Source: Caproicibacterium amylolyticum
Lineage (GTDB): Bacteria; Bacillota; Clostridia; Oscillospirales; Acutalibacteraceae
NCBI RefSeq assembly: GCF_014467055.1
Contig: NZ_CP060696.1
Coordinates: 1,488,001-1,552,000, forward strand
Reading direction: 5' to 3'
DNA: 64,000 nt
Positions 1 through 64,000 of the stretch are shown one piece after another (position 1 is the first letter of the stretch; each line of letters opens with the position of its first letter). The position numbers and the translations under genes were made by a program. Under the pieces are notes generated by a model that was given only the letters and a program-made list of their open reading frames with translations, had not been told where the DNA came from and ran no database searches.

Positions 1-816
1 TTGCGTTTTACTGCTCAGAAGTGAAATTTCGCCTGTTTCTGAAATAGAACCGGAAATCTGCCTGCTGTCTGTACTCCCCGCAGGGATGTAATAGGCTGTC
101 ATGTTTCCGGCACTGCAGGTCTCAATAATTAATGCATTACCGCCTGCATCATTCCATGTGCCAGTCAGTTTCCAAGTATCAACTCCCCAAGAAGTAACAA
201 CAGGATTCTCTTCTTTTACAGCGGAGGAAGCAACAGCATCTCCAGACACAGCCGAAGATGCTGGATTGGCCATCGGAAAACGAATCTGCATATGCAGAAT
301 TGCCATCGCTTTCGTTACCGTGAACTGTACAATCGCAGAATCTTCCAGTGTCTGCGTGTCCACTTTGATGCCGCTGATCTCCGACTCAGCCACAGCGAAT
401 GCTTGAAATCCGCTTTTCTGCACAGCCGCAGCTAAATCTGCGGCTGTATAGGTCTGCACAGTTTTCTGTGGAAGTATTGGTGTGTGTGAGGAGCTTTCTC
501 CTTCCTGCGAAGAAGCTGTATTGGAAAAGAGCTGCTGCCATGGCCAAACACCCCGTTCCTGATGCCACGCAATTGAAAGTCCAGCGGCAACAGCAACCAA
601 ACACAGAAAAATAATGAGTATTACAAGAGGTGCCTTGGATTTCTGCTCCGGCACTTCTTCCTCCTCATATGGTTCGTACACATCCGGCTCGCTCAAATCG
701 ACTTTTTCGTCGTCCTCCGGCGGAAAAAGGGCTTTGTTATCCACTAGCGGTTCGCCGCATTTGATGCAGCAAATCACATCATCGGCATTATCATACCCAC
801 AGTTTGGGCATATCAT
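1..816 (-). CDS. Zinc-ribbon single-pass membrane protein (partial, internal start)
   Basis: The ATG at 816 has an excellent Shine-Dalgarno GGGAGGTG about five bases upstream. The predicted protein starts with a zinc ribbon, MICPNCGYDNADD followed by CCIKCGEP (two CxxC knuckles), then an acidic linker, one membrane helix at about residues 64-86 (VILIIFLCLVAVAAG) and a Ser/Thr-rich extracytoplasmic region. That region contains a WKLTGTW-type segment that resembles a lipocalin-like or DUF5640-like beta fold (weak inference). It is cut by the left edge, so at least 272 residues are present. The same frame continues upstream into the VanZ part, so both a separate product and a fusion product are possible. 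The function is unknown. Confidence 0.7.
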   Translation of the reverse strand, partial: MICPNCGYDNADDVICCIKCGEPLVDNKALFPPEDDEKVDLSEPDVYEPYEEEEVPEQKSKAPLVILIIFLCLVAVAAGLSIAWHQERGVWPWQQLFSNTASSQEGESSSHTPILPQKTVQTYTAADLAAAVQKSGFQAFAVAESEISGIKVDTQTLEDSAIVQFTVTKAMAILHMQIRFPMANPASSAVSGDAVASSAVKEENPVVTSWGVDTWKLTGTWNDAGGNALIIETCSAGNMTAYYIPAGSTDSRQISGSISETGEISLLSSKTQ

Positions 817-1287
817 AGATGCACCTCCCCTTCTGTTATGAAAATGATGAAAAATATGTAGCAGCAACAGCACAAGCAAGGCACCAGTCAACGCTCCAAA
901 CGTATCCAGCAAAACATCCTGCAGGGCCGGAGAACGCTGGGCGGTAAATGACTGGTGAAATTCGTCACTGGCGGCATACAGTGCACAAAAAGCGACCGTT
1001 ACCGGAAGCCATGCAGCAGCAGACCAGTGAAAGCCGGAAGTCCATCCGGAAGCAAAGACTGCCAGCAGCAGATAAATCAAAAAATGAGCTGCTTTGCGCA
1101 CAAAATGATTTGCCTGCACGTCTGTCAGTGGTAAATGCAGATTTTGCCGCAGCCAATCCGCAATCGGCATACTCATACCATCGCTGGAAGTGCCGTTTTG
1201 TGCAGAAAAGAAAAATATAGTAAGCATGCAACACACAGCCAGTAAAAAGCAAATCCACTGGCGAACGCGAAGTCCCGTATTTTTCAT
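1..1287 (-). CDS. VanZ-like membrane protein in frame with zinc-ribbon protein (partial)
   Basis: Reading leftwards from the ATG at 1287 (AAAGGCGGTGG upstream) the frame stays open to the left edge, at least 429 codons. Residues 1-157 look like a VanZ-family membrane protein: an N-terminal hydrophobic helix, then RKAAHFLIY, then the hallmark YAASDEFHQSF followed by SPALQDVLLDTFGA. VanZ proteins are small membrane proteins; some confer low-level teicoplanin resistance, but most have no known role. No stop codon separates this part from the zinc-ribbon protein that begins at 816, although a strong internal ribosome site is present there. The protein may therefore be a true fusion, or two genes whose separating stop codon has been lost. 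The internal start is listed separately. Confidence 0.6.
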   Translation of the reverse strand, partial: MKNTGLRVRQWICFLLAVCCMLTIFFFSAQNGTSSDGMSMPIADWLRQNLHLPLTDVQANHFVRKAAHFLIYLLLAVFASGWTSGFHWSAAAWLPVTVAFCALYAASDEFHQSFTAQRSPALQDVLLDTFGALTGALLVLLLLHIFHHFHNRRGGASMICPNCGYDNADDVICCIKCGEPLVDNKALFPPEDDEKVDLSEPDVYEPYEEEEVPEQKSKAPLVILIIFLCLVAVAAGLSIAWHQERGVWPWQQLFSNTASSQEGESSSHTPILPQKTVQTYTAADLAAAVQKSGFQAFAVAESEISGIKVDTQTLEDSAIVQFTVTKAMAILHMQIRFPMANPASSAVSGDAVASSAVKEENPVVTSWGVDTWKLTGTWNDAGGNALIIETCSAGNMTAYYIPAGSTDSRQISGSISETGEISLLSSKTQ

Positions 1288-1443
1288 CTGCAGCCACCGC
1301 CTTTTGTGCAGTCAGCAGTACAGAAGTTTGGATGGAAAAACATCCAGTACACCTACCCCATTTTAAAATCGACAGGAATGGTCATAGTATACCACATTTT
1401 TCCCACACTGCAAAGCTTTGTTCACCGTAGCCTTACCAACAGC

Positions 1444-1472
1444 TTGTCAATACAGGCACTAAGGTTTATAAT
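1444..1472 (+). promoter_or_regulatory. Sigma-A promoter for the patatin gene
   Basis: TTGTCA at 1444-1449 and a perfect TATAAT at 1467-1472 are separated by exactly 17 bases and lie 57 bases before the TTG start at 1529. The rest of 1288-1528 shows no gene. Confidence 0.75.
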
Positions 1473-1528
1473 AGCATATAGATTATGGATTATTTTGTAA
1501 TATTTTGGGTGATTCGAGGCGATAATTC

Positions 1529-2719
1529 TTGAAAATTGGAATTGTGCTGGAAGGCGGCGGAATGCGCGGTATTTTCTCTGCAGGGGTTTTACAGGCGTTC
1601 CTGCAAGAACATTTTATGGCAGACGAAGTTGTGGGTGTTTCGGCTGGTGCTTCTATTGGCATTTCTTATGTTTCCAGACAAAGTGACCGTGGCTTACGAA
1701 CTACAATTAATTATGCTTCAGATAAAAAATATTTGAGTTTAGAAAACTACATAAAAACAGGTTCTCTGTTCGGCATGGACTTTATTTTCAGTGATATTCC
1801 AGAAAAGCTGGATCCATTTGATTATGATGCTTTTCAAAAAAACCCATGCGAATATTATGCAGGTGTAACTGACGTTCACACTGGTGAAACTATATATTTT
1901 GGCAAGAAAGACATTGCTCCTCCCTATACCGTCCTGCGGGCTTCCTGCTCTATGCCTGTTTGTGCTCCGATCGTCCACTTTCAGGGGGGCGATTACCTTG
2001 ACGGCGGGATGCGCGCTCCAATTCCAATGCAAAAGGCACTTGCCGATGGTTGTGACAAATTGATTGTCGTTCTGACCCGAGAACGCGGATACCAAAAAAA
2101 GCCGCAGCGCGGCCGTCTTATTTACGCAAATAAATATCACGATTATCCGGCAGTAGTTCATTTGCTTGACACACGCCATAAAATTTATAACTCCGCTTTG
2201 CAAACACTGCAGAACATGGAGCATCGTGGGAATGTAATCATTGCAGCACCAGATAAACCGCTGCCTATGGACCGTTTTGGCACGAAAACGAATCAGCTGA
2301 TGGCTTCCTATAGAATTGGAATTGAAAAAGGTACGGAAGCACTGAAACGGGCAAAGAATCAGTGGGGACTTCCCCTTCCCAATCAATATTTACCCAGTAA
2401 ACATTCTATTACCGTAAAAATTGACCGCCCACTTGGCAGTGCACATCCCGAACATCCGGATATGATTTATCCGGTCAATTATGGTTATATCCCAGAAAGT
2501 TTAGCACCGGATGGCGAAGAACAGGATGTTTATGTACTTGGCGTAAAGGAACCTGTAGACTCCTTTACCGGCGAACTGGTTGCTATTATCCATCGAAAAG
2601 ACGATATAGAAGATAAATGGGTAGCTGCACCAACTAATTCAAAGTGGACACCGGAACAAATTATGAAGGAAGTTTCATTTACGGAGCAGTATTTTGATGC
2701 TTCTGTAGAGATGTTATAA
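1529..2719 (+). CDS. Patatin-like phospholipase with C-terminal pyrophosphatase-like domain
   Basis: A 396-residue cytoplasmic protein with a TTG start and GAGGCG eight bases upstream. The N-terminal half is a patatin acyl hydrolase: oxyanion motif EGGGMRG (residues 8-14), nucleophile elbow GVSAG with Ser38, and the catalytic-dyad motif DGGMRAP near residue 158. This family hydrolyses acyl esters of lipids. From about residue 290 to the end the sequence resembles soluble family I inorganic pyrophosphatase: MIYPVNYGYIP, then DGEEQDVYVLG in place of the usual DGDPVDV metal motif, then AIIHRKDDIEDKW. The middle metal-binding Asp is Glu here, so PPase activity is uncertain. It has its own promoter and terminator, so it is monocistronic. 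Domain identities are confident; the joint function is unknown. Confidence 0.85.
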   Translation: MKIGIVLEGGGMRGIFSAGVLQAFLQEHFMADEVVGVSAGASIGISYVSRQSDRGLRTTINYASDKKYLSLENYIKTGSLFGMDFIFSDIPEKLDPFDYDAFQKNPCEYYAGVTDVHTGETIYFGKKDIAPPYTVLRASCSMPVCAPIVHFQGGDYLDGGMRAPIPMQKALADGCDKLIVVLTRERGYQKKPQRGRLIYANKYHDYPAVVHLLDTRHKIYNSALQTLQNMEHRGNVIIAAPDKPLPMDRFGTKTNQLMASYRIGIEKGTEALKRAKNQWGLPLPNQYLPSKHSITVKIDRPLGSAHPEHPDMIYPVNYGYIPESLAPDGEEQDVYVLGVKEPVDSFTGELVAIIHRKDDIEDKWVAAPTNSKWTPEQIMKEVSFTEQYFDASVEML

Positions 2720-2725
2720 AAAATC

Positions 2726-2769
2726 AAAAACATCCTGCTGATAATTTCAAAATCAGCAGGATGTTTTTT
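2726..2769 (+). terminator. Bidirectional terminator between patatin and tetR genes
   Basis: A perfect stem, AACATCCTGCTGAT with its complement around a 9-base loop, is followed by TTTTTT on the plus strand. Read on the minus strand it is followed by TTTTTGATTTTTT, so it can end both convergent genes. Confidence 0.85.
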
Positions 2770-3328
2770 AAGAATTCTGTTTTCTCTGCTCGTCATCTAA
2801 AATACAGCGTGCTGCACACACAACTGCGTTATGAACCAATTTCACAAACTTTTCTGGAGGTAAATTTGACTGGTCGGTCAGCCAACGACAAATTCCAGAC
2901 TTACAAGCATCCGTAAAAAGCTGTACATAAAAATCCATGTTCGCTTCATCGCTGCTGAAAATTTCTTCAAAATACGGCTGCACAATCGCCCGCATAACAT
3001 CTGCAAAATATTCCGTAAAGGAATTTTGCCCCGTTACCTGCAGTGCATTTACGTAAAACGACCGATTTGCGTAAAAATAGCTGCAAACATCCAAAAGCAA
3101 GTTCCAACCGCTGGTAGGTGCGTGTGCACACAAATGATCAATTAGTTCCGTATAAAAAATCCAGTTAACCAAATCATATTTATCCCGAAAATGATAATAA
3201 AAGCTCTGTCGGTTCATGGAACAGCGCGTACAAATATCGCTGATACTGATTTTTGCAAAGGACTTTTCCGCCATAAGTGATTTCATAGCATCTGCAAGAG
3301 CCTTTTTGGTGATATTAGAATCCGCCAT
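2768..3328 (-). CDS. TetR-family transcriptional regulator
   Basis: A 186-residue protein with an N-terminal TetR helix-turn-helix: ALADAMKSLMAEKSFAKISI, DICTRCSMNRQSFYYHFRDK, then DLVNWIFYTEL. The helical C-terminal domain resembles the TetR_C_8/DhaS type found in many Firmicutes, which binds small ligands. SD GGGAGTGG lies before the ATG. It is 42 bases downstream of ilvD on the same strand with no terminator seen between, so it may be cotranscribed with ilvD. The target genes cannot be read from the sequence; no dyad was assigned as its operator. Confidence 0.85.
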   Translation of the reverse strand: MADSNITKKALADAMKSLMAEKSFAKISISDICTRCSMNRQSFYYHFRDKYDLVNWIFYTELIDHLCAHAPTSGWNLLLDVCSYFYANRSFYVNALQVTGQNSFTEYFADVMRAIVQPYFEEIFSSDEANMDFYVQLFTDACKSGICRWLTDQSNLPPEKFVKLVHNAVVCAARCILDDEQRKQNS

Positions 3329-3370
3329 TCCACTCCCCTCTCTCTGCGGCTGAGCTTCACTTTAACCCAA

Positions 3371-5020
3371 TTACAAAGACAGCACTGCGCCCTTGCTTCC
3401 AGAAGTTACCAGTGCCGCGTAGCGGGCAAGATAACCCGTTACATTCTGCTTCTTGGGTTCCCATGCAGCACGGCGGGCAGCAAGCTCGGTTTCCGGTAGA
3501 TCGACCTTGATGGAGTGGGAGGGAATGTCAATCTCAATTATATCGCCATCGCGAATCAAGGCAATTGGGCCGCCGACCGCGGCTTCCGGAGAAATATGCC
3601 CGATAGCAGCACCACGGGTTGCACCACTGAAACGGCCGTCTGTAATCAGAGCAACACTTTCGCCAAGGCCACTGCCCATAATCGCAGAGGTCGGGTTCAG
3701 CATCTCACGCATGCCAGGGCCACCCTTCGGGCCTTCATACCGGATAACTACAACATCATTGGCATGGATCTTGCCGTCGAGGATAGCCGCCATGGCATCT
3801 TCTTCACTTTCAAAAACACGCGCGGGGCCACTGTGTTTCAGCATATTCGGTGCAACTGCACTGCGCTTTACAACACAGCCGTCCGGCGCAAGATTGCCGC
3901 GAAGAACTGCAATGCCGCCTGTTTTACTGTAAGCATTATCAATTGCACGAATCACTTCTGGATTCTTATTAATGCAGCCGTTAATATTTTCTGCAACTGA
4001 CTTGCCGGTGCAGGTCAGGCAGTCTGTGTGCAGCAGACCCGCATCTGCCAGTTCCTTCATAACCGCATAAACGCCGCCTGCCTCATTAAGGTCTTCAATA
4101 TAAGTATGGCCTGCGGGTGCCAGATGGCAAAGGTTCGGCGTTTTTTCGCTGATATTATTTAGAATGTCCAGATTCAGTTCCAAACCGCATTCATGTGCGA
4201 TTGCCGGCAGATGCAGTGCGCTGTTAGTGCTGCAGCCAAGTGCCATATCTACTGTCAGCGCATTTTCAAAGGCATCCATTGTCATAATGTCACGCGGGCG
4301 GATATCTTGTTTAATCAGTTCCATAATCTGCATGCCTGCGTGCTTTGCCAGCTGCAGACGGGCGGAATAAACTGCAGGCACGGTACCGTTGCCCTTAAGT
4401 CCCATACCAAGTGCTTCTGTCAAACAGTTCATGCTGTTTGCAGTGTACATGCCGGAACAGGAACCGCAGGTTGGGCAGGTATTCGCCTCATATTCATCCA
4501 ACACTTCTTTGCTGATTTTTCCAGCCGCATATTGCCCAACCGCTTCACTGGCACTTGAAAAACTTGTTTTGCAGCCCTGCACACGGCCGGCAAGCATTGG
4601 ACCGCCGCTGACAAAAATTGCAGGAACATTTAAGCGAGCCGCAGCCATAAGCAGACCAGGAACATTTTTATCGCAGTTCGGCACAAGGACCAATGCATCC
4701 AGTGCATGTGCAATGGTCATTGCTTCCGTAGAATCGGCAATCAACTCACGGGTTACCAAACTGTACTTCATGCCGCGGTGTCCCATAGCAATGCCGTCGC
4801 AGACTGCAATGGCTGGGAAGGTAAGCGGCGTGCCGCCGGCCATGGAAACGCCGGTTTTCACAGCCTGTACAATTTTGTCAATGTTCATATGTCCCGGAAC
4901 AATCTCATTGTAAGAGCTGACGATTCCCACCAATGGGCGGTCAATTTCCTCATCTGTAAGGCCTAACGCGTGAAATAATGCACGTTTCGGCACATCTTTT
5001 TTGATTGCGTCACTATTCAT
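3371..5020 (-). CDS. ilvD: Dihydroxy-acid dehydratase
   Basis: A 549-residue enzyme of valine/isoleucine/pantothenate synthesis that dehydrates 2,3-dihydroxy acids to 2-oxo acids using an Fe-S cluster. Family landmarks are all present: [15 protein letters not shown], the cluster cysteines in PNCDKNVPG and [24 protein letters not shown] and the C-terminal [10 protein letters not shown] chose the ATG at 5020 because GGAGG lies eight bases upstream; the ATG at 5035 overlaps that ribosome site. A consensus promoter sits at 5071-5099. No T-box (TGGNACCGCG) was seen in the leader. No other branched-chain synthesis gene is adjacent. Confidence 0.95.
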
Positions 5021-5070
5021 GTCTGTTCCCTCCATTGTAACAAGCCTGCTGAATTTATGTATATTTATTT

Positions 5071-5099
5071 ATTATAAAGAATAACAACAGAACTGTCAA
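5071..5099 (-). promoter_or_regulatory. Consensus sigma-A promoter for ilvD
   Basis: On the minus strand TTGACA (5094-5099) and TATAAT (5071-5076) are both perfect, with a 17-base spacer, about 50 bases before the ilvD start. This is one of the strongest-looking promoters in the window. Confidence 0.85.
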
Positions 5100-5114
5100 A
5101 CACTTTCGTAAAAA

Positions 5115-5163
5115 TGTCCGAAAGCAAAATCCCCTGCGGCAGAGATTAACTGCCAAAAGGACA
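5115..5163. other. Nested inverted repeat in the ilvD-araC intergenic region
   Basis: TGTCC (5115-5119) pairs with GGACA (5159-5163), and inside it GGCAG (5138-5142) pairs with CTGCC (5150-5154). No coding sequence is seen from 5036 to 5424; apart from this, the region holds the ilvD promoter and the araC terminator. A role as an operator or RNA structure is speculative. Confidence 0.3.
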
Positions 5164-5305
5164 AAACAGAAAGAAATACTGAAAATAAACTGAGCGGGCA
5201 ACTGTAAAGGATATCATGTAATTAAGTTTGCAAAAAAAAGACATAGATAAAGCATTAGGGCTCCCATAAAATGAATGGTGCTTAAGAAACAAATAGTGAA
5301 AAAGA

Positions 5306-5343
5306 GACCTCCTGTTGTAGAAAAGGAACTACGACAGAAGGTC
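5306..5343 (-). terminator. Terminator for the araC-type gene
   Basis: A 15-base stem with two mismatches around an 8-base loop (GACCT..GTAG arms at 5306-5320 and 5329-5343), followed on the minus strand by CTTTTTC. It lies 81 bases past the stop codon of the AraC-family gene. Confidence 0.7.
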
Positions 5344-5424
5344 ATATTATACCCAGAAAATATACAAAAGCAGACAAAAGGAAATAATGTTCGCTATTTT
5401 GCATATTTTGAACAGATATGAAAT

Positions 5425-6267
5425 TCAGCCGCCTGCCGAATCCCTATACGCGGAGGGCGTCAACCCGAAATGCTCTTTAAACAACCGAAAAAAATGTGAC
5501 GGATACTCAAATCCAACCATAGCTGCTACCTCATTAAAAGTCAGGTCTGTGGTACAGATTAGAATGCCTGCACAGTCCATCCGGTAATTTGTCAGGTACT
5601 GTTTTGGTGAAATATGCACTGCTTCCTCAAAAATACGATACACCTGGGAACGGTCCAGCGACAGGCAGTCCGCGATATCCGTTACTTTAATGTTCTTCAT
5701 ATAGTTTTGCTGAATATAGTGTGCAGCCACGGAGAAATAATCTCGTTTTCCTGCTCTTGTTTCCGATTCGGCCAACTGCATCTGCCCTTGCAGTTGGCCG
5801 AGTAAAAGCAGCAGGTAACCAGCGCTGGCCGCGCCGCTTGTCAAAAAATTTTTGCAGCACTCTATAAGATGAGCCAAACAATCCTTAAAGAAATCGTCTT
5901 TTTCGTAGTGGAAAACAAGGTTGCCACCAGTCAGCCCGGCCTGTTCCAGCAGTGTCCGTGCGGCTGCGCCATTGAAACCTACCCACCGATACGTCCACGG
6001 ATCTGTATCCGAGGCTTTGTAAAACGTATTAACATTGGGCTGGATAAGAAAACCATCGCCGACTTTCAAATGATAAACCCGGTCGCGCACGTGATACTCT
6101 CCGCTGCCGGAAATAATGTAATGAATCAGGTAATGCGCTCGAGCAGAATAACCGAAGTAGTGTCCCGGTGAGCAGACCTGTTCTCCAGCATGCAGCACTT
6201 GCAGCCCCAACTGAGAGTGCCTGTCCTCTTTGATATAATAATCCTTTGGCTGTGTTTCCATGGACAT
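5425..6267 (-). CDS. AraC-family regulator of alpha-galactoside use
   Basis: A 280-residue protein (278 if the ATG at 6261, better spaced from GTGGGG, is used). The N-terminal half is an AraC-type cupin: HYLIHYIISGSGEYHVRD, then VGDGFLIQPN, then YRWVGFNG. The C-terminal 100 residues are a double helix-turn-helix: KVTDIADCLSLDRSQVYRIF and LTFNEVAAMVGFEYPSHFFR with FKEHFGLTPSAYR. It is transcribed divergently from the alpha-galactosidase operon and resembles MsmR/RafR-type activators of raffinose and melibiose operons. By analogy it probably senses an alpha-galactoside and activates that operon. It has its own terminator downstream. Confidence 0.88.
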   Translation of the reverse strand: MSMETQPKDYYIKEDRHSQLGLQVLHAGEQVCSPGHYFGYSARAHYLIHYIISGSGEYHVRDRVYHLKVGDGFLIQPNVNTFYKASDTDPWTYRWVGFNGAAARTLLEQAGLTGGNLVFHYEKDDFFKDCLAHLIECCKNFLTSGAASAGYLLLLLGQLQGQMQLAESETRAGKRDYFSVAAHYIQQNYMKNIKVTDIADCLSLDRSQVYRIFEEAVHISPKQYLTNYRMDCAGILICTTDLTFNEVAAMVGFEYPSHFFRLFKEHFGLTPSAYRDSAGG

Positions 6268-6367
6268 TTCCCCACTTTTCTGCTTTGCGCGGCTTCATTT
6301 CTACACTTTCATGCACCATTTCTATAACAATTTCATCAAATATTTATTTTTTCCTATGCAGTCATTG

Positions 6368-6408
6368 TTTATAATGAATTTGTAAAAAGCAACAAATAGT
6401 TTTAATAT
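6368..6408. promoter_or_regulatory. Candidate overlapping divergent promoters, araC / alpha-galactosidase
   Basis: In the AT-rich 6268-6593 gap, a minus-strand TTGTTG (6390-6395) and TATAAA (6368-6373) with 16-base spacing could drive araC. A plus-strand TTGTAA (6380-6385) and TAATAT (6403-6408) with 17-base spacing could drive the sugar operon. They overlap, as is common when an AraC-type activator controls both directions. Both are imperfect matches. Confidence 0.35.
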
Positions 6409-6593
6409 AAAAACAATATTTTAAACATTTGCATTGAACTATTTTTGCTTTTTCCCTGTAAAACCTGGCTTTTTAGTTTACCGGAAAAAACATTCCGGAC
6501 GGCCACAGCAACATGATTTTGTTTCACTTTTCTCATCATTTTTATAGTATATCAGAATGTACCGCAAAGCGCAACGAAAAGGAGGCAGCCTTA

Positions 6594-8780
6594 ATGCCCA
6601 TTTCCTACAACGAACAGGAACGTGTGTTCCACCTTGCTAACGAGCGAACTAGCTATGTACTGCAAATCACCGAAGAAGGATATCTGTTTCACAAATACTG
6701 GGGGAAAAAGTTGCGGGCATTCCACGAAAGCGCACCGCATGTCTACATGGATCGTGCTTTCTCACCGAATCCGCACGGCGAAGACCGTACTTTCTCACTT
6801 GACAACATCCCACAGGAGTATCCGTCCTTTGGCAGCGGCGATTTCCGCACACCCGCTTTCGAGGCAGTTTATTCGGACGGCTCAACCGTGACCGACTTGC
6901 GCTACCAATCACACCGTGTCCTGAAGGGTAAGCCAAAACTTGTAGGTTTGCCCGCTGCTTATGTGGAATGCAATGACGAAGCACAAACGTTGGAAATCAC
7001 CCTGCATGACAGCCTTTCCGGACTGGAAGTGGTGCTGCTCTATACCATTTTTTCAGGCAATGGCGCTTTAACCAGGAGTGCCCGCTTCGTGAACGGTGGG
7101 AAGGCAGACATTCAGTTGGTCCGTGCCTTAAGTGCCAGCGTTGATTTCACCGATGACCGCTTTGACTTGCTTACACTGGACGGCGCCCATGCCAACGAGC
7201 GGAACATGAACCGACGGCCGCTTGCACCGGGTACTCAGCTGGTGGACAGTGCCCGCGGTGCCAGCAGCCATCAGCACAACCCCTTCTTTGCTCTACTTCG
7301 ACCCGGTACAGGAGAAGCCTCTGGAGAGGTCTACAGCATGAATCTGGTGTACAGCGGCAACTTTCTGGCAGAAGTGCAGGTTGACCAGCTGTGTACTGCG
7401 CGCATGAACTTGGGTATCAATCCCTTCGGCTTTGGTTGGAAACTGGAACCGGGCGAAGAATTCCAGACGCCAGAAGCAATTTTGGTTTATTCGGATGAAG
7501 GACTGGACGGTATGTCACAGATTTACCATCAACTGTACCGCCGCCGGCTCTGCCGTGGAAAATACCGTGACATTGAACGCCCCATTTTGGTAAACAGCTG
7601 GGAAGCCGCCTATTTCGATTTTAACGAGCAGAGCATTCTGAAGCTTGCAAAAGAGGCCAAGGACGTGGGCATTGAACTGCTGGTACTGGATGATGGCTGG
7701 TTCGGTAAGCGTGACGACGACAATTCTTCCCTGGGAGACTGGGTGGTAAACCGAAAGAAGCTGCCGGACGGACTGAACGGACTGGGCCAGAAAATTCACA
7801 GCTTGGAACTGAAATTCGGTGTATGGTTTGAGCCGGAAATGGTCAGTGAGAACAGCAACCTTTACCGAGCACATCCTGACTGGTGTTTACATATCAAAGG
7901 ACGTAACCACACTAAGGGCCGCAACCAGCTGATTCTGGATCTGTCGCGTGAAGATGTGTGCCACTTCATTCTGGACACAATGAATGAAGTCCTCTCCAGT
8001 GCACCGATTGACTACGTCAAATGGGATATGAACCGCCACATGACAGAGGTCGGTTCGGCACTGCTGCCGCCCGGCCGTCAGTGCGAAACCGCGCATCGCT
8101 ATATGCTCGGTCTTTACCATGTAATGGAGGAAATTACCACCCGATTCCCAGATGTGTTGTTTGAAAGCTGCTCCGGCGGCGGCGGACGCTTCGACCCTGG
8201 CTTCCTGTACTACATGCCACAAACCTGGGCCAGCGACAACACCGACGCCGTCTGCCGCCAAAAGATTGAGTATGCCACCAGTTTAGCCTACCCAGCCATT
8301 ACTGTAGGCTCTCACGTTTCCATTTCTCCTAACGAACAGGTCGGCCGCATCACACCGCTGTCAACCCGCGGATATGTGGCCATGTCCGGAAATTTCGGTT
8401 ATGAGTTGGACCTCGGCAAGCTCTCAGCAGACGAAAAGAATGAAATTCGCCAGCAAGTAGCGCTCTACAAGGAACTTCGTCCTATCATTCAATTTGGCAC
8501 CCATCACCGCCTGCTCAGCCCTTTCGAAGGCAACGAAACTGCGTGGCTTTTTGTGTCGCAGGACAGCAGCGATGTAGTTGCTTTTTACTTCAAAATTTTG
8601 GGCGAGCCATCGACTCCAGTACGAATTTTACGGCTGCGCGGACTGGACCCGAATGCTGAGTACCAAGAAACAGCATCCGGCAAAATTTACGGCGGCGATG
8701 AACTGATGTATGTCGGTTTAACCGTACCGATCGCGTTCGGTGACTTCACCAGCCACATGTGGCGCTTTCATTGTCTGTAA
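6594..8780 (+). CDS. Alpha-galactosidase, GH36
   Basis: A 728-residue cytoplasmic enzyme (no signal peptide) that releases galactose from raffinose-family sugars and melibiose. GH36 landmarks: VNSWEAAYFDFNE, LDDGWFGKRDDD, WFEPEMVSENS; the nucleophile Asp in YVKWDMNRHMTE and the acid/base Asp in WASDNTDA after the ESCSGGGGRFD loop. The ATG at 6594 is preceded by AAAAGGAGG with eight-base spacing; the upstream ATG at 6513 has no such site. It is the first gene of an operon with a binding protein and two permeases, so imported oligosaccharides are probably cleaved inside the cell. The length is typical of bacterial GH36 (about 730). Confidence 0.95.
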   Translation: MPISYNEQERVFHLANERTSYVLQITEEGYLFHKYWGKKLRAFHESAPHVYMDRAFSPNPHGEDRTFSLDNIPQEYPSFGSGDFRTPAFEAVYSDGSTVTDLRYQSHRVLKGKPKLVGLPAAYVECNDEAQTLEITLHDSLSGLEVVLLYTIFSGNGALTRSARFVNGGKADIQLVRALSASVDFTDDRFDLLTLDGAHANERNMNRRPLAPGTQLVDSARGASSHQHNPFFALLRPGTGEASGEVYSMNLVYSGNFLAEVQVDQLCTARMNLGINPFGFGWKLEPGEEFQTPEAILVYSDEGLDGMSQIYHQLYRRRLCRGKYRDIERPILVNSWEAAYFDFNEQSILKLAKEAKDVGIELLVLDDGWFGKRDDDNSSLGDWVVNRKKLPDGLNGLGQKIHSLELKFGVWFEPEMVSENSNLYRAHPDWCLHIKGRNHTKGRNQLILDLSREDVCHFILDTMNEVLSSAPIDYVKWDMNRHMTEVGSALLPPGRQCETAHRYMLGLYHVMEEITTRFPDVLFESCSGGGGRFDPGFLYYMPQTWASDNTDAVCRQKIEYATSLAYPAITVGSHVSISPNEQVGRITPLSTRGYVAMSGNFGYELDLGKLSADEKNEIRQQVALYKELRPIIQFGTHHRLLSPFEGNETAWLFVSQDSSDVVAFYFKILGEPSTPVRILRLRGLDPNAEYQETASGKIYGGDELMYVGLTVPIAFGDFTSHMWRFHCL

Positions 8781-8816
8781 AAAGCAAATTAATTGAAAAG
8801 GTTACCCGTTATAAAT

Positions 8817-8835
8817 CCGCGAAAAAGGTTCGCGG
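8817..8835 (+). other. Intergenic hairpin before the binding-protein gene
   Basis: A perfect 7-base stem, CCGCGAA with TTCGCGG around a 5-base loop, sits 16 bases before the SD of the binding-protein gene and lacks a T tract. Such hairpins can stabilise the more abundant mRNA segment of sugar ABC operons; that role is inferred here. Confidence 0.45.
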
Positions 8836-8862
8836 AATGAAACAAATTATGGGAGGTTGGCA

Positions 8863-10167
8863 ATGAAAAAGTATTTCAAACGCGCCCTTTCCCTGCTGCT
8901 CATCGTCGGCATGGCAATCAGTGTATGTGCTGTAGCCACCGGCTGTGAAAGTACAAATGGAAAAGTAACCATTGAACTTTTTGAGTACAAGCGGGAAGCA
9001 GTGGCGACTTTTGAAAAAATGGCCGCTGCTTTTAACAAGGAAAATCCAGGCATCAACTTGATCGTCTCGTCTCCTAACGACGCCATGACGGTTCTGAAGA
9101 CCAGGCTCATCAAGAACGACACGCCAGACATCATTGGCATCGGCGGTGACATTAACTATTCCAATCTATTGGATGCCGACATGCTGGAAGACGTCAGTGA
9201 CTATCAGGGGCTGAAAAACATCAAGTCCGTCTACAAAGAGATGGACAAGAACCTGGAACTGGTACCGAAAACCGGCACCTATGCCATACCTTACGCAGCG
9301 AATGCTTCCGGCATCCTTTACAACCGGAAAATCTTTAAGCAGAACGGCTGGAGTATTCCTACAACTTGGGAAGAAATGATGGCCCTGTGCAAAAAAATGC
9401 AGGATGCAAACATTACCCCATTCTACTTCGCCCTCAAGGATTCTTGGACAGCACTGGCTCCTTGGAATGCGATTGCTGTTGACCTGGTGCAGCCGAACAT
9501 CACCCAGCAGGTCAATCTGGGCAACACCACCTTTAGCAAAGCTTACAGTGAAGTAGCAGAGAAAGAAAAGGTTCTGCTGCAGTATGGCCAAAAGGATGTC
9601 TTCGCCTATGGTTATAATGATGCCTGCACTGCTTTTGCAAAAGGTCAGTCTGCTATGATGCCAATTGGCAGTTATGCAGTGCCGCAGATTAAAACCGTAA
9701 ACCCCAACATGGATATTGATTCCTTTGTGCTGCCCGCCAGCAGCGACGCTTCCAAAAACAAGCTGAATTCTGGCAATGACCTGCAGTTCAGCATTATGAA
9801 GGGCACTAAAGACAAAGCAGCCTGCTACCGCGTACTGGACTTCATGCTGACGGATAAAAACGTGCAGAGCTATGTAAATGACCAGAGTGCTGTGCCCTGT
9901 AAATCCGGGAACTTTACACTGCCGTCTATGCTGGACGGCATGAAGCCCTACATTCAGCAGGGAAAGATGGCGGATTATCAGGATCATCACTATCCAGCGG
10001 AAATGTCTGTGGATGCACTGATTCAGACTTATCTGTTGGGACAAAGCAAGACCGATTTTCTAAATGCTTTCGACACTAATTGGAAACGCTACAATCGTGA
10101 TACCATTGCCAAGCTGAAGAAATATGAAGCCGAACATGGCTCTGCTTCCTTCAGCTCGAAGTCCTGA
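8863..10167 (+). CDS. Sugar ABC transporter substrate-binding lipoprotein
   Basis: A 434-residue family 1 extracellular solute-binding protein. The ATG at 8863 has GGGAGG six bases upstream; the TTG at 8857 is disfavoured. It has a lipoprotein signal peptide (KKYFKRALSLLLIVGMAIS) ending in a lipobox ATGC at about residue 29, then the usual VTIELFEYKREAVATFEKM start and AIPYAANASGILYNRKIF in the hinge-lobe region. It should sit on the outer face of the membrane and capture an alpha-galactoside such as raffinose or stachyose (inferred from the adjacent GH36). It resembles MsmE/RafE, and the two permeases follow directly. Confidence 0.92.
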   Translation: MKKYFKRALSLLLIVGMAISVCAVATGCESTNGKVTIELFEYKREAVATFEKMAAAFNKENPGINLIVSSPNDAMTVLKTRLIKNDTPDIIGIGGDINYSNLLDADMLEDVSDYQGLKNIKSVYKEMDKNLELVPKTGTYAIPYAANASGILYNRKIFKQNGWSIPTTWEEMMALCKKMQDANITPFYFALKDSWTALAPWNAIAVDLVQPNITQQVNLGNTTFSKAYSEVAEKEKVLLQYGQKDVFAYGYNDACTAFAKGQSAMMPIGSYAVPQIKTVNPNMDIDSFVLPASSDASKNKLNSGNDLQFSIMKGTKDKAACYRVLDFMLTDKNVQSYVNDQSAVPCKSGNFTLPSMLDGMKPYIQQGKMADYQDHHYPAEMSVDALIQTYLLGQSKTDFLNAFDTNWKRYNRDTIAKLKKYEAEHGSASFSSKS

Positions 10168-10186
10168 GAAAGGGGTACTGGGTGTA

Positions 10187-11077
10187 ATGAATCGTCAAGC
10201 AACTAAACAGCCGATGAGCAGTCGGGAAAAATCTTTTCTAGCCATTTTGATGCCCATAATGGCGCTGTTCTTCCTTTTTAATACGCTGCCGCTCATACAG
10301 GGCTTTTTGTACAGCTTTACAAACTTCCGCGGCTTTGGCACTTACGACTGGATCGGCCTGCGCAACTACGCTGATCTATTTCAGGACAGCCGTGTGGGAA
10401 ACTCCTACCGCTTTACTTTCCTGTTTGCAGTGGTTTCCACCGTACTGGTAAATGTACTGAGTCTGGTGCTTGCCTTGGGACTGAATGCAAAAATTTCTGC
10501 CAAATCTGCTTTGCGCGGTATCTACTTTATTCCGAACGTATTGGGCGGACTGGTGGTTGGCTATATATTCAGTTTCTTTTTCACCTACATTTTGCCTGCC
10601 TTTGGCACAGCCATCGGCCTCTCTGACCTCAGCTCCAGTTGGCTTGCACGCACCGACCGCGCATGGCTGGCTGTGGTGGTGGTAGCTGCATGGCAGTCAA
10701 TCGCCATGAACACACTCATTTACATTTCCGGACTGCAGACCGTTCCGCTGGATGTGTATGAAGCTGGTGCCATTGACGGCGCGACTGGCTGGCGGCGCTT
10801 CCGCCACCTGACCCTGCCACTGATTATGCCGTTCATCACCATCAACATGGTTCTATGCATGAAAAATTCTCTCATGGTCTTTGACCAAATCATGGCTTTA
10901 ACACAGGGAGGCCCCGCTCAGAGCACCGAATCGATTTCCTACCTCATCTACAGCAATGGCATGGGCGGTGGGCAATTCGGCTACCAAAGTGCTAATGCAG
11001 TTTTATTCTTCGTTGTCATTGTCGTCATTTCCGTTTTCCAAATGAAATTTCTGGGAAGCAAGGAGGAACAGCTATGA
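10187..11077 (+). CDS. Sugar ABC transporter permease (MsmF/RafF type)
   Basis: A 296-residue inner membrane protein with about six hydrophobic helices. The ABC permease EAA loop reads EAGAIDGATGWRRFRHLTLP. The ATG at 10187 follows AAAGGGG and lies just after the binding-protein gene; the longer frame from 10124 would overlap that gene by 44 bases and lacks a ribosome site. It pairs with the next permease to form the membrane channel. Its stop codon overlaps the start of the next gene (ATGA), which suggests translational coupling. Confidence 0.92.
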   Translation: MNRQATKQPMSSREKSFLAILMPIMALFFLFNTLPLIQGFLYSFTNFRGFGTYDWIGLRNYADLFQDSRVGNSYRFTFLFAVVSTVLVNVLSLVLALGLNAKISAKSALRGIYFIPNVLGGLVVGYIFSFFFTYILPAFGTAIGLSDLSSSWLARTDRAWLAVVVVAAWQSIAMNTLIYISGLQTVPLDVYEAGAIDGATGWRRFRHLTLPLIMPFITINMVLCMKNSLMVFDQIMALTQGGPAQSTESISYLIYSNGMGGGQFGYQSANAVLFFVVIVVISVFQMKFLGSKEEQL

Positions 11078-11928
11078 ATTCGAAATCAACCTTCAAAATC
11101 GGCGGGTCCAAAAATGTGCCGATTACAGTTCTGCTTCTGATTGGCTGTCTTACTGTTTTCTTCCCGCTTTACATGACGGTTATCATTGCTTTCAAAAGAC
11201 CTACTGAAATGACCAATGATATTTTTGGTGCACTGAAGCCACCGGCACAATGGAGCCTGGAAAACTTTTCGCAGGCCATGCAGATCACAGACTTCTGGCA
11301 TTCGCTGTTGAACTCTCTGGTCATTACACTGTGCACCGTGGCATTGTGTGTGCTTATCCATCCACTGGCCGCCTATGCAATTGGCCGTAACATGAAGCGC
11401 CGCAAGCTATACAAATATGCTTATCTGTACCTGGTCAGCGGCATGTTTGTACCCTTTGCCATCCTGATGATGCCGGAGGCCAAGCAGACTGCCCTGCTGC
11501 ACCTGGCAAACTGGGGCGGTGTCATTGTGCTTTACGTTGTCTTTTATCTGCCTATGAACCTGATGCTCTACACCGGTTACCTCAAAAATGTTCCCCTGTC
11601 GCTGGATGAAGCCGCCTATGTGGATGGTGCCAGTGTTTGGGCAGCTTACTGGCACATCATTTTTCCAAACATGAAACCAATGCACGCCACCGTAGCCGTG
11701 CTGGCCGCACTTGGTGCTTGGAATGACGTTATGACGCCATTGATTTTAATGGGCGGCAGCGGCAGCAACACATTGCCGCTGGCACAACTCAATTTTCAAA
11801 GCCAGTTTAGTACCAACTATAACCTCGCTTTCGCTTCCTATCTGCTGGCACTTATTCCGATTCTTATCTTTTACCTCATTTGCCAGAAACAGATTATCAA
11901 TGGTGTTATTAACGGTGCCATTAAATAA
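11074..11928 (+). CDS. Sugar ABC transporter permease (MsmG/RafG type)
   Basis: A 284-residue membrane protein of the MalG-like carbohydrate permease family. The EAA loop is DEAAYVDGASVWAAYWHIIFP, and the C-terminus ends LICQKQIINGVINGAIK as is common in this family. It overlaps the preceding permease by four bases. No ATPase gene is present in the operon; in this transporter class a shared MsmK/UgpC-type ATPase elsewhere in the genome often serves several transporters, which is the likely arrangement here. Confidence 0.92.
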   Translation: MNSKSTFKIGGSKNVPITVLLLIGCLTVFFPLYMTVIIAFKRPTEMTNDIFGALKPPAQWSLENFSQAMQITDFWHSLLNSLVITLCTVALCVLIHPLAAYAIGRNMKRRKLYKYAYLYLVSGMFVPFAILMMPEAKQTALLHLANWGGVIVLYVVFYLPMNLMLYTGYLKNVPLSLDEAAYVDGASVWAAYWHIIFPNMKPMHATVAVLAALGAWNDVMTPLILMGGSGSNTLPLAQLNFQSQFSTNYNLAFASYLLALIPILIFYLICQKQIINGVINGAIK

Positions 11929-11960
11929 GCCTGTCGCTCAAAAGTCATCTTTTTGCCTAC

Positions 11961-12016
11961 AGAAAAGGGCCTGTAAACGCCGCGGAAAATTTTCCGCACG
12001 GTACAGGTCCTTTTCT
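11961..12016 (+). terminator. Large terminator hairpin after the alpha-galactoside operon
   Basis: An outer stem AGAAAAGGGCCTGTA (11961-11975) pairs with TACAGGTCCTTTTCT (one mismatch), and an inner palindrome GCGGAAAATTTTCCGC caps it. It is followed by a T-rich GTTCTTTATACTTTT stretch and lies 32 bases past the last permease gene. Confidence 0.7.
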
Positions 12017-12063
12017 GTTCTTTATACTTTTGCCACCCACATACTCTGCATAGAAGGTCAGTT

Positions 12064-12469
12064 TTGTTGTTTAAAAAATATGGGTTCCGCGCCGCCAGTG
12101 CTATCTTTGGTATTCTGCTGGTGGGCCTTGGTGTGGGACTGTTCCGCATGGCCGTTTCAGGTTGTGACCCCTTTACCACTATGAATCTTGGCATCAGTGG
12201 CCTGCTTGGACTGCAGTTCGGCACACTGCAACTTGGCGTCAGTGGCCTGCTTGGACTGCAGTTCGGCACACTGCAACTTGGCGTCAGCGTGGTACTTTTG
12301 CTGTTAATAGTGGTGTTTCGCCGCGGGTACGGCTTTCAATATGGTCTGTGTAGGCTACATTGCCGATTTCACTATGTTGCTGTTCCACTCTGCGGATACT
12401 GCGGAACCTGTCCTGTTGACACGCGCCGCGCTGTTTGCACGTCATGCCGCCCAGCAGCATACGAGGTAA
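12064..12469 (+). pseudogene. Broken YczE/YitT-like membrane protein gene
   Basis: The frame from the TTG at 12064 encodes LFKKYGFRAASAIFGILLVG and GLFRMAVSGCDPFTTMNLG, typical of the N-terminus of YczE-like integral membrane proteins (about 200 residues). It then holds an in-frame tandem duplication (12195-12284). Near 12315-12325 the reading frame breaks: the family-like continuation TAFNMVCVGYIADFTMLLF is found in another frame and stops at 12467-12469, far short of full length. A duplication, a frameshift and a missing C-terminal half together indicate a decayed gene. It sits beside mobile-element relics. Confidence 0.7.
12195..12284 (+). repeat. 45-bp perfect tandem duplication
   Basis: Two adjacent copies of a 45-base unit (12195-12239 and 12240-12284) encode SGLLGLQFGTLQLGV twice. 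The identity of the copies suggests a recent duplication within the decaying YczE-like gene. Confidence 0.85.
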
Positions 12470-12479
12470 CTAGCGTGTA

Positions 12480-12749
12480 TCAGCAGACGGAATTTCGTTC
12501 CACGTACTCCCTCTGCAGCTGCTTTTGAAAGAAATCGTCTATCAAGAGCATCTGGTCCTCTTGTGGACAAAGGATTTTAACCGCACTCAAAAACAGGCGA
12601 TGCCAGTTTCTCCATTTTACGAGTGGAAACACCCTGCGCAAAGACTTCCTGAACAACTTAAATGAGTGCTGTTTCGCTGTACATGCGTTAGGTTTTGCCA
12701 TTTGCAATAGTTCAGGAAATCGTCAATGTCATAATTGTATTGTTCCATA
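12480..12749 (-). mobile_element. Relics of an IS256-type transposase and an integrase-like N-terminus
   Basis: On the minus strand, an ATG at 12749 preceded by AAAGGAG starts MEQYNYDIDDFLNYC, which resembles the N-terminal segment of a tyrosine recombinase, but the frame soon ends. In another frame around 12690-12600 the peptide YSETALI-stop-VVQEVFAQGVSTRKMEKLA resembles the conserved start of Mutator/IS256 transposases (family form: A-L-x-x-x-Q-E-M-x-V-Q-G-V-S-T-R-K). The stops and short matches show heavy decay. The 75-codon open frame at 12480-12707 is probably chance. Family assignments are tentative. Confidence 0.4.
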
Positions 12750-12754
12750 AAGGA

Positions 12755-12809
12755 AAAACTCCTTTGCTTTATTAGGTGTTGTTCGTACCCAATAAATCAA
12801 AGGAGTTTT
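12755..12809. repeat. Inverted repeat at the edge of the mobile-element scar
   Basis: A perfect 12-base inverted repeat AAAACTCCTTTG (12755-12766) / CAAAGGAGTTTT (12798-12809), with further partial pairing (TTTATTaGG with CCaAATAAA-like bases) inside the 31-base loop. It may be the end of the relic element or a bidirectional terminator for the convergent genes. The rest of 12810-12933 shows nothing recognisable. Confidence 0.5.
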
Positions 12810-12933
12810 ATCGGCATGGAGAGAAAAAATTTATTGTAATGAGATTTTATTTCACAATGATTTTCATTTTTTTATCGCTACGGAATGATTCTTATTTTCG
12901 CCGAAAATCTGCATGGTTAAGCCATTCCTTCGT

Positions 12934-13689
12934 TTATCCTGCGGTTTTCATGTGGAGGCGCAAACGGTCGGAAATCATTGCAATAAATTCGCTGTTTGTA
13001 GGTTTGCCACGGGTATTATGAATCGTGTAGCCAAAGTAGGAATTCAGTATGTCCACATCTCCGCGGTCCCACGCAACCTCAATGGCATGGCGGATTGCAC
13101 GCTCCACTCTGGAAGGTGTTGTGTCATACTTTTTCGCTACACCCGGGTAAAGCTGCTTTGTAACAGCATTAATAATGTCCGGGTCTTCAATCGCCATCAA
13201 AATGGAATCCCGCAAATAATGATACCCTTTGATATGTGCAGGTACTCCGATTTGATGCAGAATTTCTGTTACCTGTACTTCCAGTGTTTCTTGGCAGGGC
13301 ACTGACGGGTTGTCCATAGCCAGTAGCTGGCGGATACGTTTTGCAAGTTGTGCCGTTTCATAAGGCTGCACTGCAAGGTAGCACGCTCCAGAAGAAAGTA
13401 CCTCACGCTCAAGCGTAGGACTTGTAAAGTTGCTTTCCACAACAAACGTGGGAAGTTTCACGGTATGGTGTTCCTGCAAAGCATTCAACACACCAACCGC
13501 GTCAAGCCCCGGCATAAAAATGGGAGCCAGCACTGCATCCGGTCGCTGGGATTCAACTGCTTCCAGCAGACATCCGCCGTCTTTTGCCGTGTAAATAACC
13601 GTAAAGCCGTTCTCTTCAAAGATTTGGTTGTTTTCGCGCTGATATTCCGGGCTGTCGTTCGCAATCATGAGTTTTATAGTGTTCTCCAT
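12934..13689 (-). CDS. spo0A: Spo0A-type sporulation master regulator with degenerate receiver
   Basis: A 251-residue protein with SD AGGGGGA before the ATG. The C-terminal effector domain is intact and strongly conserved: EILHQIGVPAHIKGYHYLRD, VAKKYDTTPSRVERAIRHAI, EVAWDRGD and KPTNSEFIAM. The N-terminal receiver keeps its overall pattern but has lost the phosphorylation chemistry: the phosphoacceptor Asp is Pro56 (DAVLAPIFMPG where the family has VLDIIMP), the conserved Lys is Gln108 (AVQPYE), the switch Thr is Glu85, and the acidic pair is Asn11-Asp12. It lies directly downstream of spoIVB, the conserved spo0A locus, so it is the syntenic spo0A and not an obvious extra paralogue. DNA binding should be retained; activation by phosphorelay probably is not. 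Confidence 0.93.
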   Translation of the reverse strand: MENTIKLMIANDSPEYQRENNQIFEENGFTVIYTAKDGGCLLEAVESQRPDAVLAPIFMPGLDAVGVLNALQEHHTVKLPTFVVESNFTSPTLEREVLSSGACYLAVQPYETAQLAKRIRQLLAMDNPSVPCQETLEVQVTEILHQIGVPAHIKGYHYLRDSILMAIEDPDIINAVTKQLYPGVAKKYDTTPSRVERAIRHAIEVAWDRGDVDILNSYFGYTIHNTRGKPTNSEFIAMISDRLRLHMKTAG

Positions 13690-13717
13690 ATTTAGTCCCC
13701 CTAAGATTTTTTACACC

Positions 13718-13749
13718 ATTATATTACCATAAACTGGAAAAGATGGCAA
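13718..13749 (-). promoter_or_regulatory. Putative spo0A promoter
   Basis: In the 110-base spoIVB-spo0A gap the minus strand holds TATAAT (13718-13723) about 29 bases before the start codon, with TTGCCA (13744-13749) at a long 20-base spacing. The -10 is convincing and the -35 is doubtful. No Spo0A box (TGTCGAA) was seen. Confidence 0.45.
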
Positions 13750-13799
13750 TACTTTTATTGAATTTTTTTGATTTAGGGGCAAAATTTTGAGAACATTAA

Positions 13800-14855
13800 T
13801 TATGCTGCCGCTTTTTGTGCAGTACTTGCTTCACCTGCCAGCATGTGTTCTGCCAGAATTCCGTAACCTCTTGTAGGGTCATTTACAAAGACATGTGTAA
13901 CTGCGCCAACTAGCTTTCCATTTTGCAAAATAGGGCTTCCGCTCATTCCCTGCACGATTCCGCCTGTTTTATTAAGCAGTTGTTTATCTGTAATATGCAG
14001 AATCATATTTTTGCTCTGCGCTGCGCGTGTGTTCAATAGCTCAATTTCCGCACTGAATTTTTGAGGGCCACTGGAATCTATTGTACAGAGAATCTCTACA
14101 GGGCCGGTCTTTACTTGGTCAGATGGGCAAACTGGAATTGCTTCGCCATCCGGGGCGTGGTTCATTTTTCCAAAAACGCCCTGTACGCTGTTTGCATAAA
14201 GCGTTCCACTCGGGATATCAGACGAAAAGTATCCCTGCAGTTCGCCTGGAATGCCCTGAACACCTTTTTGAACACCGGAAATGATGACTGGAACAATATC
14301 ACCGCATCCGAATGGCATGATTTCATTGGTATCGGGATCTGTAATTCCGTGCCCAAGACCTGCAAACATTTCATTGCGCGGGTCATAATAAGTCAGCGTA
14401 CCTACTCCAGCAGCACTGTCACGTACCCACAGTCCGGCACGGTAACATCCTGTGCTTTGCACTGGGGAAAGCTTAGCTGCTACTTTTTGCCCGCTTCTGT
14501 CAATTTCCAAATTTAGAGACCGCCCGCTGCAGTTTAGCACTGCCTTTGAAAGCTGTTCATTACTGGTGACTTGTTGCCCATCTATCGACAGAATTACGTC
14601 GCCTGTACGCACATCTGCTTCCTTCGCCGGATTTACCGTACCCCCACTTGTTTCTAAGTCTGCGGTACCTACCACAACGACTCCGTTGGTGAACAGTTTG
14701 ATGCCAAAGGGCAGGCCGCACGGGATGAGCATCACTGGACTAGACGTGCTGACTGGCTGTACCACAGGCTCCGCTGCACCTGCAGATATTCCGCCCAAAA
14801 ACATCGCTGCTGCCAAAGCCACCGCTGTTTGTTTGAAAATTGAACGATTTTTCAT
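13800..14855 (-). CDS. spoIVB: SpoIVB-type serine peptidase (S55)
   Basis: A 351-residue exported protease. In Bacillus it is made in the forespore and cleaves SpoIVFA to trigger sigma-K activation. It has an N-terminal signal/anchor (KQTAVALAAAMFLGGISAGA), a PDZ domain at about residues 50-115 (ADVRTGDVILSIDGQQV) and an S55 peptidase domain. The latter includes catalytic His in FAGLGHGITDPDTNEIMPF and catalytic Ser in IVQGMSGSPILQNG, followed by AVTHVFVNDPTRGYGI. The SD GAGGAGGTG can pair with an upstream CGCACCTC, possibly limiting translation. It lies upstream of spo0A as in most endospore formers. Confidence 0.93.
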   Translation of the reverse strand: MKNRSIFKQTAVALAAAMFLGGISAGAAEPVVQPVSTSSPVMLIPCGLPFGIKLFTNGVVVVGTADLETSGGTVNPAKEADVRTGDVILSIDGQQVTSNEQLSKAVLNCSGRSLNLEIDRSGQKVAAKLSPVQSTGCYRAGLWVRDSAAGVGTLTYYDPRNEMFAGLGHGITDPDTNEIMPFGCGDIVPVIISGVQKGVQGIPGELQGYFSSDIPSGTLYANSVQGVFGKMNHAPDGEAIPVCPSDQVKTGPVEILCTIDSSGPQKFSAEIELLNTRAAQSKNMILHITDKQLLNKTGGIVQGMSGSPILQNGKLVGAVTHVFVNDPTRGYGILAEHMLAGEASTAQKAAA

Positions 14856-14858
14856 AAG

Positions 14859-14901
14859 CGCACCTCCTCGCCGCTTCGTTAACTTTCCACGGTGAGGTGC
14901 G
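14859..14901 (-). promoter_or_regulatory. Hairpin sequestering the spoIVB ribosome-binding site
   Basis: On the mRNA, CGCACCTC (14894-14901) is the exact complement of GAGGTGCG (14859-14866), which contains the spoIVB Shine-Dalgarno and lies three bases before its ATG. The 8-base stem with a 27-base loop would hide the ribosome site. Confidence 0.5.
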
Positions 14902-15071
14902 TTTTAAATTGGGAATTCTATAGTACTACGGCACTATCTGGCTAGGATAAAAACGTAGTGCCGCAGTGGATGCGGTTCAGAAAATTCAGGTACTCTATTT
15001 TCAAATAACTACATAAAAAAAGCCCTGTATATTCAGACAGATCTTTCCTTATCATTCCGTTATTTTCCTTT

Positions 15072-15452
15072 TTATCTGACAATAACGCCATTCTGATGGC
15101 TGCGTTCAGAGCCAAGAGCAATTGGTAAACTCTGCTGATTACTGTGGCGGATATAGAAAAAAACAGCAACTCCAGAAAGTACCGCACTGAGCAGCACCAG
15201 CAAAAAGCCAAATCCGCCTGCCGTTTGCTCACGCATCGTGTTTGCTGTGACTGTTCCCGCTGCCTGCGCTGCCGGTACAGACGCTGAAAAGGTCTGCTTT
15301 GACAAATCTGCTGACGCTGTTTTTGGTAAATATGAAGCAGTTTCACTTTCGGCAGCGGCAGCTCCTGCTTTAAAACTGAAAGCTGAAAACAGAAAAACGA
15401 AAAAAAGCAGCGCAGTCAGCAACACTGGCAACAGTCCTCTTCGTTTCTTCAA
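15072..15452 (-). CDS. Small membrane protein of unknown function
   Basis: A 126-residue protein with a TTG start at 15452, chosen because GGGGG lies seven bases upstream; the TTG at 15458 is too close. An N-terminal hydrophobic segment (LLPVLLTALLFFVFLFSAF) looks like a signal peptide or anchor. An Ala/Ser/Thr-rich linker of about 60 residues follows, then a second membrane helix (GFGFLLVLLSAVLSGVAVFF) and a short basic tail. No family was recognised. It lies between murF and spoIVB on the same strand, about 150 bases from murF. Confidence 0.6.
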   Translation of the reverse strand: MKKRRGLLPVLLTALLFFVFLFSAFSFKAGAAAAESETASYLPKTASADLSKQTFSASVPAAQAAGTVTANTMREQTAGGFGFLLVLLSAVLSGVAVFFYIRHSNQQSLPIALGSERSHQNGVIVR

Positions 15453-15603
15453 AGGCAATTCCCCCTTTGCAAAAATCGAAAGCCATCTATTGGTAACATA
15501 TTTGTTTCCAATAGTAACAAACTAGTTACAGCTTAACACAGAAACACAAAAGATGCAAGCAGAAGCGATAAACTACTCCGCAAAAGTATATTGTAAAATA
15601 CCT

Positions 15604-16971
15604 TTATGCATAATTTTTTAAAAGAAACGCAACAACTTTTTCCATATGCATTCCGCGTGAACCTTTTACAAGAATCGTATCGTCCGGCTGAATTGCCCTT
15701 TTTAAAACCTGAACAGCTTCCGTATTATCGCCGCAGTGTATGCTGGGCAGTGCAGGATTTTCACTTTTTGCGCCCTCCGTGATCGCTGCAGCTTCTTGAC
15801 CAACTGTAATCAGCAGATCGACGCCGGCTTTGGCTGCGTACTGACCGCAGCTTTTGTGTGCTTCATGAGAAACCCTGCCAAGTTCCAACATATCTCCGAG
15901 TATGGCCACCCTGCGATGTGGAAAACTGCACAGCACATTCAAGGCACCGCGCACAGCATCTGGGCTGGCGTTGTAGGAATCATCAATGATGGTAATGCCT
16001 CCCACCTTGTGAATCTGCTGCCGCATGGCGAGCGGTTTGTAAGTTGCCAGCGCTGCCGCAGCAGCCTGCAAGTCAACATGAAGGACATCTGCCATTGCAA
16101 GCGCAGAAAGCGCATTGGTGACCTGATGTGTTCCCAAAACCGGCAGAACAACTGGTAGTCTCCTGCTCTCATGTTCCATTACAAAATAGGTCTTTCCCTC
16201 TTGGCTTTCAATCTGCACTGCGCGGTAGTCGCACCAAGGAGCGGTACCAACAAAGAGTGTATTAAACAGCATTTTGCCACGCAGCGTTGCAAGCATTTTA
16301 TCATCTCCATTGAGAACCAGCACAGATTCCGGAATGAAACCGTCCGTAATATGCAGTTTTTCCTGCATGATGTTTTCCTGCGTATGCAGATTTTCAATGT
16401 GGGAAACACCGATATTTGTCATAACCGCAAACTGTGGTGCAGCGATTTTTGCAAGTCGTGCCATTTCACCAAATTGGCTCATGCCCATTTCGATCACAGC
16501 TGCTTCTGTATCTTCCTCAAATTGGAACATTGTTTGCGGCACGCCTACCTGGCTGTTCTGATTCCCCTGCGTTTTCATTACACAATACCGGGCAGAAAGG
16601 GCAAGCGCAACCATTTCTTTGGTAGTGGTTTTCCCAACGCTGCCGGTAATTCCGACGACCGGGCCGGTGAAACGACGACGATAAGCTGCACCCAACTGCT
16701 GAAGAGCATCAGCTGTATCCGGCACAGCGATCAGTGCACCCTCCAACGGCAGTTCCACTGATTCCTGTGTAAAAGCAGCCGCTGCACCTGCCGCAAAAAC
16801 TGCTGGAATAAAGATGTGCGCGTCAGTACGCTCTCCTTTCAGCGGAACAAAAAGCGAACCCGGGCCTGCCTGCCTGCTGTCAGTACAGACGTTTGTAATT
16901 GTATTTTCAGGGTTCCCACATAGCAGTTTTCCACCACAGAGCTCTGCTGCTTCCCCTATTGTTATCTGCAT
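15604..16971 (-). CDS. murF: UDP-MurNAc-tripeptide:D-Ala-D-Ala ligase MurF
   Basis: A 455-residue cytoplasmic Mur ligase that adds D-Ala-D-Ala to the UDP-muramyl tripeptide. It has the N-terminal MurF fold (TNVCTDSRQAGPGSLFVPLK), ATP P-loop GITGSVGKTTTKEM, TNIGVSHIENLHTQENI in the central domain, and DDSYNASPDAVRGAL with the C-terminal ligase domain. The ATG at 16971 follows AAAGG; the 15 codons upstream do not match the family. It is 76 bases downstream of murE, with a terminator-like hairpin in between. Confidence 0.95.
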   Translation of the reverse strand: MQITIGEAAELCGGKLLCGNPENTITNVCTDSRQAGPGSLFVPLKGERTDAHIFIPAVFAAGAAAAFTQESVELPLEGALIAVPDTADALQQLGAAYRRRFTGPVVGITGSVGKTTTKEMVALALSARYCVMKTQGNQNSQVGVPQTMFQFEEDTEAAVIEMGMSQFGEMARLAKIAAPQFAVMTNIGVSHIENLHTQENIMQEKLHITDGFIPESVLVLNGDDKMLATLRGKMLFNTLFVGTAPWCDYRAVQIESQEGKTYFVMEHESRRLPVVLPVLGTHQVTNALSALAMADVLHVDLQAAAAALATYKPLAMRQQIHKVGGITIIDDSYNASPDAVRGALNVLCSFPHRRVAILGDMLELGRVSHEAHKSCGQYAAKAGVDLLITVGQEAAAITEGAKSENPALPSIHCGDNTEAVQVLKRAIQPDDTILVKGSRGMHMEKVVAFLLKNYA

Positions 16972-17004
16972 TTTTCTGCACAACCTTTCACTTGTCTGTG
17001 GACA

Positions 17005-17036
17005 CCAAAAAGGCACGGCGGCTGCCGTACCTTTTC
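17005..17036 (-). terminator. Terminator-like hairpin between murE and murF
   Basis: On the minus strand AAAAGGTACGGC pairs with GCCGTGCCTTTTT around a 4-base loop (one mismatch) and runs into TTTTTGG. It lies after the murE stop and 34 bases before the murF start, so it probably attenuates rather than ends transcription. Confidence 0.65.
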
Positions 17037-17047
17037 ATAGGTTTATT

Positions 17048-18520
17048 TTAAGATTTTTGTGGAAGCTTTCCTTCTGCTGAAAGTATTTTGTGAATTACTT
17101 CACGCTCGTCAAAAGGATACTTCACTCCCTTAATCTCCTGATAATCTTCATGTCCCTTTCCTGCCAAAACAACTACATCGCCGTCTTGCGCGTTGTCCAT
17201 GCAGAACTGAATGGCCTCTCTGCGGTCTGGAATAACAACATATTTACCATCTGTTTTATGCAGACCGACTTCAATATCCGCAAGAATATCCATGACGTTC
17301 TCATCACGGGAATTATCTGCAGTAATTACAGACAGGTCAGCCAGTTTACCGCTCATTTCTCCCATTTCATAGCGGCGCAGCTTCGGGCGGTTTCCGCCTG
17401 CTCCAAACAAGCACACCAAACGGTGCGGATTGTATTCCCGCAGCGTAGTCAAAATATTCTCCATGCTGACAGCATTGTGTGCATAGTCAATAAGCAGTGT
17501 ATAATTTCCGGGTACATTTACAGGTTCTACTCGGCCTTTTACCTTAACGGTATCCAGCCCTTTCTGCACATCCGCTAAAGAAGCACCCAACTGCTGACAA
17601 ACTGCGGTAGCTCCCAATGCATTGTACACATTGAATTTACCGGAAATATCCACGCACACATGGCCCTGCATACTGCCGCACAGATCAAACTCCACTCCCA
17701 GATAGCCTGGACGGGAAATCAGGCGGTCATTTTCTGCGCGCAGCTGTGCGTCCATACTGAAACCATAGCTTATAAGACTGCAGATGTGCCCTTCCGTAAC
17801 TCCCTGCCAGTGTCCGTCATCTACGTTTACAACACCAAGGCGACACTTTTTAAACAGAAGTGCTTTGCAGGCAAGATATTCCTGCATATTCTTGTGTTCT
17901 GACCCGCCAATGTGATCTTCACTGAAATTTGTGAATAGTCCGATGTCAAATGTAAAACCATCCACACGGTGGTCGCGCAAACCTATAGAGCTGGCCTCCA
18001 GTACGCACGCGCGGCATCCGGCATCTACCATCATGCGCATGAACTTCTGTATATCATAAGATTCCGGTGTTGTATTATTGGTCTTAATCAGCTGTGTGCC
18101 AATTACCGTGCCAATCGTGCCGATAATTCCGGTTGGAATACCCGCAGCTTCCAAAATAGAATGAATCATATAAGTAGAAGTTGTTTTGCCCTTGGTACCA
18201 GTCACGCCAATAACTTTCAGTTTTTCCGCGGGATGGCCAAACCATGCCGCAGAAAGCAGTGCAAGTGCTTCACGTGTATCTTTTACACGAATCTCCGTAC
18301 AGGAAACCGTTTCTATCTCATGCTGTGTTACCACTGCGGCAGCACCACTCTGTGCAGCCTGTGCTGCAAATGCATGACTGTCGGTTTTGCTGCCGACAAG
18401 ACAAACAAACACACTGCCCGGTTTTACTTTTCGAGAGTCATAAACAATGCCGGTCACTTCAGCATTGCAATCGCCGGTAACTTGGCATGATATATCTTTC
18501 AGCAATTCTTTAATTGTCAT
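17048..18520 (-). CDS. murE: UDP-MurNAc-dipeptide ligase MurE, DAP type
   Basis: A 490-residue Mur ligase adding the third residue of the peptidoglycan stem peptide. Landmarks: GIVYDSRKVKPGSVFV, P-loop GVTGTKGKTTSTYM, ASSIGLRDHRVDG, FTNFSEDHIGGSE, LIDYAHNAVSMEN, and ITADNSRDE. The Arg in this last DNxR motif is the feature that selects meso-diaminopimelate over lysine. The ATG at 18520 has GAGGTG seven bases upstream; the longer open frame to 18574 overlaps the preceding gene. It follows a glycosyltransferase gene by 19 bases, so wall synthesis and glycosyltransferase genes form one transcription unit. Confidence 0.95.
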   Translation of the reverse strand: MTIKELLKDISCQVTGDCNAEVTGIVYDSRKVKPGSVFVCLVGSKTDSHAFAAQAAQSGAAAVVTQHEIETVSCTEIRVKDTREALALLSAAWFGHPAEKLKVIGVTGTKGKTTSTYMIHSILEAAGIPTGIIGTIGTVIGTQLIKTNNTTPESYDIQKFMRMMVDAGCRACVLEASSIGLRDHRVDGFTFDIGLFTNFSEDHIGGSEHKNMQEYLACKALLFKKCRLGVVNVDDGHWQGVTEGHICSLISYGFSMDAQLRAENDRLISRPGYLGVEFDLCGSMQGHVCVDISGKFNVYNALGATAVCQQLGASLADVQKGLDTVKVKGRVEPVNVPGNYTLLIDYAHNAVSMENILTTLREYNPHRLVCLFGAGGNRPKLRRYEMGEMSGKLADLSVITADNSRDENVMDILADIEVGLHKTDGKYVVIPDRREAIQFCMDNAQDGDVVVLAGKGHEDYQEIKGVKYPFDEREVIHKILSAEGKLPQKS

Positions 18521-18539
18521 ATTAAGCACCTCGTTTTCT

Positions 18540-19754
18540 TCATTCAGCCGGGGTTTCCTGCGTGGAAACACCATCTATCAGCGCATACAGTTTGAAAATC
18601 TCATCTTCATTGGAGTAGTCATGTGCCGCAAGCTCATTTTCCAACCTGTTCCGCAGAGCCGCATTTGTAAGCAGCCGTTCCAAACCGTCCGCGACTCCCT
18701 CCGACGTCATGGGAACAATCAAACCAGTTTTCCCATCTGTAATCTGGTCTCTCGCTGTAGAAAAATCTGTGAGCAGAATTGGTTTGCACAAAGCCATTGC
18801 TTCATCCACAGCAATGCTCTTTCCCTCAAAGCGGGACGGCTGCATATAAACATCGCTGATTTTTACAAATGGATACGGATTCCCCTGCTCCCCCAAGAAA
18901 ACGACATCATTCTGAATACCCAGTTCCTGAATTTGAGCCTGCAGTGCTTCCTTTTCCGGCCCAATACCGATAATGTACCAACGAAAATTCATTCCTTTTT
19001 TACGCAGCTGACTAACAGCGGGCAAAGCAATGTCCAACCCTTTTTGCTGGGAAAGGCGTGCAATCGTCAGCACGCGCATTCCTTGATAATGATCTGAGAC
19101 CGACGTCGGTTCTTCTGCCATTTTTCGCAAAAATTTCGGGGAAAGGATATTATACTGCACATGAAATTTTTCTGCGAACTGGGGAAAAGTTTTAACAAGT
19201 GCGTCTTTGCAGGATTCGGAAACGGTACAGACCGCATCCATCTTGGCAAAATACGGTTCATCAAACGTGCGGTCAAGCCCCATTGCGGTATAGTCACCAT
19301 GAATAAAGCCGATTTTTCGTTTTGCACTGACGTTATCCGCACAGTAATAGATTGGCTGTCCCTCCATAAAAGCAATCGCCGCGTCATATTGCTTTGGACT
19401 TTTACGCACAAATTTTCTTTCGACCTTCCACATTTTCACCAACCGCTCACCCATTGTTCCGCGCAGTCCGGCAAAAGTTACGCCGGCGCGGCAAAGAGCG
19501 GTCAGCGGATGGCCCTGCCGCAGCAATGTAGGCAGTGCCTGCCGGATATTGAGTTTATATTCCTTTGGAAACAATGGGGGCAGTAAATGAACCTGTTTCG
19601 GCACACGCGGCAAAAACAGGCCATCATTTGCAAAAAGCTGTAGGTCTACATCATATTTTTCGTAATCAAACAAAGACAGCAGCGTAACCAGACTTTTCTC
19701 GATTCCGCCACTGTGCAAGCTGTAATTCAGAAAAAGGACCTTCTTTTTTGACAT
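18540..19754 (-). CDS. Glycosyltransferase family 4
   Basis: A 404-residue GT-B glycosyltransferase. The N-terminal domain begins VLFLNYSLHSGGIEKSLVTL. The C-terminal nucleotide-sugar domain has RVLTIARLSQQKGLDIAL, VVFLGEQGNPYPFVKISDVY and PSRFEGKSIAVDEAMALCKP, the E-x7-E region of GT4. The SD AGGAGA precedes the ATG. The gene sits between a GT2 gene and murE in the same direction. The acceptor is unknown; an exported or wall-linked polysaccharide is a reasonable guess from the neighbours. Confidence 0.88.
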   Translation of the reverse strand: MSKKKVLFLNYSLHSGGIEKSLVTLLSLFDYEKYDVDLQLFANDGLFLPRVPKQVHLLPPLFPKEYKLNIRQALPTLLRQGHPLTALCRAGVTFAGLRGTMGERLVKMWKVERKFVRKSPKQYDAAIAFMEGQPIYYCADNVSAKRKIGFIHGDYTAMGLDRTFDEPYFAKMDAVCTVSESCKDALVKTFPQFAEKFHVQYNILSPKFLRKMAEEPTSVSDHYQGMRVLTIARLSQQKGLDIALPAVSQLRKKGMNFRWYIIGIGPEKEALQAQIQELGIQNDVVFLGEQGNPYPFVKISDVYMQPSRFEGKSIAVDEAMALCKPILLTDFSTARDQITDGKTGLIVPMTSEGVADGLERLLTNAALRNRLENELAAHDYSNEDEIFKLYALIDGVSTQETPAE

Positions 19755-19764
19755 TTATGGTCTC

Positions 19765-20829
19765 CTATTGGTTCTCAGCATTTTTGTGCAGGTGCTTGGC
19801 ATATTGGCTGTAAAAAAGATAAGCCAATCCAACGGAACCGGATTTGATGACCCAACGAATAATGCGGTCAGCGCGAGTGCCGTTCTGCAGATAATCGCTC
19901 TGCGCAGCACGCTGCAAAATTGGGTCGGCTAGAATCCCTCGGATTTCTTCTTTTTTTCCATCTCTATCTTTTAAATTGCCCTTGCTGAACACATTGACCA
20001 GTGCGCCGTGTCCGGCACTGCGCAAATACCATGCCAAATGGCGTGGCTCAAGGTCTGCATAAGCATGCTTTCCTTTTAAAAATTCCGCTATCATGGTAAA
20101 GCAACGGGAAAGTTTCTGTATTTTATCTGCCCGGTAGCGTGTACTCAGCGAATTTCCGTTGAAGCGGTAATGATAGACCGGTACATCCAAAAAGAGTGTT
20201 TTCTGTGAGTAAAAGTGTGCCTGAATACTGACTGGTAAATCCTCCAGCATGACTTCCTCTTCATTTGGATAAGTAAGAGCATGCTCCATAAACCATTCCC
20301 GGCGATACAAACGGCGCCATGCACTGCCTATCATTTCAACACTGCGCCACGGCGTGCCGACTGCGTCTGGCCCAGTCAATTCTTCCAGCATTTTACGGTT
20401 ATCTTCCGCGCAGTCGGATGGGCAGGCAATCGGCAGCCCACTGAAGCGGCTGATACCACCGGTTTCATTTTCCCGCACAAAGTCAAAAACTGTGAGGTCA
20501 GCACAGGCGGCAAGCGTCGGCTCCATAACTGCGGCCAGAGTATCTTTCCCAAGCCAGTCGTCTGCATCTACAAACAGCAGGTAATCTCCCTGTGCGCGCT
20601 GTGCACCGAAATTGCGGGTGTCACCAAGCCCTCCATGCGGTTTGTCATAAACCGTAACTCTCTGATCTCGGCGTTCCAGAGCATGCGCTGCCTCCAGCGA
20701 TTTATCCGGAGAAGCATCGTTTACCAGCAGCAGTTCGTAGTCCTGAAAAGGCTGTGCCAAAATGCTTTCCACACAGGTTTTCAGGTATTCCTCCGCATTA
20801 TACACGGGTACAATAATCGACAGCTTCAA
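19765..20829 (-). CDS. Glycosyltransferase family 2
   Basis: A 354-residue GT-A glycosyltransferase: LSIIVPVYNAEEYLKTCVES, ELLLVNDASPDKSLE, GLGDTRNFGAQRAQGDYLLF and the metal-binding VDADDW. I chose the TTG at 20829 because AAGGAG lies nine bases upstream; the ATG at 20847 would include that site in the coding sequence, and the family usually starts M-K-L-S-I-I-V. The last 35 residues contain a hydrophobic stretch (SGSVGLAYLFYSQYA). It is the first gene of the minus-strand unit leading to murE and murF. The substrate is unknown. Confidence 0.88.
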   Translation of the reverse strand: MKLSIIVPVYNAEEYLKTCVESILAQPFQDYELLLVNDASPDKSLEAAHALERRDQRVTVYDKPHGGLGDTRNFGAQRAQGDYLLFVDADDWLGKDTLAAVMEPTLAACADLTVFDFVRENETGGISRFSGLPIACPSDCAEDNRKMLEELTGPDAVGTPWRSVEMIGSAWRRLYRREWFMEHALTYPNEEEVMLEDLPVSIQAHFYSQKTLFLDVPVYHYRFNGNSLSTRYRADKIQKLSRCFTMIAEFLKGKHAYADLEPRHLAWYLRSAGHGALVNVFSKGNLKDRDGKKEEIRGILADPILQRAAQSDYLQNGTRADRIIRWVIKSGSVGLAYLFYSQYAKHLHKNAENQ

Positions 20830-20943
20830 AATCACAGGCTCCTTCATTTACGTTTTTCAGCAGCAGCTGTACAACGACAGCCTGCCAAACAAAAATTGGA
20901 AGTTTCTGCAGTTGAGCAGGCTGCAGATATTCCTGATTTGTTT

Positions 20944-20972
20944 ATTATACCATTCTGTGTACCTCAATACAA
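20944..20972 (-). promoter_or_regulatory. Promoter for the glycosyltransferase-murE unit
   Basis: A minus-strand TATAAT (20944-20949) is perfect; TTGTAT (20967-20972) lies 17 bases upstream as a weak -35. A plus-strand TATAAT at 21040-21045 may serve the divergent glycosyltransferase gene, but it lacks a clear -35. Confidence 0.55.
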
Positions 20973-21086
20973 CGAAAATTTACCAGACACCGAATGCGTT
21001 CCTTGTAAATTATCGGAAAGTATGCTATTCTGTATGCAGTATAATGTAATTTTTATGCTTTCAAATGCATAATAGGAGGTAAGCGG

Positions 21087-22340
21087 ATGAAGGACTGTCT
21101 GGTCATGCTGACTAAAGTATATCCGTTTGATAAAGGCGAGGAATTTATAGAAGACGAAATACCGGTACTGGCGCAGGCTTTCAGCCAGGTTATTGTAATT
21201 GCCACCAGCGCAGCAGACAATGCGGTAGCAACTCGAACTGTGCCGGGAAATGTAACAGTACACCGCATTGCCGCAAGCACGGTTCGCAAACAGATTCCCG
21301 CTGCCACTGCACGCCTTCTGTTTTCCCGCAGCCGGCACGGCTTTGTTGGAAATGATGAACGAAAAGCGGCACATATTTCTCCAAAGGCATGGGCTTTTCT
21401 TTTGTACTTCACTGCAAAAAGTGAACAGGTTTTTGAAGCTTGCCGTCGCATCCTGCTGCCCCACCATCTAGAGGAATGTGATGGTGTTACATTTTATGCT
21501 TATTGGTTTTATGATGTGGCGGTTGCTGCGAGCCAGCTAAAAAAATACTGTACCGCGAAATCCTGCAAAGCAGTTTGCCGTGCGCATGGCTATGATTTAT
21601 ACAAAGAACGGCAGTCCTGCAGTTATCTTCCTCTGCGCCCCTATCTGCTGAAAAATCTGGATGCTGTTTATCCATGCAGTCAGAACGGTACACAATACAT
21701 TTTAAAAAATTGGCCGGGATTTGAAAACAAGGTTCATACCGCTTATTTGGGTACACAGGATTACGGTTTAGGCCCTGTTCCACAGGACAAGCCATTTCAT
21801 ATTGTCAGCTGCTGCCACATTGTACCTCTCAAGCGTGTCGAACTGCTTGCACAGGCACTTGCGCTGCTTCAGGACAGTGGCCTTACCTTAAAGTGGACAC
21901 ATATCGGCGGCGGGGATGCGCTGGAATCTCTGCGTACTTATGCAGCAGAACGCCTTTCATTTATGCAAACAGATTTGCTCGGCGCACTGCCAAATGCAGA
22001 GCTGATGAAATTGTATCAGTCCACCGCTGTAAATGTGTTTGTCAATACCAGCAGCAGTGAAGGACTTCCGGTTTCTATTATGGAAGCCTCGTCTTTTGGT
22101 ATACCGACGATTGCAACAGATGTCGGCGGTAGCAGCGAACTTGTGCATACAAACGAAACTGGTTGGCTGCTGCCCGCCGACCTGACACCGGAAGCGTTGG
22201 CAAACGCAATTCGGAAAGCAGCAGCCCAGCCAGCTGACAAAGTTGATACCATGCGCAGTCAATGCCGGACACAGTGGGAAGTTCAGTTTGACGGAAAAAA
22301 GAATTTTGCAAAGTTTGCTGAAAGTATTCGGCCTTTCTAG
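21087..22340 (+). CDS. Glycosyltransferase family 4 (divergent)
   Basis: A 417-residue GT-B glycosyltransferase with SD TAGGAGGT before the ATG. It begins MLTKVYPFDKGEEFIEDEIP. The C-terminal half has HIVSCCHIVPLKRVELLAQA, THIGGGDALESLRTYA, VFVNTSSSEGLPVSIMEASS and IPTIATDVGGSSELV, all standard for GT4 glycogen synthase-like folds. It diverges from the GT2-GT4-murE unit across a 240-base gap, so three glycosyltransferases are clustered here. It may act in the same polysaccharide pathway (inferred from position only). Confidence 0.88.
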   Translation: MKDCLVMLTKVYPFDKGEEFIEDEIPVLAQAFSQVIVIATSAADNAVATRTVPGNVTVHRIAASTVRKQIPAATARLLFSRSRHGFVGNDERKAAHISPKAWAFLLYFTAKSEQVFEACRRILLPHHLEECDGVTFYAYWFYDVAVAASQLKKYCTAKSCKAVCRAHGYDLYKERQSCSYLPLRPYLLKNLDAVYPCSQNGTQYILKNWPGFENKVHTAYLGTQDYGLGPVPQDKPFHIVSCCHIVPLKRVELLAQALALLQDSGLTLKWTHIGGGDALESLRTYAAERLSFMQTDLLGALPNAELMKLYQSTAVNVFVNTSSSEGLPVSIMEASSFGIPTIATDVGGSSELVHTNETGWLLPADLTPEALANAIRKAAAQPADKVDTMRSQCRTQWEVQFDGKKNFAKFAESIRPF

Positions 22341-22441
22341 CAGTTCAGAAAAGGGACAGTCGTTAAAAGCGGCTATCCCTTTTCTTGTTTTCAGGTATTT
22401 TCTGAAAACACACAGCAAATACTACTTTACGGTGATGTAAA

Positions 22442-23119
22442 TTGACGATTTCATTTATTCGTACGCTGTTGCTATACATACTCATTATAGCAGCAGTACG
22501 GTTAATGGGAAAACGACAGATCAGCGAGCTGCAAACCAGCGAGTTAGTTGTAACCCTGCTAATTTCCAACATTGCGGCAATTCCTATGCAGGATAGCGGC
22601 CAGCCGCTGGTCAGCGGTGTTCTGCCTATTGCGGTGCTGATTGTCTGCGAACTTTTTGCTTCATGGTTTATGATGAAGAGCAGCAAATTCCGCAGGATGG
22701 TCTGCGGCAAACCAGTCATTATTATTTTGAACGGCATTGTGCAGCAGCAGGAAATGAAAAAGTTGCGTCTGACTACAGAAGATTTATTTGAAGAACTGCG
22801 GGAAAAAGACGTATTTTCACTAAAAGACGTTGCATATGCCATTGTGGAAACCAATGGGCGCATCAGCATCATCAAAAAGCCGGACCGGGAACAGCCAACC
22901 GCCGGTATGCTGGGGGTGGCTGTTCCAAACAGCGGAATTGAAGCCGTTGTGATAAGTGACGGCGTCATCAGCAACGCATCGCTCCAATTGTGCGGAAAAA
23001 GTCAAAAATGGCTGGAAGAAACCCTTCGGGACCAAAACATCAATGTTTCGGATATTTTTATAATGACTGCCAACACAAACGGAGATTATCAAATCATTCC
23101 AAGGGAGGCAACTGTATGA
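22442..23119 (+). CDS. DUF421/YetF-family membrane protein
   Basis: A 225-residue protein with about three N-terminal membrane helices (IRTLLLYILIIAAVRLMGKR, VVTLLISNIAAIPM, GVLPIAVLIVCELFASWFMM) and a cytoplasmic C-terminal domain typical of DUF421: GKPVIIILNGIVQQQEMKKL and LREKDVFSLKDVAYAIVETN. The start is TTG with a poor SD. The family is common in spore formers (YetF, YrbG types) and several members are tied to spore or envelope functions, but no biochemical role is settled. Its stop overlaps the start of the next gene (ATGA), and DUF421-DUF4363 pairs are common in Clostridia. Confidence 0.85.
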   Translation: MTISFIRTLLLYILIIAAVRLMGKRQISELQTSELVVTLLISNIAAIPMQDSGQPLVSGVLPIAVLIVCELFASWFMMKSSKFRRMVCGKPVIIILNGIVQQQEMKKLRLTTEDLFEELREKDVFSLKDVAYAIVETNGRISIIKKPDREQPTAGMLGVAVPNSGIEAVVISDGVISNASLQLCGKSQKWLEETLRDQNINVSDIFIMTANTNGDYQIIPREATV

Positions 23120-23496
23120 AACGAATGACAGCAGCATTCGTACTGTTGGCGGCTTCCATTGCACTCTGCATTAGCGGCAGCTGCGTAACAGAAAATTTGA
23201 CAAACCATTTGGCTTCGACACTTGGTGCTGCCAAGAACGCAGCTCAGAAAAATGACCGTGCAGCTGCCTACCAGTTAAGTGTGCAAGCCGGGCAGGATTG
23301 GGAAAACGCCCATCAGGTACTTTGCACTTTTCAGCCGCACAGCCGTTTGGAAACTGTAGATCAGACTTTGGCAATTCTCCCTGACCTTGCGAAGTGCGAA
23401 AGTTTAGAGCAATTTGCAGGTGAATGTGCTCGTGGGCAGATGCTGGCTCAAAACCTGCAGGAAGGCGAACTGCCGCTGATACAAAATATTCTGTAA
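23116..23496 (+). CDS. DUF4363-family small exported protein
   Basis: A 126-residue protein that starts MKRMTAAFVLLAASIALCIS, a signal peptide or membrane anchor, followed by a helical domain with LAAAKNAAQKND-like and DWENAHQVLCTFQPHSRLE segments. This matches the DUF4363 pattern seen next to DUF421 genes. The ATG at 23116 has AAGGGAGG upstream and overlaps the DUF421 stop codon, so the two are translationally coupled. The molecular role is unknown. Confidence 0.8.
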   Translation: MKRMTAAFVLLAASIALCISGSCVTENLTNHLASTLGAAKNAAQKNDRAAAYQLSVQAGQDWENAHQVLCTFQPHSRLETVDQTLAILPDLAKCESLEQFAGECARGQMLAQNLQEGELPLIQNIL

Positions 23497-23541
23497 AAAG
23501 CAAGCCACAGGGACAACAAACTTTTCCTTGCGGCTTGCTTT
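23497..23541. terminator. Bidirectional terminator, DUF4363 / nrdR
   Basis: AAAGCAAGCC (23497-23506) pairs with GGCTTGCTTT (23532-23541), with T-rich flanks on both strands. It is shared by the convergent DUF4363 and nrdR genes and overlaps both gene ends. Confidence 0.8.
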
Positions 23542-24016
23542 ATTTTTCAGAAGATGATTTCTGCCGTGCCTGAATAATTTCATTTAGCTCATCCATAAAT
23601 GTGTTAATGTCCTGAAACTGCCGATAAACGGACGCAAACCGAACATAAGCTACCTCGTCAATGTGCTTGAGCTTTTCCATAGCATATTCGCCAATTTTAG
23701 AGGACTCTACTTCCCTGTCCAGTGAGTTTTGCAGGCTGACTTCAATTTCGTCCACCAAATGTTCCAGCGTAACCAGCGACACCGGGCGCTTTTCGCAGGC
23801 ACGCAGCAGGCCGCGCAGCAACTTATCCCGGTCAAAAGCTTCTCGGGATTTATCTTTCTTAATTACAATGACCGGAACAGTTTCAATGACTTCATAAGTA
23901 GTAAAGCGCTTGCCACATTTCAGGCACTCGCGTCGGCGGCGAATGCGCTCTCCCTCGTCTGTTGGGCGCGAATCAATGACCTTGCTTTCCTCGTGGCCGC
24001 AAAAAGGACATTTCAT
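23540..24016 (-). CDS. nrdR: Transcriptional repressor NrdR
   Basis: A 158-residue regulator of ribonucleotide reductase genes. The N-terminal zinc ribbon has CPFCG and [12 protein letters not shown] with the conserved [20 protein letters not shown] between them. It is followed by an ATP-cone domain ([25 protein letters not shown]). NrdR senses ATP/dATP and binds NrdR boxes at nrd promoters. No ribonucleotide reductase gene is in the window. The length is standard for the family. Confidence 0.96.
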
Positions 24017-24072
24017 AATTTCACCTCAAAATCATTTTACACGAAAGATTTATATTCCTTACTATTTAATAA

Positions 24073-24918
24073 TTATATCATATTGAAAGGTTTGCCTGCA
24101 AACACTGGATTTATGGCAGTCAGTTTGTGAAACTGACGCTGAAAATGCTCCATTACCTGCTTTGCCTGCAGCAGTTCGGCAGGGTCATCAAAATTACCGC
24201 GGTACACCTCAATTATACAGTCACCTGAAAAATTCTGCTCTGCAAGCTGCTGCATAAGCCGTGCATAGTCCATTTCCCCACAGCCGGGCAGCAGGCAGGT
24301 CTTACCCGGTTTGTTATCGTTAATGTGGACGTGAACCAGCCGCTCCCCCATCGCAGTACAGGTTTCAAACGGACTGTGTCCCGCACGGACCGATTGCTTG
24401 ACATCCAGTACGAACGCACAGTCGTTATGCAGGTAAGCACGCATCCTGCGCAGGAAATTTGGTTCACTGCTTCGGAACTTATCAACGTTTTCCTGAGCAG
24501 TTGAAATGCCGAAAGCCCGCCCAGTTTCCAGCAGACGGTGATAGTGCTCGAAATAACCTTCTTCGGGCATATCACCCTGTTTCTCAATTCGCTGACCATG
24601 CAGCACCAGCAGCTTTGCACCCAATAAATCTGCTGCTTCAAAATAATGCTTGTAAAACTCCAGTGTATCTTCAAAGCGTCGCTCATAACCGGAAAACAGC
24701 AGCAGGCTCTCATAACCGGAAGTAAAGGGATGCACGCTTTTGACAGTCGCGTGGTACTCCTGTAGCATGTGTGCAAGACTTTTTACATAGCTAGGTTCTA
24801 GCTCACTAAATGTGTTGATGAAAAATTCAAAATGCCGAAAACCAAGTTTCAGCAGTTTGGCAAGACTCTTTTCGAGCAGTGCCGGGTAAAGGCACGCTGT
24901 GGAAATTCCGATTTTCAA
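24073..24918 (-). CDS. Sugar phosphate isomerase/epimerase-like TIM-barrel protein
   Basis: A 281-residue protein of the xylose isomerase-like/AP endonuclease 2 superfamily. It begins with a TTG (GGGGGTG upstream): KIGISTACLYPALLEKSL. Metal-ligand-like positions are seen in LLVLHGQRIE, ISTAQENVDKFR, CAFVLDVKQSV, HVHINDNKPGKT and CIIEVYRGNF. The family includes sugar epimerases, endonuclease IV and inosose dehydratases, so the substrate cannot be named. The gene stands between nrdR and the asparaginase gene on the same strand. Confidence 0.8.
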   Translation of the reverse strand: MKIGISTACLYPALLEKSLAKLLKLGFRHFEFFINTFSELEPSYVKSLAHMLQEYHATVKSVHPFTSGYESLLLFSGYERRFEDTLEFYKHYFEAADLLGAKLLVLHGQRIEKQGDMPEEGYFEHYHRLLETGRAFGISTAQENVDKFRSSEPNFLRRMRAYLHNDCAFVLDVKQSVRAGHSPFETCTAMGERLVHVHINDNKPGKTCLLPGCGEMDYARLMQQLAEQNFSGDCIIEVYRGNFDDPAELLQAKQVMEHFQRQFHKLTAINPVFAGKPFNMI

Positions 24919-24963
24919 ACGGACACCCCCTCATTTTTACCGGAGTTTTATAAAAGTAAAAAC

Positions 24964-25947
24964 TTAATTGACCCATAAAATATCGTGATTGACCGTGCAG
25001 TAAAACAGCTTCCGCACCTCTTTCGGCTCATGCGCCTGTGCTAGAACCCACATCAGCTTTGTTACTGTTGACTCCAGTGTCATATCATACGTTTCCAAAA
25101 GGCCAAAACGCTCTTTTGCCAGATGTCCCACCTGATAGACTGCCATGTCACTGCCCTCATGCGGTACTTGCGTGGCCACAACGATTACTTTTCCTATATG
25201 AGAAAGTTCCGCAAGTGCTTCATTGTAGATTTCCGGCACACCGCCCACGCCGTAGCTTTCTATAATCAGTCCATCACACAGCCGTCCCACCGCTAAAAAG
25301 GCTTCTGCCGGCAGGCCGGGTGTCAGCTTCAAAGCAGAAACATTGGTGTTAAGTGCTGCTGAAAATTTCACACCCTGTGACGATGCATCATGTATGTACC
25401 GCACAATGCGGTCATCTCGTATTACCGCCAGTTCCGGGAAATTGATACTGGAAAACGCATTGTAGCTTTTGGAACGGCTCTTTCGCGCTCTGGTGCCGGC
25501 AATTACCCGGCCGCCAAAAACAATGCATACCCCTGGCTCCCCCGCACTTGCCCAGCGCAGGCTGTCCATTAGATTTGTTTTGGCATCTGTTACATCCATA
25601 TCGATTGGTCTTTGCGAACCTGTGATAACGATTGGCTTATCCGGTTCCTGAATCAAATAGGACAGCGCCGCAGCAGTATACGCCATAGTGTCGGTTCCAT
25701 GACAAACGACAAAGCCGTCATATACTTCATAATGTTCCTGAATTATATGCGCAATCAGCAGCCAGTGCTGTGGCTGAATATTAGTGCTGTCAATGTTGAG
25801 TACCTGCAGCGTATCCGTCTTACAAAAATTTGCTGCTTCCGGTACATAGGAAAGCAGCACCTCCGGTGTCAGCTGCGGAACCAAACCGTCTTCAGTTTTA
25901 CGGGAAGCAATAGTACCTCCGGTTGCAATCAGCAGAATTTTTTTCAT
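24964..25947 (-). CDS. ansA: Type I L-asparaginase
   Basis: A 327-residue cytoplasmic asparaginase (no signal peptide) that hydrolyses asparagine to aspartate and ammonia. The first catalytic Thr is in LLIATGGTIASR, the second in VCHGTDTMAYTAAAL, followed by ITGSQRPIDMDVTDAKTNL with the catalytic Lys. The C-terminal EGSDMAVYQVG region fits the E. coli AnsA type. The SD AAAGG precedes the ATG. The length is standard (about 330). Confidence 0.93.
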   Translation of the reverse strand: MKKILLIATGGTIASRKTEDGLVPQLTPEVLLSYVPEAANFCKTDTLQVLNIDSTNIQPQHWLLIAHIIQEHYEVYDGFVVCHGTDTMAYTAAALSYLIQEPDKPIVITGSQRPIDMDVTDAKTNLMDSLRWASAGEPGVCIVFGGRVIAGTRARKSRSKSYNAFSSINFPELAVIRDDRIVRYIHDASSQGVKFSAALNTNVSALKLTPGLPAEAFLAVGRLCDGLIIESYGVGGVPEIYNEALAELSHIGKVIVVATQVPHEGSDMAVYQVGHLAKERFGLLETYDMTLESTVTKLMWVLAQAHEPKEVRKLFYCTVNHDILWVN

Positions 25948-26078
25948 ATGTTGCCTTTCAGCAGAATCAAATTTTTAGAATTACAAAAAACACTTTATAA
26001 GTATAACACAAAAAAGGCCGCTGCGTCCAGATTATACAGTTCTGCTTGGGGAACACTACGCCTATGGAGGCGAATAAC

Positions 26079-26513
26079 ATGCAGGGTGAAAATACCGATA
26101 TTTTAAATGAAGTCTACAAGGCAAGTACAATGGGAGCAGAAGCAGCGGAAATGCTGCTTCCAAAGGTGCACGATCAAAAAATACGCAGTCAAATCAGCAG
26201 CCAGCAGCAAAATTACGAAGCATCTGCGCACAAAGCGGCACAAATGCTTGAGGAAAAAGGTGACAAGCCCAAGGTTGCCACCCAGCCTATGCAAAAGGCT
26301 ATGCTTTGGGGCAGCATCCAGATGAATACACTAGCTAACAGCACCCCTGAACATCTTGCAGAAATGATGATTCAAGGAACTACGATGGGTATTATCGACA
26401 TTCAAAAGCGGCTGAATGAGCTGCCGCAGGCTGACAGTGACTCCCGCAAACTGGCGGAGGACTTTTTGAAAGGCGAACAGCAAAACATCGATGAACTTAA
26501 GAAACTCCTGTAA
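26079..26513 (+). CDS. Small helical protein of unknown function
   Basis: A 144-residue, mostly helical protein rich in Gln, Met and Ala: NEVYKASTMGAEAAEMLLPK, then KIRSQISSQQQNYEASAHKA, then a C-terminal EDFLKGEQQNIDELKKLL. The ATG at 26079 has GGAGG eight bases upstream. The pattern (two long amphipathic helix pairs, no membrane segment) is reminiscent of ferritin-like or DUF2383-like four-helix proteins, but the metal ligands are not clear, so no function is claimed. It is followed at once by the promoter of the ABC-F gene. Confidence 0.65.
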   Translation: MQGENTDILNEVYKASTMGAEAAEMLLPKVHDQKIRSQISSQQQNYEASAHKAAQMLEEKGDKPKVATQPMQKAMLWGSIQMNTLANSTPEHLAEMMIQGTTMGIIDIQKRLNELPQADSDSRKLAEDFLKGEQQNIDELKKLL

Positions 26514-26515
26514 AC

Positions 26516-26568
26516 TTGCTTTTACAGCCGGGTTTCAGTATAATTAAAGTCATTGGGCCGAAAGGCCC
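26516..26568 (+). promoter_or_regulatory. Promoter and 5-prime hairpin of the ABC-F gene
   Basis: TTGCTT (26516-26521), a 17-base spacer and a perfect TATAAT (26539-26544). Transcription would begin near 26551, just before a GNRA-loop hairpin GGGCC-GAAA-GGCCC (26555-26568), about 52 bases before the start codon. Confidence 0.7.
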
Positions 26569-26620
26569 TTACATAAATCTGACTTTCAGAACCACTTTAC
26601 ATATATTGGAGACGAAACAC

Positions 26621-28546
26621 ATGGCATTACTCAGTACCAGCAATCTGGAAAAGAGCTTTGGCACCGACGTTATTTTTCATGGTGTATCCTTTGAGGTACA
26701 GCAAAGTGACCGTATTGGCTTGGTCGGTGTGAACGGCTCTGGAAAAACCACCCTGTTCAAAACTATAACAGGTGAATACACGCCGGATGGGGGAAACATT
26801 TATCAGGCAAAAAGCACGGTGCTCGGCTATATGGAGCAGCACGTCTGCAAAGATCTTGACCGCACCGCTTACGCGGAAGTGCTTACAGTCTTTTCTAATC
26901 TGCTCAATATGGAAAAAGAACTGAATGAACTCAATAATGAAATTTCAGCACACCCAACAGATCAGCTGATTGAACGGCAGATACTTCTAAATGACCAGTT
27001 TGTACAGCTTGGCGGCCTTACCTGCCGAGCACGCGCACGCAGCGCTCTACTTGGCCTTGGCTTTACTGATGAACAGATGGGGCAGGTTGTCGGCGTATTA
27101 AGCGGCGGACAAAAAGCAAAATTGCAGCTTGCCAAGATGCTGCTTTCCGGTGCAAACCTTCTGCTTTTGGATGAACCGACCAACCATTTAGACATTCAAA
27201 GTGTGGAGTGGCTGGAGGACTTTCTGCGCAGTTGGAATGGTGCCTTTATTGTTATCTCCCATGACCGGTACTTTCTGGACAGACTGTGCGGACGCATTTT
27301 TGAAATGGGAAACGGTCATTTGACTACCTACAAAGGCAATTATACTGCTTTTCAGGAACAAAAAGACCTAGCTGAACTTTCTGCACAACGTCAATATGAC
27401 AACACCCAGCACGAAATCAAGCGCATGGAAGACATGGTTACACAGCTTCGCCGGTGGAACCGAGAAAAAAGCATCCGCAAAGCTGAAAGTAAGGAAAAAG
27501 CGATTGCTAAATTGGAAAGCACCCTCGTTGTTCCGGAAGCAAGGCAGGAAACAATGCACTTTCAATTTCCTGTTGCACAGCGCAGTGGTAATGACGTGTT
27601 AAAAGTGGAAAATCTTGCGCTCGCTTTTGAGGGACGCATCTTGTTCCAAAATGTCGATTTAGAGTTGCACCGCAGTGAACGCGTATTTCTGCTTGGCCCC
27701 AATGGCTGCGGGAAAACCTCCTTATTTAAAACGCTGCTCGGACAATATGAGCAGATGGAAGGCAAAGTAAAGTTTGGCGCAAATATCGATTTGGGATACT
27801 ACGACCAGCTTCAAACTGGCCTGCACATGGAAAAACGTGTGATAGATGAAATTTGGGACACCTACCCGCACATGACTGAAACAGAAGTACGTTCTGCGTT
27901 AGCAATTTTCCTTTTTCACGGCGAAGATGTTTTTAAACCAGTAGCTGCACTTTCCGGCGGTGAGCGTGCGCGCGTTCTGCTGCTGCGCCTGATGCTCAGC
28001 AAGGCGAATTTTCTGCTGCTGGATGAACCGACTAACCATTTGGATATCGCCTCGAGTGAAGCATTAGAGGCCGCACTGCAAAGTTATGAAGGCACTCTCT
28101 TTATTGTTTCGCATGACCGGTACCTAATTAACAAACTCGCGGACCGCATTTACTGGCTTACACCGGAAGGTGCTGTTTCCTATATTGGCAGCTACGATAG
28201 CTTTTTGGAACAGCGTAAAGCACAGCAGGCGAAAAATCAGGAAACACAACAGCAGGAGCAGCCGAAAGAAAATACGTACCAGCAGCGTAAGGCACAGCAA
28301 GCCGTCCTGCGCAAACAAAAAGCCCGCCTGCACCGTGTAGAGGACCGCATTGAAGAACTGGAAAGCCTAACAAACATTTTGAATGATCAGCTCTCCAATC
28401 CGGAACTTGCAAGCGACTTCGAAAAAGCCATGGAACTGACGCAACAATTGGAAACCGCCCGCAAGGAAAGCGACAACCTGTTGGAAGAATGGGAAAAGCT
28501 TTCACAGGCTGTCGAGGAAAGCACCGCACCATCTGCTGAAAAATAA
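26621..28546 (+). CDS. ABC-F family ATPase
   Basis: A 641-residue soluble protein with two ABC domains and no membrane segments. Domain 1 has Walker A GVNGSGKTTLFK, signature LSGGQKAKLQLAK and LLLLDEPTNHLDI. Domain 2 has GPNGCGKTSLFK, LSGGERARVLLLR and LLLLDEPTNHLDI. The interdomain linker is charged (RRWNREKSIRKAESKEKAIA), and a C-terminal coiled coil rich in Gln/Lys follows. ABC-F proteins bind the ribosome E site; some relieve antibiotic stalling and others are housekeeping factors (YdiF/Uup/YfmR types). Resistance cannot be inferred from this sequence alone. The ATG at 26621 follows GGAGA; the longer frame overlaps the promoter. Confidence 0.93.
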   Translation: MALLSTSNLEKSFGTDVIFHGVSFEVQQSDRIGLVGVNGSGKTTLFKTITGEYTPDGGNIYQAKSTVLGYMEQHVCKDLDRTAYAEVLTVFSNLLNMEKELNELNNEISAHPTDQLIERQILLNDQFVQLGGLTCRARARSALLGLGFTDEQMGQVVGVLSGGQKAKLQLAKMLLSGANLLLLDEPTNHLDIQSVEWLEDFLRSWNGAFIVISHDRYFLDRLCGRIFEMGNGHLTTYKGNYTAFQEQKDLAELSAQRQYDNTQHEIKRMEDMVTQLRRWNREKSIRKAESKEKAIAKLESTLVVPEARQETMHFQFPVAQRSGNDVLKVENLALAFEGRILFQNVDLELHRSERVFLLGPNGCGKTSLFKTLLGQYEQMEGKVKFGANIDLGYYDQLQTGLHMEKRVIDEIWDTYPHMTETEVRSALAIFLFHGEDVFKPVAALSGGERARVLLLRLMLSKANFLLLDEPTNHLDIASSEALEAALQSYEGTLFIVSHDRYLINKLADRIYWLTPEGAVSYIGSYDSFLEQRKAQQAKNQETQQQEQPKENTYQQRKAQQAVLRKQKARLHRVEDRIEELESLTNILNDQLSNPELASDFEKAMELTQQLETARKESDNLLEEWEKLSQAVEESTAPSAEK

Positions 28547-28569
28547 AAAAGAGCCGAAAGGCTCTTTTT
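28546..28569. terminator. Bidirectional terminator, ABC-F / HPr-like
   Basis: AAAAAGAGCC-GAAA-GGCTCTTTTT is a perfect 10-base stem with a GNRA loop and A/T tracts on either side, between two convergent genes. Confidence 0.9.
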
Positions 28570-28576
28570 GTCTTCC

Positions 28577-28813
28577 TTATTTTGCTTTCGGCTGGAATAC
28601 TTTCAGCTTTTCCATAAAGGCTTCTGCTTTGTCCGCTTCTACCTCAACTGTTACCGGCTGGCTCAAATCCAGGCTAAAAACGCCCATAATGGATTTTGCA
28701 TCAATCTTGTATTTTTCATTGGTCAGATTAATGTCAAAATCACACTGGTTGGTCAGGTTTACAAAATTGCGTACATCCTCAATGCTGGAAAGCATAATTT
28801 GTGCAGTGTACAT
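28577..28813 (-). CDS. HPr-like protein lacking the catalytic histidine
   Basis: A 78-residue protein aligning with the PTS phosphocarrier HPr over its whole length: CDFDINLTNEKYKIDAKSIM and GVFSLDLSQPVTVEV match the central and C-terminal part, including the regulatory Ser46 region (KSIMGV). Where HPr has the phosphorylated His15 (IHARPA), this protein has IEDVRN, so it cannot carry phosphate from enzyme I. This recalls Crh of Bacillus, which also lacks His15 but keeps Ser46 and acts with CcpA in catabolite control. A similar regulatory role is possible but not shown. SD CAGGAGGG precedes the ATG. Confidence 0.82.
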   Translation of the reverse strand: MYTAQIMLSSIEDVRNFVNLTNQCDFDINLTNEKYKIDAKSIMGVFSLDLSQPVTVEVEADKAEAFMEKLKVFQPKAK

Positions 28814-28995
28814 TTCATTTCCCTCCTGATAAATCGCTTTGATTATTCCGCATATTCACGTAAAAAATTTGTTGTTATTTAGGTGAACGCAATTATAATA
28901 CAGCAGATTAACAAAATTTTCAAGCCCCCATTTATGAATTATTTACAAACAATTTGACGCTTCTTTATTTTTGTCTAAAGAAAGAGGAATTATGA

Positions 28996-30279
28996 ATGAA
29001 AGTTTCAGCCATAACGCTCGGCTGTAAAGTCAATCAATATGAAACGCAGGCCATGCTTAAGCAACTGGAGCATGCCGGTTTTACGCTCTGCGACGGTGCA
29101 GCAGATGTTGTACTGATTAACTCCTGCACTGTAACCGCACAAAGCGACCATAAAGTTCGCCAAACGCTGCACCGTGCCCGCCGTGAGAATCCGACCGCCA
29201 TACTTGTCCTTACAGGTTGTATGCCGCAGGCTTTTCCGGAGCAGGCCGCTTCCCTTTCTGACGCAGATATCGTATTAGGCAACTCCAACCGTGCATCACT
29301 TGCCCAGCATATTTTAAACTACCTTTCCACGCATCAACGGATTGTTGACATCGAACCGCACGGTCAGAAGTTTGAGGAAATGCAGGTCACGGATTTCTAT
29401 GAACGTACACGCGCCTTTGTAAAAATAGAGGACGGCTGCAACCGCTTTTGTTCCTATTGCATCATTCCCTACGCACGCGGGCGTGTTCGTTCTAAACCTT
29501 TGGCAGACCTGCGTGCAGAGCTGGAAACGCTGGGACAGCACGGCTACAAAGAAGTTGTACTAACCGGCATTAATTTGCCCGCATACGGTCAGGACTTGGG
29601 GTTAACACTGTGTGATGCAGTGGAAGCCGCCTGTGCGGTTCCCGGTATTCAGCGTGTCCGACTTGGTTCATTGGAGCCGGAACAGCTTTCACCGGAAGTA
29701 ATTGAACGGCTGGCGGCACAAAAAAAGTTGTGCCCACAATTTCATCTTTCGCTGCAAAGCGGCTGCACCGAAACACTGAAGCGCATGAACCGCCACTATA
29801 CAGCGGACGAATACCGTACAATTATACACAATCTGCGTGCTACCTTTGACAATGCTGCAATGACCACGGACATTATGGTCGGTTTTGCCGGTGAAACGGA
29901 AGAGGAATTTCAGGCAAGCCTGCGCTTTGCAAAAGAAATCGCTTTTGCAAAAGTACACGTTTTTGCTTACTCCCGCCGTCCCGGTACTCGTGCTGCAGAC
30001 TTCCCCGGTCAAATGACCAATGCCGAAAAAGAACGCCGCAGTCATTTAATGACTGCGGCGGCAGAAGAAACTCGTCAGGCATTTCTGAAAGATCAGATTG
30101 GCAAAATTGAACCGGTACTGTTTGAGCAGCGGCGGGAAGCCGGTGTTTTTGAAGGGTACACACCAAACTACACGCCCGTTCTCACTGCAACCGGAGAAGA
30201 TCTTTCCGGTCAAATTCTTTCGGTAAAAATCACGGATGTAATTGGCGACTGCTGCAAGGGAATTCTTTGCAGCGAATAA
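28996..30279 (+). CDS. mtaB: tRNA t6A methylthiotransferase MtaB
   Basis: A 427-residue radical SAM enzyme that makes ms2t6A at position 37 of tRNAs decoding ANN codons. The N-terminal MTTase domain has TLGCKVNQYETQAM, NSCTVTAQSDHKVRQT and LTGCMPQ (three cluster cysteines). The radical SAM motif is CNRFCSYCIIPYARGRVRS, and a TRAM-like C-terminus follows (TGEDLSGQILSVKI). TLGCKVNQYE is diagnostic for MtaB as against MiaB. SD AGAGGAA lies upstream. No promoter was assigned in 28814-28995. Confidence 0.95.
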   Translation: MKVSAITLGCKVNQYETQAMLKQLEHAGFTLCDGAADVVLINSCTVTAQSDHKVRQTLHRARRENPTAILVLTGCMPQAFPEQAASLSDADIVLGNSNRASLAQHILNYLSTHQRIVDIEPHGQKFEEMQVTDFYERTRAFVKIEDGCNRFCSYCIIPYARGRVRSKPLADLRAELETLGQHGYKEVVLTGINLPAYGQDLGLTLCDAVEAACAVPGIQRVRLGSLEPEQLSPEVIERLAAQKKLCPQFHLSLQSGCTETLKRMNRHYTADEYRTIIHNLRATFDNAAMTTDIMVGFAGETEEEFQASLRFAKEIAFAKVHVFAYSRRPGTRAADFPGQMTNAEKERRSHLMTAAAEETRQAFLKDQIGKIEPVLFEQRREAGVFEGYTPNYTPVLTATGEDLSGQILSVKITDVIGDCCKGILCSE

Positions 30280-30280
30280 T

Positions 30281-31594
30281 TTACTGGAACAACTTTACTA
30301 CGTTTTGTATTTCCTGCTGCCGGTTCTGGGACATCATATCATCATAGGCGTAGAACATAAAGCCATCGCACTTCTGGGCGCGGCCGGTCTGTATCTGCCT
30401 TGCAATAATGTCTACGCTGTTTTTCCAAGAACCGCTGTCCACATCCGTATCTGTTTTGTAAACACCTAAGCCAAAGTACAGCTTCACGTTTTTGGCGGTT
30501 ACAAGGCTTTTCCAGGTCTGTACTGCCTTGTCATAAGGCAGTACAGGGTTATCGTAGTTGTAGTAAAGCTGTGGGCACACATAATCCACGTAGCCCTGTG
30601 CCTGGCACCACGCGGCGGCATCCGCACCGATTTTTCTGTCATTACTTAAATTTCCCTGCGGTGAAACACCGAACACCGCGGCGGCTCGGTTCTCCTTTAC
30701 TGCCCGATAAGTGCGCGAAATCAAGTCATTGATGTTGGCACAGCGCCAGTCGGCTAGGCTCAATACCTCTCCATCTTTTTTACCGGTGCAATAAGCCCCG
30801 TAAGAAGCTTTATCAAAGTCCGCTCCTTCATCTGGATAAAAGTAATCATCAAACTGTACACCATCCACTGCATAATTTTTCACAATTTCTGCGACACTGT
30901 CTGCTATGTACCGCCGCACACCGTCCCAGCCTGGATCCAGGTATTTTCCGTTTTTATAGGAAACCGCCCAGTTCGATTTTGCAGAATCATTGTGAAAGGT
31001 ATTCCACGGGTTGTTTTGTGCCAAAATAGACGGTGTATTTTCCAGCTGAATCCGCAGGGGATTTACCCACGCGTGAAACTGCAACCCTGCTTTATGCGTA
31101 ATGTCTACCATATCTTTCAATGGATCATAACCCGGATTTACGCCCTGCGTATTTCCGGTAAGGTTTGACCACGGGTAGTATTTGGAGGGATATAACGCAT
31201 CTCCAAATGCACGCACATGAACAATTAAAGTGTTCATCCCCTTTGCTTTTGCATTTTGCACAATTTGCGTAAACATACTGATGAAAGCCGCTTCGCTTTT
31301 GTCGGACTGCGCGCTTCTGTCTAGTGTCATGTACGGTACCCAAACCGCCCGCATTTCATTTTTGGCGGCTGCTGCCGCAGTCGTCGCCGGTACGGACTGT
31401 GCCGGTGCCCCGGATGTGCTTGCTGCGGCGTTGACTGCAGTCTGCCCGGAAATTGCAGTTTGCACTGTCGCCACAGGCTTTTCCCCACTATCCAGCCGAT
31501 TGACCGCCATTGTAATCAGCACCACTGCAGCCAACATCATCACAGCAACAATCTGCCGATGTTTGTGAAAAAATGAAATGACCATGCTTTCCAT
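30281..31594 (-). CDS. GH10-like (GHL10/DUF187) membrane-anchored glycosidase
   Basis: A 437-residue protein with an N-terminal membrane anchor (IVAVMMLAAVVLITMAVN), a Ser/Ala/Thr linker, then a TIM-barrel of the glycosyl hydrolase-like 10 family: EMRAVWVPYMTLDRS, GMNTLIVHVRAFGDALYPSK, GLQFHAWVNPLRI, YAVDGVQFDDYFYPD, VFGVSPQGNL and VDYVCPQLYYNY. The DDYFYP segment holds the likely catalytic acids. The family (YngK-like) is thought to act on wall or exopolysaccharide glycans. The ATG at 31585 (M4) is better spaced from AGGGG than 31594. The gene ends two bases from the convergent mtaB. Confidence 0.88.
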   Translation of the reverse strand: MESMVISFFHKHRQIVAVMMLAAVVLITMAVNRLDSGEKPVATVQTAISGQTAVNAAASTSGAPAQSVPATTAAAAAKNEMRAVWVPYMTLDRSAQSDKSEAAFISMFTQIVQNAKAKGMNTLIVHVRAFGDALYPSKYYPWSNLTGNTQGVNPGYDPLKDMVDITHKAGLQFHAWVNPLRIQLENTPSILAQNNPWNTFHNDSAKSNWAVSYKNGKYLDPGWDGVRRYIADSVAEIVKNYAVDGVQFDDYFYPDEGADFDKASYGAYCTGKKDGEVLSLADWRCANINDLISRTYRAVKENRAAAVFGVSPQGNLSNDRKIGADAAAWCQAQGYVDYVCPQLYYNYDNPVLPYDKAVQTWKSLVTAKNVKLYFGLGVYKTDTDVDSGSWKNSVDIIARQIQTGRAQKCDGFMFYAYDDMMSQNRQQEIQNVVKLFQ

Positions 31595-31672
31595 CCCCTG
31601 TCCATTATCTTTCCTGCTTTTGTAACCAATCTGTAATGATTATAGAAAATAAAGGAGAAGAAAAAGCGCAAA

Positions 31673-31954
31673 ATGTCAGTGTTTCAGAAATTTTTACTTA
31701 TTTACTTCTGCGTAATCAGCATGACAGCTGTTATAGTTACTATACATGACAAACGCGCAGCCATCCGGCACCGCCGCCGTGTGCCGGAGCGAACACTACT
31801 GTTGCTTTCTACTTTAGGCGGCAGTGCCGCCATGTACTTGACTATGCAGTGCATCCGGCACAAAACGAAACACGCGAAATTTATGGTCAGAATTCCGGTC
31901 ATTATACTTTTGCAAGTGCTGCTTGGTCTGCTTTGGTATTTTCACTTCGTTTAA
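31673..31954 (+). CDS. DUF1294 small membrane protein
   Basis: A 93-residue protein with an N-terminal helix (KFLLIYFCVISMTAVIVTIH), the family signature HRRRVPERTLLLLSTLGGSA, then HKTKHAKFMVRIPVIILLQV and a last helix. DUF1294 proteins are small membrane proteins of unknown role. The AAAGGAG upstream is unusually far (about 15 bases) from the ATG, so the exact start is open. Confidence 0.78.
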   Translation: MSVFQKFLLIYFCVISMTAVIVTIHDKRAAIRHRRRVPERTLLLLSTLGGSAAMYLTMQCIRHKTKHAKFMVRIPVIILLQVLLGLLWYFHFV

Positions 31955-31962
31955 TTACACAA

Positions 31963-32003
31963 AAAGCCGGTTTTCTTACTGTGAGAGTAAGGAAACCGGC
32001 TTT
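31963..32003. terminator. Bidirectional terminator, DUF1294 / leuS
   Basis: AAAGCCGGTTTTCTTAC pairs with GTAAGGAAACCGGCTTT (one mismatch) around a 7-base loop, between the convergent DUF1294 and leuS genes. Confidence 0.85.
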
Positions 32004-32015
32004 CATTGTATTGAA

Positions 32016-34427
32016 TTAACCTTTTGCAACAAGATTGATTAACTTGCCCGGAACATATATTTCTTTAACCAAGTTTTTCCCGGAAATCTCCCCTGCAATC
32101 TTTTCGTTTGCTTTTGCAGCAGCAAGTGCATCTTCTTTGGACACATCCGCAGGCACAGAAACGCGCGCACGCACCTTTCCGTTTACCTGCACCGCAATTT
32201 CAACGGTTGCGTCTTTGCATTTGCTTTCATCAAAGTCAGGCCATGCCTGCTGACAGGCCATTTGATCATTGAACTGTTGTACAGCCCAAACTTCTTCGGC
32301 CACATGGGGCGCAAACGGGTCAAGCAAAATTGTGAAAATGCGCAGTTCTTCCCGTGTGATGGAACCGCTGGCCGCAATTTCATTCAGCAAAGACATCAGC
32401 GCTGCAATCGCAGTATTGAATTTTAAATTCTCGATATCTTCGCTTACCTTTTTAATGGTCTTGTTAAATGAAATCTCCATTTCCGTGCGAATGCTGTCAC
32501 CGGGTACAGTAATATCCTGCAAAGCAAAGTAACGCTCAATAAAGCGGCGGCAGCCTTTCATACTGGAAGTGCTCCACGGCGCGGCTTTTTCAAAGTCGCC
32601 AATGAACATTTCGTACAGGCGCAAAGTATCCGCACCGTACTCTGCAACCACGTCATCCGGATTCACGACATTGCCGCGGGATTTGCTCATTTTTTCGCCG
32701 TTTTCGCCCAGAATCATGCCATGGCTGGTACGCTTTGCATACGGCTCCGGCGTGGGTACTTCACCAATGTCATACAAGAATTTGTGCCAGAAGCGGCTGT
32801 ACAGCAAATGCAGCGTGGTATGCTCCATACCGCCGTTGTACCAATCTACTGGCAGCCAGTAATCCATTGCTTCTTTGCTGGCAAAAGCTTTGTCGTTGTG
32901 CGGGTCAGTATAGCGCAGGAAGTACCAGGAAGAGCCGGCCCACTGCGGCATGGTATCCGTTTCACGCTTAGCAGGGCCGCCGCAGTGCGGGCAGGTTGTG
33001 TTGACCCAGTCGGTCATCTTGGCAATTGGTGATTCGCCGTCGTCCGTCGGTTCGTAGCTTTCCACCTCCGGCAGACGCAGCGGCAGCTGGTCCTCCGGCA
33101 GCGGCACATAGCCGCATTTGTCGCAGTGGACAATCGGAATCGGTTCCCCCCAGTAGCGCTGACGTGCAAAGACCCAGTCGCGCAGTTTATAATTTACCTT
33201 TTTGTGACCAAAGCCTTTTTCTTCCATGTAATCTTTGATTTTTGCCTTTGCTTCTTCAACGGTCAGACCATTCAGGAAGCCGGAATTGACCATCACACCG
33301 GTCGCACAGTCGGTAAAGGCTTCCTTTTCAACGTCGCCGCCTTTTACAACTTCAATGACCGGTAAGCCAAATTTGCGGGCAAAGGCCCAGTCGCGGGTAT
33401 CATGTGCCGGTACAGCCATAATTGCACCAGTGCCATAGGTCATAAGCACGTAATCCGAAATAAAAATCGGAATTTCTTTGCCGTTTACCGGGTTGATTGC
33501 CGCAACACCCTCCAGCCGAACGCCGGTTTTATCTTTTGCAACCTCAGCACGTTCGAATTCACTTTTGCGGGCAGCTTTTGCCTGATAGTCCCGAATTGCG
33601 TCCATATTAGAAAGCTTGTCCTGCCATTTTTCAATGTTTGGATGCTCCGGTGAAATAACCATATAAGTAGCACCGAAAAGGGTGTCCGGACGCGTTGTGT
33701 AAACGGTGAGCACGTCGCCGGCTGTGGTCTGAAAATCGACTTCTGCGCCCTCACTGCGGCCAATCCAGTTTTTCTGCTGTGCTTTCACACGGTCAGGATA
33801 GTCTACATCGTCCAGTCCGTCAATCAGTTTCTGCGCGTAATCTGTGATTTTGAGCATCCACTGGCTTTTTTCCTTGTGAATAACAGGGCTGCCGCAACGC
33901 TCGCAAACACCTTCTACAACTTCCTCATTTGCCAGTACGCATTTGCAGCCTGTGCACCAGTTTACATTCATTTCCTTTTTGTAAGCCAAGCCCTTTTTGA
34001 AGAGCTGCAGGAAAATCCACTGTGTCCATTTATAATATTCAGGGTCGGTTGTGTTGATTTCACGGCTCCAGTCAAAGGAAATGCCTAAGCTTTTAATCTG
34101 TTCCTTAAAACGGGCAACGTTTTTCTTCGTCACCTGTGCCGGATGAATATGATTTTTAATGGCATAGTTTTCCGTTGGCAGACCGAAAGCATCCCAACCA
34201 ATTGGGTAAAGCACATTGTAACCCTGCAGGCGGCGCTTGCGTGCAATAATATCCAGAGCGGTATAGGGGCGCGGATGACCTACATGCAGTCCCTGCCCGG
34301 ATGGATAGGGAAACTCAACAAGGGCAAAGTACTTTGGCTTTGTGCTGTTGTTCTCTGCGTGAAAAACGCCCGCTTTTTCCCATGCGTCCTGCCATTTCTT
34401 TTCGATTCCTTTATGGTCGTATTTCAT
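32016..34427 (-). CDS. leuS: Leucyl-tRNA synthetase
   Basis: An 803-residue class I synthetase that charges tRNA-Leu. It shows the HIGH-type motif in [20 protein letters not shown], a zinc-binding insert ([21 protein letters not shown]), an editing domain with [15 protein letters not shown], the KMSKS loop ([16 protein letters not shown]) and the anticodon-binding C-terminal domain ending [17 protein letters not shown]. The length and domain order match bacterial LeuRS. It is the last gene of the run yhbY-nadD-yqeK-rsfS-leuS on the minus strand, a common order in Firmicutes. No T-box was recognised directly upstream. Confidence 0.97.
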
Positions 34428-34461
34428 GTTCTAACCCTCTATTCCTAAAAACTTCTGAAAG

Positions 34462-34821
34462 TTATTCCTCTGTCAGCAGTGCCGAAATATCCACGGTTTC
34501 GCCGTCCTGCCACATGCGGTCCAAATCATAAAATTCACGTGCATCCTTCGTGAAGACATGAACAATGACTGAACCGTAGTCCAACAGAATCCAGGAGTTG
34601 CTGCGGTATCCTTCTGTATGATTTGGAGCAGTTCCCTCTTCTTTCAACTGAAATTCTACTTCGTCTGCAAGTGCTTTCACATGCGTGCTGCTGGTACCAG
34701 TAGCAAGGACAAAATAATCAGCCAAACTGGAAACATTGGTGATGCCAATGAGCTTCAGGGACTTTGCCTTCTTTTTATCTAAAATTTTTACGGCCTTTTC
34801 GGCCAGTTCTCTCGGTTCCAT
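34462..34821 (-). CDS. rsfS: Ribosomal silencing factor RsfS
   Basis: A 119-residue protein of the Iojap/RsfS family, which binds ribosomal protein L14 and blocks subunit joining in starvation. Signature segments: VSSLADYFVLATGTSSTHVK, ALADEVEFQL, and WILLDYGSVIVHVFTKDARE followed by FYDLDRMWQDG. It sits five bases after yqeK and 34 before leuS, so these genes are cotranscribed. Confidence 0.95.
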   Translation of the reverse strand: MEPRELAEKAVKILDKKKAKSLKLIGITNVSSLADYFVLATGTSSTHVKALADEVEFQLKEEGTAPNHTEGYRSNSWILLDYGSVIVHVFTKDAREFYDLDRMWQDGETVDISALLTEE

Positions 34822-34826
34822 GCTTA

Positions 34827-35408
34827 TCAGCCTTCCTTATTTGAAATAATTTCCAGTGAAACTTCATTATACGCTGCAAGTGTATCTGGATGGATTGGAA
34901 TACCATCCTTAGCCAAACTTTCAATGGTGTAGGCAAGTTCCGCATGCATAACCTTGGGCAGACTTTCCTTTGCCATTTTGCGGAATTTTTTAACGCCATC
35001 ATAAGTGCGGTCTGCTGAAATGAAGTCCGCGGTAAATATAATTTTATCCATCAGCGTCATGTGAGCGCGACCGGTGGTGTGGTACCGAACCGCATCCAGC
35101 AGTTCCGGGTCACTGATGCCCAGCACATGGTGCAGGTAAGCGGCACCCAATATTGCATGCCAGAGCTTTGGCGCGTGCAGTTCTACATCGGTCAATACAA
35201 CGCCGTACTCCTCCATACGTTTCAACTGTTCTTCGTGCGGAATATCTTTCATAACGTCATGCAGGATACCTGCCATCTGCGCCTTGTCCTCATCCGCACC
35301 ATACTGTCTGGCAAGCTCGCAGGCTGCGTCGCTGACACATACGGAATGGTGAAAACGGTAATCACCCAGCAGCGGCCGTATAATTCTCCTGTATTCTGTA
35401 ATATTCAT
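34827..35408 (-). CDS. yqeK: HD-domain hydrolase YqeK (Ap4A hydrolase)
   Basis: A 193-residue HD-superfamily metal phosphohydrolase. The metal site is visible in YRFHHSVCVSDAACELA, the HD pair in MAGILHDVMKDIP, LWHAILGAAYLHHV and YHTTGRAHMTLMDKIIFTAD. YqeK proteins hydrolyse diadenosine tetraphosphate symmetrically to ADP. The start overlaps the nadD stop by one base (TAATG), a coupled pair found widely in Firmicutes. Confidence 0.93.
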   Translation of the reverse strand: MNITEYRRIIRPLLGDYRFHHSVCVSDAACELARQYGADEDKAQMAGILHDVMKDIPHEEQLKRMEEYGVVLTDVELHAPKLWHAILGAAYLHHVLGISDPELLDAVRYHTTGRAHMTLMDKIIFTADFISADRTYDGVKKFRKMAKESLPKVMHAELAYTIESLAKDGIPIHPDTLAAYNEVSLEIISNKEG

Positions 35409-36013
35409 TACTTCGGCTCCCTATACAAAGAATTCTGTGCAATATAAGCTGCAACCGCAGGAGGTACAAGTGACTGCACATCCCGGTGTGTCTGCACAGC
35501 ACTGCGTACCTGTGTAGAGGACACCGGCAGGTACTGCACATCCCGTACCAGTGCCTTGCCGCCTTCCTGCCGGATTTTTTCCGCATAAGCCAGAAGCCTG
35601 TCCAGACCGGAAGTACTCCGCGGTGCAGCGCAAATTGTCGCATACTTCAAAATGCGTGCAGGATCGTGCCAAGAAAGCAGTGTAAGGAACATATCCTCTC
35701 CGGTTACGAAGTAAAGTTTGGTATCTGGAAACTCAGCAGAAAGCTGTTCCAATGTATCCGCCGTATAGCTTGGGGAAGCCCTTCGAATTTCCATGTCACT
35801 GACCTGCCAGCCGCGGCCTTTTGCCGCGAGCCTGCACATAGCAAGCCGGTGTTCTGCAGAAACCAAACCATTTACTTCCTTGTGCGGCGGTACACGGGTC
35901 GGCACCAGCAAAACCTTTTGCGCACCTGTAATTTTTTCAAAGCAGGCCGCAAGGTGCACATGCCCGTTGTGAATCGGGTTAAAGGTACCGCCATACACCA
36001 AAAGTTTGTCCAT
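35408..36013 (-). CDS. nadD: Nicotinate-nucleotide adenylyltransferase
   Basis: A 201-residue enzyme that adenylates nicotinate mononucleotide in NAD synthesis. The nucleotidyltransferase motif is GGTFNPIHNGHVHLA (HxGH), followed by KVLLVPTRVPPHKE, LYFVTGEDMFLTLLSWHDPA and the C-terminal PVSSTQVRSAV (ISSTxxR motif). The length is normal. It lies 62 bases after yhbY. Confidence 0.95.
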   Translation of the reverse strand: MDKLLVYGGTFNPIHNGHVHLAACFEKITGAQKVLLVPTRVPPHKEVNGLVSAEHRLAMCRLAAKGRGWQVSDMEIRRASPSYTADTLEQLSAEFPDTKLYFVTGEDMFLTLLSWHDPARILKYATICAAPRSTSGLDRLLAYAEKIRQEGGKALVRDVQYLPVSSTQVRSAVQTHRDVQSLVPPAVAAYIAQNSLYREPK

Positions 36014-36075
36014 CGTGCATCCCCTTGTTTTTACAGCCCACTTTCATAGAAAACTGTTATACAAATTCTATTGTA

Positions 36076-36384
36076 TTACTTTTTCGGCGCTTTGGGAAGA
36101 GTGATTTTCGGTTCTTTCTGGTTTTTCCTGTATAAAATGAACCGAGAGCCGATTACCTGCACCACTTCAGAGTGAGTTTCACCGGCTAAAGTTTCGGCCG
36201 CTTCTTTGGAAGAAACCGGGCAGGTTTCCGGTAAAACACGTCCTTTAATCAGTTCCCGCTTTTCCAGAGCTGCATCGGCCTGATACACAATGTCAGAGGA
36301 TAAGCCGCCTTTTCCCACCATTAGGATGGTTTCGAGCGGGTTGGCAAGGCTGCGCAGATATGCGCGCTGTTTGCTGGTGAGCAT
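36076..36384 (-). CDS. yhbY: CRM-domain RNA-binding protein YhbY
   Basis: A 102-residue protein consisting of one CRM domain: LTSKQRAYLRSLANPLETIL, MVGKGGLSSDIVYQADAALE, RELIKGRVL and VVQVIGSRFILYRKN. YhbY associates with pre-50S ribosomal subunits. SD AAGGAG lies before the ATG. It follows ligA by 26 bases in the same direction and leads into nadD. Confidence 0.94.
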   Translation of the reverse strand: MLTSKQRAYLRSLANPLETILMVGKGGLSSDIVYQADAALEKRELIKGRVLPETCPVSSKEAAETLAGETHSEVVQVIGSRFILYRKNQKEPKITLPKAPKK

Positions 36385-36410
36385 ATGAATCTCCTTAAAA
36401 TTTTATAGTT

Positions 36411-38462
<2,052 letters not shown>

Positions 38463-39107
38463 TCAGCTGCTGGCCTTAGCAGCATACTGCGACAATGCAA
38501 CACTGGGTACTTCCCCAACGATTACCGTCTCTGCAACCGGCACATCCACTGTAACCTGCTGGTCGGCGTTTTTCCCAAGCATATAAGTGTACAGCGAAAC
38601 TGTGACACGCAGAAACAGCCTGTGACGCGTCTGATTGATACCGGCACTGTCAAAGTTGCTCTGCAACTGCGCCTGCACACAGCCTGACAGCGTGATTTTC
38701 AGTGGCAAACTAGGACCGCGGCCATGCAGTATGGAACTGCTAGTCAGCGTACCGACTGGAATATTCACCGTTGTATGGGACTGTTCCTGAATCGCTTTCT
38801 GCACAGTTTGAGTTAGCTGCGCCTGCAAAGTATTCTGCGCTTCAATATTGCTGCTGATTGATTGTACTGCACCGTCACTTGCCCGTGTAATCTGCACCAA
38901 ATTATCATAGTTCACGCTTTTTGCCGCAAGTTCGCTCTGTACGGCAAAATTTACTGTTTGCACCGCATAGTTTTTCGCTTCATAGCCCGCAACCGCGTAC
39001 ATATAGGGCTTCAGTGCAGTGTCCAGACCAATAAAACCAATGATCAAGGCTGCCGCCAATACCAGCGGCCCCCATGCGATTGGTCTGCCACGATAATGCC
39101 TTCTCAT
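38463..39107 (-). CDS. yunB: Sporulation protein YunB
   Basis: A 214-residue protein with an N-terminal membrane anchor (PLVLAAALIIGFIGLDTALK) and a YunB-type extracytoplasmic domain: YAVAGYEAKNYAVQTVNFAV, ITRASDGAVQSISSNIEAQN, VNIPVGTLTSSSILHGRGPS and FDSAGINQTRHRLFLRVTVS. YunB is a sigma-E-controlled sporulation protein in Bacillus and resembles part of SpoIIR/YqfD-like assembly factors. The ATG at 39107 has GGGGTGG upstream; the longer frame starting at 39209 does not fit the family. Its presence adds to the sporulation signature of the window. Confidence 0.88.
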   Translation of the reverse strand: MRRHYRGRPIAWGPLVLAAALIIGFIGLDTALKPYMYAVAGYEAKNYAVQTVNFAVQSELAAKSVNYDNLVQITRASDGAVQSISSNIEAQNTLQAQLTQTVQKAIQEQSHTTVNIPVGTLTSSSILHGRGPSLPLKITLSGCVQAQLQSNFDSAGINQTRHRLFLRVTVSLYTYMLGKNADQQVTVDVPVAETVIVGEVPSVALSQYAAKASS

Positions 39108-39249
39108 ACATCCACCCCATTTTTCCGAAAAAGATTTCTCTTTCTGCCACCAGTATAAGCAGCATGTGGAAAAATGGTTCCTGCAAAGCACAATGAAAAA
39201 AGCGCACAAAGAAACCGAGGGTCTCTTTGCGCGCTTCGCGTTTCAAAAA

Positions 39250-41223
39250 TTATTCAGCAGACTCGTCGGCTGTGTTGGATTCTTCGCTGTTTTCCAGCAG
39301 CTGACGGATAGACAGGCTGACACGGTGACGGTCAAAGTCAATGTCAGTAATGACAGCTTTCACTGTCTGGCCAATCTGCAGCTCGTCCTGCGGCTTCTCA
39401 ATGCGGTGGTCAGCAATCTGAGAAATATGAATCAGGCCGTCAATGCCGGGGATAATACGGGCAAATGCGCCAAATGTTGTCATGCCAACAACAGTAGCCT
39501 CAACAACCGTACCAACCGGATAATCGCGCTTCAGTACTTCCCACGGGCTGTCCTCGGGACGCTTGTATCCCAAAGAAATCTTGCCCTTTTCGTGGTCAAG
39601 GCCCTTAATGTACACATGAACCTTATCACCAACGCTGACAACCTCACTCGGATGCTTAATGCGAGTCCAAGACAACTCACTGATGTGAATCATGCCATCA
39701 ATGCCGCCCAAATCAACGAAAGCGCCATAGGAAGTCAGCGACTTCACAACACCGTCGTATTCCTTGCCCTCTTCTGCGGTTTCCCAGAACTTTTCAGCCA
39801 GCTTCTTCTGCTGATCCTTCAGGACAGAGCGGATGGAACCAACTGCGCGACGACGGCCACGGTTCACTTCGATGATGCGGAAATCAACTTCCTTCTTCAG
39901 CAGAGCGTCCAGCGGATCGCTGCGGGAAGCAGTTGCCTGAGAAGCAGGGATAAAGATGCGAACACCCTTTGTTACAGCAATCACGCCGCCCTTAACAACT
40001 TCAACAACTGTACCGGTCAGGATTTCCTGATTTTCTTCGGCTGCAACAACTTCATCCCAGCCCTTGGCAGCATCCAAACGGCGCTTGGAAAGCATAATGG
40101 TGCCCTCCTGGTCGTTTGTACGCATGATGAGCAGATCCATTTCGTCGCCGATTTTTACCAAGTCATCTGTTTTGGCACCGGGGTCTGCGGTCAACTCGGA
40201 AAGCGGAACAAAACCAGACTGTTTACGGCCAACATCTACAAGGACTTCTGTCGGGGTAATGCCAACGACAATGCCGTGAACCTTTTCATCTGTATTTAAA
40301 CTTTTCAGAGACTCCTCGAGCATCTCTGCAAAGTTGTCACCGCTTTCTGCGGTCTCCGGGCTGTGCACGCCCTCATTAATTTCTGCCATGGTAACTAGTA
40401 CCTCCTTTATAATGCTTGCCGGTGTGGAGGCACCGGCAGTAATACCTAAATGATGCACCCCAGCGAAAAGCTCACGGGGAATTTCGGCTGCCGACTGTGC
40501 AAAAATAGTTTGCGTGTGCCTACTGCACACTTCATACAGCTTGGCCGTATTGGAACTTTGCCGACCGCCTAGGACAATCATGGCATCGCAGGTGCAGGCC
40601 AGTGATTCCGCCTCAGACTGACGGCTAGCAGTCGCATTACATATTGTATCAAAAATTTTGGCGTTTGTATATACCTTTTTCAGGATTTCTAGACAATTTC
40701 GCCATTCTGCAACACTAAATGTGGTTTGTGCCACAACAGATACAGCACTATTCTGTGAAAATTGCCATCTTTCGATGCCCTTTTCAAGTTCTTTTGCAGT
40801 TGGGAAGACAAATGCCGTACCGGTGCAGTGCCCTAAAATCCCCTGAACCTCCGGGTGTTCAGGATTTCCGGCAATTAATACGATACGGCCCGCCTGCCCC
40901 TGTTCCGCTACAATACGGTGGATTTTTTCTACAAACGGGCAGGTTGCATCGGCACATTCAATCGGAAGCCGTGCAATTTGCTCCTCTACGCTGCGGGAAA
41001 CGCCATGACTGCGAACAACCAGTGTACTGCCGGGAGGTACCTGTTCCGGTTCTTCCACAATGCGTGCGCCCAACTTTTCCAAGTGTGCAAGCGTCTGTGG
41101 ATTATGGATAATTGGGCCTAATGTGCAGACCTTTTTCCCCTGCCTCAATAAATCTTCAACCAACGTAACCGCGCGGTTTACTCCAAAACAAAAGCCGGCA
41201 GATTTTGCTACTTCAATTTTCAA
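39250..41223 (-). CDS. ispH: IspH fused to ribosomal protein S1 domains
   Basis: A 657-residue bifunctional protein. Residues 1 to about 280 are IspH (LytB), the last enzyme of the MEP isoprenoid pathway, with the Fe-S cysteines in SAGFCFGVNRAV, ECADATCPFVEKI and ICNATASRQSEAES. From about residue 310 four S1 RNA-binding domains follow (GIVVGITPTEVLVDVGRKQS, GTVVEVVKGGVIAV, YDGVVKSLTSYGAFVDLGGI, VEATVVGMTTFGAFARIIPG). This fusion is a known feature of Clostridia. It overlaps the upstream plsC by four bases, in the order cmk-plsC-plsC-ispH/rpsA. Whether the product is one protein in vivo is not visible from the sequence. Confidence 0.95.
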   Translation of the reverse strand: MKIEVAKSAGFCFGVNRAVTLVEDLLRQGKKVCTLGPIIHNPQTLAHLEKLGARIVEEPEQVPPGSTLVVRSHGVSRSVEEQIARLPIECADATCPFVEKIHRIVAEQGQAGRIVLIAGNPEHPEVQGILGHCTGTAFVFPTAKELEKGIERWQFSQNSAVSVVAQTTFSVAEWRNCLEILKKVYTNAKIFDTICNATASRQSEAESLACTCDAMIVLGGRQSSNTAKLYEVCSRHTQTIFAQSAAEIPRELFAGVHHLGITAGASTPASIIKEVLVTMAEINEGVHSPETAESGDNFAEMLEESLKSLNTDEKVHGIVVGITPTEVLVDVGRKQSGFVPLSELTADPGAKTDDLVKIGDEMDLLIMRTNDQEGTIMLSKRRLDAAKGWDEVVAAEENQEILTGTVVEVVKGGVIAVTKGVRIFIPASQATASRSDPLDALLKKEVDFRIIEVNRGRRRAVGSIRSVLKDQQKKLAEKFWETAEEGKEYDGVVKSLTSYGAFVDLGGIDGMIHISELSWTRIKHPSEVVSVGDKVHVYIKGLDHEKGKISLGYKRPEDSPWEVLKRDYPVGTVVEATVVGMTTFGAFARIIPGIDGLIHISQIADHRIEKPQDELQIGQTVKAVITDIDFDRHRVSLSIRQLLENSEESNTADESAE

Positions 41224-41852
41224 AAGCCGTGTCCCTCTTCCAGTTGATGATTAATCCTGTCCGCCAGTAGTTTTGCTGATTCATGCAGCAACTTGCGGCT
41301 CTTTTCTGAACCAGAGAAAATTTGTGCAGGCAGCATTTGTCCCACACGAACTGTAACGCGCTTTCCAAACCGCCATGCGCCTTTGCACCAAATGGAAACC
41401 GGCAAAATCGGCATACCTGTGCGCGCGGCAATCAGCGCCGCACCCGCCTTAGGACGAAATGATGTGTTGTCAAACACAACCCGACCCTGCGGAAAGATTG
41501 CCAGTGCATCGCCTCGTTTGAGGATCTCCTCGGCACTGCGCAGGCTTTGTATGTCTGCACTGTCCCGTTGAACTGGGAACGCGCCCATGGCATGCAAAAA
41601 GCCGGAAGCCAGCGGGCCGTGATCTGTAAAAAGCTCACGTTTCGCCATAAAATACAAGTGCTGCGGAACAGCCATTGCTATCATATAGGGATCAATTACA
41701 CTGCGGTGATTGCAGCAAAGAATGTATGGCCCTTTTTTGGGTACATTCCTCAAACCATGGAACCGAATACGCAGCAGCAACACTCCAAAAGGTGATGTTA
41801 CACGCAGTAAAAACTGATAAATCAATCGAAACAGAAACAGAGGGCGCTTCAT
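41220..41852 (-). CDS. plsC: 1-acyl-glycerol-3-phosphate acyltransferase (first)
   Basis: A 210-residue membrane-associated acyltransferase of phospholipid synthesis. The HxxxxD box is CCNHRSVIDPYMIAMAVP, with FPVQRDSADIQ, the glycerol-phosphate motif AIFPQGRVVFDN (usually FPEGTRS; here Gln replaces Glu and Val replaces Thr), and AGAALIAARTGMPILPVSIW. Its stop overlaps the ispH start. The altered third motif could change substrate preference (inference). Confidence 0.88.
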   Translation of the reverse strand: MKRPLFLFRLIYQFLLRVTSPFGVLLLRIRFHGLRNVPKKGPYILCCNHRSVIDPYMIAMAVPQHLYFMAKRELFTDHGPLASGFLHAMGAFPVQRDSADIQSLRSAEEILKRGDALAIFPQGRVVFDNTSFRPKAGAALIAARTGMPILPVSIWCKGAWRFGKRVTVRVGQMLPAQIFSGSEKSRKLLHESAKLLADRINHQLEEGHGF

Positions 41853-42502
41853 TTTCGAAACTCCTTCAAATCCTTTTCGCGGATTTCTTTGATTTTGTCC
41901 ATAATCATGTGACTTGCTGAGCGAAATTCACTTGTTTTACCGTTGACAAGGCCAAGTTCCTCGGGCATAACCGGTTTTCCGTAGGTCACACAGCATTTTT
42001 CAAAAGACTTTGGCAGACGTCCATCTTTCGCCGTAATACAGCACGGTATCACCGGGACATGATAGCGCCACGCCAGCATGGCAGCACCAGCTTTTGGCTG
42101 ACCCAAAGAGCCGTCCTTGCTGCGGGTGCCTTCAATAAAAACACCAAGCAAATCACCATTTTGCAAATGCTGACCGGCAGAATTGATAGCACCGACATCA
42201 CCATGACCACGCTGCACTGGAATAACACCAACACAGCGCAGAACCCAACCTACAAATTTATTTTCAAATAACTCGGATTTTCCAAGAAAAAAAATCTGGC
42301 GGTGACAGGAAAGGAACATTCTTACAGCATCGGAATTTCGCATATGATTAATACAGATAATCGCTGCACCGCTTTTCGGAATATTTTCTTTTCCGTGCAC
42401 ACAGTTCGGCAGAATTGGTCTGGCAAACCACTGCGGTACAACTTTTGCCAGTCGGTACATGGGCGTCATTTTCATAGCAGGTTTTGTCCTTTCCCGTTTC
42501 AC
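41849..42502 (-). CDS. plsC: 1-acyl-glycerol-3-phosphate acyltransferase (second)
   Basis: A 217-residue PlsC-family acyltransferase. It has CINHMRNSDAVRMFLSCH (HxxxxD-like box with an extra residue pattern), GVIPVQRGHGDVGAINSA, the standard FIEGTRSKDGSLGQPKAGA motif and PVIPCCITAKDG. The start is a GTG that overlaps the cmk stop (GTGA); an ATG at 42475 with AAAGGAC further upstream is an alternative. With the neighbouring gene it forms a tandem pair of divergent PlsC paralogues inside one operon. Confidence 0.87.
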   Translation of the reverse strand: MKRERTKPAMKMTPMYRLAKVVPQWFARPILPNCVHGKENIPKSGAAIICINHMRNSDAVRMFLSCHRQIFFLGKSELFENKFVGWVLRCVGVIPVQRGHGDVGAINSAGQHLQNGDLLGVFIEGTRSKDGSLGQPKAGAAMLAWRYHVPVIPCCITAKDGRLPKSFEKCCVTYGKPVMPEELGLVNGKTSEFRSASHMIMDKIKEIREKDLKEFRK

Positions 42503-43167
42503 AATCCCAGTTTTTCCCGAATTACTCCGCGCAGCAGTGCAATGCTCTGTTCCAGTGTATTTCCGGTAGTGTCAATTTTCACTGCATCATCTGCCTGCTT
42601 CAGCGGTGCTGTAGCACGGTGCATATCCTGATAATCACGCTGACGAATGTCATCTAAAACCTGCCGGTAATCTGCAGGCTGACTTTTTACCTGTAATTCT
42701 TCAAAACGGCGCTGTGCGCGGTCCTCTGCAGAAGCAGTCAGAAAAATTTTCAACTGCGCATTAGGCAGCACTACAGTTCCGATATCTCGGCCGTCCATGA
42801 TGATGTTGCTTTCCAATGCAATTTTGCGCTGCAAATCAAATAAGAACTCCCGCACCTGTGGGATTGCCGAAACACCGGACGCAGCCATGCTGACTGCCGG
42901 TGTACGGATTGCTTCTGAAACATCTTCATTATTAAGGAAAACTTTCTGAACACCATTTTCAAACCGCAGGGAAAGTTCAATCTGCGGCAGCAGTGCCGTC
43001 ACTGCCGCTGCATCATGCGTTTCAGCGTGACTGCGAAGCGCAAACAAGCCGACTGCACGGTAAAGGGCGCCCGTGTCGACATAAATAAAGCCAATTTGTG
43101 CAGCCAGCCGACGTGCAATTGTACTTTTGCCGGCACCGGCCGGACCATCAATCGCAATATGGATCAT
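42499..43167 (-). CDS. cmk: Cytidylate kinase
   Basis: A 222-residue kinase that phosphorylates CMP and dCMP. Landmarks: P-loop AIDGPAGAGKSTIARRLA, YVDTGALYRAVGLFAL, IIMDGRDIGTVVLPNAQLKI, FLTASAEDRAQRRFEEL and DIRQRDYQDMHRATAPLKQA. The ATG at 43167 has GGAGG seven bases upstream; the extra 27 codons of the longer frame do not fit the family. It begins the cmk-plsC-plsC-ispH/rpsA unit. Confidence 0.96.
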   Translation of the reverse strand: MIHIAIDGPAGAGKSTIARRLAAQIGFIYVDTGALYRAVGLFALRSHAETHDAAAVTALLPQIELSLRFENGVQKVFLNNEDVSEAIRTPAVSMAASGVSAIPQVREFLFDLQRKIALESNIIMDGRDIGTVVLPNAQLKIFLTASAEDRAQRRFEELQVKSQPADYRQVLDDIRQRDYQDMHRATAPLKQADDAVKIDTTGNTLEQSIALLRGVIREKLGL

Positions 43168-43274
43168 GAACAGACCTCCGAAGAACAAATTCACTGTACC
43201 GCAAAAATGCGCGCAGCATATACAGTTAAGTATACTACAAACGCGCACAAATTCAAATCCTTTTTTGTGTTTTT

Positions 43275-44528
43275 TCAGACTTGCTGCACATTTTCACCGG
43301 CCATGTGGCCCGTTGCAAATGCAATCTGCAGGTTATACCCGCCTGTATAAGCATCCACATCCAGCATTTCACCCGCAAAGTACAGCCCCGGGATTTTTTT
43401 AGACTGCATCGTTTTGGGGTCAACTTCATTCACTGCAACACCGCCGCTGGTTACGATTGCTTCTTCGATTGGACGAAAGCCGGTAACCGTAAATGGAAAT
43501 TTTTTCAGTAATTCGCCGAAGGCATGGCGTTGCACACGTGTAACTTCGCTGCACTTTGTCTGTGGATCAATACCGGAATGCTTCACTGCAATCGGAATCA
43601 ATTTGTGCGGCAGCAGTGCAGTCAGCGAATTCGCAAACGCACGGTTTGGATGCTCTCCCAAATCACGAATTAAGCGTGCGTCCAGTTTTTCCGGACTCAG
43701 TGCAGGTTTTAGGTCTATCTCAATTCGGTAACGCCCTGCTGCCATATTTCGCAAATGTGCACTTGCACTAAGGATAACTGGCCCGGATACGCCGAAATGT
43801 GTAAAAAGCATTTCACCGAACTCTTCATGAATGACTTTTTTCTTAACACAGTCATAAAATCTGCAGGAAATATTGCGCAGGGACAGCCCCATCATGTCCC
43901 TGCACTCTTCCCCCGCGCAGGTCAGCGGTACCAGTGAGGGATACAATGGATGTATGGTATGCCCCGCTTCGGCAGCAATTTTATATCCTGCGCCTGTAGA
44001 ACCGGTAGTTGGATATGATGCTCCGCCGCAGCAGAGGACGACCTGCTGTGCTTCAATTTCCCGCCCATCTGAAAGGCGAACTCCAGCAGCCCTGCCCGCA
44101 CGGGTCAGCAAGCGACTGACGCTGCCGCGAATTATGCTGACTCCGCCGTCAACTGTCCAATCTGTCAATGCATTTACAATATCTTCAGCCTTGTCAGATT
44201 GTGGAAAGACTCTGCGTCCGCGTTCTGTTTTCAGTGGAACGCCAAGTCCTTCAAAAAAAGCTTTCGTATCCTCTGGGCTGAAGCGGTTCAGAGCACCATA
44301 AAGAAAGCGCGGATTGGTCGGAACATTTTCAAGGAATTCCTGCACACTGCAGTCATTTGTCAGGTTGCAGCGACCCTTCCCTGTAATTGCAAGTTTTTTC
44401 CCGGTCTGTGCATTTTTTTCAACCAGCCATACCGTTAGTCCACGGTGTGCAGCTGTTCCGGCAGCCATTAACCCCGCGGCTCCTGCCCCAACAACGACAA
44501 CATCAGGCGTCTGCATTTTTTGCATCAT
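43275..44528 (-). CDS. HI0933/YhiN-family flavoprotein
   Basis: A 417-residue NAD(P)/FAD-dependent oxidoreductase of the HI0933 family. The FAD-binding motif VVVGAGAAGLMAAGTA is at the N-terminus, followed by GKKLAITGKGRCNLTNDC, LCCGGASYPTTGSTGAGYKI and the C-terminal GVAVNEVDPKTMQS, PGLYFAGEMLDVDAYTGGYN. The physiological substrate of the family is not established. Its start overlaps the end of the MurR/RpiR-family gene by 26 bases (M5 at 44516 is an alternative start), so the two are cotranscribed. Confidence 0.9.
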   Translation of the reverse strand: MMQKMQTPDVVVVGAGAAGLMAAGTAAHRGLTVWLVEKNAQTGKKLAITGKGRCNLTNDCSVQEFLENVPTNPRFLYGALNRFSPEDTKAFFEGLGVPLKTERGRRVFPQSDKAEDIVNALTDWTVDGGVSIIRGSVSRLLTRAGRAAGVRLSDGREIEAQQVVLCCGGASYPTTGSTGAGYKIAAEAGHTIHPLYPSLVPLTCAGEECRDMMGLSLRNISCRFYDCVKKKVIHEEFGEMLFTHFGVSGPVILSASAHLRNMAAGRYRIEIDLKPALSPEKLDARLIRDLGEHPNRAFANSLTALLPHKLIPIAVKHSGIDPQTKCSEVTRVQRHAFGELLKKFPFTVTGFRPIEEAIVTSGGVAVNEVDPKTMQSKKIPGLYFAGEMLDVDAYTGGYNLQIAFATGHMAGENVQQV

Positions 44529-45399
44529 CCTCAGCAGTATTATCTACTTTTTCGTAGACATGATATTCTTCCCAAATATTTTCCAAACGATCAAAGGTTT
44601 TGTCCATGCTGTTTTCCTTTTTCAGGGACAGCGTAACAATCAGCGCATCAATCAGGCTGAGCGGCGCCACCAGCGAATCCACAATAGCAGCAATGTCACT
44701 GCGGGCAAGCAGTGCATAATCCGCGTACTGCGCGAGCGGAGAAACCGCTGTATCTGTAATGGCAATTACTTTTGCACCGCAGTTGTGCGCGAATTGCATA
44801 GCCTTCGCCGCTTTGCGCGAGTAACGCGGAAAGCTGATGCCAATCACTACATCCTGCGCATTAATATGAATCAGCTGTTGAAAAATCTCCGCTTCACTGG
44901 TCGCCTGCACCAGCATAACGTCCTCCAGCAGAAGCCCGCAGTAGTAAGACAGGAAAGACGCCAATGCCTGGCAGCTGCGCGCACCCAGAATATAAACTTT
45001 GCGAGAAGTGAGGATTGCATCCACAGCCATGTAAAAATCTTGATGAGAAGTATATTCCATCGTGCGGCGGATAATATCGCTGTCCTGATTCAGCACCGCA
45101 TCCAGTATGTCATTCTGGCCAATGCGTTCCCGCGTTACTTCCATGCGCTGCACAATGGTCAGTTTGCTGCGAATCATTTCCTGCATAGCTCGCTGCAGTT
45201 CCGGGTAACCTGCATAGCCAATTTCTGTAGCGAAACGCACTACTGTGGATTCGCTGACCCCCACTGTAGTACCCAAACGCGAAGCAGTCATAAATGCGAC
45301 CTTGTCGTAATGCTCCATGATATAATTAGCAATCAGGCGCTGACCTTTTGAGAAGGTACCCATCTTCTCTTGAATTCGCGTAGTTAAAAAGTCATTCAT
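44503..45399 (-). CDS. MurR/RpiR-family transcriptional regulator
   Basis: A 298-residue regulator with an N-terminal HTH_6 domain (FSKGQRLIANYIMEHYDKVA, TASRLGTTVGVSESTVVRFA, GYAGYPELQRAMQEMI) and a C-terminal sugar-phosphate-binding SIS domain (SRKVYILGARSCQALASFLS, DVVIGISFPRYSRKAAKAMQ, GAKVIAITDTAVSPLAQYAD). The ATG at 45399 has GGGAG eight bases upstream; the 14 codons above it are unlikely to be coding. A perfect 26-base palindrome overlaps its promoter and may be its own operator. The ligand is probably a sugar phosphate, not identifiable here. Confidence 0.92.
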   Translation of the reverse strand: MNDFLTTRIQEKMGTFSKGQRLIANYIMEHYDKVAFMTASRLGTTVGVSESTVVRFATEIGYAGYPELQRAMQEMIRSKLTIVQRMEVTRERIGQNDILDAVLNQDSDIIRRTMEYTSHQDFYMAVDAILTSRKVYILGARSCQALASFLSYYCGLLLEDVMLVQATSEAEIFQQLIHINAQDVVIGISFPRYSRKAAKAMQFAHNCGAKVIAITDTAVSPLAQYADYALLARSDIAAIVDSLVAPLSLIDALIVTLSLKKENSMDKTFDRLENIWEEYHVYEKVDNTAEDDAKNADA

Positions 45400-45468
45400 T
45401 TTATCAACTCCCGGTAACAAGTTTAAAGCCTTGAGCCCCAAAAAGCAAGTAAAAACTGAGAATCCTGC

Positions 45469-45500
45469 ATTTTACTTTGAAAAGGTCTGATTTTTCAAAG
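45469..45500 (-). promoter_or_regulatory. Promoter with overlapping palindromic operator for the MurR/RpiR gene
   Basis: A minus-strand TTGAAA (45493-45498) and TAAAAT (45469-45474) with 18-base spacing form a promoter. A perfect dyad CTTTGAAAA-8-TTTTCAAAG (45475-45500) covers its -35 and spacer, as expected for autorepression. Apart from this and a terminator (45663-45702), 45400-45734 holds nothing recognisable. Confidence 0.55.
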
Positions 45501-45662
45501 TATTTCAGGAATTATGCCCTGCTTTGCTTTTCATTCGTGCTCTTAAGCGGTACAGATCTCGTTCCGTGTAATTTCAAGTGGTTTTATGTAAGTCATAAAT
45601 TTCCAAAAAGTGGATATTTTTTTCCGCAACGGCAATAAAAAACTTCTAGAAACCGCAAAATG

Positions 45663-45702
45663 GGAGCTGCTGCAAAACACTGAAAATGTTTTACAGCAGC
45701 TC
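45663..45702 (-). terminator. Terminator after the S-component-like gene
   Basis: GGAGCTGCTGTAAAACA pairs with TGTTTTGCAGCAGCTCC (one mismatch) on the minus strand, followed by CATTTTG. It lies 32 bases past the stop of the membrane protein gene. Confidence 0.65.
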
Positions 45703-45734
45703 CAAATATGCAGGAACTTCTATTTTCAGAGCAC

Positions 45735-46286
45735 TCAAAATTTTGTGGAAAGCCATTTTCTGACAAAAGGATGCAGTCTTCGAAAATAATATACAACCAC
45801 GCCGCTGACTGCGTAATCATACAGTAAAAACACAACATTGCCGCCCAGTAAAAGGATACCCGGCAGATAAACACCCGCAATGGTGAAGGACTGCAGCGGA
45901 ACCGAAAGCAAATTCACACTGATAAAGAAAGCAAGGATCACCGCAACATTAAACAAAGCCAGCTTCACAGCCAAGCGAGCCAAACGGCTCTGCAGGCGGC
46001 GCTCAATCAGTGCTTTCACAATCGGGTAGTAACCCAGCAGCATTACATACACCAGCACTGCGTCTTTATCCGGGCCAATCAAAGTACCGAGTACGGATGA
46101 TGCAGCAAAAACAGGCCATGCCCATGCAGGCCCCAGCTCAGCAACAATCGGTATCAGCATCAGGCCAGCCAAGCCGGGCATTGCATAGGTCATGATTGGG
46201 ATAAGACCGCCCAAGCAGATAAACACCAGTGCCAGTGCAGTCATAATACCACAGAAAGCGATTTTCAGGGTATGATTCTGCTTCAC
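45735..46286 (-). CDS. ECF S-component-like membrane protein
   Basis: A 183-residue protein with about five or six membrane helices: KIAFCGIMTALALVFICLGG, PIMTYAMPGLAGLMLIPIVA, WPVFAASSVLGTLIGPDKDA, VYVMLLGYYPIVKALIE and a C-terminal FLLYDYAVSGVVVYYF. The layout (short, hydrophobic, Gly/Ala/Leu rich, opening with a T-A-L-A-L-V helix) is like substrate-binding S components of ECF vitamin transporters. The GTG start at 46286 has GGAGG seven bases upstream and overlaps the end of the preceding dnaJ-like gene frame region closely (17 bases gap). The substrate cannot be told, and no riboswitch was seen upstream. Confidence 0.7.
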   Translation of the reverse strand: MKQNHTLKIAFCGIMTALALVFICLGGLIPIMTYAMPGLAGLMLIPIVAELGPAWAWPVFAASSVLGTLIGPDKDAVLVYVMLLGYYPIVKALIERRLQSRLARLAVKLALFNVAVILAFFISVNLLSVPLQSFTIAGVYLPGILLLGGNVVFLLYDYAVSGVVVYYFRRLHPFVRKWLSTKF

Positions 46287-46303
46287 AAGAAAGCCTCCTT
46301 GGT

Positions 46304-46954
46304 TTACCGACACCCAATGCAGGGGCACAAGTCACCGCCCATGCATTCACAGCACGCATCTGCACAGACCAGATTGCCGCAGCAGTTGCACGCCTGATTC
46401 ATACTATCATTGTTGTTGCGCATTGCTGGGTCATAGCCGCCATAGTAGCCGGTTCGCTGGTTGCTGATCTGGTTAAATGCCGCACGGTATTCCATATTGC
46501 CGGGGTCCATCTGGCACGCATGCCCTAAGTAAGAAGCTGCCTGCTCCAACTGACCGCGTTTGTAAAGGACAGTTCCTTTCAAAAAATACCATTCTGCATT
46601 TCTGCTTTCCGCCGGAACACCGTCCAATATCTGTTCTGCATCAGCGATACGCCCATTCATAATAAAAGAACGTACATCCGAAAAACCGGAAGCAGGATTC
46701 TGCCGCGGCCCGGTGTAACCACCTTGATAAGGACTGCCGCCAAACGGATTACCCTGCGTACGGTTTTTCCGCTGGCTCATAATGTTGTCGTATGCTTCAT
46801 TGACTTCCTTCATCTTCTCGCTTGCAAGGTCGGCCAGCGGACTGTCCGCATAATTGTCGGGGTGATACTTCTTTGCGAGATTGCGATATGCAGTTTTTAC
46901 TTCATCATCGGTTGCATTTGGGGACACGCCCAAGACCTGATACGGATCAGCCAT
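46304..46954 (-). CDS. J-domain protein with cysteine-rich C-terminus
   Basis: A 216-residue protein. The N-terminal J domain ([35 protein letters not shown] with the HPD triad) should stimulate a DnaK. A Gly/Pro/Gln-rich linker follows, then TPR-like helices ([40 protein letters not shown]). The tail has many cysteines ([28 protein letters not shown]), perhaps a metal site. The SD lies inside the last codons of the upstream DUF5685 gene, so the two are coupled. The same pair occurs in many Clostridia (known neighbourhood), but its job is unknown. Confidence 0.88.
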
Positions 46955-47830
46955 TTATTTTTTCTCCTTTTTAAAAAGCAGCTGTTTTTGCATTTCCGGA
47001 AGCCCCTGTTCCACAATATTCTGCAGAATCGGAGCAAACGTTTTCATATCCAATAATTCAAAAGCTGCGCACAAGCGAGACATCGTTAGGTTTAAACACC
47101 CATTTGCCTGCTCACGTGCGTTAGCAAGGTCATCCTCATCACTATCCTGTGTAATGCCATATTGCCTTACAAACCAGTTGAAGTCTCCGCTTTTGGCATC
47201 CTTCTGCATATCATCTGCCGCATCAATCAAATAAATCCATCGGCCAAGGAAATAACCGATCTCCCACAGGACACGGCGCTCTGGCTTTTCTTCCTGTGCT
47301 TCATGCGCAAAAATTTCCGCGAGCATTTCCGCACTTGGCGCCGCGCAAGAATCCAAATTTACATCCGGCTGAAGTTCTGCCGCAGACTGCTTCTCCATAT
47401 ATGTCTGTACGATTTTTTCCATCCAAGGATAATCTGCTGCCGCTTTGCGGTGTGCATGATGCGTTAATGGCAACAAGAAGCGCGCACGAATGTGTCCTTT
47501 TCCGTGATCTTTTAAGTCATCCCACAATTTTTGAACCGTCAGTAGTACGCAAAGAGCAGCCGCCTGCCGCAGCAGCGGTTCAGTACCCATGCAAAAAGTA
47601 CATTTTTTCAGTGGATTGGCAACACAGCGTCCAGACTGAAAATCAGGGCAGTTACCGTTCAAGGCAAACAAAAAGATTGCGTAAAAGGTGCTGTCATAAC
47701 TCAGTGACAATCTGGAAACCGCACCGTAGCTGTTTCCCAGTTCTTTGCATACCCCACAGTAAATTCCGCGGTAGGCTTCATATTCGCGTACCAGAAGTTC
47801 AGATTTTTTCGGTCTGATATAACCAAACAA
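46955..47830 (-). CDS. DUF5685-family protein
   Basis: A 291-residue protein starting at a TTG (47830) with AAAGGACGG upstream, giving the family-typical start FGYIRPKKSELLVREYE; the GTG at 47851 is too far up. Conserved features are YRGIYCGVCKELGNSYGAVS, CVANPLKKCTFCMG and GYFLGRWIYLIDAADDMQKD with FNWFV. The aspartate-rich helix (YLIDAADDMQKD) resembles the DDxxD element of all-alpha isoprenoid synthase folds, and cysteine pairs (CGVC, CTFCMG) suggest metal binding. No activity is established. The gene ends one base before the J-domain protein start region. Confidence 0.8.
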   Translation of the reverse strand: MFGYIRPKKSELLVREYEAYRGIYCGVCKELGNSYGAVSRLSLSYDSTFYAIFLFALNGNCPDFQSGRCVANPLKKCTFCMGTEPLLRQAAALCVLLTVQKLWDDLKDHGKGHIRARFLLPLTHHAHRKAAADYPWMEKIVQTYMEKQSAAELQPDVNLDSCAAPSAEMLAEIFAHEAQEEKPERRVLWEIGYFLGRWIYLIDAADDMQKDAKSGDFNWFVRQYGITQDSDEDDLANAREQANGCLNLTMSRLCAAFELLDMKTFAPILQNIVEQGLPEMQKQLLFKKEKK

Positions 47831-48088
47831 GCCAAACCGTCCTTTTAGCACTCATTATTTCTGTCTATCATATTTTACTATAGTTCCACTACAAATTTAA
47901 TTAACAATTCATGAACAATGGTTTGAAATTCTTAAAACACTCTGAATATGAAATCCATAAAAGTTAATATATGTAATTCAAATTAAATTAATGATATAAA
48001 GCTCAGCATCTGTCTGCTAATACCCGGCATAAAAAATATTTCAGTATTGTAATTATTCCTATTTTTGGAATTGTTCACAACTTGTATC

Positions 48089-48120
48089 TTGATTTTTTTC
48101 GTAGAAGAGTTTATTATAAT
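48089..48120 (+). promoter_or_regulatory. Promoter for the beta-propeller lipoprotein gene
   Basis: TTGATT (48089-48094) is followed at 17 bases by TATTAT (48112-48117) and at 20 bases by TATAAT (48115-48120), within the AT-rich 47831-48148 gap, about 30 bases before the ATG at 48149. Nothing else was recognised in that gap. Confidence 0.55.
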
Positions 48121-48148
48121 CCCAATAATTGTAAAATGGAGGTAAAAT

Positions 48149-49351
48149 ATGAAGAATCGAAAAATAAATAAGTTTGCAACAGTTTGCCTGCTTTCTGCCG
48201 CACTTCTCTGTTCCTCCGGGTGCAGTTTTGTAAAATTTTCAGTGCAGCCTGCTTCGAAAAAAACTTCATCAGCAGTTGTGCGTAAAACTCTGCTTCAAAC
48301 AATACCGTCCTCAAGCAAAAGAGCTGCCGCTGCTGCACTCACAAAGCCGCAGCCACTGCGTAATGATGGCGTACGCAGTGTTATGCATCTGGATTTTCTG
48401 CGTCTGCAAAAGAAATACAATCTGGCGGCTGTTCCAACCTACGACGGTTCCAATCAATCCACACATCCCAAAATTTTGTATTTTCCAAACGGCTGGCATG
48501 GTTATCGTTACTGGATGTCAATTACACCCTATCCTGGAGGAAATGACGACTATGAAAACCCCTGCATTGTCGTTTCCAATGACATGACCAATTGGGTAAC
48601 ACCGCGTGGAATTCATAATCCGGTAACAGGTGTTCCAAAAGATGTACGGTACGGCGGGCATTACTCTGACTCACATCTGGTAATGTGCAAAAGCCGCATG
48701 GAACTTTGGTACCGCTATAATGCTGGAAACCGCAAAACAAGGCAGCCAAATTATGCAAAAGATTTTTACTATCGGATACTCAGTTCTGATGGCACTCACT
48801 GGTCTAACCCCCAGTTAATGCAGACTGCACCGCAAAACATGATGAGTTTAGCAGTAAACTATCAGAGTGGACAATATAAATTTTGGTACACTGACCGCTC
48901 CAATCGTTTGATGCATGCTGTCAGTACAGACGGAACGCATTGGTCGCAGGTAGTTCCCTGCCGTATTCCGCTGCCGGCCGGATATACTCCCTGGCATCAG
49001 GATGTTGTTTGTTGCAATAACACTTACTACCTGCTGCAAACCGGTCTTTATCACAAAAAGTATTCTTTTGCACTTTTCCTTTCGAAATCTACAGACGGGA
49101 TTCACTTCACAAACGGTGTACCTTTTTATCCGAGTGCAAACCCGGTTATTCTTCATAATACTTGGCTTTACCGCAGCAGTTTCTTTGCTGACACACACAA
49201 TACCTTTCAAATGATGATTTCGCTGCGGCTGCCGGGACAAAAATGGTTTATGACCAAATGTAGCATGCCCATTAGCCAATGGAACAAAGCCTGTTCCTCT
49301 CACCAAAAGGTTATTTTAAATTCTTCTTCGGCAACTGTTCGCAGAGTCTAA
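48149..49351 (+). CDS. Lipoprotein with GH43/sialidase-like beta-propeller
   Basis: A 400-residue exported lipoprotein: basic N-terminus, hydrophobic stretch and lipobox CSSGC at about residue 25, SD TGGAGGT before the ATG. The mature part resembles five-bladed beta-propeller glycoside hydrolases: GYRYWMSITPYPGGNDDYEN, PCIVVSNDMTNWVTPRGIHN, YRILSSDGTHWSNPQL, KFWYTDRSNRLMHAVSTDGT and YSFALFLSKSTDGIHF. Repeated S-x-D-G-x-H/T-W blades are typical. The enzyme activity, if any, is not predictable. It has its own promoter and terminator and lies opposite the matrix operon. Confidence 0.78.
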   Translation: MKNRKINKFATVCLLSAALLCSSGCSFVKFSVQPASKKTSSAVVRKTLLQTIPSSSKRAAAAALTKPQPLRNDGVRSVMHLDFLRLQKKYNLAAVPTYDGSNQSTHPKILYFPNGWHGYRYWMSITPYPGGNDDYENPCIVVSNDMTNWVTPRGIHNPVTGVPKDVRYGGHYSDSHLVMCKSRMELWYRYNAGNRKTRQPNYAKDFYYRILSSDGTHWSNPQLMQTAPQNMMSLAVNYQSGQYKFWYTDRSNRLMHAVSTDGTHWSQVVPCRIPLPAGYTPWHQDVVCCNNTYYLLQTGLYHKKYSFALFLSKSTDGIHFTNGVPFYPSANPVILHNTWLYRSSFFADTHNTFQMMISLRLPGQKWFMTKCSMPISQWNKACSSHQKVILNSSSATVRRV

Positions 49352-49385
49352 AAAAGCCGGTGCAGATAATCTGCACCGGCTTTTT
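49351..49385 (+). terminator. Terminator of the lipoprotein gene
   Basis: AAAAAGCCGGTGCAGA-taa-TCTGCACCGGCTTTTT is a perfect 16-base stem with A and T tracts, overlapping the stop codon. Confidence 0.92.
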
Positions 49386-49395
49386 GTTTACCGAA

Positions 49396-49437
49396 AAACA
49401 GCTCTAAACTGTAATTTTTTCAGTTCAGAGCTGTTTT
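49396..49437 (-). terminator. Terminator of the matrix operon
   Basis: AAACAGCTCTGAACTG pairs with CAGTTTAGAGCTGTTT (one mismatch) on the minus strand, 12 bases past the stop of the last matrix gene. The T-rich flank on the minus strand comes from the stem and CGGTAAACAAAAA beyond it, so the T tract is weak. Confidence 0.65.
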
Positions 49438-49448
49438 ACAGGATAAAC

Positions 49449-50399
49449 TTATTTACGTTTCCTTCGCTGCCGCAGAAGTACCAATATTACTGCTTCAGCT
49501 GCGACAAAGACTGCCAGCGCACCTGCAATAGGCGCATCATCACCCGTTTTAAACACTTTGTTCAGGAACCCATTGGGTGTACTGCTGCCAGAACTGCCTC
49601 CACCACCATGTGAATTGGAAATCGTGCCATCCGCGCTTGGTGTATGCGAAGATGACGCCGAGGAACTTTCCTGGCCGCCGCCATTACTTGCCATACTGCT
49701 GGAATTTAATTGCGGCCCGCTGGATACAGAACCGCTGTCAGCTGAAGAAGAGCTGCCTGTTCCATTACTGGTCGTACCGGACGAGGTCGGTATTGGAGGA
49801 GTCGCTGAAGATGTCGGAGAACCGCTTGCTTCCGCATAAAACGTCCATGTGATTTTTCCGGAAGCATTCTGATACAAGTTTCCCAAAACAGAAGGTACAG
49901 CAAAAACTGCTTTTAAAATATGCTCTGAATTGCGCCTGATTGCACCGAGATTCAAATAAACGCCGCTGGGATAATTGCTGCCGGTATTGCCTGCTGGACG
50001 GAGCATGGTCCTTCCACTGCCATCCTCTGCACCATCTGCGGTGCCGTTGTAAATTTCTTTTCCGTCCAATGTCAGTGTAAGTTTCATTTGATGAATCAGA
50101 TCCTGCGCACCAGATCCGCTGCCGGAGGGGGTTTCAGAATACAGATACAGCTGATAGGAAGCATAATTAGAAGTATTGTGTATCTTATAGGAGCCTTGCA
50201 CGGTATCACCGGGCACCAGCTTATTTTGGTTTGCAAAATAACCGGGTTTTTCATCCGTTATCGTAAGACCTGTTACATTGCTGTCTGCATCGATAATCTG
50301 TGGATTAATTGGAGCATAATAGCTCTCGGCAAAAGCCGCAGAGGAACTAAACAGCATTACAGCACAAATCAATACTCCTGCTATCACTTTTTTCCACAT
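49449..50399 (-). CDS. Ser/Gly-rich surface protein with membrane anchor
   Basis: A 316-residue exported protein with a classic signal peptide (KKVIAGVLICAVMLFSSSAA, then FAES). Residues 30-190 form a beta-rich domain (GDTVQGSYKIHNTSNYASYQ, RRNSEHILKAVFAVPSVLGN). A long Ser/Gly/Thr linker follows, and then a cell-surface tail: KTGDDAPIAGALAVFVAAEA with a C-terminal RQRRKRK. The tail resembles a sortase signal but lacks the LP of LPxTG (only FKTGD is left), so it may be sorted by an unusual sortase or just remain membrane-anchored. It is the last gene of the riboswitch-controlled operon. Confidence 0.82.
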   Translation of the reverse strand: MWKKVIAGVLICAVMLFSSSAAFAESYYAPINPQIIDADSNVTGLTITDEKPGYFANQNKLVPGDTVQGSYKIHNTSNYASYQLYLYSETPSGSGSGAQDLIHQMKLTLTLDGKEIYNGTADGAEDGSGRTMLRPAGNTGSNYPSGVYLNLGAIRRNSEHILKAVFAVPSVLGNLYQNASGKITWTFYAEASGSPTSSATPPIPTSSGTTSNGTGSSSSADSGSVSSGPQLNSSSMASNGGGQESSSASSSHTPSADGTISNSHGGGGSSGSSTPNGFLNKVFKTGDDAPIAGALAVFVAAEAVILVLLRQRRKRK

Positions 50400-50446
50400 A
50401 TCAGCCCCTCCTCTCCCCTTTATTTTACTGCGCTTTTACACAATAC

Positions 50447-51472
50447 TTAGGCTACAGAAGACGCTGCTTGAGAAACAGCAGAGGCTGTGGAAGATGCAGC
50501 CGGAACTTCACTTGCTGCCGAAATTGCGCCATAGGAAACAGTACCATTCTGATTGAAAGTTGCCTGCACTTTGAAAATGTCCTTAACTGCATCTACATTT
50601 GCCTGAGTAACTTCCATGGTAGGAGTCAGAGTATATGTAGCACCTGCAAAGCTATTGCCCAGCGTGCTGTCAAACTTGACATTAGAAACCAGATTAACAG
50701 TTTTGTCACCGGGATTCAGGACTTTATTGTAGTAGAAATAGCCGTCTGCATTATAAGTCCAGTCCTTTACATTCAGTCCCAACTGAATCAGTTTGTCGAT
50801 GTTAGCCTTGTCGGTAACAGCCGCTGCCTGCTCTGCATTCTTTGTATAGAATTCGTACTTAACAGAAGCCGCAACAGCAGATGTTGTATCGGTTCCTGCT
50901 TTTGCTGGTGTATATTCGACAACCTGCTTGCCGTCTTTCACATCAAAGTATGCAAGGTAAGAGGTGCCCTTTTCGTTGCCCTTGGAAATATCCTTTGTAT
51001 AAACATGCAGGCCGTTCTGGCTGAGTGCGGTATTCTCTGTGTAATCTACAGCAAGGGACTTCCAAGCAGTATCGCTGTATAAGACTGCAGTCTGATTTGC
51101 TGCAGCTGTCGTGGAATCTGCTTTTGTAATGACTGGACCATTTTCATCTGTGACAAGTGTCTGCAGCTTCTCGTTTAGCTTCATGCGTACAACAACCTTT
51201 GTCTGACCGTTGTTGACTGCACCGACTTCCTTAGTGATATCCGCGCCGGGGGTAACCGGAATCGGGTCATAAACATCTACAAGGCTAGTATTGAATGTAT
51301 CAGTTGAAAATACGTTGTCTTTAGACTGTGTTTTTGTAAACCACGCAAATGTGCCAGCCAGCAGGCCCAGTGCACAAACTACGGAGGCTGCCCCCAAGAC
51401 CTTCTTCTTTACAGATTTTTTCGGAGCTGCCTGAATCTCCTGCTCGGTTACGTTTGTGTTGTTTTCGTTCAT
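50447..51472 (-). CDS. SipW-dependent matrix protein (BsaA/TasA-like), large
   Basis: A 341-residue secreted protein. The N-terminal export signal is of the SipW-dependent kind: KKKVLGAASVVCALGLLAGT followed by FAWFTKTQSKDNVFSTDTF. The mature part has the TasA/BsaA-like beta-sandwich pattern with VYDPIPVTPGADITKEVGAV, NNGQTKVVVRMKL and YYNKVLNPGDKTVNLVSNV. A Ser/Ala-rich tail ends the protein, with no anchor. In Bacillus, TasA forms matrix fibres after SipW cleavage. It lies 53 bases downstream of the sipW-like gene. Confidence 0.87.
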   Translation of the reverse strand: MNENNTNVTEQEIQAAPKKSVKKKVLGAASVVCALGLLAGTFAWFTKTQSKDNVFSTDTFNTSLVDVYDPIPVTPGADITKEVGAVNNGQTKVVVRMKLNEKLQTLVTDENGPVITKADSTTAAANQTAVLYSDTAWKSLAVDYTENTALSQNGLHVYTKDISKGNEKGTSYLAYFDVKDGKQVVEYTPAKAGTDTTSAVAASVKYEFYTKNAEQAAAVTDKANIDKLIQLGLNVKDWTYNADGYFYYNKVLNPGDKTVNLVSNVKFDSTLGNSFAGATYTLTPTMEVTQANVDAVKDIFKVQATFNQNGTVSYGAISAASEVPAASSTASAVSQAASSVA

Positions 51473-51525
51473 TGTTGTTCTCCTTTCAATTTTGCAAAAA
51501 ATTAATATGATTACTGTCTAATCTA

Positions 51526-52062
51526 TCATTCAACTGTACTGGTGCGCTTTTTCCCAAAAATTAACTTCATACCGGAAACAAGCAGCAAAACAGCAACAGT
51601 GAATATCAAAACAATTAAAACGTGCTCTCTAACAAAATCCAAAATTCCGCCCACGTACCGCAGCTTTCCGACTGCAACACCAACAATCTGGCCTGCGGAA
51701 ACGGGTTTGTCGGCAGTTGGGTTCGCATCACCCTGCGTAGTAAACACCGGTTGTTGGTCATTGCCTTTTTTAACCGCAGTTACACGATGCGTTACCACAG
51801 TTTTTCCAGTTGGATCACTGGAGGCAGCATAAGTAACAATGTCTCCAATCCTAATGTCCGCAGCAGAAGTCACCTTTACAAAAACCATATCGCCTTTGTA
51901 AATCGTCGGTGTCATACTGCCGGAAAGAACATTGTAAAAGCGATATCCCAAAAATGATTTATTCGGATTATTGCTCAGAGAAAACATCAGCACGCTAAAG
52001 ACCAACGCTGCAATTGCCACGTAAAAAATGATGTTCCAAACTACCTTTAAAACTTTTTTCAT
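51526..52062 (-). CDS. sipW: SipW-type signal peptidase I
   Basis: A 178-residue membrane peptidase of the ER-like S26B type: N-terminal helix (IIFYVAIAALVFSVLMFSLS), nucleophile Ser in VLSGSMTPTIYKGD, and His in place of the usual Lys as general base (VVTHRVTAV), then TTQGDANPTADKPV and a C-terminal helix (VLIVLIFTVAVLLLVSGMKL). SipW-type enzymes process TasA-like matrix proteins. It sits between the two SipW-dependent protein genes (18 and 53 bases away), which identifies its substrates. Confidence 0.93.
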   Translation of the reverse strand: MKKVLKVVWNIIFYVAIAALVFSVLMFSLSNNPNKSFLGYRFYNVLSGSMTPTIYKGDMVFVKVTSAADIRIGDIVTYAASSDPTGKTVVTHRVTAVKKGNDQQPVFTTQGDANPTADKPVSAGQIVGVAVGKLRYVGGILDFVREHVLIVLIFTVAVLLLVSGMKLIFGKKRTSTVE

Positions 52063-52080
52063 ATTTTTCTGACAATTCCT

Positions 52081-52731
52081 TTATGTTCCTTGGTATGCAG
52101 TCCAGCTCAAATTTGGGCTGCTGCCCGACGGCCGCATCTGCCAAACCTGCTGGGCTGCTTGAGGCAGCGACTGCACCGCTTCCACAGTAAATTTCAGTTG
52201 ATATTGCGCATTTTGATAAGCTGCAAGATTCGGTACATTTTTATCTAACGTAACGGCATCCATGACCAAATCTGTTTTAGCACCGGGTTTTAAGGTTGCT
52301 TTGTAATAATAGTAATCACCGATTTGTGTCCATTCGTTTTTCCATGCGCTGGTATAGGATTTTGCAGCCACATCGTGTTTATCCTTATTCTGATCTATGT
52401 ACTGGCTGCTCAAGTAGCCGCCATCAGCACCAGTCCAAATTTCGGCAGGCGCAGGAACCCGAAGATAAACATCCAACTGACCATAATTTGTAAAACAAAC
52501 TTTTTTGGAAACGGGATCACCCGGATGCCAATTTGTTGGAGGTGTAAATTCTTCCGTAACCGCAACTTTATTTGTAGCAACGCTAAAGGTATTTGGTTCC
52601 TTTGCCGTTTTTGAAAACCATGCGAAAGTTGTGCCTGCCACAGCGACCGACAATGCCAATACAGCCCCCACGGCAACACTAATTTTCAACCGTTTTTGTT
52701 TTCTTTCGGTCATCTGTTTCAGTTTTGCCAC
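52081..52731 (-). CDS. SipW-dependent matrix protein (BsaA/TasA-like), small
   Basis: A 216-residue secreted protein with a SipW-type signal: basic TERKQKRLKISVAVG, then VLALSVAVAGTTFAWFSKTA. The mature beta-sandwich has NWHPGDPVSKKVCFTNYGQL and DVYLRVPAPAEIW, and YYYYKATLKPGAKTDLVMDA, closely mirroring the YYYNKVLNPGDKT segment of the second matrix protein. This indicates paralogy. SD GGAGGTGG precedes the ATG. It follows the giant VWA protein gene by 31 bases. Confidence 0.87.
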   Translation of the reverse strand: MAKLKQMTERKQKRLKISVAVGAVLALSVAVAGTTFAWFSKTAKEPNTFSVATNKVAVTEEFTPPTNWHPGDPVSKKVCFTNYGQLDVYLRVPAPAEIWTGADGGYLSSQYIDQNKDKHDVAAKSYTSAWKNEWTQIGDYYYYKATLKPGAKTDLVMDAVTLDKNVPNLAAYQNAQYQLKFTVEAVQSLPQAAQQVWQMRPSGSSPNLSWTAYQGT

Positions 52732-52762
52732 CTCCTTTTACAGAGAATAAATCCAAGTATTT

Positions 52763-55700
52763 TTAGTTTGGCTTTTGAAAATCACCGGATGTTTGAAAGG
52801 TGTTAGTTTTTGAATCACCTGTGTAGAAATAAGAACTTGGCTGATAAGAATTCTTTACGGTAACATTGTAATCCTTTTGCTGTGCTGAAATTACGACCTG
52901 ATAAGTGTTGGCAGCGGAATCTGCTAAAGTAGCGCCAGCCATTGATAGAAATTTATAATTCTGCGGAACCACTTCGTGAATTGTGTAGGTTCCTGGCTGC
53001 AAGTTAGTCAACTTCAAACCTGTCAAATTAGCAGCAGTCAACGGTAAGTCAACCGCGTAGCCGTTGCCACCCCGAACCTGTACGGTGAATTCTTTATTCT
53101 GGTCGCCACCGCCCTGCAATTCTTTATGCAGTGTGATAGTTCCGCTGCTTTCTACTTGAATATCAAGGGGCCTTATCTGATTGAAATCTCTTTCAACGAC
53201 TTCACCGTTCGCATTTTTATACAGTCCAGCATTTATAACTTTTAAGTAATAAGTTGTATTTGCATTTGGTGAAACTGTCAGTGTTTTGCCAGACTGTGTG
53301 TACCATGCGGTACCATTGCTGGAAGTCGCCAACACTGTTTTCCGGTTTGTATCAAGCAGTTGCCAGGTAAAGCCTGTTAAAGTATTTGGTGTAGTTGTAA
53401 AGCCGGCCGTTGCTCCGTCTCCGTAACGACTTTTATCGCTGTTTGTAAATTTGCTCAAATTGCGCAGATTGACTTGTTCACCAAGTTTGATTTTCTGGGT
53501 ACCACCAGTCACTACCGCATTACCTTCAATTTGCACCATTGGTAAAGGCGCAGTTGCCGTTTTTTGTGTCTTACTAATTGGATCCGTATAATTCAGCACT
53601 GCAGAAAGGTTTGTGGAAACTTTTTTCCCATCGGGATTTGCAAAATAGTCATTTCTTACAGTTGCCTGAAACTTTATATCTTGGGCAGCACCCAGCGTCA
53701 GGTTTTTCCATGTAATTGTAGTTGTATTGTCAGCGTTAACGGTAACAGTACTGTTGGGATAACTGCTGGCAATCGCTTTTTGTTGCCCTGCTGTCAGCAT
53801 GAAATAAGCAGGCAGCGTATCAGTCAACGTTGTACTGTTATCAAAAGAATAAGAAAGAATGCCTTCTTCTATTTTTTTGAAAACATTATTCAATGCATCA
53901 TCGTCTGTAACTTGCAAATAGTTTTCATCCGACGTGGCAAGTGCCCGCATAACCGCCTCGCCGCGGTCGCTGCTTCCGATAAATGCGCTGTAAACCACGG
54001 TATCATTTTGTCCGGAAATACCTTGCCTTGACATATACTGTTTTGCAAGCGACGCGCTGTTAGCTCCGTTGATGTCCGGCCCATTAGGCTCACCATCTGA
54101 AATGAAAATTACATATTTTTTCTTTCCATTCGTGTGATCTAATACGGAAGACACCTTATCAATTGCAGCATCCAGGCAAGTATACGGGGACGGGTAAAGA
54201 TTAGCGATTTGATTTCCCGCTGCTGTCGGCGATGTAAATCCGTTTATGAAAGTACCCTCGAAGCTAGTGTTGTGGGGTCTATAGGAGTTATAATTGTACT
54301 CTTTTTCCCCATCTGCATTATGGACCGCGTTATAGTCCTGGGTATTCATCGGATCATCTTTTAAATAGGAAAAATAAGAATTGCCAACAGCTCTTTTCGT
54401 CCAACAGAATCCGCCATTTGCCACATCAATCTGTTTATCACTTGGCAGCAGCGTATTGATTTGCGTTAACTTACCCATGAATTTTGCAGCGGCGGACTTT
54501 AGAATTGCCAGTCTGGAATCCCCTGCATACTTTTTATAATTACTGCTTCCCTGATCCTCTGGATAGTCACCATCACTGTGCCAGTAATCACCACCGTGTT
54601 TTGTTCCGTCAACTGACAATTTCATACTGGTTGAGCGGTCTAGCATCATAATAACTTCTGACTTTGGAATAGACGTATAGCTGCTGATAGAACCGGTGGG
54701 CGTCAGTGTTATTTCTGCGGTGCGCCCATCTGACTGCATTTTAGCTGTCTTCTGCAATTTCACTTCTGCTGAAGGCGACGGTACTGTTACGACTGCCACA
54801 CCAGAGCTTCCAACCTGAAAGGTCGCGCGCTTTAAGCCGCCGCCATTCGTAATGTTGACTTCATCCGCATAAACAGCACCTGTTATCAGGCAGTTCGATA
54901 ATTGGACATCGGAAGTTGGTGCAAGAATGGTTCCCAACATGCCCGCTTGCGCTGAAGAATATATTTGAACATCCTTTGTAACCGTACCAAAGTTCCACAA
55001 GACTCTGCGTGCAACGGGATCGTATTGTGATCCTGGATTTACCCCGCCGATTCTGATTTCAGGCATATCTATATAGTCACAATTTTTATCAACGTTGAAA
55101 TTGATTACCAGATACTGATCGTCAAAAAGGGAAATACCTTTATTTGCAAGGTCATTATAATCTCCATAGCCCAATGCGTTGCACAGAGCTGCTTTTATCT
55201 GCGAACTATATACAATATTTTCTCCAGACCAAAAATCATATTGGGACTGTAGGTTTAAATTAATGACCTTTACCTGCGCGTCCGCCGCCGAATCCGTGCA
55301 TTGGCTTAACTGACTGGAAAGTTTACTTAAACTGTCATAAGTTTCTTTTGCAAACTCGTTTCCCTGTGCACCTAAAGAAACTGGGAATTTTTCTTGATTT
55401 GTAGTTGTAACAGACGAAAATTCGTCAACCAAATAGCGATATTGCTTTTTATTTTTAATATATCCCTGACCGGAGCCATTGCCAATCGGTTCTAATGAGC
55501 AGCTGTCCCCAAAATAAACTTTGCTGGGGCTTTCGGCAACACCTTTGACTTTAATGGTTGTGTCTGATTGGTAATTGACATCCTTTATGTAATTGATAGA
55601 TGCATAATCATCAGAACTGGAGTGAGAAGTTGCAGTTAGTTTGGCACCTACTGCCGTGTTTACCTTGCCATTCTGTATCAAATAAGCATAATATGTTTTG

Positions 55701-56170
55701 TTGGGAGTCAGACCGGTAATGGTTTTCTGCACGGTGCCGTCCTTGTTGGGTTCTATCCAAAAAGGTTCACCCCGTAACTGCGTACCCGCTGCATCCTGAT
55801 AGATGCCGAATTGGTAAGTACCCTGTGGTGCGCTGATGCTTAGTGTAACTGTACCGGAACCAGCGGAGGCCTTTCCCCAGCTTTTTACATTTCCTATTTC
55901 CCCTTGTGAGCCGGTGATATTTGCAACTGCAATGTTTGACTCAAAATTGAGAGCAGAACTGTTTCCCAGTTTATTCGCTAAAATGCCAAAGTATCTTGCA
56001 CTGCCAAGTCCATCTTGAATATCCTGTGCAGTAACCGAAGCAGCACTTGCCGCGTTGGCATCCACTCCCGCAATCTCAATGGAAACAGCAGAGGAAAGGA
56101 CGGTAAGGCACAAAACAGCACAAATAGACTTTTTAATTCTGCGTTTCAATGTTACGCCGTCAATCTTCAT
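52763..56170 (-). CDS. Giant VWA-domain surface adhesin
   Basis: A 1135-residue secreted protein. The ATG at 56170 follows GGGAGG; the longer frame would lie inside the riboswitch terminator. Signal peptide: KKSICAVLCLTVLSSAVSIE. The region to about residue 450 resembles choice-of-anchor A adhesin domains (YLVINFNVDKNCDYIDMPEI, MLGTILAPTSDVQLSNCLIT). A von Willebrand A domain starts near residue 505 with the MIDAS motif DRSTS (MMLDRSTSM) and FISDGEPNGPD. It is followed by immunoglobulin-like regions and a C-terminal SpaA/Cna-B-like fold (GTITLHKELQGGGDQ, LQPGTYTIHEVVPQNY). No LPxTG or membrane anchor is present, so it may join a pilus or matrix through other proteins. Expression is probably set by cyclic di-GMP. 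Confidence 0.88.
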   Translation of the reverse strand: MKIDGVTLKRRIKKSICAVLCLTVLSSAVSIEIAGVDANAASAASVTAQDIQDGLGSARYFGILANKLGNSSALNFESNIAVANITGSQGEIGNVKSWGKASAGSGTVTLSISAPQGTYQFGIYQDAAGTQLRGEPFWIEPNKDGTVQKTITGLTPNKTYYAYLIQNGKVNTAVGAKLTATSHSSSDDYASINYIKDVNYQSDTTIKVKGVAESPSKVYFGDSCSLEPIGNGSGQGYIKNKKQYRYLVDEFSSVTTTNQEKFPVSLGAQGNEFAKETYDSLSKLSSQLSQCTDSAADAQVKVINLNLQSQYDFWSGENIVYSSQIKAALCNALGYGDYNDLANKGISLFDDQYLVINFNVDKNCDYIDMPEIRIGGVNPGSQYDPVARRVLWNFGTVTKDVQIYSSAQAGMLGTILAPTSDVQLSNCLITGAVYADEVNITNGGGLKRATFQVGSSGVAVVTVPSPSAEVKLQKTAKMQSDGRTAEITLTPTGSISSYTSIPKSEVIMMLDRSTSMKLSVDGTKHGGDYWHSDGDYPEDQGSSNYKKYAGDSRLAILKSAAAKFMGKLTQINTLLPSDKQIDVANGGFCWTKRAVGNSYFSYLKDDPMNTQDYNAVHNADGEKEYNYNSYRPHNTSFEGTFINGFTSPTAAGNQIANLYPSPYTCLDAAIDKVSSVLDHTNGKKKYVIFISDGEPNGPDINGANSASLAKQYMSRQGISGQNDTVVYSAFIGSSDRGEAVMRALATSDENYLQVTDDDALNNVFKKIEEGILSYSFDNSTTLTDTLPAYFMLTAGQQKAIASSYPNSTVTVNADNTTTITWKNLTLGAAQDIKFQATVRNDYFANPDGKKVSTNLSAVLNYTDPISKTQKTATAPLPMVQIEGNAVVTGGTQKIKLGEQVNLRNLSKFTNSDKSRYGDGATAGFTTTPNTLTGFTWQLLDTNRKTVLATSSNGTAWYTQSGKTLTVSPNANTTYYLKVINAGLYKNANGEVVERDFNQIRPLDIQVESSGTITLHKELQGGGDQNKEFTVQVRGGNGYAVDLPLTAANLTGLKLTNLQPGTYTIHEVVPQNYKFLSMAGATLADSAANTYQVVISAQQKDYNVTVKNSYQPSSYFYTGDSKTNTFQTSGDFQKPN

Positions 56171-56205
56171 TGACTTTCCTCCCTTTGTTCCGCTTAAAAA
56201 CAGGC

Positions 56206-56255
56206 AAAAAAAATGCCAAAACAACTGCGGATTGAAAATCCGCTTTGCTTTGGCA
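56206..56255 (-). terminator. Riboswitch expression platform: intrinsic terminator
   Basis: On the mRNA the arm TGCCAAAGCAAAGCGGATT (56255-56237) pairs with AATCCGCAGTTGTTTTGGCA with small bulges and is followed by eight U (56213-56206), just before the adhesin ribosome site. Its first bases (TGCC) belong to the 3-prime end of the aptamer, so the two structures exclude each other. Confidence 0.8.
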
Positions 56256-56327
56256 GCTGGCTGCCGCCTCAGTTAGCTGAGGGGCCCTTTAGCTTTGCGT
56301 CACCGATTCTCATCGGCTTTGCTTTTA
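56250..56327 (-). ncRNA. Cyclic di-GMP-I (GEMM) riboswitch aptamer
   Basis: The minus strand shows the GEMM-I consensus: GCAAAGCC, a CCGAT-GAGA-ATCGG stem with a GNRA tetraloop, the invariant GACGCAAAGC (56301-56292), CTAAAGGG, a second stem CCTCAG-CTAA-CTGAGG, and a tetraloop-receptor-like GGCAGCCAGCTGCC. These elements are in the correct order and spacing. Binding of the signal should occupy the 3-prime GCTGCC and so weaken the overlapping terminator, predicting an ON switch for the operon. This direction is an inference. Confidence 0.85.
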
Positions 56328-56375
56328 CAAGTGATAACTATTGGTTAATTACTTGATTGGAATTTATTTCTTCTT

Positions 56376-56396
56376 GGTGACAACAAATATGTTACC
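56376..56396. promoter_or_regulatory. Dyad A upstream of the matrix operon
   Basis: GGTGACA (56376-56382) and TGTTACC (56390-56396) form an imperfect 7-base inverted repeat with 7-base spacing, in the 56328-56575 gap between the riboswitch and the Crp/Fnr gene. It is a candidate operator. Confidence 0.4.
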
Positions 56397-56415
56397 ATCA
56401 TTTTGCTAATTTGTA

Positions 56416-56430
56416 TGTAACATAGTTACA
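56416..56430. promoter_or_regulatory. Dyad B upstream of the matrix operon
   Basis: TGTAAC-ATA-GTTACA is a perfect inverted repeat, 20 bases from dyad A and sharing its GTAAC core. The pair may bind the Crp/Fnr-type protein encoded next door. No clear -35/-10 pair was found here. Confidence 0.45.
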
Positions 56431-56575
56431 TTTATTGGACTTTGCTATTCTATTTGTAACTTTTTTGATGTTTTATCTGATATCTTATTTGTAATAAATA
56501 GATTTATTAATATTGAACCTCCAATTAGATAAAAGTAATAACTGGAATTTGGAATCTTTATCAGATGGATTTTAT

Positions 56576-57229
56576 CTATATCAGTTTTTTCAACTTTTCT
56601 CTATCAGTAATCACAACTGCCCCACGATGCAAAATCAACATCTGCCGTTTCTGCAGATCCTTTAAAATTCGTGTAACAACTTCTCGCGCACTGCCCAGAT
56701 GACAGGCAATTTCTTCATGTGTTATTTTCAGTTGATTTGTTCCGCAAAAGCTGCTTTCTTCCAACAGCAGCTTGGCGATGCGGCTGTCCAACCGCTTAGA
56801 AAGGATATCATTCACAACACCAGTAATCTTTCTGCAACAGTCGCGCTCAGATTCCATCTGTTCCTTTAAATAGGCCGCTGATTCTGTAAGCAGGGCTTCA
56901 TGCAGCTGCACCGGAATACACAAGATTTCAGAATTACTTTCGGCCTGCAGCATAATTCCAATCTGTCCGTCTTCACTCAGGCAATCTTTCAGCATAAACG
57001 AACAGAGGGAATCCGGAACCATACGATAAAAAGTCACTTCCTTGCCATCCTCGGCAAGCATATAAACACGAATGCGCCCTTTTATCACGGCCAGCATTTG
57101 ATAATTCTTTTCTTTTCCAAATGGATTCCGAGCACCCACCGGTACTTCTATGAGTTCCGCCTCACGGTGAATACTTTCCTTTTGTGCATCCGAAAGTGTA
57201 TCCCAAAAGGATAAACAGGTCTCATACAT
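56576..57229 (-). CDS. Crp/Fnr-family transcriptional regulator
   Basis: A 218-residue regulator with an N-terminal cyclic-nucleotide-binding-like beta barrel (AELIEVPVGARNPFGKEKNY, MLAVIKGRIRVYMLAEDGKE) and a C-terminal winged helix (TNQLKITHEEIACHLGSARE, VVTRILKDLQKRQMLIL). The typical cNMP motif (RxS) is not seen, and no cluster of cysteines suggests an Fnr-type Fe-S cluster, so its ligand is unknown. The ATG at 57229 has GAGAGGAAG about seven bases upstream; the longer frame reaches into its promoter. It sits just upstream of the matrix operon in the same direction and is its likely regulator. Confidence 0.88.
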   Translation of the reverse strand: MYETCLSFWDTLSDAQKESIHREAELIEVPVGARNPFGKEKNYQMLAVIKGRIRVYMLAEDGKEVTFYRMVPDSLCSFMLKDCLSEDGQIGIMLQAESNSEILCIPVQLHEALLTESAAYLKEQMESERDCCRKITGVVNDILSKRLDSRIAKLLLEESSFCGTNQLKITHEEIACHLGSAREVVTRILKDLQKRQMLILHRGAVVITDREKLKKLI

Positions 57230-57255
57230 ATTAAATCTTCCTCTCCATCTTGCAC

Positions 57256-57310
57256 CTAAATATACAGTATTTAGCAATTATCATTATAGCATTGCATTCC
57301 AAAATATCAA
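57256..57310 (-). promoter_or_regulatory. Promoter and dyad of the Crp/Fnr gene
   Basis: A minus-strand TTGATA (57305-57310), 16-base spacer and TATAAT (57283-57288) make a good promoter. A perfect dyad CTAAATA-TACAG-TATTTAG (57256-57274) lies between it and the start codon and may mediate autoregulation. Confidence 0.6.
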
Positions 57311-57334
57311 TATGCAAAAATCATGCAAGTAAAA

Positions 57335-57394
57335 AGGACCTGCACTGTTTATGTTTACAGTGATTTACTGTAAGCAGTAAACAGTGCGGGCCCT
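57335..57394 (-). terminator. Terminator of the ECF operon
   Basis: A long hairpin on the minus strand: GGGCCCGCACTGTTTA pairs with TAAACAGTGCAGGTCC (one mismatch), capped by an inner TTTACTGT/ACAGTAAA-like stem, and followed by TTTTTACTTG. It lies eight bases past the last EcfT stop. Confidence 0.8.
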
Positions 57395-57401
57395 TAAAAA
57401 C

Positions 57402-58283
57402 TCATACATTGGATTCTTGCAAACGAAAATGTATCTGCGTAACTGCCTGCACAATCGCAGGCAGTAGGCACAGTAAACTGTACAGTACATAAAAGAGAAT
57501 GGATATCGGTGTAATATCATTCCATACGATTTGTGGGTCATATTGAATTTGCATTTGGTCAAACATGGCTGCCGCCGCTGCTCCTGTAATCAGCGCGCAG
57601 AGAAAAATCACAAAAATACGGTCTCGGTTGTCAAAGCGATAAATGGAACAGGCTGTCCGCTTTTTTAGTGTGAAGCCCCTGCTTTTCATTGAATCGGATA
57701 CTTGAATAAAATTTTCCAGTGTCCACGATATCAAAATTGAAATTTCCCGAAAAGCATGCCGCATCCGAAAGAAAAAGCTGCCCTGACATTTTCCTCTGCC
57801 AATGCCGCACTGTGCTGCGTTAATGCTGCTTTCTTCTGCTTTTATACGCGGAACCAGACGCAGACAGATGGACAGAAGCAGTGAAAATTTTGGTGCCACA
57901 CGCCCAAACAAATAGATGATTTTATCAGACGGTACAGTAGCATGAAAGCAGGAAATCCACATTAGTACAGCCGCTGCTGTCAAACCAACTATGCTGCCAT
58001 ACAGCAGTGATTCTGCTGTAATACGATTTCCTATCCAATTAATAGACAAAGTGGTAACTCCAAAATGAGTGAACGAGGCATAAAATGCCGCAAATAAGCC
58101 AATACACGGTATTAAAACGATATTAAACACCAATGCCCGTGTTCCGTTTAACTGAAGCGAAAACAGAAATGCGCAAATCCACGAAATCAGTACGAATACT
58201 GGATGATTAGAACTGACAGTAAACGCGAAAATGGCTGTGAAAAACAAAAAGTTGACAGCCGGATGGAACGAATCAAACTTCAC
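57402..58283 (-). CDS. ECF transporter T component (second EcfT)
   Basis: A 293-residue membrane protein with about five helices. The GTG at 58283 (SD GGAGGC) gives the start KFDSFHPAVNFLFF and overlaps the S gene by 11 bases. T-component features: PSDKIIYLFGRVAPKFSLLL, SINAAQCGIGRGKCQG and the coupling motif SMKSRGFTLKKRTACSI (S-R-G). It transmits ATP-driven motion from EcfA to the S component. It is paralogous to the first T gene of this operon (shared HPAVNF and SMKSRG segments). Confidence 0.9.
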   Translation of the reverse strand: MKFDSFHPAVNFLFFTAIFAFTVSSNHPVFVLISWICAFLFSLQLNGTRALVFNIVLIPCIGLFAAFYASFTHFGVTTLSINWIGNRITAESLLYGSIVGLTAAAVLMWISCFHATVPSDKIIYLFGRVAPKFSLLLSICLRLVPRIKAEESSINAAQCGIGRGKCQGSFFFRMRHAFREISILISWTLENFIQVSDSMKSRGFTLKKRTACSIYRFDNRDRIFVIFLCALITGAAAAAMFDQMQIQYDPQIVWNDITPISILFYVLYSLLCLLPAIVQAVTQIHFRLQESNV

Positions 58284-58998
58284 GGTCTGCCTCCATGATG
58301 CCATACTTCAGTTTTATGCGGTCCAACTTTTCAAACAGAGGCTGTGATACCAACAGCAGTGTTAAAAAAGTTGCAAGTGCATGGACTGCGTTGACCGGGA
58401 GACCGGAAAGATAAACTGCCGCCGCGCTTTCTTGCGTAACAGAGGCCGCTGTCATAAAGAGTGTACTGGTGTCCAGAATTGGTCCAATCAACACCAGCAC
58501 AGCAATACCGCCAAAAATGGACAGCGGGATTCGTTTTTTGCTGAGAATTCCCTTGTTGCAGAGCAGACCAACCAAAAATCCGGCGATGCCGAATGCCAAC
58601 ATCTGCCACGGAGTCCATGGTCCCTGCCCAAAAAGGAAATTTGAAACAAACGCAGAAACCGCACCGGTCAGGAATCCAGCCTCCGCTCCAAATGCGGCAC
58701 CAGCAATCATAATAATTGCCGTCATTGGCTTAAAATGCGGCAGCCAGATAAATACTGCCCGTGAAGCAACCGCCAGCGCACACATAACCGCCAGCGTAAC
58801 CACTTCCCGTGCCTGCGGCTTTCTGCTTTCAAACGCCAGAAAGAATGGAACCATTGACAGTAGAATAACCATCAGACTAACTGCGTAATACTGCTGGTTT
58901 CCGAACACTCGCCCGCCGAATATCAAAAGCAAAATAACAGCGGCAATGCAAACGGCAGAAGCAATGCTGCTTTTTTTTATTTGAAATTTCTCCGCCAT
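58273..58998 (-). CDS. ECF transporter S component
   Basis: A 241-residue integral membrane protein: several helices (SAVCIAAVILLLIFGGRVFG, AVSLMVILLSMVPFFLAFES), the S-type ARxVFIWLPHFKPMTAII segment and GAAFGAEAGFLTGAVSAFVS with NFLFGQGPWTPWQMLAFGIA. FGxGPWTPWQM is common in S components of this type. The substrate is a vitamin or cofactor; cobamide is suggested only by the linked surface protein. Its start overlaps the end of EcfA by 22 bases. Confidence 0.88.
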   Translation of the reverse strand: MAEKFQIKKSSIASAVCIAAVILLLIFGGRVFGNQQYYAVSLMVILLSMVPFFLAFESRKPQAREVVTLAVMCALAVASRAVFIWLPHFKPMTAIIMIAGAAFGAEAGFLTGAVSAFVSNFLFGQGPWTPWQMLAFGIAGFLVGLLCNKGILSKKRIPLSIFGGIAVLVLIGPILDTSTLFMTAASVTQESAAAVYLSGLPVNAVHALATFLTLLLVSQPLFEKLDRIKLKYGIMEADREV

Positions 58999-60656
58999 AA
59001 CTCTATCACATCCTCATTGGTTACTGCATTTTCAAACAGATGACGGCTCATCCGGTTGGCAGCCGTCGTATAAAAGCTGTTCTGCACAAAAAAGTTTCTC
59101 GGCGCACTGGTAGTTAAAACCGCACCGTCAAAGAACATGGAAACGCTGTCCGCATACTGCGCACAGAATTCGACATCGTGTGTAACCATAATAATCGTCG
59201 TACCGGTTTCTTTCAGCATCTGAAAAATCCGTGCAAGCTGTATTTTATAAAAATTGTCGATACCCTTTGTCGGTTCGTCAAGCAGCAGTATTTTAGGCCG
59301 GCAGAGCAGAACCTTTGCCAAAGCAGCTTTCTGCTGCTCCCCGCCTGAAAGATCATAGGGGTGGGATTCCAATAGATTCGCAATACCGCATTGGGAAACA
59401 ACCGTTTGAATCAATGTTTCTTTTTCCTGCTGCGGCAAATTTTCCTCTGCAAGCATTTCCCAAAGGTCTTCTTTTACAGTCTTTTTAACAAAAAGGCACT
59501 GCGGGTCCTGTGGAAGCATGGCAAGGCAGTTTTGAAAAAGTTCTGTGGTTTTGTATTTTTTCAGTGGCTTTCCGAAAATCTTGATTCTCCCGCGATACGG
59601 TTTGCAAATACCACAGGCCGCTTTCAGAGTTGTAGATTTTCCGGTGCCGTTACCGCCGACGATTGCAAACAGGCTGTTCGCTGGCACCTGTAAAGATACT
59701 CCTTTGAGTATGTCCGGAGCGTCCTTTTCATAGCGGAACCAAACATCTTTCATTTCCAGCACACCTGCAGCAGTTTCTTGTTCTGCGTTAGGCTTATCGA
59801 TTCTGGTTATCTTCGGGGTTTCTCCATGGAAACTTTCAGAAAGCCAATTCCGACCTTCCCGAACCGTCAGCGGACACGGCAAAGTGCTTTTTTGAACACC
59901 ATAATAAATCTGCATAGGCGCTGGCAGTGAAACAAACAGGTCGCTGTGCTCTCTTGCCAGCTTTTGCCCGATACTGCGTGGATTCCCATCTGCCAACACT
60001 TTGCCCTGCTCCATCACCACCACACGGTCAGCATTGGGAAAAATGTTCTCCAGCCTATGTTCCGAAAGAATCACCGTTGTGCCAAGCTCACGATTGATTT
60101 TGCAGACTGTATTCAAAAAATCAGCAGCTGCAATTGGGTCAAGCTGACTGGTTGGCTCGTCCAGAATCAGCACCTGCGGCTGCATTGCCATAATAGACGC
60201 TAAATTCAGCAGCTGCTTCTGTCCGCCGGAAAGTTCCCGCACATCCCTGTGAAACCAGGACTGTATGCCAAAGTAGCTTGCCATTTCCGCCACACGCAGA
60301 CGCATGACACTTTGGTCAGTGCCGAGGCTTTCCAACCCAAAAGCCAATTCATGCCAAACTTTATCTGTTACAATCTGATTTTCCGGATTCTGCATGACAA
60401 AGCCAATTTTGCTGCTTTGATTGCGCAGAGTGACCGCTTCCAGTTCCTGTCCACAAAAAAGGACGTGACCGCTTTTCTTTCCATGTGGTGCTAAAACAGA
60501 TTTCAAGTGACGCAGCAGAGTCGTTTTTCCGCTGCCACTTTTTCCGCAAAGCACAAGATACTCTCCCTGCGAAATTGAAAGGCTCACCTGATGCAGTGCT
60601 TCCCTGCCGGATACTGGGTAAGCAAAACTCAAATTTTCGATCTTAAATATTTCCAT
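58977..60656 (-). CDS. Fused double ECF ATPase (EcfA-EcfA)
   Basis: A 559-residue cytoplasmic protein with two ABC ATPase halves. First half: Walker A CGKSGSGKTTLLRHL, Q-loop MQNPENQIV, signature LSGGQKQLLNLASIM, LILDEPTSQLDP. Second half: GGNGTGKSTTLKAACG, LSGGEQQKAALAKVLLCRP, LLLDEPTKGIDN and MVTHDVEFCAQYAD. ECF transporters normally use two separate ATPases; this fused form is common in Firmicutes. It starts within the end of the first T gene (28-base overlap; SD AGAGGAA). Confidence 0.93.
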   Translation of the reverse strand: MEIFKIENLSFAYPVSGREALHQVSLSISQGEYLVLCGKSGSGKTTLLRHLKSVLAPHGKKSGHVLFCGQELEAVTLRNQSSKIGFVMQNPENQIVTDKVWHELAFGLESLGTDQSVMRLRVAEMASYFGIQSWFHRDVRELSGGQKQLLNLASIMAMQPQVLILDEPTSQLDPIAAADFLNTVCKINRELGTTVILSEHRLENIFPNADRVVVMEQGKVLADGNPRSIGQKLAREHSDLFVSLPAPMQIYYGVQKSTLPCPLTVREGRNWLSESFHGETPKITRIDKPNAEQETAAGVLEMKDVWFRYEKDAPDILKGVSLQVPANSLFAIVGGNGTGKSTTLKAACGICKPYRGRIKIFGKPLKKYKTTELFQNCLAMLPQDPQCLFVKKTVKEDLWEMLAEENLPQQEKETLIQTVVSQCGIANLLESHPYDLSGGEQQKAALAKVLLCRPKILLLDEPTKGIDNFYKIQLARIFQMLKETGTTIIMVTHDVEFCAQYADSVSMFFDGAVLTTSAPRNFFVQNSFYTTAANRMSRHLFENAVTNEDVIELWRRNFK

Positions 60657-61516
60657 TGCAGTTCCTCTTTAATATGAATAAATGAAGGAAGAAATAGTAG
60701 CAGTGCATAACTTACCGCACCTGCCAGTAAAGGAACATCCGGTACCGCAGCGGCTGCCGGCGGACCGCCCAAAAAAGATGCTGTGCTTTCCTGTCCGCAG
60801 AAAATCACAAGCATGATTGTTACAAAAATTATCAGTAAAAAAATTCTGTCTGCTGCACACCAGTTATATTGAGAAAACGCCGTACGCTCTGCACAGCCGT
60901 ATCCCCGGCTTTTCATCGAATCTGCCGAAAGAATCGAATTTTCCAATGCTGAAGAAGTAAGTGCAGAAAGCTCTGCCATGCTGTTTTTCAGCTTTTGCAC
61001 AGTCGTTCCGGCTGTATTAAATTTGCCAATACATTTTCTGGCATTAGAAATTTTCTGTGCCGACCTTTGGTAATTTGGGATCAAGCGCAACACCATTGTA
61101 AGCACCAGCGAAACGGCAGGTACCAGGCGGCCAAACAAATAAATAAACTTATCGCTTGTCATAATGCGATTATAGCAGGCAAACCAGAGAATAACCGAAA
61201 GGAATACCGCACCGGCAACAAAGCCATAGGTCAGCGCCTCCCATGTGTATGGCCTGCTGTCCCAAAGCCTAAAAAGTACTGTATTGCCGTTCGTATTAAA
61301 CAGCGGATTCAGCAGTGTAATGAAAACTGCCAATGCTGTTGCTGAGAACAGGAACTTCACACCGCGGATTCCGGTTAGCAGCACATAATAGAGCAAAGCC
61401 ATACCCGCTGAAATGCATAAAAAACAGGGATGCAGCAGAAACATTGCAGACAGTACTGCAGACGTGAAAAATATAAAATTTACAGCCGGATGATAGGCTG
61501 AAAAAGGTTCATTCAT
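60629..61516 (-). CDS. ECF transporter T component (first EcfT)
   Basis: A 295-residue membrane protein with SD GGAGGGT before the ATG. Features: AYHPAVNFIFFTSAVLSAMF, MTSDKFIYLFGRLVPAVSLV, KISNARKCIGKF and the coupling motif SADSMKSRGYGCAERTAFS. It is a paralogue of the T gene at the other end of the operon; two T components flanking an A-A and S core is an unusual but recurring clostridial arrangement. It follows the surface protein gene by 50 bases. Confidence 0.9.
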   Translation of the reverse strand: MNEPFSAYHPAVNFIFFTSAVLSAMFLLHPCFLCISAGMALLYYVLLTGIRGVKFLFSATALAVFITLLNPLFNTNGNTVLFRLWDSRPYTWEALTYGFVAGAVFLSVILWFACYNRIMTSDKFIYLFGRLVPAVSLVLTMVLRLIPNYQRSAQKISNARKCIGKFNTAGTTVQKLKNSMAELSALTSSALENSILSADSMKSRGYGCAERTAFSQYNWCAADRIFLLIIFVTIMLVIFCGQESTASFLGGPPAAAAVPDVPLLAGAVSYALLLFLPSFIHIKEELQWKYLRSKI

Positions 61517-61539
61517 CCTGACCCTCCAGTACAGATTGG

Positions 61540-61559
61540 GCAGTGACGGCCATCACTGC
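61540..61559 (-). other. Hairpin between the surface protein and EcfT genes
   Basis: A perfect 7-base stem (GCAGTGA / TCACTGC, 6-base loop) without a T tract lies between the stop codon and the next SD. It may tune expression within the operon by RNA processing or partial termination. Confidence 0.45.
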
Positions 61560-61566
61560 TCAATTT

Positions 61567-64000
61567 TTATTCATTTACTTTCCGTTTTCTAATTTTTACT
61601 ACAGCAATTATGATTATAACACCTGCCGCCAGAGATGCAACCGCTATCCACACGATCATATTTGCACAAGCCAAGTTGGGAACTCCTGTAGAAGCAGCAG
61701 CCGCCTTAACAGCAAGCTTTGCAGTAGATTCTTCTGCACAAGCGAGCAGGGCAAAGCGATGCGGATTTTTCGTTTTCCACACAGCTGTGCCATTTTTCAC
61801 TGTACATCTGCTGTACTGCACCCTGCCGGTGTCATCATACTGGCCAATCGCCAATTTTTTGTACTTTTCTGCACCCGCCGGCACAGGAACGGCCACCGTC
61901 AAGTTTTCAGTTGACTGTACTTCTTTTCCGGTGAGAATATCCGTTAAAGTAAGCTGATACATGCTCAGCAGTGTGTTGCTTCCAAAATCCTGCTTTGCTT
62001 TCTGCATCTGATCACTTGAAATGGTTTGAACAGACAGCTTCACATTCCATGCAGCACCCTCCAGCTGAATACCGGTGGAAGCATCTTTATGGTTCGCTTC
62101 ACTCAACCGTTTCAGTTCAGCCCGCAGTACAGCATAGTTGGAAACCTTTCTTTGCTGTTCTGCAGAAAGCGAACTGTACTGCCGATAGGCTGCCAAAACT
62201 GCGTGCTCATTGGAACTTGCAGTCAAGCTGCTGATTGCAGAAATGACCGGATTTACACTTTGTGCTGCCACAACAGATTTTGACATATTCTTTGCAGTAA
62301 CCGAACCGCTGTGTGTTCTCCTTTGTGCCTGCTGTACGGTACTAGTGGCATTATACTGTGCTGAAATCTGCGGTAAGCCACCGTTAGCAACAACAATCGT
62401 CTGCTTTTGCAGTCGTACAAATTCTTTTTCCGCCGCAAGCAAAATTCCATAATTCATTACGAATGTTTTTTCCTCTGCAGAAAGTGCATTGTAGCCTACC
62501 CGTGCGGCTTGAATGATTCCCGCGCTATTCTTAGAAACATGTCCAATCGCGGAAATCAGCTTTGCAACTTTGTCAGCATGCTGATATTGGCTGTAAGTGT
62601 TTTCCGCTTTGGTCAGAATTACGTAATTGTTTACCAATGCTTTTTCAAGCTGATCCAGTTTTTCATAAGCGGTACGGGCTGCCGTTATTTGTGCCAAACT
62701 GGTTCTAGTGACTGTTCCTATCTTATCAATGAGTTTGACAACACTGTCTACATGTTTTAATTGCGTGAACTTTAATTCTGCCTTTTCCAGCAATTCATAA
62801 TTTGCTACAGTCTGCCGTTCTTCCTTTGAAAGTGCATTATAGGCATTCACAGCCCGCTGAATCTGTTGCTCCTTTTCCAAAGTAACGGTTCCAATCTCAG
62901 CAATCAGTTTTTGCACAGCTTCTACATTTTTCATCAATTCTGCCAGCTTTTTTTCAGCGTCAAGCAGCTTTTGATAATTGCTGACTTGTTCCTTTGCAGA
63001 GGCAGAAAGTTTATCATACGCTGTTCTTGCCGCCTTTACAGTTGCTGCCTTATCGACGGTTACGTCACCAATACTATCAATTAGGATAACCACTGCTTTG
63101 TAAGGCTGCTGTTCATCTGAAGGGATATCTCCCATGTCGTACAGTGGTTTTTGATTATTTTTATAGTACTGATATGCAACCAGTGCGTAGTACGCCTGCT
63201 CTGTTGCCATTTCGTTCACACGATCGCCTGTGGTATGCCGAAAACCACCGCCCTCCACAGCAAATGAGCAAAGATTGTCAATCAAGCTGTTCTCATTTTT
63301 CACAAACCGTTTATCTTCTGCAGGATTGATTTGCAAAGCCGTCAGTGCCACAATAACCTGTGCAACTGACTCCGCGTTATCTGTTCCCCAACTTGCAAAA
63401 CCACCCTTTGTATTTTGCATTTCAGAAAGCAATGCAACCGCTTTATTGACAGCATTTTTTATGCGAACAGTAAGAGAATCTGTTGAAACCAGCCGATTCT
63501 CCATACGCAGGCTTATCTTGTTATTGTAGTACGGTGCAAGCGCCTGCAGAGCCATACCGGTCATATCCGGGTCTGCCTGACTACCGAAGAATGCCCATCC
63601 ACCATCGGGAAGCTGTGCATCCAAAACCGCTTCTACCAAATTTTCACGCGTAGCCTGCATTTTGCCGGCAGTAGCCTTTGGAATCGCATAGCTATGAGAA
63701 TCGAGCGCAATCAGTGCCCAGACAGGGCCATTTATTCCCTGGTGAATATCTTTATTATAATCCGAAAAGTGTTCCAAAAGATTATAACCTGCAACATTTT
63801 TGACATTATAGCCAATAGCAGTCAGTGCCAACGTAACGCGCGCATAGTCTGTACACTGGTCACTGCCGATTGTCCCATTTCCACTCTGCAGAGCATTAAT
63901 TACATTGGAAACATATTTATTATAGTAAGCGGAATTTACTGCAAAGCCGGAACGTGCCAGGCCAATTACTGCCCACTCTCCGCCGACAGAACCAACTGTT
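61567..64000 (-). CDS. Toroid-repeat surface protein with membrane anchor (partial)
   Basis: At least 810 residues; the frame continues past the right edge, so the TTG at 63831 is internal. The visible N-part has prenyltransferase/squalene-cyclase-type alpha/alpha-toroid repeats (GSVGGEWAVIGLARSGFAVN, PVWALIALDSHSYAIP, QLPDGGWAFFGSQADPDMTG, GGFASWGTDNAESVAQVIVA), the fold of transcobalamin and intrinsic factor. From about 63090 leftwards come four or five helical repeats of 55-60 residues (I-G-x-V-T ... AYDKLSASAKEQVSNYQKLL, AYNALSKEERQTVANYELLE, AYEKLDQLEKALVNNYVILT). A beta-rich part and a C-terminal membrane helix (ASLAAGVIIIIAVVKIRKRK) follow. It is the first visible gene of the ECF operon, which suggests ligand capture for the transporter. 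Confidence 0.82.
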   Translation of the reverse strand, partial: TVGSVGGEWAVIGLARSGFAVNSAYYNKYVSNVINALQSGNGTIGSDQCTDYARVTLALTAIGYNVKNVAGYNLLEHFSDYNKDIHQGINGPVWALIALDSHSYAIPKATAGKMQATRENLVEAVLDAQLPDGGWAFFGSQADPDMTGMALQALAPYYNNKISLRMENRLVSTDSLTVRIKNAVNKAVALLSEMQNTKGGFASWGTDNAESVAQVIVALTALQINPAEDKRFVKNENSLIDNLCSFAVEGGGFRHTTGDRVNEMATEQAYYALVAYQYYKNNQKPLYDMGDIPSDEQQPYKAVVILIDSIGDVTVDKAATVKAARTAYDKLSASAKEQVSNYQKLLDAEKKLAELMKNVEAVQKLIAEIGTVTLEKEQQIQRAVNAYNALSKEERQTVANYELLEKAELKFTQLKHVDSVVKLIDKIGTVTRTSLAQITAARTAYEKLDQLEKALVNNYVILTKAENTYSQYQHADKVAKLISAIGHVSKNSAGIIQAARVGYNALSAEEKTFVMNYGILLAAEKEFVRLQKQTIVVANGGLPQISAQYNATSTVQQAQRRTHSGSVTAKNMSKSVVAAQSVNPVISAISSLTASSNEHAVLAAYRQYSSLSAEQQRKVSNYAVLRAELKRLSEANHKDASTGIQLEGAAWNVKLSVQTISSDQMQKAKQDFGSNTLLSMYQLTLTDILTGKEVQSTENLTVAVPVPAGAEKYKKLAIGQYDDTGRVQYSRCTVKNGTAVWKTKNPHRFALLACAEESTAKLAVKAAAASTGVPNLACANMIVWIAVASLAAGVIIIIAVVKIRKRKVNE
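62440..63110 (-). repeat. Helical repeat array in the surface protein
   Basis: Four successive coding repeats of about 165-180 bases share the pattern LI-x-x-IG-x-VT, then A-x-x-AY-x-x-L, then V-x-NY-x-x-L-x-x-AE (for example AARTAYDKLSASAKEQVSNY and AVNAYNALSKEERQTVANY). A fifth, degenerate copy lies at about 62100-62250 (AYRQYSSLSAEQQRKVSNY). Such arrays act as stalks in Gram-positive surface proteins. Confidence 0.7.

Follow-up and report, generated by a model that had tools for sequence, protein, structure and literature searches.

The only canonical Spo0A of Caproicibacterium amylolyticum lacks the phosphoacceptor aspartate of its receiver domain, and the same residue is missing from every Spo0A found in the genus. 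We analyzed a stretch of 64,000 nucleotides (hereafter, the window) from this genome, a single contig of 2,996,201 bases (G000), and the spo0A locus lies in it as listed in the table. The encoded protein scored 264.3 bits on the equivalog model TIGR02875 (spore_0_A; cut-off 200). Its DNA-binding domain matched the complete Spo0A_C profile (157.6 bits, positions 1-104 of 104) and its receiver gave a weak Response_reg match (37.8 bits; cut-off 30.2). Synteny was evident from spoIVB, which, as had been claimed, adjoins the gene. Pro56 aligned with the phosphoacceptor Asp of a solved Spo0A receiver, and the replacements that the original prediction had read at this position, at the conserved Lys (Gln108) and in the acidic pair (Asn11) were all found; as Asp12 is retained, one of the two residues of this pair is still acidic. 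Conversely, the placement of Glu85 at the switch was off by one: the switch residue is Ser86, the usual letter in the family, which occurs in 96% of 106 relatives keeping both Asp56 and Lys108. The DNA-binding domain, described earlier as almost unchanged, was 56-60% identical to solved Spo0A domains, and those of seven other proteins of the genus were 95-99% identical to it. Thus, compared with Spo0A of Bacillus and Clostridia as defined by TIGR02875, the window protein shows the same orthology, domain order, spoIVB synteny and highly conserved DNA-binding domain, but it lacks the phosphoacceptor Asp and the conserved Lys and has one acidic residue replaced.

Features of the spo0A locus, in window positions
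Feature	Position	Strand	Basis or detail
spo0A orthologue, 251 aa, ATG start	12934..13689	-	receiver at about residues 4-124; Spo0A_C at residues 140-243
spoIVB, 351 aa, directly upstream of spo0A	13800..14855	-	TIGR02860, 355.8 bits
Codon 56, CCC (Pro), at the phosphoacceptor Asp position	13522..13524	-	alignment with Spo0A
Codon 108, CAG (Gln), at the conserved Lys position	13366..13368	-	alignment
Codon 86 (Ser), switch Thr/Ser position, kept	13432..13434	-	alignment
Codon 11 (Asn), first acidic-pair position; codon 12 (Asp) kept	13657..13659	-	alignment
Residues 86-104, spanning the switch, alpha4 and the beginning of beta5; conserved in the genus	13378..13434	-	identity comparison
Promoter-like site of spo0A, TTGCCA-17-TAATAT, with TGG before the -10	13721..13749	-	by eye

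The loss of Asp56 was confirmed by aligning the Spo0A proteins of close relatives. A canonical Spo0A was detected in ten of the 11 genomes of the genus, the eleventh being only 74% complete; L003 and G306 probably represent the same genome and were counted once. Asp56 was absent from all ten proteins (Pro in six, Trp in four), none of which had an acidic residue anywhere at positions 55-57, and all ten carried Gln108. Three of the four Trp56 proteins were identical, so these rows are not independent. Codon 56 was CCC, CCT or CCG for Pro and TGG for Trp. A sequencing error at this codon, which the original prediction had thought unlikely, was rejected on these grounds: with Asp56 missing genus-wide and the codons varied, it is very unlikely. 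The claim of a receiver without a phosphoacceptor therefore stands and extends to the genus, near which Caproiciproducens is the named kin.

This finding bears on how Spo0A is usually regarded. Phosphorylation of its Asp is described, in a portion of PMC11210211, as the start of sporulation in all endospore formers, and passages of PMC8340488 and PMC11536998 use the presence of spo0A to call genomes spore-forming. No natural Spo0A lacking Asp56 was described in the portions of the open-access literature that were searched, a body of work outside which most subscription journals fall. A genus lacking the phosphoacceptor while keeping sporulation genes would demonstrate that the phosphorylation gate is replaceable.

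The receiver itself remains under constraint, most strongly at residues 86-104. The ratio of nonsynonymous to synonymous substitution (omega) for the receiver was 0.014-0.108 within the genus (dS being estimable in five of 28 pairs and saturated in most) and 0.040-0.180 in an Asp56-bearing sister group (estimable in eight of 15 pairs). Residues 86-104 were 89-100% identical to those of the window protein in seven of seven genus rows, whereas identity over the whole receiver was 56-88%. By these comparisons, the receiver is retained under selection. Modeling the receiver, as had been suggested, gave a regular fold: in the AlphaFold model, the receiver fold was kept, with a mean pLDDT of 86.4, and nine of the first 12 ten-residue blocks averaged above 90. 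The pTM of 0.56 makes the relative placement of the domains unreliable. Residue 56 ends beta3 (strand 52-56), and helices are predicted at 91-99 and 112-124. Foldseek matched the model to the phosphorylated Spo0A receiver 1qmp (TMt 0.85-0.86).

A receiver fold without the phosphorylatable Asp but with the alpha4-beta5 region kept is also found in the aspartate-less receiver (ALR) regulators RitR, ChxR and HP1043, according to sections of PMC4395418. In the window protein, the alpha4-beta5 region is conserved in sequence. ALRs are described there as having adopted constitutive roles or other inputs with the dimer interface largely kept. The DNA-binding ALRs in these sections are mostly of the OmpR/PhoB or LuxR type, whereas the window protein is of the Spo0A type; Spo0A is mentioned twice in them, for Asp-to-Glu mutants and in one reference (PMC4395418).

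We lean, by a modest degree of confidence, towards a phosphorylation-independent Spo0A of the ALR type whose receiver is kept as a dimerization module or as a module for a partner or ligand. The Spo0A inherited by this lineage would have been converted to an ALR regulator, leaving no Asp56 to phosphorylate. The retained receiver may supply its alpha4-beta5 face for dimerization, a partner or a ligand, and the conserved DNA-binding domain would still drive the sporulation genes kept in the genus. Control would have shifted from phosphoryl transfer to a receiver gate, to the amount of Spo0A, or to both. If the genus sporulates, the Spo0A switch is probably thrown by a route other than Asp phosphorylation. 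The earlier idea of sporulation without a phosphorelay is kept as the likeliest reading, in which both sporulation itself and whatever controls Spo0A are inferred.

We next consider the evolution of the two positions across the family, for which one row was taken from each of 95 of 135 sampled genera. The other 40 were left out, as the first representative either gave no match or was listed without its place; the survey lists were ranked by score, which may have led to too few degenerate receivers being included. Position 56 was Asp in 86 genera, Glu in five, Asn in three and Pro in one, the window genus. Lys108 was kept in 72 of the 95 and was missing from eight of nine Asp56-less genera versus 15 of 86 with Asp56 (Fisher p = 3e-5, a value that ignores relatedness). 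A tree was then built from 165 Spo0A proteins, with columns 10, 11, 56 and 108 excluded and rows shorter than 235 aa or more than 97% identical to another dropped. This tree was built quickly and leaves 59 of its 162 inner branches open; its sampling leans to kin of the window protein, a search with which supplied 80 loci. One clade of 45 rows (support 84) had no Lys108 at all. Lys108 changed seven times on the whole tree, one of these changes being that of the 45-row clade and the others touching single or few rows. Of the 11 Asp56 changes inferred, eight fall in the 45-row clade, which makes up 22% of the tree length (binomial 0.0005, with parsimony counts taken as exact). Asp56 and Lys108 were also compared in an independent-pairs test, which was uninformative (median p 1).

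Because most inferred Asp56 losses nest within the Lys108-less clade, Lys108 appears to have been lost first and Asp56 later. Loss of the conserved Lys uncouples phosphorylation from activation in other response regulators. As suggested by the nesting, ancestral loss of Lys108 could likewise have uncoupled the two in this clade, thereby making Asp56 dispensable and allowing its repeated loss. A wider account, which we rate as somewhat less likely than not, is that conversion occurred repeatedly within the family: Lys108 would have been lost in the ancestor of the clade and Asp56 several times thereafter (to Pro, Trp, Asn and Glu), while the sporulation programme stayed in place and a ligand, a partner or the Spo0A level, instead of any kinase, became its trigger. 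The family offers natural intermediates, with Lys108 lost and Asp56 kept, or with Asn, Glu, Pro or Trp at position 56, and these make the freeing of a response regulator from its kinase testable. Separately, seven rumen Ruminococcus-like Spo0A proteins (L041, L044, L049, L059, L061, L065 and L067) formed a group of their own with Glu56 and with Lys108 kept; this Glu56 is a possible natural phosphomimetic form.

In many Clostridia, orphan histidine kinases phosphorylate Spo0A directly, without a Spo0F/Spo0B phosphorelay, as stated in a part of PMC11210211. The genus shares with that pathway the same master regulator of sporulation; that route needs the Asp, however, and the genus Spo0A is without it. 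Following the suggestion to look for orphan kinases, the HisKA family alone was surveyed in eight genomes of the family (L173-L180, L269 and L272-L341), with pairing decided from gene position and from BLAST searches that used eight receiver queries. Of 73 HisKA kinases, four of which were matches below the HisKA cut-off (two in G173 and two in G007), 71 lay next to a regulator gene or at one gene's distance from it. The paired fractions were 7/8 in G000, 6/6 in G301, 9/9 in G173, 2/2 in G103, 15/15 in G152, 14/15 in G247, 13/13 in G007 and 5/5 in G098. The eighth kinase of the window genome was an unpaired hybrid kinase, and none of the eight genomes showed a simple orphan HisKA kinase like those of clostridial sporulation. 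No unpaired HisKA kinase was present in G007 or G098 either, both of which have Asp56 and Lys108. Asp56-bearing and Asp56-less species are alike in this pairing, so that a lack of orphan HisKA kinases does not separate the two, and the idea that Asp56 disappeared because orphan kinases had been lost is not supported. The scarcity of orphan HisKA kinases fits a family whose orphan-kinase route was already weak.

A different reading of the same receiver is that it no longer inhibits the DNA-binding domain, so that Spo0A is constitutive and its amount alone sets its activity. We consider this unlikely, while granting it some weight. In line with this reading, the C-terminal domain of Bacillus subtilis Spo0A is active when isolated, and Glu occupies position 56 in other members of the family. 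Asp-to-Glu alone is often insufficient for constitutive activity, Spo0A included, as noted in part of PMC4395418. A vegetative-type promoter-like site was recognized by eye just upstream of spo0A in all eight genus genomes aligned (the -35 being TTGCTA in G300), as dose control would have it. A similar promoter, however, precedes spo0A in relatives keeping Asp56 and Lys108 (e.g. L033 and L084); the site is therefore no sign by itself of a new mode of control, nor a response to Asp56 loss. In addition, a receiver with no role should not hold residues 86-104 at the identity described above, unless for dimerization alone. Near-palindromic arms, TATTGCCA...TGGTAATA, cover the -35 and -10 of the promoter-like site, and 70 of the family's 148 upstream regions fit a regular expression for this element in fuller form. 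The dyad might be an operator, yet a promoter with an extended -10 accounts for it equally well. Counting against our preferred reading, no clear 0A boxes were found upstream of spoIIE, spoIIAA or spoIIGA; the 0A-like heptamers there, with one mismatch, occurred in about the number estimated for chance.

It could also be that constraint on the receiver is relaxed and that Spo0A is a leftover in a genus that no longer sporulates, which we judge quite unlikely. A section of PMC7873966 notes sporulation genes in three related caproate producers but states that no spores were seen; this also counts against our preferred reading, in which a working pathway is presumed. The parts of the open-access genus papers that were looked at contained no statement on spores for the window genus. 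This reading would also account for the receiver diverging faster than the DNA-binding domain in the genus rows. However, the receiver omega matched the low values of the sister group with Asp56, the DNA-binding domain is nearly identical between species, and sporulation genes occur throughout the genus. SpoIVA was detected in 11 of 11 genomes (ten over the cut-off, the other a fragment) and SASP in ten of 11. The window genome has a spoIIA region with sigF (spoIIAA and spoIIAB named by eye), spoIIGA-sigE, a sigH-like factor and sigG. One of the NCBIfam cut-offs is exceeded for sigE and for sigG; sigF (197 of 321), sigH (125 of 295) and spoIIGA (154 of 210) fall below theirs, and such shortfalls in several sporulation proteins weigh against our preferred reading. 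SpoIIE was also found in 11 of 11 genomes, two of them with matched pieces, but in none over the family cut-off, and the spoIIE of G173 shared no more than 50-51% identity with its G304 and G000 counterparts, both of which would suit a lineage losing sporulation. Against this, dN was far below dS for spoIVA (0.066 versus 2.76, one pair) and for spoIIE of G304 and G000 (0.168 versus 1.4). In the two spoIIE pairs with G173, dN was 0.45-0.46 and dS was saturated, as it was for the one sigK pair (dN 0.112). Evidence of selection on the sporulation genes thus rests on few pairs: one each for spoIVA and sigK and three for spoIIE.

The sigK genes provide a further argument for a programme in use. No sigK of the 11 genomes passes TIGR02846 (the best reaching 296.2 of 298.65), and none was seen in G305 when the 11 genomes were searched. 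The gene is uninterrupted in eight others and split in two species. In the window genome, it is divided by an element of about 10 kb lying outside the window (G000:C1:1461811-1472507; L267), which encodes a large serine recombinase of 606 aa adjacent to the 3' half; its cargo was named by eye as ABC transporter, alpha-glucosidase-like and AraC-type genes. In G306 (L268), sigK is split in a similar way, with other cargo and a recombinase of 577 aa. No obvious junction pair of direct repeats was recognized at the element ends among the best 20 of at least 60 repeat families. In known cases, recombinase-bearing sigK elements are excised in sporulating cells. The full-length recombinases in these two elements therefore argue that the programme is used, and against the loss of sporulation.

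Phosphorylation of another receiver residue, such as Ser86 or the remaining acidic residue, is very improbable: both residues are kept in the window protein, but Lys108 is lost too, no acidic residue takes the place of Asp56 at positions 55-57, and position 10 is acidic in only six of the 45 clade rows and Asn in 21.

Finally, the genome does encode a second Spo0A_C protein; a second, intact Spo0A was what the original prediction had named as overturning it. This 261-aa protein (L002:1024-1809; Spo0A_C 77.7 bits) has a receiver that looks intact, with acidic residues and Asp. However, it reached only 91.7 bits on TIGR02875 (cut-off 200), matched the window protein at 28% identity across 95 columns in the DNA-binding domain and occurred in one of the 11 genus genomes. 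It is thus a distant paralogue that does not explain the genus, and takeover by a second Spo0A with an intact receiver was rejected as barely credible. The L002 protein adjoins a 495-aa sensor named by eye as AgrC-like (L255:4797-6284), which also speaks against a takeover, and the two may form a local two-component pair whose effector is of the Spo0A type. In G054, we observed a 114-aa Spo0A_C protein without a receiver (L122:1474-1818). Neither it nor the L002 protein is a general replacement for the genus Spo0A. The G054 gene lies beside one for a 487-aa protein that is SbcC-like by eye and is possibly borne by a mobile element.
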